This document shows, piece by piece, positions 1 to 23,043 of a stretch of 23,043 nt of DNA. The notes below the pieces were generated by a model. It made no database searches, was not told the DNA's origin, and saw only the letters and a program-made list of their open reading frames with translations. The stretch lies in IMG/VR virus record IMGVR_UViG_3300017763_000215, positions 1 to 23,043 of that record; one strand, written 5' to 3'. Position 1 is the stretch's first letter. Each line of letters starts with the position of its first letter. The translations under genes were made by a program, and so were the position numbers. This DNA comes from a virus.

Positions 1-240
1 AGCGAACAGACCGACGTATGCTTTTGTACGGCAGGTGGTGCGAGCGATGCTGCGCCTGCAAAAAAACGACCCCTTGCCCCCCGCCTTGCCCCTAGCGTAG
101 ATGGGGGTGTCACACAAAATTTTCGCACCGTTTGCCCGGACTGCGACAACGGCTTCATCCGCGAGCCTGATGGCTATGGTTGCGTCCAGTGGACATCGTG
201 TTATTCTTGTGGGGGAACAGGAGAGGCCGATGATCTATGA
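1..240 (+). CDS. C-terminal part of a Cys-rich zinc-finger protein (5' end outside window)
   Basis: Frame 1 is open from the first base for 79 codons to a TGA at 238-240. The fragment ends in a DnaJ-like Cys cluster: CPDC at fragment residues 45-48, C61, and CYSC at 67-70 followed by GGTGEA. Such CxxC...CxxCGGTG modules bind zinc and are frequent in small phage proteins of unknown role. Upstream lie another CxC (residues 7-9) and a basic, Pro/Ala-rich linker (about 19-33). The stop overlaps the next gene's ATG (230) by 11 bases, in the style of the rest of this operon. Function is unknown. A chaperone role cannot be inferred from the zinc motif alone, since no J domain is in view. Confidence 0.6.
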   Translation, partial: SEQTDVCFCTAGGASDAAPAKKRPLAPRLAPSVDGGVTQNFRTVCPDCDNGFIREPDGYGCVQWTSCYSCGGTGEADDL

Positions 241-397
241 GGGCGATGGCTCGTTTGAGCGAAAGCTGACTAACCGGCAATGCCCGCGCTGTCGCAGCGC
301 GATTGTGTTGCGCCGCGATGACAAGCATAAGCGCGAATACGAATGCACTGCATGTAGTTTAAAAATTATTGACGTTAAGGGAGACACCGAAAGATGA
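230..397 (+). CDS. Small zinc-ribbon protein, 55 aa
   Basis: A 55-residue protein with two Cys pairs, CPRC (18-21) and CTAC (39-42), about 17 residues apart. This is a classic one-ribbon Cys4 zinc-binding fold with a basic linker (RRDDKHKRE). I place the start at ATG 230 because GGAGAG lies just upstream (220-225). The longer frame back to 101 would overlap the Cys-rich coding frame that ends at 240 and gives a low-quality N-terminus. It ends in an ATGA overlap with the next gene. Such ribbons can bind nucleic acid or hold a protein contact. The exact role is unknown. Confidence 0.7.
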   Translation: MIYEGDGSFERKLTNRQCPRCRSAIVLRRDDKHKREYECTACSLKIIDVKGDTER

Positions 398-675
398 ACA
401 GATACGAGTTATTAGAGGCCGCCAAGGAAACTGTCGCTGATCGTGGCGAGGATTACGGCAGCATATGGGATAATCATGAGCGCATTGCTATTATTTGGAC
501 GGCGCTCATTGGAATACAGATTGAGCCGGAGCATGTGGCTATGATGATGGCGGGTGTGAAGCTGGCTAGGTTAGCGGCGACGCCGGATCATCAGGATAGC
601 TGGGTGGATCTAGCTGGCTATGCCGCAACAGGATCGGAGTGTTTGCATGTCAGACAAAACAACGCCGACGATTAG
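394..675 (+). CDS. DUF6378-like protein, 93 aa
   Basis: Small helical protein whose pattern matches the phage DUF6378 family as I know it: an N-terminal helix with DRGEDYGSIWDNHERIA (16-32), a central segment ending in MMMAGVKLARLA, and a C-terminal DHQDSWVDLAGYAATG close. The Asp/Glu-rich helices are reminiscent of the all-alpha NTP pyrophosphatase (MazG-like) architecture, but I do not see a full MazG EExxE/ExxD set, so no activity is claimed. AAGGGAG at 377-383 is a good ribosome binding site for ATG 394. The 3' end overlaps the next gene's start by 29 bases. Confidence 0.75.
   Translation: MNRYELLEAAKETVADRGEDYGSIWDNHERIAIIWTALIGIQIEPEHVAMMMAGVKLARLAATPDHQDSWVDLAGYAATGSECLHVRQNNADD
636..639 (+). 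promoter_or_regulatory. Ribosome binding site fixing the TerS start
   Basis: GGAG seven bases before ATG 647. It favours this start over the upstream in-frame ATG at 620, which has no comparable purine run. Confidence 0.6.
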
Positions 676-1048
676 ACAGCAGCGGGCAGCGTTAGCGTCG
701 AGTGACGCTGATCGCCGCGAAGCCGTTGTGCAAGAGTTAGAGGCCATTGGCGCTGGTGAGGCGACTGATGTTATTCAGTGGGATGATATGGGGCGGGTGA
801 CGTTGACGCCGAGTAGTCAGTTGTCGGATCGCGCCCGCCGGGCGGTTAAGAAGGTTAAGGTTACGCCTAATCAGTTTGGCAACACGATTGAGGTTGAGAT
901 GCACGATAAGCTATCGGCGTTGAGGCTGTTGGCGAAACATCGCGGGTTATTGGAGCCGAATGCCGGGGATCAAAAGCCTAGCATGATTGGCATTAATATT
1001 ACTGGGCCGACCACCAAGATTGTCGAGATTGAGGGCGATGATGGGTAA
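647..1048 (+). CDS. terS: Probable terminase small subunit, 133 aa
   Basis: Directly precedes a zinc-ribbon gene and the large terminase. The protein has an N-terminal region with charged helices (about 5-40). A central segment of the form GRVTLTPSSQLSDRARRAVKKVKV then leads to an MHDKLSALRLLAKHRGLL helix (about 85-105). This 'EMHDKLSALRLLAKHRGLL' signature is typical of small-terminase-like proteins of the Terminase_2/phage TerS type, in which the oligomeric small subunit recognises viral DNA and hands it to TerL. The tail ends in an acidic strand (IVEIEGDDG). The assignment rests on motif style and position. A DNA-binding HTH is not obvious by eye. Confidence 0.65.
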   Translation: MSDKTTPTIRQQRAALASSDADRREAVVQELEAIGAGEATDVIQWDDMGRVTLTPSSQLSDRARRAVKKVKVTPNQFGNTIEVEMHDKLSALRLLAKHRGLLEPNAGDQKPSMIGINITGPTTKIVEIEGDDG

Positions 1049-1265
1049 GGTTATCGACATGAAGGACTATATCAGCGTCAGGTTTTTTAAGAATGATATA
1101 GTGTGTCGGTATTGTTCCCGGCTTACTAGGGGCCGGGTGTATGATAGTGGTGAGGCTATTGTTTGTACTGAGTGCGGCGGGCCTATGCTTGAATTAGAAA
1201 GCGACCAGTTTAACGATAATTTGACTATTATTTTTGACCCAGAGGATTATGATGGCGAGAGCTAA
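1041..1265 (+). CDS. Small zinc-ribbon protein between TerS and TerL, 74 aa
   Basis: A 74-residue protein with CRYC (22-25) and CTEC (42-45) forming a single Cys4 zinc ribbon, followed by an acidic tail (DQFNDNLTIIFDPEDYDGES). I chose ATG 1041 because GAGGG (1031-1035) sits five bases upstream; ATG 1038 is the only close alternative. The gene overlaps the preceding gene by 8 bases and the TerL start by 14, so it is locked between the two terminase genes and probably co-translated with them. Function is unknown. A packaging or DNA-binding accessory role is a guess from position only. Confidence 0.7.
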   Translation: MGKVIDMKDYISVRFFKNDIVCRYCSRLTRGRVYDSGEAIVCTECGGPMLELESDQFNDNLTIIFDPEDYDGES

Positions 1266-2805
1266 AGCAGCAACAGACAGATCACCCCGGCGTCGCAAGC
1301 AGCCAACCACTGAGGCGCTTGCGGGTTTAAACCTTGATTTTTCGCAAAGCCCAACAGTATGGCAATTTTTACAAGACGACAGTTTCGTGCGTGGGTTGAT
1401 GGGGCCGGTCGGGTCTGGCAAGACGTTTGCTTCATTAGCGGAAGTGATGCTGCGGGCGGTGAAGCAGGAGCCGTCGCCGATAGATGGGATCAGATATACT
1501 CGGTTTGCAGTTATCAGGAACAGCTACCCGGAGCTACGCACGACCACGATTAAGACGTGGCAGGAATTATTCCCTGAGAATGTTTGGGGGCCGATGCGCT
1601 GGTCGCCGCCGATCACACATCACATCAAGCTGCCGCCGCGTGATGGCGCGGCTGGGCTTGATTGTGAGGTGATCTTCTTGGCGTTAGATCAGCCCCGCGA
1701 CGTGCGAAAGCTGTTGTCTTTAGAATTGACCGGGGGTTTTATAGATGAGGCCAGGGAACTGCCAAAGGCGGTGGTTGACGGTTTAACATCGCGTGTCGGT
1801 CGTTATCCTACCAAGTCGAATGCTGGTTGCACTTGGCGCGGTGTTTGGATGAGTACCAACCCAATGGATAGCGACCACTGGTGGCCGAACCTTGCCGAGA
1901 AAAATCCTATTCGCGGAAAATATCCTTGGAAGTTTTACAAGCAGCCGGGCGGTGTGGTCGAGGGTACGGCCGAGCATGAAGATGCTATGTTTGCGGCTGG
2001 CAAGCATTGGCTGAATAATCCGATAGCTGAGAATGTCAACAACCTGCCGGTCGGGTATTATGAGCAGCAGCTAGCTGGGAAGACGCTTGATTGGATACAA
2101 TGCTATGCCGGGGCGCAGTATGTTTATGTGCAGGATGGTAAGCCGGTCTGGCCTGAGTTTAGCGATAGCGTGATGTCTGGTGATGCTGAGATTGAGCCGG
2201 GCTGGCCGGTGCATATCGGGCTTGACTTTGGTTTGACCCCGGCGGCTGTGTTTGGGCAAAAGATGCAGAATGGCAAATGGAATGTCGTGCATGAGCTTGT
2301 GGCTTTTGATATGGGTCTTGAGCGGTTTTGTCATCACTTGCTGGCTGACATACAAAGTATGTTTCCGAAATGTGACGTGCTGGTTTGGGGTGACCCGGCG
2401 GGCGTCAAGCGCGATGAGATCTTTGAGGTCACCGCGTTTGAGCATTTAAAAACGATGGGGCTTCATGCCCGGCCAACTAGCACCAACGATTTTAAAGTGC
2501 GACGCGAGGCCGGTGCTATGCCAATGAACCGCATGATAGATGGCAAGGCTGGGTTGGTGGTTAGCAGTAAATGCACCCGCACCCGCAAATCGCTTGCTGG
2601 CGGTTATCATTTCCGGCGCGTTGCAGTTGGCGCTGGATATGAGCGGTTCCGCGATGCGCCAAATAAAAATGAGCATTCACACGTCGGTGATGCGTTTGGG
2701 TATTTAATGCTTGGTGCCGGTGAGGTGCGGAGCATTACGCGCAACAGCCAGTTTAGTAAACAGTTTAATCAGTTAACAGCTAATGCAGATTTTAACATAT
2801 TCTAA
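1252..2805 (+). CDS. terL: Terminase large subunit (packaging ATPase/nuclease), 517 aa
   Basis: The motor that drives DNA into the procapsid and cuts it. Walker A is GPVGSGKT at 51-58. Walker B with the catalytic acid is GGFIDEA at 161-167 (D165, E166). The C-terminal RNase H-like nuclease shows HIGLDFG (D325), VWGDPAG (D381) and HVGDAFGY (D480), three acidic residues suited to two-metal catalysis. At 517 aa it has the usual two-domain length. I chose ATG 1252 because AGAGGA (1241-1246) is five bases upstream; the frame also offers ATG 1249 and TTG 1234. The N-terminus is strongly basic (RSPRRRK). Confidence 0.95.
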   Translation: MARAKAATDRSPRRRKQPTTEALAGLNLDFSQSPTVWQFLQDDSFVRGLMGPVGSGKTFASLAEVMLRAVKQEPSPIDGIRYTRFAVIRNSYPELRTTTIKTWQELFPENVWGPMRWSPPITHHIKLPPRDGAAGLDCEVIFLALDQPRDVRKLLSLELTGGFIDEARELPKAVVDGLTSRVGRYPTKSNAGCTWRGVWMSTNPMDSDHWWPNLAEKNPIRGKYPWKFYKQPGGVVEGTAEHEDAMFAAGKHWLNNPIAENVNNLPVGYYEQQLAGKTLDWIQCYAGAQYVYVQDGKPVWPEFSDSVMSGDAEIEPGWPVHIGLDFGLTPAAVFGQKMQNGKWNVVHELVAFDMGLERFCHHLLADIQSMFPKCDVLVWGDPAGVKRDEIFEVTAFEHLKTMGLHARPTSTNDFKVRREAGAMPMNRMIDGKAGLVVSSKCTRTRKSLAGGYHFRRVAVGAGYERFRDAPNKNEHSHVGDAFGYLMLGAGEVRSITRNSQFSKQFNQLTANADFNIF

Positions 2806-2872
2806 TTGGCGGCAATCGCTTTGCGGTAACAGTGAAGTTTCTATTGTGCCGTTTTACTGGGGTCATGCCTAT

Positions 2873-3280
2873 ATGGCAGAGTTAAGGCCGATTGACGCTC
2901 AGTTTTTAAAACTTGTGCCGGATTACAAAGAGGCGTTGCAGGCAGCAGGCACAGGTGGCCTTGCCTGCACAGCATTATTGCGGGGCAAAATTGCTTGCTG
3001 TTTTGGCATTAACAAACTGTGGCCGGGTGTTGCTGAAGGCTGGATGTTGACAACAGACCACGTTGCTACCGCGCCGGTATCGCTTACTAGGGGGGCATAC
3101 CGCTATTTCAACCTGATCGCTACCGAGATGGTATTGAAGCGGTTGCAGCTAACAGTAAATATGCAGAATGACCTTGCTGTTAGGTGGGCTGATGCGTTAC
3201 AATTCACGCCAGAAGGTTTATTAAAAAGCTACGGCCCTGACGGCGCTGATTATCGAATGTATGCGAGGTATTATAAATGA
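2873..3280 (+). CDS. T7 gp13-like (DUF2833, GNAT-fold) protein, 135 aa
   Basis: Resembles phage T7 gp13 in length (138 aa in T7) and order: an RPIDAQF start, a GGLACTALLRGKIACCFGI strand pair, a WMLTTDHV segment, a helix leading to RYFNLIATEMV, then NDLAVRWADALQF and a C-terminal aromatic YRMYARYYK. This is the degenerate acetyltransferase-like fold of the DUF2833/gp13 family, needed for T7 virion assembly. Enzymatic activity is not implied. Start at ATG 2873 is preferred because the protein then begins like T7 gp13. An in-frame ATG at 2783, inside terL, would add 30 residues but has no ribosome binding site. The stop overlaps the next ATG (ATGA). Confidence 0.72.
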   Translation: MAELRPIDAQFLKLVPDYKEALQAAGTGGLACTALLRGKIACCFGINKLWPGVAEGWMLTTDHVATAPVSLTRGAYRYFNLIATEMVLKRLQLTVNMQNDLAVRWADALQFTPEGLLKSYGPDGADYRMYARYYK

Positions 3281-3501
3281 GCGGATTATTTGGTGGCGGG
3301 TCAAAGGTATCAAAACCAGATCCAGAGTTAGTAGCTGCTCAAAAACGCCAAGAGCAACAGGTCGAGGCTGAGGCGCGTGATAAGCGCATGAAGCTAGCAG
3401 CACAGCGCCGCGCTCGGTATGTTGGCGGTCAGCGTATGTTATTATCTAAAACCCGCCAAGACGCAGAGCAGGGCATTACAGAAACATTAGGGCCGGTGTA
3501 A
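3277..3501 (+). CDS. Small conserved-type virion-region protein, 74 aa
   Basis: Begins with a Gly-rich LFGGGSKVSKPDPELV leader, continues as a highly charged helix rich in Gln/Glu/Arg/Lys (about 18-48, coiled-coil-like), then YVGGQRMLLSKTRQDAEQG and a LGPV end. I recognise this layout (LFGGG...KPDP...GGQRxLL) from short proteins next to the terminase/portal genes of uncultured marine podoviruses, where no function has been assigned. It overlaps the gp13-like gene by 4 bases. Confidence 0.7.
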   Translation: MSGLFGGGSKVSKPDPELVAAQKRQEQQVEAEARDKRMKLAAQRRARYVGGQRMLLSKTRQDAEQGITETLGPV

Positions 3502-3504
3502 GCT

Positions 3505-4311
3505 ATGACAAAAAGAAACCCACCAAGCAGAACCACAATTAGAGGCCAGCGGCATTTGTTGGCTTATATCACGCCAGCCGAAGCCGAGCTTCTAAAATCA
3601 CGCGGTGGCACAGGTGAGTTCCACAAAGGTGTTCCATCATACCCTGAGCCGGGTATGGGCGGCAGTAGTGATAGCCGTAGTGGCACTGGCAGCGGCGGCA
3701 GATCTTCCAGTGATCCGGGCGGCGGCGGCCCAGGCGGGTCTGGCGGCAGATCTGGGTCAGGGGATCACAGCGGTGGTAATGAAAGTGCTAGTGCTAGTGA
3801 TCGTGGCGGTAACGATGACAGACAAAGATCAGGGGCACAAAAACAAATAGACAAGCAGATCGCGCTTGGCAAAAAAAATATCGACAACATGACTACCACT
3901 GACAAGATTATGTCTGCTGTAATGCCATTTGCTGGTTTTGAGGTGGCGCAAAACTATGCGGCTCAATTTATGGGTAACCGCATGAAAGATGTGCTTAGTC
4001 AAACTGGATCTAGGGCTGTGGTTGATAAACGCACCGGCAGAATAAGCGGCGTTTATGATAGCCGTGGCAGGTTGACTGGGCGTGACCCCATTGCTGAAGC
4101 GCGGGCAGAAAGAATGAACGAGGCCGCTAGTGCCGCTAAAGTAATGCCAGAAGATGAAGAAGAAAAAGAAAGAGCGACGCTGGGCAAAAAGGTTATACGC
4201 TCTGACCTTACAAAAGAGATTGAGGCCGAGCGCATACGTCGCCGCAAAGCTGGGTTAACACAGCTTGGCAACCGCACATTGTTATCAACCTCATCACAAT
4301 TAGGAGCATAA
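3505..4311 (+). CDS. Low-complexity marine-phage-type protein, 268 aa
   Basis: Three parts are visible. The N-terminus (about 1-50) carries HLLAYITPAEAELLKSRGGTG followed by a GVPSYPEPGMGG segment, a motif style repeated in many marine podovirus proteins. Residues about 52-107 are almost all Gly/Ser/Asp with some Arg, probably disordered. The C-terminal half is helical and charged, with a short hydrophobic stretch (MSAVMPFAGFEVA) and an acidic EDEEEKE run, ending TLLSTSSQLGA. That 'TLL...SSxLG' ending is also seen on marine phage proteins of this position. Function is unknown; virion or assembly association is inferred from neighbours. No strong ribosome binding site precedes ATG 3505, so coupling from the gene ending at 3501 is likely. 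Confidence 0.8.
   Translation: MTKRNPPSRTTIRGQRHLLAYITPAEAELLKSRGGTGEFHKGVPSYPEPGMGGSSDSRSGTGSGGRSSSDPGGGGPGGSGGRSGSGDHSGGNESASASDRGGNDDRQRSGAQKQIDKQIALGKKNIDNMTTTDKIMSAVMPFAGFEVAQNYAAQFMGNRMKDVLSQTGSRAVVDKRTGRISGVYDSRGRLTGRDPIAEARAERMNEAASAAKVMPEDEEEKERATLGKKVIRSDLTKEIEAERIRRRKAGLTQLGNRTLLSTSSQLGA
3694..3753 (+). repeat. Gly/Ser-coding direct repeat
   Basis: The 12-mer GGCGGCAGATCT occurs at 3694-3705 and again at 3742-3753, exactly 48 bases apart, inside a GGC-rich tract. It encodes the Gly/Ser-rich linker of the 268-aa protein and is a likely site of slippage or length change. Confidence 0.6.
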
Positions 4312-4467
4312 ATGCCAAAAGTAGTTTCCAAAGATGGTAAGACCCGCCACTTTGCTTACAGCAAGGCTGGAATGAATGCAGCTAAAGAGTACGCCCGGCA
4401 GACTGGTGGCCGGGTGACTGAGGCCAATATGAAAACAAAAATGGCGAAGAGGAAAGATTATGCCTAA
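4312..4467 (+). CDS. Small basic protein, 51 aa
   Basis: ATG 4312 follows the previous stop directly (TAAATG) and has a strong TAGGAG (4301-4306) five bases upstream. The product is short and Lys/Arg-rich. It begins MPKVVSKDGKTRHFAYSKAG, has a helical AAKEYARQTGG centre and ends in KTKMAKRKDYA. Tiny proteins with this 'MPKV..G..F.YT..G...AK..A...G' layout are common beside portal genes in uncultured marine phages. No function is known to me. The basic character suggests nucleic-acid or packaged-DNA association, which is only an inference. It overlaps the next mini-ORF by 8 bases. Confidence 0.7.
   Translation: MPKVVSKDGKTRHFAYSKAGMNAAKEYARQTGGRVTEANMKTKMAKRKDYA
4448..4453 (+). promoter_or_regulatory. 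Ribosome binding site of the 11-codon ORF
   Basis: AGAGGA six bases before ATG 4460, close to ideal spacing. It is the main reason to regard the 11-residue ORF as translated. Confidence 0.5.
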
Positions 4468-4495
4468 GAAAAAAGGTAAGGGTTACGGTAAATAA
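4460..4495 (+). CDS. 11-residue Lys/Gly peptide ORF
   Basis: ATG 4460 opens an 11-codon frame encoding MPKKKGKGYGK and ends with TAA at 4493-4495, whose last A is the first base of the next gene's ATG. It has a well-placed AGAGGA at 4448-4453. It may be a genuine micro-protein, or its translation may mainly bring ribosomes to the next start, which lacks a well-spaced site of its own. The peptide is extremely basic and Gly-rich, like its larger neighbours. Chance cannot be excluded at this length. Confidence 0.4.
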   Translation: MPKKKGKGYGK

Positions 4496-4650
4496 TGGCA
4501 AAGCAAGTTTGGGATAAAAAGCGGCCAAAAAATTTGGGCAAGCCAAAGGCGTTGAGTTCTGCGAAGAAGCGCAGCGCTATGCGGGCGGCTAAAAAAGCCG
4601 GTCGTCCATATCCAAACCTCATTGATAATATGAGGGCGGCGCGTGGCTAG
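4495..4650 (+). CDS. Small basic protein, 51 aa (second)
   Basis: Starts at ATG 4495 in a TAATG overlap with the 11-codon ORF; the nearest purine run (TAAGGG, 4477-4482) is 12 bases away, so translation is probably coupled. The product is about one third Lys/Arg, with AKKRSAMRAAKKAGRPYPNL in the centre and no hydrophobic core segment. This suggests an unstructured or helical nucleic-acid-binding peptide (inference). It shares length and composition style with the 51-aa protein at 4312 but no clear alignment. No family is recognised. Confidence 0.65.
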   Translation: MAKQVWDKKRPKNLGKPKALSSAKKRSAMRAAKKAGRPYPNLIDNMRAARG

Positions 4651-4945
4651 GTCACCGGCTTGGACACGCAGTGCAGGCAAAAATCCAAAAGGTGGTTTGA
4701 ACGCTGCCGGTCGTCGTTCTGCCAAAGCGCAGGGTATGAACCTAAAAGCGCCGGTAAAGTCTGGCGACAATCCGCGCCGCGCATCATTCTTGGCTAGGAT
4801 GGGTGGTATGCCAGGGCCAGAGCGTAATGAAAAGGGCGAGCCTACACGTTTGCTTTTATCGCTACACGCTTGGGGCGCTAGCTCAAAAGCAGACGCCAAG
4901 AAAAAATCGGCAGCCATAAGTAAAAGGAACCAAGCCAGTGCATAG
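4643..4945 (+). CDS. DUF6321-like basic protein, 100 aa
   Basis: Begins with GTG 4643, preceded by GAGG (4632-4635) at seven bases. The sequence follows the DUF6321 pattern as I remember it: RSPAWTRSAGKNPKGGLNAAG (about 3-23), KAPVKSG, a RRASFLARMGGMPGP block (about 45-59), then KGEPTRLLLSLHAWGA. The family is found in phages and phage-like regions near structural genes; its function is not known. The product is rich in Lys/Arg/Ala. It overlaps the upstream gene and the portal start by 8 bases each. An antisense open frame of 185 codons across this region is a compositional shadow. Confidence 0.72.
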   Translation: MARSPAWTRSAGKNPKGGLNAAGRRSAKAQGMNLKAPVKSGDNPRRASFLARMGGMPGPERNEKGEPTRLLLSLHAWGASSKADAKKKSAAISKRNQASA

Positions 4946-6503
4946 TGTTGAAGATATTCTAAAGCGCCACGACGTGGCGCAGCGGCGCAAAGATAACTGG
5001 CGGCAGATCTATGAAGACTGCTATGAGTTTGGTTTGCCACAGCGCAATCTTTACGACGGCTATTACGAGGGTGGTGGCTCTCCGGGGCAAAACAAAATGG
5101 TGCGCGTGTTCGATAGCACGGCTATCAATGCGACACAGCGATTTGCCAACCGCATCCAGTCGGGCTTATTCCCGCCATATGCGCCGTGGTGCCGCCTAGA
5201 GCCGGGGCCAGAAATCCCAGAAGAGCGCCGCCTTGAAGCGCAAACTGCGCTTGATATGTATAGCGACACAATGTTTAGCCTGCTGCGCCAATCTAATTTT
5301 GATTTGGCTATGGGTGAGTTTTTACTTGACCTAGCTGTTGGCACCGCCGTCATGCTAGTGCAGCCTGGCGATGATATGTCGCCTATTCGCTTTACTGCTG
5401 TGCCACAGTATTTGGTAAGCATCGAAGAGGGCGCACACGGCAAGGTCGATAATGTGTACCGCCGGATGCGCTTGAAAAGTGAGGCCATCAAGCAGCATTG
5501 GCAAGATGCTGACATCCCAGAGCGCTTGCAGCGCATGATTGATGACAAGCCTACACAAGAGATTGATCTTGTTGAGGCTACATTATATGACCCCGACAAA
5601 GGTGATTTTTGTTATCACGTTATTTGGGCTGAGGGCAAAGCTGGCTTGCTTATGCGCCGGATGAAATCATCGCCTTGGATTGTTGCGCGTTACATGAAAG
5701 TGGCAGGTGAGGTGTATGGCCGGGGGCCGTTGGTTACAGCAATCCCAGACATCAAGACGCTGAACAAGACGCTAGAACTGCTGTTAAAAAATGCCAGCCT
5801 GTCAATTGCCGGTGTCTATACGGCGGCTGATGACGGTGTATTGAACCCGCAAAACATCCGCATCCAGCCGGGCGCTATCATCCCGGTTGCGCGTAACGGC
5901 GGCCCGCAGGGTGAGAGCTTGCGCCAAATGCCGCGCTCTGGTGATTTCAATGTGTCGCAGATTGTGATTAATGACCTACGCATGAACGTCAAAAAGATTT
6001 TGCTTGATGACACATTGCCGCCAGACAATATGAGTGCAAGGTCTGCGACAGAGATTGCAGAACGCATGAAAGAACTGGCGCAGAACCTTGGCTCCGCTTT
6101 TGGTCGTTTGATTACAGAAACAATGGTGCCGCTAGTTAGCCGCATTTTGTATGTGATGGATGAGCGCGGTTTGATTGAGATGCCACTGCGCGTCAATGGG
6201 CTTGAGGTTAAGGTCACGCCAGTTAGCCCGATTGCACAAGCGCAAAATATGGGTGACATTGAAAAGATTATGCAGTGGGTGCAAATGTCATCAGCCCTTG
6301 GCCCCGAAGGTCAAATGGCTATTAAGATGGGCAGCATTTCTGATTATGTTGCTGACAAACTTGGGGTGCCAGCGGAGTTACGCACGACACCACAAGAGCG
6401 CGAGCAAATGATGCAACAGGCCGCGCAAATGATGCAAGCACAAGCGCAGGCAGAAGGTGGTGCGCCAATTGAAGGCGAGGCACCACCAGAAGGGATGGTC
6501 TAA
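4938..6503 (+). CDS. Portal / head-to-tail connector (T7 gp8 type), 521 aa
   Basis: Dodecameric portal through which DNA enters and leaves the head. The length (T7 gp8 is 536 aa) and order fit the head-tail connector family. The N-terminus has RRKDNWRQIYEDCYEFGLPQ (16-35), then VRVFDSTAINATQRFANRIQ, a PPYAPWCRLEP segment, a central YGRGPLVTAIPDIKTLN stretch, and a DDTLPPDNMSARSATEIAERM helix. The C-terminus is a Gln/Ala/Met-rich helix ending in an acidic Gly/Pro tail. The start is GTG 4938 with AAAAGGA (4922-4928) nine bases upstream; no nearby ATG is in frame. It overlaps the gene before by 8 bases and the next by one (TAATG). Confidence 0.92.
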   Translation: MHSVEDILKRHDVAQRRKDNWRQIYEDCYEFGLPQRNLYDGYYEGGGSPGQNKMVRVFDSTAINATQRFANRIQSGLFPPYAPWCRLEPGPEIPEERRLEAQTALDMYSDTMFSLLRQSNFDLAMGEFLLDLAVGTAVMLVQPGDDMSPIRFTAVPQYLVSIEEGAHGKVDNVYRRMRLKSEAIKQHWQDADIPERLQRMIDDKPTQEIDLVEATLYDPDKGDFCYHVIWAEGKAGLLMRRMKSSPWIVARYMKVAGEVYGRGPLVTAIPDIKTLNKTLELLLKNASLSIAGVYTAADDGVLNPQNIRIQPGAIIPVARNGGPQGESLRQMPRSGDFNVSQIVINDLRMNVKKILLDDTLPPDNMSARSATEIAERMKELAQNLGSAFGRLITETMVPLVSRILYVMDERGLIEMPLRVNGLEVKVTPVSPIAQAQNMGDIEKIMQWVQMSSALGPEGQMAIKMGSISDYVADKLGVPAELRTTPQEREQMMQQAAQMMQAQAQAEGGAPIEGEAPPEGMV

Positions 6504-6772
6504 TGAACCCGGACGGTTGGGAAGGTTTACAAACCGTAAACCCCGAAATAGCAGAAAAGCAACAAGTTGATAAAGATGACATTGATCGTCTTTATTTGCG
6601 CGTGTTCGCCAGTGACGATGGGGCAAAGCTGCTCACTCATCTACGCGCACTGACGATAGAGCAGCCAAGCTGGTATCCCGGTGAGGACGCCAGCCACGGC
6701 TATGCTCGCGAAGGCCAAAACAGTTTGGTCAGGGAAATTGAGCGGCGTATGAAAAGAGCGAGATCACTATGA
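6503..6772 (+). CDS. Bbp19-like small protein, 89 aa
   Basis: A short protein with a LRVFASDDGAKLLTHLRALT block (about 32-51), a PSWYPGE turn and an EGQNSLVREIERRM C-terminal helix. This matches the general Bbp19 pattern (F-x-T-x-x-G-x-x-x-L...eGqR-x-L-v-x-x-I), named after a Bordetella phage BPP-1 protein encoded between portal and scaffold genes. Position and spacing agree: one-base overlap with the portal gene and an ATGA overlap with the scaffold gene. It is probably a head-assembly accessory protein with undefined role. Confidence 0.68.
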   Translation: MNPDGWEGLQTVNPEIAEKQQVDKDDIDRLYLRVFASDDGAKLLTHLRALTIEQPSWYPGEDASHGYAREGQNSLVREIERRMKRARSL

Positions 6773-7572
6773 ATGACACAGATGGACTGTTGGCCGAAGC
6801 CCAAGTTGAGGGCGACGATAACCAGCAGCAGGCTGAAGAGACATCAATCCCACACCAGCTAACAGATAACGAGCCGTCAGTTGATAGCGTAACCGTTGCA
6901 AAAGAAGGTGAAGAGATAGAGCTTGAAAAGCCAGAGTGGTATCCAGAAAAGTTTTGGAACGAAGACGATGGCCCGGATCTAGAAAACCTTGTCAAGTCTT
7001 ACAATGAATTGCAAAAAAAGTTTAGTCAGGGCAAGCACAAATCCCCTGACAAATACGACACAGCAATTTTTGAAGAGGCTGGCATTGGTGACGATGACCC
7101 GCTTTATAGTGTCTATAAAGACTGGGCAAAAGAAAATGGTGTTAGCCAAGCAGCGTTTGAACAGCTAGCTGGCACATTTATCGAAATGGCTCAGGGCGAA
7201 AGCCAGCAAGCCGAAATCTCATACAAAGAAGAATATGAGAAACTTGGCCCTAACGCTGACATCGCTATTAAGTCAATGACTGACTGGGCGTCTAGCTTAG
7301 TTCGCAAAGGCGTGTGGTCAGATGATGATTTTGAAGAGTTCAAGATTATGGGCGGCACAGCACAAGGGCTACGCGCTTTGCAAAAGATCCGCTCATACTA
7401 TGGCGATAAGCCAGTGCCAATTGACGTGTCGCCAACAAGCGATGCGCCATCAAAAGAAGAGCTAATGGCAATGGTTGGCAAGCCCGAATATCAAAGCGAC
7501 CCCGCCTACCGGGCGAAGGTTGAGAAGATGTTTGAAAACGTATATGGCAATAAAGAATATAGCGCCATTTAA
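6769..7572 (+). CDS. Capsid assembly scaffolding protein, 267 aa
   Basis: Internal chaperone that guides capsid shell assembly and is lost before maturation. The protein is strongly acidic, with an Asp/Glu/Gln-rich N-terminus (1-55). It then has the marine T7-like scaffold signature KPEWYPEKFWNEDDGPDLEN and a SYNELQKKFSQGK helix (about 56-92). The middle is helical, and the C-terminus carries a KVEKMFENVYG helix that could contact the capsid protein. It lies between portal and capsid genes, the usual place. Translation starts in an ATGA overlap. The gene is followed at once by a strong terminator. Confidence 0.88.
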   Translation: MNDTDGLLAEAQVEGDDNQQQAEETSIPHQLTDNEPSVDSVTVAKEGEEIELEKPEWYPEKFWNEDDGPDLENLVKSYNELQKKFSQGKHKSPDKYDTAIFEEAGIGDDDPLYSVYKDWAKENGVSQAAFEQLAGTFIEMAQGESQQAEISYKEEYEKLGPNADIAIKSMTDWASSLVRKGVWSDDDFEEFKIMGGTAQGLRALQKIRSYYGDKPVPIDVSPTSDAPSKEELMAMVGKPEYQSDPAYRAKVEKMFENVYGNKEYSAI

Positions 7573-7578
7573 TGCAAG

Positions 7579-7609
7579 CGCGGCAGTTGTTTACAATTGC
7601 CGCGTTTTT
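7579..7609 (+). terminator. Intrinsic terminator after the scaffold gene
   Basis: An 11-bp stem: 7579-7589 (CGCGGCAGTTG) pairs with 7594-7604 (CAATTGCCGCG) with one G-T wobble around a TTTA loop. Five T residues (7605-7609) follow. It lies seven bases past the scaffold stop and should reduce read-through into, or separate expression of, the capsid gene. Confidence 0.85.
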
Positions 7610-7751
7610 CTATAAAATCACCCTTGACAGACAATCGGCTTTCGACCTGTCGCAAACGCTTGGGGGCGTAGCGTATATGCTCAAGCCGCAGCCCGGAAGG
7701 ATACCTGCTAGGCGTCAAATCGTGTTTTAACTTTTACAAAGGAATAGGAAA
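7610..7751 (+). promoter_or_regulatory. Capsid gene leader with inverted repeats and possible promoter
   Basis: A 142-base non-coding leader between the terminator and the capsid ATG. CGGCTT (7636-7641) can pair with AAGCCG (7683-7688). Between them ACGC (7656-7659) can pair with GCGT (7666-7669), and AGC (7670-7672) with GCT (7679-7681), giving a possible branched RNA fold. GCAG (7688-7691) with CTGC (7705-7708) could form a further arm. A perfect TTGACA (7624-7629) is present but no good -10 lies 16-18 bases on. TTTACA (7590-7595), 17 bases, TAAAAT (7613-7618) is a weaker sigma70-like pair overlapping the terminator. The ribosome binding site is AAAGGA (7738-7743). A role in giving the capsid gene separate, high expression is inferred. 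Confidence 0.4.
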
Positions 7752-8585
7752 ATGGCAGTTGGCATTTCCAATGCTTTTGTACAGTTGTTCGATGCCGAGG
7801 TTAAGCAGGCATACCAGTCGTCACGCGCACTGGCAGGCTTAACCCGCGAGCGGGCAAATGTCGAAGGCAATCAGGTGAAGTTTCCAAAGATCGGAAAAGG
7901 CACCGCAACAGTTCGCGTTCCCCAAACTGACGTAACCCCATTAAATGTGTCCTACTCGCAGGTGACCGCGAGTATGTCAGATTTTATTGCATCAGAATAT
8001 TCTGATATCTTTTCACAGCAAAAAGTCAATTTTGACGAGCGCCGTGAATTGGTGCAGGTAGTTGGGAATGCTATTGGCCGTCGTATGGATCAGCTTGTCC
8101 TTGATGCGCTCAACGCATCATCAACATCACTGACCGTTGCGACTACCATTGGTGGCTCTGGTACAAACATGAACGTCGAAAAGCTGATCGAAACAAAGAA
8201 GCTGCTTGATGCGAAAAACGTACCATCAGAAGACCGTTGCATGATTATTCATGCCAACACTCTTGCTGGCCTGTTGGGTGAAACCGCAGTACAATCGAGC
8301 GATTTCAATACGATAAAAGCTCTTGTTTCTGGTGATGTTGACACCTTTATGGGCTTCAAGTTCGTAACTCTTGGTGACCGTGATGAAGGTGGCTTGCCAA
8401 AGCCATCAACTCGCACCTGTTTTGCATTCCACAAAGATGCAATGGGTATGGGTATCGGCATGAACCAAAAGTCTGAAATCAACTATGTTCCTGAGAAAAC
8501 GTCGTTCCTCGTTTCTTCAATGTTCTCCGCAGGCGCGGTTGCCATTGATGACGAAGGAATCGTCAAAATCTCTTGCACTGAATAG
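7752..8585 (+). CDS. Major capsid protein, 277 aa
   Basis: Shell protein expected to have the HK97 fold. The N-terminus reads FVQLFDAEVKQAYQ with a basic segment, then VEGNQVKFPKIGKGTA. A long helix region includes NFDERRELVQVVGNAIGRRMDQLVLDAL (about 95-123; the spine-helix position). A later KLIETKKLLDAKNVPSEDR...IHANTLAGLL block is followed by MGFKFVTLGDRDEGG and a C-terminal strand set. This order is typical of podovirus-type capsid proteins (FPKIG...; VPxEDRxxxxHP/N-type motif). It follows the scaffold gene and is short (277 aa against about 345 in T7). It has its own terminator-isolated leader and ribosome binding site. Confidence 0.88.
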   Translation: MAVGISNAFVQLFDAEVKQAYQSSRALAGLTRERANVEGNQVKFPKIGKGTATVRVPQTDVTPLNVSYSQVTASMSDFIASEYSDIFSQQKVNFDERRELVQVVGNAIGRRMDQLVLDALNASSTSLTVATTIGGSGTNMNVEKLIETKKLLDAKNVPSEDRCMIIHANTLAGLLGETAVQSSDFNTIKALVSGDVDTFMGFKFVTLGDRDEGGLPKPSTRTCFAFHKDAMGMGIGMNQKSEINYVPEKTSFLVSSMFSAGAVAIDDEGIVKISCTE

Positions 8586-8600
8586 AAAGGAGTGTAGAAA

Positions 8601-8873
8601 ATGGCTTTCTCTTCAGCAGGATGGAATGTTATTGGTGCAGCTAAATCTGGCAACGCACCTAGCATGTACACCTACACATCAGCAGACGCGATTGCGACTG
8701 TGAACACCGAAGGTTATTTCAACAATCTGTCAGACACAGTGGCAGTTGGTGACATCATCTTTGTTCGCGATAGCGCGACACCAACAATGTCAATCGTTGT
8801 TGTTCTGTCAAACGCATCTGGTGTTGTTGACGTATCAGACGGCACGGCTGTATCAGTCGCTGACGCTGACTAA
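8601..8873 (+). CDS. Probable capsid-associated (decoration-like) protein, 90 aa
   Basis: Short beta-rich protein directly after the capsid gene, with a strong AAAGGAG (8586-8592) eight bases before ATG 8601. The core YTSADAIATVNTEGYFNNLSD (about 24-44) followed by VGDIIFV and a V-V-DVSDG pattern is a beta-barrel-like module found in small phage proteins next to capsid genes and in some tail proteins. It is acidic and lacks Cys and membrane segments. Its position, strong translation signal and fold style suggest a head decoration or stabilising protein. Direct evidence is lacking. Confidence 0.65.
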   Translation: MAFSSAGWNVIGAAKSGNAPSMYTYTSADAIATVNTEGYFNNLSDTVAVGDIIFVRDSATPTMSIVVVLSNASGVVDVSDGTAVSVADAD

Positions 8874-8877
8874 CAAT

Positions 8878-8903
8878 AGTGGGGCGGCTTATGCCGCCCC
8901 ATT
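8878..8903 (+). terminator. GC-rich hairpin after the capsid-associated gene
   Basis: GGGGCGGC (8881-8888) pairs perfectly with GCCGCCCC (8893-8900) around TTAT, and the stem extends by T-A, G-T and A-T to 8878/8903. Only ATTT and later CTATTTT follow, so the T tract is weak. It may be a leaky terminator or an mRNA 3' end stabiliser that separates high capsid from lower tail gene expression. Confidence 0.6.
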
Positions 8904-8923
8904 TCCCTATTTTGGAGTAACGA

Positions 8924-9538
8924 ATGGCGCAGGGCGACACCAAACTATCAATATGTTCCGAGGCTCTGATTATGCTGGGCGCTGCCCCGCTTTCGTCATT
9001 TGCCACCGGCACCGATGAAGCGCAAGTGGCTGATCGTCTTTATGACGACATCCGCGATACTATCTTAATGCAGTACCCATTTAGTTGGTCTGTTAAAAAA
9101 GTAAAGCTAGGCCGTTTGGCTAGCACCCCCATTAATGAATGGAAATATACCTACGCTTTGCCGGGCGATATTCTTGGCAACCCAAAGGCTGTATTTAATG
9201 TTGGCGCTGTTGGAGCGCAGCCAGTGCGAGATTTTGAGATCTACAATCTTGGCCTTTACACAAATTATGAAGAGGTCTGGATTGATTACCAGTACCGTCC
9301 AGCAGAGGCTGTCTTCCCGCCATATTTTGTGCGTCTGTTAAAGACAGCGCTAGCGGCTGACTTTGCCGAGCCGGTAACTGACCAGCTTACTAAGGGTGAT
9401 TATTACCACCAAAAAGCATATGGTGCGCCATCAGAAAATATGCGTGGTGGGCTGTTGCGTGTTTCAATAAATATTGATGGCGCTGATCGTCCAGCACAAA
9501 CTATACATGAGTTTCCTATCTCTGACATAAGGTTCTAG
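8924..9538 (+). CDS. Tail tubular protein A-like head-tail adaptor, 204 aa
   Basis: Ring protein joining the portal to the tail nozzle. The opening KLSICSEALIMLGAAPLSSF (about 6-25) followed by ADRLYDDIRDTILMQYPFSW (about 35-54) is the recognised start of the T7 gp11/tail tubular A group and related P22 gp4-like adaptors. WKYTYALPGDIL is in the centre, a VWIDYQYRP strand follows, and an LKTALAADFAEPVT helix lies near the C-terminus. Length is close to T7 gp11 (196 aa). GGAG (8914-8917) lies six bases before the ATG. The next gene starts after a one-base gap. Confidence 0.88.
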   Translation: MAQGDTKLSICSEALIMLGAAPLSSFATGTDEAQVADRLYDDIRDTILMQYPFSWSVKKVKLGRLASTPINEWKYTYALPGDILGNPKAVFNVGAVGAQPVRDFEIYNLGLYTNYEEVWIDYQYRPAEAVFPPYFVRLLKTALAADFAEPVTDQLTKGDYYHQKAYGAPSENMRGGLLRVSINIDGADRPAQTIHEFPISDIRF

Positions 9539-9539
9539 C

Positions 9540-11747
9540 ATGAGCCGGATTATTCAGATCCAAAATGATTTTACCAGTGGTGAGCTAGATCCAAAACTAC
9601 GCGCCCGGACTGATATTGACCAGTATAGCTCTGGCCTGACCACAGCGCGTAATGTAAGCATCCAGCCGCAAGGCGGCGCAAAGCGGCGTGACGGCACTAA
9701 GTTTGTTGCTGAGTTAGACAGTGGCGCAGGCACCGCAGTTCGTATGGTGCCATTTGAGTTTAGTGTATCTGATAGCTATATGCTGGTGTTCACGCCCGGC
9801 AAAATGTATGTTTTTAAGAATGGCGCACAGATTACTGCAATCAATGGTGGTGGCAGCAACTTTTTGACTGTGGCTGCTGTTACTGCGTCTATATTACCGC
9901 AGATGAATTGGGTGCAATCTGCTGACACAGTTATTGTGGTGCATGAAGATTTGGAGCCAATAAAAATTGTGCGCGGGTCTACTGACGCTGATTGGACGGC
10001 TAGCACAATCGACTTTGACCACATACCAAAATACGCATTTGAATATATTGTTCACAGCCCGCAGTTTACCATAACGCCATCAAGCACGGTTGGAAACATT
10101 ACAATAACAGCGAGTGCAACAACGACAGACACTGGCACGGCTCAGGGCGGTGGGGCGAATACTATAACATTAAAATCATCTAGCAGTTTTACGCTGGACG
10201 ATGAGCCAAATGGTATGTTTATTGAAATTACCAGCGGCACTGGCTCAGGCCAAAAGCGGCACGTCGAAGATTATGTCGCGTCGAGTAAACTGGCTACAGT
10301 TTACCCAGTTTGGGATACAGCACCAAATGGCACATCCCAGTATAAAATAGTTCCTTTTAACACAGCGGCTGTTGGCTCATATGCTGTCGCTGACAATGGT
10401 TTTGGCCGTGCGCGTTACGTTGAATATGTCAGCGACACAGAAATCAAAGCCTACGTTGAGATACCGTTTTTTGATACAAGTGGTATCACAAAGGGAAAAT
10501 GGAACAGCGAACACGGTTACGAGGCGGTGTGGTCATCAACACGCGGCTGGCCGCGCAGCGTCACATTTCACGAAGGCCGGTTATATTTTGGCGGCAGCAA
10601 ATCACGCCCATCAACATTGTGGGGCAGTCGCGTATCTGACTTTTTTAACTTTGACCCCGGCGAAGCGCTTGATGATGCAGGTGTTGAAGCAACATTAGAC
10701 ACTGGCACATTTAATGCTATCGTTGATATTTATTCTGGCCGCCATTTGCAGGTGTTCACAACCGGCGCTGAGTTCTATGTGCCGCAAGCGTTAGATGAAC
10801 CCATCACACCAACAAACATGATTGTAAAGCAGCAAACCGGCTTTGGTATGAAGCCAGGCATCAGGCTGCAAAACGTAGATGGCTCGACCTTGTTTATTCA
10901 GCGTCAGGGCAAAGCGCTTCAAGAATTTATTTATAGCGACACAGTGCAAGCCTACACATCAGCCAAGATATCGTTGCTATCATCGCACCTGCTAAAGACG
11001 CCCGGCGAGATGGCTGTGCGTAAAGCGACAGGCACTGACGAAGGCGACCGTTTGTTAATTGTAAATGACGATGACGGCAGCATTGCCTGCTATACGTTGC
11101 TGCGTAGTCAAAATGTAATTGCGCCCAGTGAGTGGACAACAGGTGGGAATTTTTTAAACATTGGCGTTGATGTTGATGACATTTATACCGTTGTAAAGCG
11201 CACAGTAAATAGCAGTGATGTTTATTATGTTGAGTTGTTTGACGCTGACACATTGCTTGATAGCGCCAAAACCGGCGGCGCTGCTGCCAGTGTAACTATG
11301 GATCATCTTGAAGGCAAAACGGTAAAGATTGTTCGTGATAGTATTATTGAGCCAGATCAGGTTGTGCCAGCCACACCCTTTACTGTCACTTTTGCTACGG
11401 CGGCTGGCACAAGCTATCAAGTTGGTCTTAACTTTACCCCAGAGATTAAGACATTGCCGGTTGAGCCGCGCCTATCTAGCGGCTCTTTAAAAGGTTTTAA
11501 GAAGCGTATCTTTGAGGTAAATGCAGAATTGTTTGAAACGCAGTCGTTAACAATTGACGGCAAGTTAGTGCCGTTTAGGCAATTTGGTAGTGGGGTTCTT
11601 GGCGGTGCGGTTCCTGAGTACACTGGTATCAAAACGCTACATTCTATGTTAGGTTATACATACGACGGTCAAATCACAATTGGTCAAGAAGTGCCATTGA
11701 AAATGACGCTGCTTGGCATTGATTATAAAGTGAGTGCAGGGCAATGA
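9540..11747 (+). CDS. Tail tubular protein B-like tail nozzle, 735 aa
   Basis: Large beta-rich nozzle protein at the tip of the short tail, the gp12 counterpart. The N-terminal IIQIQNDFTSGELDPKLRARTDIDQY followed by a GLTTARNVSIQPQGGAKRRDGTKFV segment (about 4-55) is the hallmark of these podovirus nozzle proteins. A further conserved-type stretch reads GWPRSVTFHEGRLYFGGSKSRPSTLWGS. Length compares with 794 aa for T7 gp12. The segment around 175-250 is rich in Thr/Ser/Gly and may be an inserted surface domain. It overlaps the following gene in ATGA. Confidence 0.88.
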   Translation: MSRIIQIQNDFTSGELDPKLRARTDIDQYSSGLTTARNVSIQPQGGAKRRDGTKFVAELDSGAGTAVRMVPFEFSVSDSYMLVFTPGKMYVFKNGAQITAINGGGSNFLTVAAVTASILPQMNWVQSADTVIVVHEDLEPIKIVRGSTDADWTASTIDFDHIPKYAFEYIVHSPQFTITPSSTVGNITITASATTTDTGTAQGGGANTITLKSSSSFTLDDEPNGMFIEITSGTGSGQKRHVEDYVASSKLATVYPVWDTAPNGTSQYKIVPFNTAAVGSYAVADNGFGRARYVEYVSDTEIKAYVEIPFFDTSGITKGKWNSEHGYEAVWSSTRGWPRSVTFHEGRLYFGGSKSRPSTLWGSRVSDFFNFDPGEALDDAGVEATLDTGTFNAIVDIYSGRHLQVFTTGAEFYVPQALDEPITPTNMIVKQQTGFGMKPGIRLQNVDGSTLFIQRQGKALQEFIYSDTVQAYTSAKISLLSSHLLKTPGEMAVRKATGTDEGDRLLIVNDDDGSIACYTLLRSQNVIAPSEWTTGGNFLNIGVDVDDIYTVVKRTVNSSDVYYVELFDADTLLDSAKTGGAAASVTMDHLEGKTVKIVRDSIIEPDQVVPATPFTVTFATAAGTSYQVGLNFTPEIKTLPVEPRLSSGSLKGFKKRIFEVNAELFETQSLTIDGKLVPFRQFGSGVLGGAVPEYTGIKTLHSMLGYTYDGQITIGQEVPLKMTLLGIDYKVSAGQ

Positions 11748-12172
11748 GTGGTGGTGGTTTAGGATTGGCGCTTGCAGGCGCTAGCGCTTTTATGCAGTAC
11801 CGAGCCGGGCAGCTACAGTCTGCCGCTTTACAATCTCAGGCAGGTTACACACGCTTGCAGGCGCAACAAGAGGCGTTAAAGCAAAAGCAGCAGGCGGTTG
11901 TGGTAATGGACAACATGATAGCTACTGCCGCCACGATTAACGCATACGGCGGTATAGGGCTTGGCAACGTAGATAATTTAAATAGAGCAGCGCGGGCAAA
12001 AGGTGTCAAAGAATTATACACCGTAAAGAACAACGAGATCATTGCTTTGCGCGGCGGTTATATGCAAGCTGATCAATATATGATGCAGGCCAGCGCAGCT
12101 AGTCAGGCTGGCTTTGCTGCCGCTATAGGCACATTCGGGTCTGGGTTAATGATGAAAAAGAGTATTGGTTAA
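11744..12172 (+). CDS. Internal virion protein, gp14-like, 142 aa
   Basis: Small Ala/Gln-rich protein with a Gly/Ala N-terminal hydrophobic start (GGGLGLALAGASAFMQY) and a long polar helix (about 25-55). An INAYGGIGLGNVDNLNRAARAKG turn is followed by further helix and a Gly/Ala C-terminal segment (AGFAAAIGTFGSG). This layout mirrors T7 gp14, an ejected core protein that reaches the host outer membrane, though T7 gp14 is longer (196 aa). Position right after the nozzle gene supports the call. Sequence similarity by eye is only in pattern. Confidence 0.6.
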   Translation: MSGGGLGLALAGASAFMQYRAGQLQSAALQSQAGYTRLQAQQEALKQKQQAVVVMDNMIATAATINAYGGIGLGNVDNLNRAARAKGVKELYTVKNNEIIALRGGYMQADQYMMQASAASQAGFAAAIGTFGSGLMMKKSIG

Positions 12173-13914
12173 TGGCTAGGTCACTAGAATATAGACCACT
12201 TGGCGTTGGTATTGCATCGCTGCCTGGCGTTAACTTTGTTGCCACTGGAACAGCGCAAGCTAGGGTGGCAAGCACAATTGCACAATCGCTCGACCAAATG
12301 TCTCGCTTTGCTTTTCAGCAATACGAGACACAAGCAAAGATTGAGGGTGCTGAGTTTGGCGCAGCTAATGCGCCAAGCGTTGTGGATCTTATTAAAGCTG
12401 AGGATGCTGAGGCTAGAAAAGCATTGTTGCCCGGCAGCACTGAAACTGTGCGCGGCAGAGCAGAGCGTCAGGCGGCGCTAAACACTGTTGCGGCTAATCT
12501 TGAAATAACAGCGCGTGATGCAATCAAGCAAATAGCTGTTGAAGGTCATGTAAACTTCACAAGTGTTGTTGATCTTCAAAATCAGATTGACGGTGTCATT
12601 AACGGCTTTAGCGGCGCAATGACTGATGTTGACCCGGCGACAGGAGCTAAACTGCGCCTTGGTTTGTCAACCATTGGCAATACCGCCTACACAACCCACG
12701 TTAAGATGATGGCTACAAAGGCTGAAGATCAAGCCAAGTATTTATCTGCAAAAGGCGTGGATCAAATTATTGATGACATACCGGGTATGATCTTTACCAC
12801 AGCGGCAAAAGGCCCAGATGAAATGGGGGCTCATATCCTTAAACAAAAAGAGAAATTAATTAAATTTGCTAACGAAACTGAAGACGCGACGTTTTTAACA
12901 AGCTCTCTTGCGAATTTTGACAAGGCTGTTAGTGACGCGAAGATAAACGCTATAGGCGAATATGTTTTGCGAGATCCCCTTAAAAACAGTCAAGAGATTT
13001 TTAATACATTAAAGACTGGCAAAATGAAAATCACAGATAATGGGATTGCAACTATTGCTATGTCTCTCAACTCAGAAGAGCGTCTTGAAGCTTTTAAAAG
13101 GTCAAACACTGCAATCAATGATGTATATGCAAGAGAGACACAGCAAGACGCCAGAATTGATCGCCAGAGAAAAACTGCCGCAAGAGATCTAGAAACTGAT
13201 CTTACTGGGTTCCTAATTGATGGCGGTGCTGATGATGATGTTGTCCGAGCAAAGATAGTTGAGTTGCGTAATCTAGACCCAGATAAAGCGTCAAAATTTA
13301 ATGATGCGTATTTTGTGAAGGGTGGCAATGATGACCCAGATACATTGTTGCTTTTAGACCAAAAGGGTATGGATCGGTTTTTGACCACTACAGACATTTT
13401 AGATGCGCGGGCAGCCAGAAAAATAACGCTAGAAAGTGCTAGGAAATATTTGACTGTAATAAAAACAAACCGCAGCAGCGCCAGAAAAGAGGCTATAGAT
13501 AAAATTAAAATGTCGCTTGGTGTTCCTGATATTGGAATGATGACGCTTGATGCGTCAGGCGAAAGAAGCGAAGCCGCAAAATTTGTAATGCAGGGAATGG
13601 TTGAGCTAGATGCAGCCCTGCGGATAACTCCTAGCTTAGACCCAATGACTTGGGCTGATGGGTTTATTGAGAAGGGTAATGTGCAAAAAAGATTAAAGGA
13701 TGGTATTAGTTCAGCCCTAAGCACAATTAACAAAATTAAAAATAGCCAATTGCGTATGGGCGGTGAAAAGATAGACACAAATGAAGCTCTTGATGCGGTC
13801 ATATTAAAATCATCAGGTGTTTTGGAAGACAACCAAAATCATCAAAATAATCACAACAAACTATTAGATGCGATTGCTATTGTTAAACGCAACCGGGCGG
13901 CACTTGAACAATGA
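12172..13914 (+). CDS. Internal virion protein, gp15-like position, 580 aa
   Basis: Long, mostly helical, charged protein starting with an RPLGVGIASLPGVNFVATGTAQ segment. It then has a Gln/Ala-rich helix (SLDQMSRFAFQQYETQAKIEGAEFG begins about 39) and many heptad-like Lys/Glu/Asp/Leu stretches. There are no membrane segments and no catalytic motif I can name. T7 gp15 sits between gp14 and gp16 in the same order and forms part of the ejected core, so an equivalent role is inferred. The C-terminus contains an Asn/His run (NQNHQNNHNK). Start and stop overlap neighbours by one and four bases. Confidence 0.55.
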   Translation: MARSLEYRPLGVGIASLPGVNFVATGTAQARVASTIAQSLDQMSRFAFQQYETQAKIEGAEFGAANAPSVVDLIKAEDAEARKALLPGSTETVRGRAERQAALNTVAANLEITARDAIKQIAVEGHVNFTSVVDLQNQIDGVINGFSGAMTDVDPATGAKLRLGLSTIGNTAYTTHVKMMATKAEDQAKYLSAKGVDQIIDDIPGMIFTTAAKGPDEMGAHILKQKEKLIKFANETEDATFLTSSLANFDKAVSDAKINAIGEYVLRDPLKNSQEIFNTLKTGKMKITDNGIATIAMSLNSEERLEAFKRSNTAINDVYARETQQDARIDRQRKTAARDLETDLTGFLIDGGADDDVVRAKIVELRNLDPDKASKFNDAYFVKGGNDDPDTLLLLDQKGMDRFLTTTDILDARAARKITLESARKYLTVIKTNRSSARKEAIDKIKMSLGVPDIGMMTLDASGERSEAAKFVMQGMVELDAALRITPSLDPMTWADGFIEKGNVQKRLKDGISSALSTINKIKNSQLRMGGEKIDTNEALDAVILKSSGVLEDNQNHQNNHNKLLDAIAIVKRNRAALEQ

Positions 13915-16040
13915 CCGATATAGCACAAGAAATGATGAATACTATCATCGCGGCTGAAAGCGGCGGGTCAATTGAGACTGTTCGCGACGACACCGGCAGC
14001 TATCGTATGCGCCGCGTTTATGACAAGGCTATGGCTTTAGAGCAGATGCAGGGGGCTGGCGCGGGTGATTATCGCGACATCTACGCGCTGTCACAGCAAG
14101 CAGATGCACCAATCACTGAAGCTGAGGTTGGCGGTACGCAGCTTGGCGCAGCAGCGGGCATACCTGGCGCTATCGTGACTGGCCTGCCAGATGTTGCGGC
14201 TTTAGGATATGGTGGTTATAAAGCAGCTACAGCAGAAGAGGGCGAGCGGTTACAATCGTTCTTGGATGGCTTCAGCGCTATCTCTGGCGCTATTGGTTCT
14301 GAGGCGCTTGGCGGTTTGTTTGATGGGGTTGTTGATAGTTTGGATGTTAGCGATGAAGCCAAGCAAGGTTTAAAGCAGGGATACCTAGCTGGCGAGTTTG
14401 CATCAATGGGTCTTGTTGCGCCGCAGGCTGCTAAGGCCGGGGCTGGCGCTGTTGCTGATTATGCAGCAGGCGCACCAGCCCGCCTAGAAGACGCCAAGAG
14501 CGGCGTCACACTTGGTATGGGTGTAGACCCTACCCAGATCGTTGATGAGGCGATTGTGGCCGGTCAAAAGCTTCTGGGTAAAGATTTGCCGCCAGCCGGT
14601 ACTCTTTTGCCAGCATCTGATGCGCCAACAGTTTCCGGGCTTGCGCCGCAGTATCGCGTAACGGTTGATGCGTTTACGCCAGAAGGTACTGGCAAGCAAT
14701 CTTTGGTGCCAATTAAACTGACGCCAAATAACGCAGAAAAAGTTAAGCCGTTAATGACGCAACTTGAGCAAGAGTTTCCTGACCCACTGGCCTCGCCGCA
14801 ATCATATGCGACTATGGTTGCTAAGATGCAAAACAAAGCTGAAGTTTCTATGCCGCCATCGTGGATGATTGACCACGCAAACAACCCAGAAAAATGGGCT
14901 GATTGGTTTGGGCAAATTACGCCAGATCAAATCAAAGCGGCTGATGAAGGTTTGGCGGTACAGCAAAAATTTGTTGGCGCATACACCGCTGGGTCTGGGC
15001 CAGAATTGACCGGCCAACTTATGTTATGGGCTATCTTGTCAAGACGTATGTCTGCATTCCCACACGAGGCTGGCTATCTTGAATTAGCGGAAGCTGCACA
15101 ACCGTTTATTCAAAAGGCGGCGCGTGGCGAGTGGTCTGATGCAGACACTGCCGCTTGGCGTAAAATGTCAATGAGCATACAACCAGAAGGTGCGCCCGGC
15201 AAAAGTGCCACATCTAACGCAAACGATTTTGGTGAGATTTTCTTAAAAAAGATGTCTGCGGTTGATGAAAACGGTGTGTCTGCATTGACGCGCTTGCACA
15301 ATTTGATTGCAGACCAGAGCAAAAGCAGTAAAGAAATTAGGCGCGAATATTATTCGCTTGCAGAAGGAACAGGTATCGGCAACAAAATTATGTCATTTGC
15401 TTCGCTTGTATCTGGACGAAATGATGTTGTTGTTCTTGACCGCATCCAGATTAATCAAATGTGGGGCGGTGGCGACAAGATTTATGACGACATCATGAAA
15501 CAGTTTGAAGGCGCACAAGGACTTGTTCAATATGAGGCGCTTGAACGCTCACTATTAAATCGTGTGCCAGACCTTTATAATCGCCTTGGGCGTGGTGATG
15601 TGGGGTCTGTTGGCAGATACCATTGGGAAAGCTGGGTAAGATCATCAGGCCAAGTTGTGTCGCACCCAACACTAGAGGCTGTTGTTGGTATGGGTACAAA
15701 ACGCCCCGGCGCAAACTTTAGCCCAACAGAAATGATGCCCATAACTGAAGGCCGGTTCCACACTAAATATTCTGGTGTGGCATACGAAAAAATGCCGAGT
15801 GGTAAAGGCCGGTTTATTTACAAAACAAGTGACGGTGAGCCGTATCAATTCACAAGAACCCAATTAGATGGTATGTTCGATCAAGCGTTTGGCAAAAAGT
15901 CTGGTGTTCTTCCAGCAGACTTTCCGGGCGTCCAAGCATTTGAAGGTGGAAGCATACCTTGGTATGAATTTGAAGGAGTAGATCGTGGAAAACTCGACAA
16001 GCTCATTAGAGCAAAAGGACAACCAGCAAAAGAATACTAA
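13911..16040 (+). CDS. Large virion-region protein with HhH-GPD-like signature, 709 aa
   Basis: No family is recognised for the whole protein. Visible parts: a Gly/Ala-rich, mildly hydrophobic region (about 75-185) that could insert in membranes or pack in the ejected core; a Pro/Thr/Ala linker (about 225-265); and a helical middle (about 265-480). The segment GTGIGNKIMSF continues to VVVLDRIQINQMW at about 486-519, with K492 and D510 exactly 18 residues apart. This matches the Lys/Asp geometry of the helix-hairpin-helix glycosylase/lyase fold (K120 and D138 in E. coli endonuclease III). The C-terminus holds a GRFHTKYSGVAYEKMPSGKG beta segment. An enzymatic role is a hypothesis. Its neighbours are ejection-protein genes. 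Confidence 0.7.
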   Translation: MTDIAQEMMNTIIAAESGGSIETVRDDTGSYRMRRVYDKAMALEQMQGAGAGDYRDIYALSQQADAPITEAEVGGTQLGAAAGIPGAIVTGLPDVAALGYGGYKAATAEEGERLQSFLDGFSAISGAIGSEALGGLFDGVVDSLDVSDEAKQGLKQGYLAGEFASMGLVAPQAAKAGAGAVADYAAGAPARLEDAKSGVTLGMGVDPTQIVDEAIVAGQKLLGKDLPPAGTLLPASDAPTVSGLAPQYRVTVDAFTPEGTGKQSLVPIKLTPNNAEKVKPLMTQLEQEFPDPLASPQSYATMVAKMQNKAEVSMPPSWMIDHANNPEKWADWFGQITPDQIKAADEGLAVQQKFVGAYTAGSGPELTGQLMLWAILSRRMSAFPHEAGYLELAEAAQPFIQKAARGEWSDADTAAWRKMSMSIQPEGAPGKSATSNANDFGEIFLKKMSAVDENGVSALTRLHNLIADQSKSSKEIRREYYSLAEGTGIGNKIMSFASLVSGRNDVVVLDRIQINQMWGGGDKIYDDIMKQFEGAQGLVQYEALERSLLNRVPDLYNRLGRGDVGSVGRYHWESWVRSSGQVVSHPTLEAVVGMGTKRPGANFSPTEMMPITEGRFHTKYSGVAYEKMPSGKGRFIYKTSDGEPYQFTRTQLDGMFDQAFGKKSGVLPADFPGVQAFEGGSIPWYEFEGVDRGKLDKLIRAKGQPAKEY
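15972..15978 (+). promoter_or_regulatory. Ribosome binding site for the hidden 47-aa gene
   Basis: GAAGGAG inside the end of the 709-aa gene, six bases before GTG 15985. This is among the best ribosome binding sites in the window and has no purpose for the frame it lies in. Confidence 0.6.
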
Positions 16041-16128
16041 TGTAATGTCATTGGTTGCTGAGTTATACGCAAAGCGAGAGCTAATGCCTATGCAGGCAGA
16101 GGCCGAAGAAGAACAGCCAAAGGAATAA
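15985..16128 (+). CDS. Small overlapping gene with GTG start, 47 aa
   Basis: A 47-codon frame starts at GTG 15985, 56 bases before the end of the 709-aa gene in another frame, and stops at TAA 16126-16128, three bases before the next gene's ATG. GAAGGAG (15972-15978) is six bases upstream. The product has a polar Asn/Gln/Ser N-terminus, a short NVMSLVAELYAKRELM helix and an acidic tail (QAEAEEEQPKE). It fills what would otherwise be a 91-base gap in a tightly packed operon. I do not recognise the family. Confidence 0.65.
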   Translation: MENSTSSLEQKDNQQKNTNVMSLVAELYAKRELMPMQAEAEEEQPKE

Positions 16129-16131
16129 ACT

Positions 16132-18999
16132 ATGGCGCGTGATCTCACCGAAGAAATGGATGAACTGGCGAAGGCTCAACAAATGGAAGAGATTTCATTT
16201 GGTGTGTCTGATGAGGTCATGACCGAACAAGAAGATTTAGCGCCTGTTACGCCGGAAGAGGTTGTGCAGCTTAACAATCCAGTTTCGTTGCCGGATGAGC
16301 CTGTGCAGGTTGCCAGTTTATTTGATGATGCAGTTACCGGCGCGGTTGGCTTTATAAAGCGCAGAACTGCTGAGGCTGAAAAGCGTGTCACCGCTAAGAT
16401 CCCCGAAAAAGATGTGCAGGTGATCGGCGGCAGCACAGTCATACGCCAAGCCAATCAAGAAGATATTGACGCGCTTGAAGGTGTGCTGGATATCACTTTT
16501 GAAAAAGGTTTGAACCTTCCAGCAATTATGAATGCGTCGGGTGATTTTGACCTCGCCGGTTACATGACGCAAGTAAAACAGTTAAACAAGGAATTATTTG
16601 AACGCGCCCGGCGAGGCACAATCAATTATACCTCAATGCTAGAACTAGCAGAGCAGCAAGGCGCAGATCAGGTGTTGAAGAAATGGCTCACACGTCAGCC
16701 CGGCAGGGGTGATGTGGCTGAAGATGTTCTAGCTGGCTTGATATTAGCGCGAGATCTGACACGCAAAACGCAAGATGCTTTCCAGCTAGCTGCTGACACA
16801 GCAGAGCCGGTGGCGCGGCGTCAGGCATTTGCTAACGCCGCCCAGTACCTCACAATGGAATTTGCGATGTACTCAAATCTATCAGGCGCTGTTAGTGAAA
16901 GCGCCAGGTTGATGCGGGCGATGCAGCAAGCGCAAACAGTAGGCATTGATTTGCGTCGGTCAGATGAATTGCTCAATATACTAGAAAATGAAGGCGTTGA
17001 TTTTGAGCATCTTGGCAGCTTGTATTTGTCTCTGCCAGACCCAGCAGCAAAAACAAAACTGGTTAGAGGGCTGTTTCAGCGCGGCGGCGATGTTTTAACC
17101 GAGGTCTTTATTAATTCAATTCTATCAAACATAGTAACACACGCTGTAAACGTCGCTGGCAACTCAGTGTTTATGATGAGCAAGAGCGTTGAAGAAATGG
17201 TGGCTGGTGCTATTGGCAACACTGGCGTAAACAGGATTAGACCCGGCGGCGTTAATCCAAAAGACAGAGCTTATGCGCGTGATGGTTTAATTAGGCTAGA
17301 AACAATTGGAACCAGCTTTATTGACGCGCTTGTTGTGGCTGGCAAGGCATTTAAGACTGAAGAGGCCAGCGACCTTACCAGCAAAATTGACGTTAGAAAC
17401 AGACGCGCTATTGGTGACACTGGCGACATTGCAGAAATATATAAACAGTTTAAAGACGGCAATGTGATGGCCGGGGCGTTGAATAGTGTCGGCACATATG
17501 TGCGGATGTCTGGCCGGTTTATGTTGGCAGAGGATGAATTTTTTAAAGCCTTTGCCTACCGAACATCAATCAAACAGCAAGCCCGCCAGCGACAGCATGA
17601 TTTTTACGATAGGCTGGTTGAAGGTGGAACGCCACAAAATGAGGCGTCAGATCTGGCTGCGGCTGAGTATGTTAGGGCGCTTGAAAACCCTGATCAAAAA
17701 GCAATGGAAACAGCGCGTGAAGCTGCCCAGATATTGACGTTCCAAGGCGACTTAGGTGGCTTTGCTGGCGAGATGCAGGGCTTTATGTCTCACCCTGCCG
17801 TCAAGATATTTGGTGCGCCGTTCTTTAAAACGCCGGTCAATGTTATGAACTCGGTTGCGGAAAGATCGCCTTTAGCATTGCTATACCCTGATGTGCGCCG
17901 GGCGCTAAAGGCTGGTGGCCGTGATGCTGATATGGCTATGGCAAAGATCTCAACTGGCTCGGCGTTGATGGGCGCATTTGCGTGGATGGGCAGCGGGCTG
18001 CACTCGCCCGACAATCAGGTCATCATTATGGGGGCTGGCCCGACAGATCCACAGGCGCGTCAGGCTATGGAGCGCCTTGGCCTCTATCCACACACTGTCA
18101 ATTTCAAGATGGACGACGGCACATATCGCGGCGTAACTTACTCGCGCCTCGACCCGCTGTCAGGATTGCTGGCTATGTCGGCTGACTATGCGTATTACTC
18201 GCAATATGAAGATGATAACAGCGTATTAGAAAACTTAACAACAGCCACAGCGCTTGGTTTGTATAACTACGCAATGCAGCAGCCTTTCTTGGATGGTGTG
18301 TCGGATTTGTCTCGCATCCTAAACAACGCAGATCCTAAGTTGGCTTTTGAAGAGGCTCAGTCGTTCTTTGCTGAAAGAGCCACAACAGCCGGGTTGCAAA
18401 TTATTCCAACTGTATCATCTTTGGGCGCTGCGGTTGAGCGCGTTGTAGATCCAATGGCATCAAGCACGTTGCTGCCGGGCGAAGGTTTCTTTGGCGAAGA
18501 CCCAACATTATTGAACCCTGCGTCTAGGGGCTTTTACACAGCAATACAAAAAGCCAAAGCGCGTCATCCTATGTTTAGTGCAGATATGCCACCATCCCTA
18601 AACCTATGGGGCGAGGTTCGCACACAAGGCACCGGGGCTGGGTGGGAGATGTGGTCACCTGTTCGCATTATGGATGCTCAATATGAGGGGCTTGACCGCG
18701 AGATGATGGAGCTTGGTGATGGCTTGTCAATGCCGAGCAAGCGCATCAGCGGCGTTATCCTTAATAACGAGCAGTACAACTCGCTAATTTACGCGGTGAA
18801 CCAGCCAGATCCAAATGCGCCTATGCTAAAGGACGCGCTGACAGACGTGCTGTATTCGCCGATTTATGACCAATTGCCGACTAAAGAAGATAAGCTGGAC
18901 GCGATGAAAGCAATTTACAGCAAGTATTCCAGTGCGGCTCGTAAGATCCTTATGCAGCAATATCCAGAACTGCGAGAGCGGGTAGCGGAAAATCAGTAA
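16132..18999 (+). CDS. Large internal/ejection virion protein, 955 aa
   Basis: Largest protein in the window, in the place of T7 gp16. It has an acidic N-terminus (1-60) and long helices. NSILSNIVTHAVNVAGN at 328-344 is followed by a hydrophobic VFMMSKSVEEMVAGAIGN; this motif style occurs in large polyvalent-type and internal proteins of phages (LPD38-like, from memory). A Gly/Ala/Met hydrophobic run (about 606-625) may be membrane-active. The C-terminal WGEVRTQGTG...GLSMPSKRISGVILNNEQYNSL begins at W826 and is typical of marine podovirus ejection proteins. No lytic transglycosylase motif is visible, unlike T7 gp16. AAAGGA (16119-16124) precedes ATG 16132. Confidence 0.75.
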   Translation: MARDLTEEMDELAKAQQMEEISFGVSDEVMTEQEDLAPVTPEEVVQLNNPVSLPDEPVQVASLFDDAVTGAVGFIKRRTAEAEKRVTAKIPEKDVQVIGGSTVIRQANQEDIDALEGVLDITFEKGLNLPAIMNASGDFDLAGYMTQVKQLNKELFERARRGTINYTSMLELAEQQGADQVLKKWLTRQPGRGDVAEDVLAGLILARDLTRKTQDAFQLAADTAEPVARRQAFANAAQYLTMEFAMYSNLSGAVSESARLMRAMQQAQTVGIDLRRSDELLNILENEGVDFEHLGSLYLSLPDPAAKTKLVRGLFQRGGDVLTEVFINSILSNIVTHAVNVAGNSVFMMSKSVEEMVAGAIGNTGVNRIRPGGVNPKDRAYARDGLIRLETIGTSFIDALVVAGKAFKTEEASDLTSKIDVRNRRAIGDTGDIAEIYKQFKDGNVMAGALNSVGTYVRMSGRFMLAEDEFFKAFAYRTSIKQQARQRQHDFYDRLVEGGTPQNEASDLAAAEYVRALENPDQKAMETAREAAQILTFQGDLGGFAGEMQGFMSHPAVKIFGAPFFKTPVNVMNSVAERSPLALLYPDVRRALKAGGRDADMAMAKISTGSALMGAFAWMGSGLHSPDNQVIIMGAGPTDPQARQAMERLGLYPHTVNFKMDDGTYRGVTYSRLDPLSGLLAMSADYAYYSQYEDDNSVLENLTTATALGLYNYAMQQPFLDGVSDLSRILNNADPKLAFEEAQSFFAERATTAGLQIIPTVSSLGAAVERVVDPMASSTLLPGEGFFGEDPTLLNPASRGFYTAIQKAKARHPMFSADMPPSLNLWGEVRTQGTGAGWEMWSPVRIMDAQYEGLDREMMELGDGLSMPSKRISGVILNNEQYNSLIYAVNQPDPNAPMLKDALTDVLYSPIYDQLPTKEDKLDAMKAIYSKYSSAARKILMQQYPELRERVAENQ

Positions 19000-19011
19000 A
19001 TGGTGTATTAT

Positions 19012-19027
19012 TCACAGCAGAATGTGA
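19012..19027 (+). other. Small inverted repeat over the tail fibre ribosome binding site
   Basis: TCACA (19012-19016) and TGTGA (19023-19027) are perfect inverted arms separated by six bases. The right arm overlaps the GTGAGG (19024-19029) that serves ATG 19036, so folding could limit fibre translation. Five base pairs is weak. Confidence 0.3.
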
Positions 19028-19035
19028 GGCATTAA

Positions 19036-21396
19036 ATGGCAGATTATAATATTAACGCAGTAACACGGCGTGTCGTGTTTACCGGCTCCGCTGGCACCGG
19101 GCCTTATGCGTTTTCGTTTGAGATCTTAAACAACACCGATATCGTTGCTTATTTCAATGCAACTAAGCTGACGCTGACGACAGACTTTACTGTGACGATT
19201 AACGCTAACGGCACCGGCTCTATAACGCTGGTGGTTAACGGTGGCGGCAACGTGCCACAAACACCAGTGGCGGCTGATCAAGTTGTTATTGTTGGTTCAA
19301 GAGATATTGAGCGCGTCACAGACTTTGTAACAGCCGGTGATTTGCTGGCATCTAGCCTTAATGAGCAGCTAGACGCGCTAACAATTTTTGACCAACAAGT
19401 TGCTGAAGAAAACGCGAGAGCAATTAGAGTGCCTGCATTTGACCCGGCACTGGTTGAGGATGGCGGCGTTGTTAATATGACACTGCCAACAAAAGACAGC
19501 CGCGCTGGCAAGACACTAGCCTTTGACACAAACGGCAACCCTGTTGTCGGTGAGGACTTTGGCACTTGGCGCGGTGACTGGGCTGCGTCAACAGTATATG
19601 ACATACGCGATATCCTGCGTGACGCTAGTAACTATAACATTTATCGCTGTAACACCGCACACACATCCAGCGGCGCTACACCAATTAGCAGCAACGCCGA
19701 TGCAGCTAAGTGGGATCTGGTGGTTGATGCGTCTTATGCGGCGACACAAGCAACCAACGCGGCAAACAGCGCAACGGCTGCGGCTACTGATGCAGACGAT
19801 GCAAATAAAATAGTGAACACTAATAATAATGTTCAGTACACTTTGTCTAATGGCAGTACAGGATTTTCTGCACTTCATTATTTGAGTGCAACCATTATTC
19901 AAGCTAATAATTCAGTAACACAAGCTGGCCTTGCTACAAGTGCAAAAACAGACGCAGAAGCTGCACAAACAGCAGCCGAAACTGCGTTGGATTTGTTTGA
20001 CGATGCTATGCTTGGGGCCAAAGCGTCAGATCCATCTCTTGATAATGATGGTCAAGCTCTTGCTGACGGTGCTTTATATTTTGACACTACTAATGATGTG
20101 ATGAAGGTTTACAACTTAGCTACAACAAGCTGGTTGCAATTAACGCCGACAGTTTCTAATCAAGTAAATATCAATACGGTTGCTGGTCAAGTCAGCCCGA
20201 CAAACAACATTGCCACTGTTGCTGGGATTGATAGTCAGATTACAACTGTAGCTGGAATTAATACAACCCATTTAAGCAATGTATCTGGTGTTGCTACACA
20301 GGTGGGAATTCTTGGAACTTCTGATGCTGTTTCCGATATGAATACCCTTGGAACCGCTGCAATTGTTACAGATATGGATACCCTTGCGGATCGTGCCGCA
20401 GACATTGCGACTCTAGCTGACATCCAAGATGGAACTACAGCAACCAACACTATGCAAACTGTTGTTAGTAATCTGACTGGAGTTAATAATTTCTTTGCTC
20501 AATATCGTACTGGTGCTTCTGATCCAACAACTAGTTTGGACGAAGGTGATTTATTTTATAATAGCACTTCAAATAATCTTAAATATTATAATGGTTCTGA
20601 GTGGGTAGTTGCTACAACTAGCGTTAATGGAACAGCTAACCGCAACACTTACACCGCTACGGCTGGTCAGACCACATTTTCCGCAACATATGATGTTGGT
20701 TTTGTAGATGTATATCTTAATGGCGTTAAGCTTATTGTTAGCACAGATTTTACTGCTACCAATGGAACATCCATCGTTCTTACATCTGGCGCTGCTCTCA
20801 ATGACACTGTTGATATTGTTGGGTATGGCGTATTCAATGTTGCAAACGTCAATTTCTCCATCAATGATGCGACTGATGTTAATACGGCTGGTTTAACCAA
20901 CGGTCAAATATTAGCGTTTAACTCAAGCACCAGTGATTTTGAGCCAGTAGATGCTAATGCTGGTGCAGCATTGTTAGCAGGCTCAACTTTTACAGGTGCG
21001 GTAGTAGTTAACAATCAGCTAGATATTGAAGAAGTCCACGAAAAAGTAACAGTGATTACGAGTACAACTGGAACTCTGACTTTTGATACAGCGGTTCAAG
21101 GCGTTGTTCTTGGAACAGCAAATCAAACAGCAAACCGCACCATTAATTTTACAAATGTAAACTCAACACTCGCTGTAGGTCAGAGCGTCACTTGCGCTGT
21201 GATGTTAAGCCAAGGCGCAACAGCTTATTACCTTAGTGCTTATCAAGTTGATGGCGGGTCGGTTACACCAAAATGGCAGGGTGGAACTGCGCCAAGCGCT
21301 GGAAATGCAAGCAGTATTGATGCTTACAGTTTTACAATTATTAAGACGGCCGACGCTACATTTACCGTGCTAGCGAGCCAAACTCAATTTGCATAG
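19036..21396 (+). CDS. Tail fibre with T7-type N-terminal domain, 786 aa
   Basis: The N-terminus (about 1-125) begins NINAVTRRVVFTGSAGTGPY and continues FSFEILNNTDIVAYFN. This is the T7 gp17-like virion-attachment domain. Then come a W178-W182...C205 module with the look of a small carbohydrate-binding domain, an Ala/Thr-rich coiled-coil-like shaft (about 235-325), and a 'GALYFDTTND...W' hairpin module (345-366). Short Asn/Val/Ala repeats of the type NINTVAG/IATVAG/ITTVAG follow (about 375-420), then a second hairpin module (504-523), a beta module resembling the N-terminal one (about 536-600), and a beta-rich tip. G+C falls along the gene. It should bind the host surface as a trimer (family knowledge). 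Confidence 0.85.
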   Translation: MADYNINAVTRRVVFTGSAGTGPYAFSFEILNNTDIVAYFNATKLTLTTDFTVTINANGTGSITLVVNGGGNVPQTPVAADQVVIVGSRDIERVTDFVTAGDLLASSLNEQLDALTIFDQQVAEENARAIRVPAFDPALVEDGGVVNMTLPTKDSRAGKTLAFDTNGNPVVGEDFGTWRGDWAASTVYDIRDILRDASNYNIYRCNTAHTSSGATPISSNADAAKWDLVVDASYAATQATNAANSATAAATDADDANKIVNTNNNVQYTLSNGSTGFSALHYLSATIIQANNSVTQAGLATSAKTDAEAAQTAAETALDLFDDAMLGAKASDPSLDNDGQALADGALYFDTTNDVMKVYNLATTSWLQLTPTVSNQVNINTVAGQVSPTNNIATVAGIDSQITTVAGINTTHLSNVSGVATQVGILGTSDAVSDMNTLGTAAIVTDMDTLADRAADIATLADIQDGTTATNTMQTVVSNLTGVNNFFAQYRTGASDPTTSLDEGDLFYNSTSNNLKYYNGSEWVVATTSVNGTANRNTYTATAGQTTFSATYDVGFVDVYLNGVKLIVSTDFTATNGTSIVLTSGAALNDTVDIVGYGVFNVANVNFSINDATDVNTAGLTNGQILAFNSSTSDFEPVDANAGAALLAGSTFTGAVVVNNQLDIEEVHEKVTVITSTTGTLTFDTAVQGVVLGTANQTANRTINFTNVNSTLAVGQSVTCAVMLSQGATAYYLSAYQVDGGSVTPKWQGGTAPSAGNASSIDAYSFTIIKTADATFTVLASQTQFA

Positions 21397-21408
21397 GAGG
21401 ATTTTATA

Positions 21409-22746
21409 ATGCCTATGTTGGCAGCGATTGGCGGCGGTTCATCTAGAGGATTCGGGTTTGGGATTTTTGATAGTATTTTTGTTCCAGACTTAGGTGGAAC
21501 TTATACTGAAACTAAACTATCAGCTTTAGATGCTCAAGCTTCTGATGAGTTTGGCAAAAATCTTTCAATAAATGGAACTGGTGAATATTTAATTTCTGGT
21601 GCAAGAAATGAAGACACGGTGGCTAGTAATGCTGGTGCGGCTTATATTTTTAAAAGAACTGATTCTACTTGGAGTCAACAAGCAAAACTAACTGCATCAG
21701 ATGGGGGAGCTTCAGATGGTTTTGGTTATGATGTTGCCATAAGCAAAGACGGAAACTATGCAATTGTCGGGGCTTGGTTTGAAGACGGAGGATCAGGTAA
21801 TCCAACAAGCAATGCTGGTGCTGGTTATGTCTTTGTTAGATCAGGATCAAGCTGGACACAACAAGCTAAGTTAGTAGCTTCCGATGCTGTTGCAAGTGAT
21901 TTGCTTGGACTGCATGTTTCAATAAATGAGGACGGAACATATGTAGCGTTAGGTGCTGAAGGGGAAGACACAGGTGGATCGTCTTCTGGTGCTGTTTATA
22001 TTTTTGTACGATCAGGTTCAAGTTGGAGCGAGCAACAAAAAATTACTCAAAGCCCATCATCTGCAAACCATAGATTTAGTAAGGTTTCATTAAATTCAGA
22101 TGGAACTTATCTTTTGGCTGGAGCAACTGGAGTACAAGGCTCACCAAATTTTAACAATGAAGGTGCAGTTTATGTATTCACAAGATCGGGTTCAACTTGG
22201 ACACAGCAACAAGGCCCAATATTTACTTCAGATGGACAATCTTCAGATGGATTTGGCATTTCAGTAGCTATTAATGAAGACGCTACAACTTTTATATCTA
22301 GCTCTAAAAATGAAGATGGTGGTTCTGGTGACCCAATAAGCAATGCTGGTGCAGCATATGTTTTTACAAGGTCTGGTTCAACTTGGAGCCAACAAGCCAA
22401 ATTAGTGGCTTCTGATGCACAAGCAAGCGATGATTTTGGGCAAAGTGTTGCAATAAATAAAGACGGAAACATTGTAGTAATTGGTGCAAATGATGAAGAT
22501 GGTGGTTCTGGTGATCCGACATCTAATGTAGGTGCTTTTTATGTGTTTGAAAGAACTGGCTCTTCTTGGACACAAAAGAAAAAAATATTATCGTCTGATG
22601 GTGACGCTTCTGACAGTTTTAGTCACGAAGTAAGCATTAGTGATGATGGGAACTACATAATATCTGGAGCACACGCTGATGACGGTAGTGGTAACTCAGT
22701 TAGTAACTCTGGTGCTTTGTATGTTTATAAAGTTCCATCTGCATAA
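21409..22746 (+). CDS. Seven-bladed FG-GAP-like beta-propeller protein, 445 aa
   Basis: Residues 1-30 are a Gly-rich leader (MPMLAAIGGGSSRGFGFG) of the kind found at the start of other marine phage tail proteins, probably a virion anchor. The rest is seven tandem repeats of 55-62 residues with the pattern KLxASDxxASDxFGxxVAI-xxDGxYxIxGAxxEDGGSG-xSNAGAxYVFxRSGSxWxQQ. This is the FG-GAP (FG-GAP_2) repeat of integrin-alpha-type propellers, and seven copies make a closed ring. A role in receptor binding or as a fibre tip is inferred from position behind the fibre gene. AGGAGG (21395-21400) is a perfect ribosome binding site. The gene is clearly AT-richer than its neighbours. No signal peptide is evident. 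Confidence 0.85.
   Translation: MPMLAAIGGGSSRGFGFGIFDSIFVPDLGGTYTETKLSALDAQASDEFGKNLSINGTGEYLISGARNEDTVASNAGAAYIFKRTDSTWSQQAKLTASDGGASDGFGYDVAISKDGNYAIVGAWFEDGGSGNPTSNAGAGYVFVRSGSSWTQQAKLVASDAVASDLLGLHVSINEDGTYVALGAEGEDTGGSSSGAVYIFVRSGSSWSEQQKITQSPSSANHRFSKVSLNSDGTYLLAGATGVQGSPNFNNEGAVYVFTRSGSTWTQQQGPIFTSDGQSSDGFGISVAINEDATTFISSSKNEDGGSGDPISNAGAAYVFTRSGSTWSQQAKLVASDAQASDDFGQSVAINKDGNIVVIGANDEDGGSGDPTSNVGAFYVFERTGSSWTQKKKILSSDGDASDSFSHEVSISDDGNYIISGAHADDGSGNSVSNSGALYVYKVPSA
21499..22743 (+). repeat. Seven tandem FG-GAP-like repeats
   Basis: Repeat units: 21499-21681, 21682-21864, 21865-22035, 22036-22209, 22210-22395, 22396-22578 and 22579-22743. Blades 1, 2, 5, 6 and 7 keep the SDxF start; 3 (SDLL) and 4 (NHRF) are degenerate. 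The CAAGCAATGCTGGTGC-type stretches of units 2, 5 and 6 are nearly alike in DNA, pointing to fairly recent duplication. Confidence 0.85.
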
Positions 22747-22770
22747 CAATTTTATATAAGGATTGATGTA

Positions 22771-23043
22771 ATGAGTAGAGCAAGAAATTTTGCAGACTTG
22801 ATAAACAGCCCAAAAGGCAGGCATGTTACGACTGCAAGTTCTGGAAATGTTACGCTTAACCTAAGTGGTAACAACTCATTTTTTGACGCTGGCACAACGA
22901 CAGCGGCAACCGCCGTTACCTTTGGCACACCTGACACAACAATCAGGCGTTTTACTTATTCATTTATTCCGGGTTATACCTCTGCTGCAAGCTCAGTAGA
23001 CGACATAGATACTTGGCGTCTTGATTCAAGTATGAAGCTAACC
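22771..23043 (+). CDS. N-terminal part of a tail-region protein (runs off window)
   Basis: Open for 91 codons from ATG 22771 to the last base. AAGGA (22758-22762) is eight bases upstream. The start MSRARNFADLINSPKGRHV is a common leader of marine phage tail or collar proteins, typically followed by beta-rich repeats. What follows here (SGNVTLNLSGNNSFFDAGTTTA) is Thr/Ser/Gly-rich and beta-like. It is probably another tail fibre or tail-associated virion protein; the rest is not in the window. Confidence 0.7.
   Translation, partial: MSRARNFADLINSPKGRHVTTASSGNVTLNLSGNNSFFDAGTTTAATAVTFGTPDTTIRRFTYSFIPGYTSAASSVDDIDTWRLDSSMKLT

Follow-up and report, generated by a model that had tools for sequence, protein, structure and literature searches.

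The 445-aa protein encoded near the end of the window (the whole 23,043-nt stretch of viral DNA that was analysed, record IMGVR_UViG_3300017763_000215) is probably an adhesin on the tip of the tail fibre, which sits by a short plug on a socket domain and carries one of many swappable heads. We infer docking, presence in the virion and receptor binding from sequence comparisons and structure models. In the proposed mechanism, the first 18 residues would be the plug, binding the C-terminal socket of the fibre encoded directly upstream, while the seven-bladed FG-GAP propeller would be the outward-facing head that touches the host surface. Plug and socket would form a unit conserved across many environmental phages, and heads would be swapped by recombination where the plug ends, the usual head being glycine-rich and the one here an integrin-like propeller. 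In general terms, it is reasonably likely that we are looking at an undescribed and widespread plug-and-socket system, in which the PHROG 5906 domain takes an 18-residue tag and environmental podoviruses and myoviruses swap unrelated adhesin heads, integrin-like propellers included, by recombination at the tag boundary. The features concerned, all on the + strand, are listed below.

19036..21396, +, tail fibre gene, 786 aa, with a C-terminal socket domain (PHROG tail fiber, 5.5e-20)
20986..21396, +, socket (dock) domain of the fibre, about 135 aa (PHROG 5906, 5.9e-17, residues 663-785)
21395-21400, +, ribosome-binding site AGGAGG, seen in the sequence, overlapping the stop codon of the fibre gene
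21409-22746, +, FG-GAP ORF, ATG to TAA, 445 aa
21409..21462, +, leader tag MPMLAAIGGGSSRGFGFG, 18 residues, the proposed plug; it recurs on unrelated bodies, DNA homology ends at 21461, and it is unstructured in the model
21463..21495, +, variable linker IFDSIFVPDLG from the tag to the first strand, with low pLDDT
21496..22743, +, predicted seven-bladed FG-GAP_2 propeller head (Pfam, AlphaFold2 model, integrin alpha as nearest fold)
22771..23043, +, downstream gene, cut by the window end and without the tag, a probable second propeller-like protein (YbhE-like and roseophage protein matches)

The propeller protein (14% glycine) starts with a Gly-rich leader, which extends from residue 1 to about residue 28-30 and is conserved in its first 18 residues only, followed by seven repeats of 58, 61, 57, 58, 62, 61 and 57 aa. 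This agrees with the original prediction of a Gly-rich leader plus exactly seven repeats. The repeats had been taken for FG-GAP repeats, and it turned out in the Pfam search that FG-GAP_2 (PF14312) matched seven separate stretches with an E-value of 7.8e-81 and 266.5 bits (gathering cutoff, 23 bits), a match that is far above chance as judged from the sequence.

The protein is predicted to be a closed seven-bladed FG-GAP propeller. In the AlphaFold2 model (nine sequences; pTM 0.85), 28 strands (7 x 4) form a closed ring in which the N-terminal strand 33-37 completes the last blade, while residues 1-28 are disordered with pLDDT of about 30. When the model was searched against PDB with Foldseek, integrin-alpha chains ranked first by a wide margin (E 4e-16). 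Both the closed ring of seven blades and the likeness to integrin alpha, expected beforehand, are supported by the model. A single-sequence search of PDB gave no match, and a sequence profile was needed to reach the integrins (integrin alpha-6, 1.8e-6). The integrin calcium-loop motif DxDxDGxxD is absent from the whole 445-aa protein. Matches to AnfO, WD40 and methanethiol oxidase were below the cutoffs and were rejected.

The propeller gene follows the fibre gene after a gap of 12 nt. Its position among tail genes, noted earlier, is borne out by the PHROG annotation of the upstream gene as tail fibre; the upstream gene had also been called a T7-type fibre, and the Pfam T7-fibre N-terminal domain had no match in the window fibre. 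The fibre of the relative L003 matches this domain (6.8e-24). PHROG 5906, the family of the socket, is annotated as unknown function, and the socket exists as a stand-alone gene in the contig L004. Its AlphaFold2 model is all-beta (pLDDT 94, pTM 0.82), and the fold search against PDB gave no confident match (best E 0.36). T4 gp9 and gp10 were set aside as fold relatives for their insignificant matches in the same search, and profilin for a weak sequence match in PDB (E 0.039).

The FG-GAP protein is 86-87% identical in L003 and L004, the remainder of these contigs being otherwise different from the window. DNA homology to the window starts inside the fibre gene, at 20545 for L003 and at 20986 for L004, and in L004 it ends just past the FG-GAP stop codon; the window, L003 and L004 each have, directly upstream of FG-GAP, a gene ending in the same roughly 135-aa PHROG 5906 domain. 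On these alignments, the FG-GAP gene evidently moves as a cassette. Five other contigs (L023, L024, L025, L060 and L113) share DNA homology with the window from 20987-21018 to 21461, which is leader residue 18, and across contigs the homology of the socket region starts within 20986-21022. For example, L024 and L025 are 82% identical to the window DNA from 20987 to 21461 and then continue into a glycine-rich head, not a propeller. The recombination boundary, read from these alignments, is the end of the tag. Besides, a second socket type (ending ...YTCFASQPxxYA) accompanies a second tag type (MPLLTTLANxSxRGFG). The propeller heads of L035 and L023 are 73% identical, with tags that agree at 12 of 18 residues and socket types that differ, whereas L035 and L025 share the socket type and 15 of 18 tag residues with heads only about 31% identical. 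By this comparison, the leader type tracks the socket type and not the body.

We searched the tag in viral contigs with a degenerate DNA pattern, and the matches listed are a sample. Among them, a tag of about MPxLxxxGxGSxRGFG stands at the N terminus of over 100 proteins whose bodies are unrelated, most of them glycine-rich (about 24-39% Gly) and either in PF21722 or unassigned; the others among these matches include FG-GAP propellers, a 218-aa family, and proteins of 590 aa and 1245 aa that weakly resemble lactonase-type propellers. FG-GAP heads of seven blades are rare (4 of 200 distinct tagged proteins by profile), to which the second heads of L025 and L035, also FG-GAP with seven repeats each, are additional. 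When the 33-aa leader was compared with phage records by BLAST, there were no matches, probably because the query is short and of low complexity. A large group of proteins of about 650 aa (L145, L153, L155 and others) has the tag MPLQATSGAASYDAFGGG and the body YIEDVFSTYLYTGNGSTQTITNGI, and a socket variant with GVTTRWLGG pairs with this group. That one tag and socket occur in over a hundred environmental phages, under very different heads, suggests a shared system with exchangeable parts for holding on to host cells.

To see what the tag accompanies, we looked at the neighbouring genes. Among the matches listed, the gene directly upstream ends in a PHROG 5906 domain in 115 of 121 tag-selected rows, some of them redundant, and the other 6 are cases of a contig edge, of small ORFs in between or of another tagged gene. 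In the reciprocal scan for the socket alone, the domain was C-terminal in its gene at all 114 loci, and the next gene was tagged in 99 of the 113 loci with a readable neighbour, as scored by a tag position matrix built from the tag-selected set. This matrix replaced an initial tag regex, which found 81 of 113 and missed clear variants. The matrix was positive for 13 of 2,358 control ORFs, 11 of which are tagged genes by inspection and 2 unexplained. L025 and L035 contain two socket-tag pairs each. Across 144 distinct pairs, tag similarity and socket similarity correlate even for unrelated heads, with rho 0.22 (permutation maximum 0.12; 0 of 500 reached 0.22), a value to which shared phage ancestry, not removed by the permutation test, may contribute.

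Four of the exceptions among the 113 socket neighbours are GIY-YIG-like small genes (MNTAYVYTLTDPRNGMPFYVGKG...), located directly after the socket in L143, L157, L161 and L195, at the place expected for the tagged gene; L195 has a tagged gene in the contig too. By position, they might be free-standing homing endonucleases. In another arrangement (L009:7047-9596), the fibre contains seven fused FG-GAP repeats ahead of a C terminus that resembles the socket, and the next gene, MPLLATFAAGKWG, is tag-like.

The socket-tag pair also exists in cultured phages, namely roseophages CRP-3 and CRP-738 and cyanophage S-MbCM6. CRP-3 (L139 8430-8615) has an unannotated 61-aa ORF between the socket gene and the tagged gene, and a similar small ORF is present in L115. 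The podovirus record ctXG6705 labels the tagged neighbour as “tail fiber adhesin gp38”. Mass spectrometry was applied to the virion of S-SCSM1 (PMC9602691), and two adjacent proteins of this phage are recorded as belonging to the virion, one with a distant socket at its end and the other with a partial tag only. S-PM2 does not count as an example of the pair, since the tag is missing from its socket neighbour.

The leader had been proposed as a virion anchor. The anchor itself is supported, and its site is better placed at the fibre tip than on the virion generally, because the leader is a shared tag whose partner is one particular domain at the C terminus of the fibre encoded upstream. The gene order and size range would also suit a fibre chaperone, that is, a folding cap which attaches to the socket while the fibre is being assembled and departs afterwards, like T4 gp38 on gp37; T4 gp38 is released once assembly is done (PMC12892980), and transient chaperone caps are reported for Alteromonas phages (PMC10579305). 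A chaperone is expected to be conserved over its full length, whereas 18 residues are conserved here and the remainder is swapped between unrelated folds, and the glycine-rich bodies are more like adhesins than chaperones, which makes this reading unlikely.

We give an equally low probability to an enzyme or a decoration that acts on capsule or exopolysaccharide instead of a binding head. Seven-bladed propellers do include polysaccharide lyases, one of which appeared in the fold search (7esn, rank 35), but integrin heads came first there, no catalytic family was matched by the propeller protein, and the other heads borne by the same plug are glycine-rich and look like adhesins. A role outside the virion, either intracellular or in superinfection, seems a little more improbable still. 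It is favoured by the FG-GAP gene of Vibrio phage nt-1, which is among non-structural genes, and the location of the FG-GAP relatives in nt-1 and S-TIM5 outside tail clusters counts against a fibre-tip adhesin; however, the leader and the position seen here are common to tail-tip genes in many phages, and nt-1 is without such context. The adhesin on the fibre tip is our preferred reading.

The window, from a marine phage, is part of a viral contig. Its genes for portal (67% identity), terminase and capsid are collinear with those of Methylophilales phage MEP301, and for this reason an OM43-type methylotroph is a plausible host; MEP301 infects such a strain, FZCC2181. The FG-GAP gene does not seem to be present in MEP301, which has no FG-GAP annotation and is absent from the tblastn matches, and the tail-tip genes of the window do not align to it. 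The full form of the downstream gene is found in the near-identical contig L002 (9363-10574; 403 aa), where it is repeat-rich and YbhE-like, and its protein resembles the repeats of the tagged protein L088. It is a probable second propeller of YbhE type, different from the FG-GAP one. It begins with MSRARNFADL, similar to several short socket genes (MTRARDIANV, MTRAREMADL).

If the plug-and-socket system is real, a single explanation would cover a large class of marine phage genes that lack annotation, and a socket domain followed by a tag would serve as a sequence rule to find host-recognition heads in metagenomic phages. It would also mean that phages mount an integrin-like disc as an attachment head, and would offer a natural modular display system for study. 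No description of the tag-socket arrangement was found in the literature searched, which lay mostly outside subscription journals.

The original prediction had taken such a case to be undescribed, which is too strong. Propellers are known in receptor-binding or tail proteins of phages, such as Staphylococcus phage phi11 Gp45, PRD1 P2 and PhiKZ gp131C (PMC4901313), and Vibrio phage nt-1 and cyanophage S-TIM5 both have annotated FG-GAP proteins, that of S-TIM5 being listed as a virion structural protein. The protein studied here is comparable with the first three as a propeller on a host-recognition device, and shares the N-terminal strand closure with phi11; in contrast, those of phi11 and PRD1 have five blades, those of PhiKZ and phi11 are domains of larger proteins (PMC4901313), and none is on a shared plug. 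With the FG-GAP proteins of nt-1, S-TIM5 and algal giant viruses it shares homologous repeats (about 25-42% identity), and no leader or socket context was seen for the nt-1 and S-TIM5 genes. A 2024 prasinovirus paper regarded its FG-GAP gene as perhaps the first to be confirmed for a virus (PMC11467894), but the annotated phage and giant-virus examples argue otherwise. Like the integrin-alpha head and PF14312, the protein has seven FG-GAP blades, a closed propeller in the model and its best PDB fold match there; unlike the integrin head, it lacks the calcium loops and is a free-standing phage protein with a tag.

The closest parallel in function is the T2-type system, in which gp38 is on the tip of gp37, the N terminus of gp38 touches gp37 and pairs that do not match fail to work (PMC12892980); the gp38 head of S16 is glycine-rich (PMC9608196). 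As in T2 and S16, an adhesin would sit on the fibre tip with its N terminus docked on the fibre C terminus and a variable head to decide the receptor, the gene is directly downstream of the fibre gene, and most tagged heads are glycine-rich as in S16. The differences are the tag of about 18 residues against about 110, a socket without a confident solved relative, and heads that include propellers, the one in the window being a modelled propeller and not a glycine-rich PGII sandwich. No Pfam, PHROG or PDB match links the window propeller protein to gp38. Because the parts are not detectably homologous to gp38, we file the tag-socket system not as a member but as an analogue, which appears to work like T2-type gp37/gp38.
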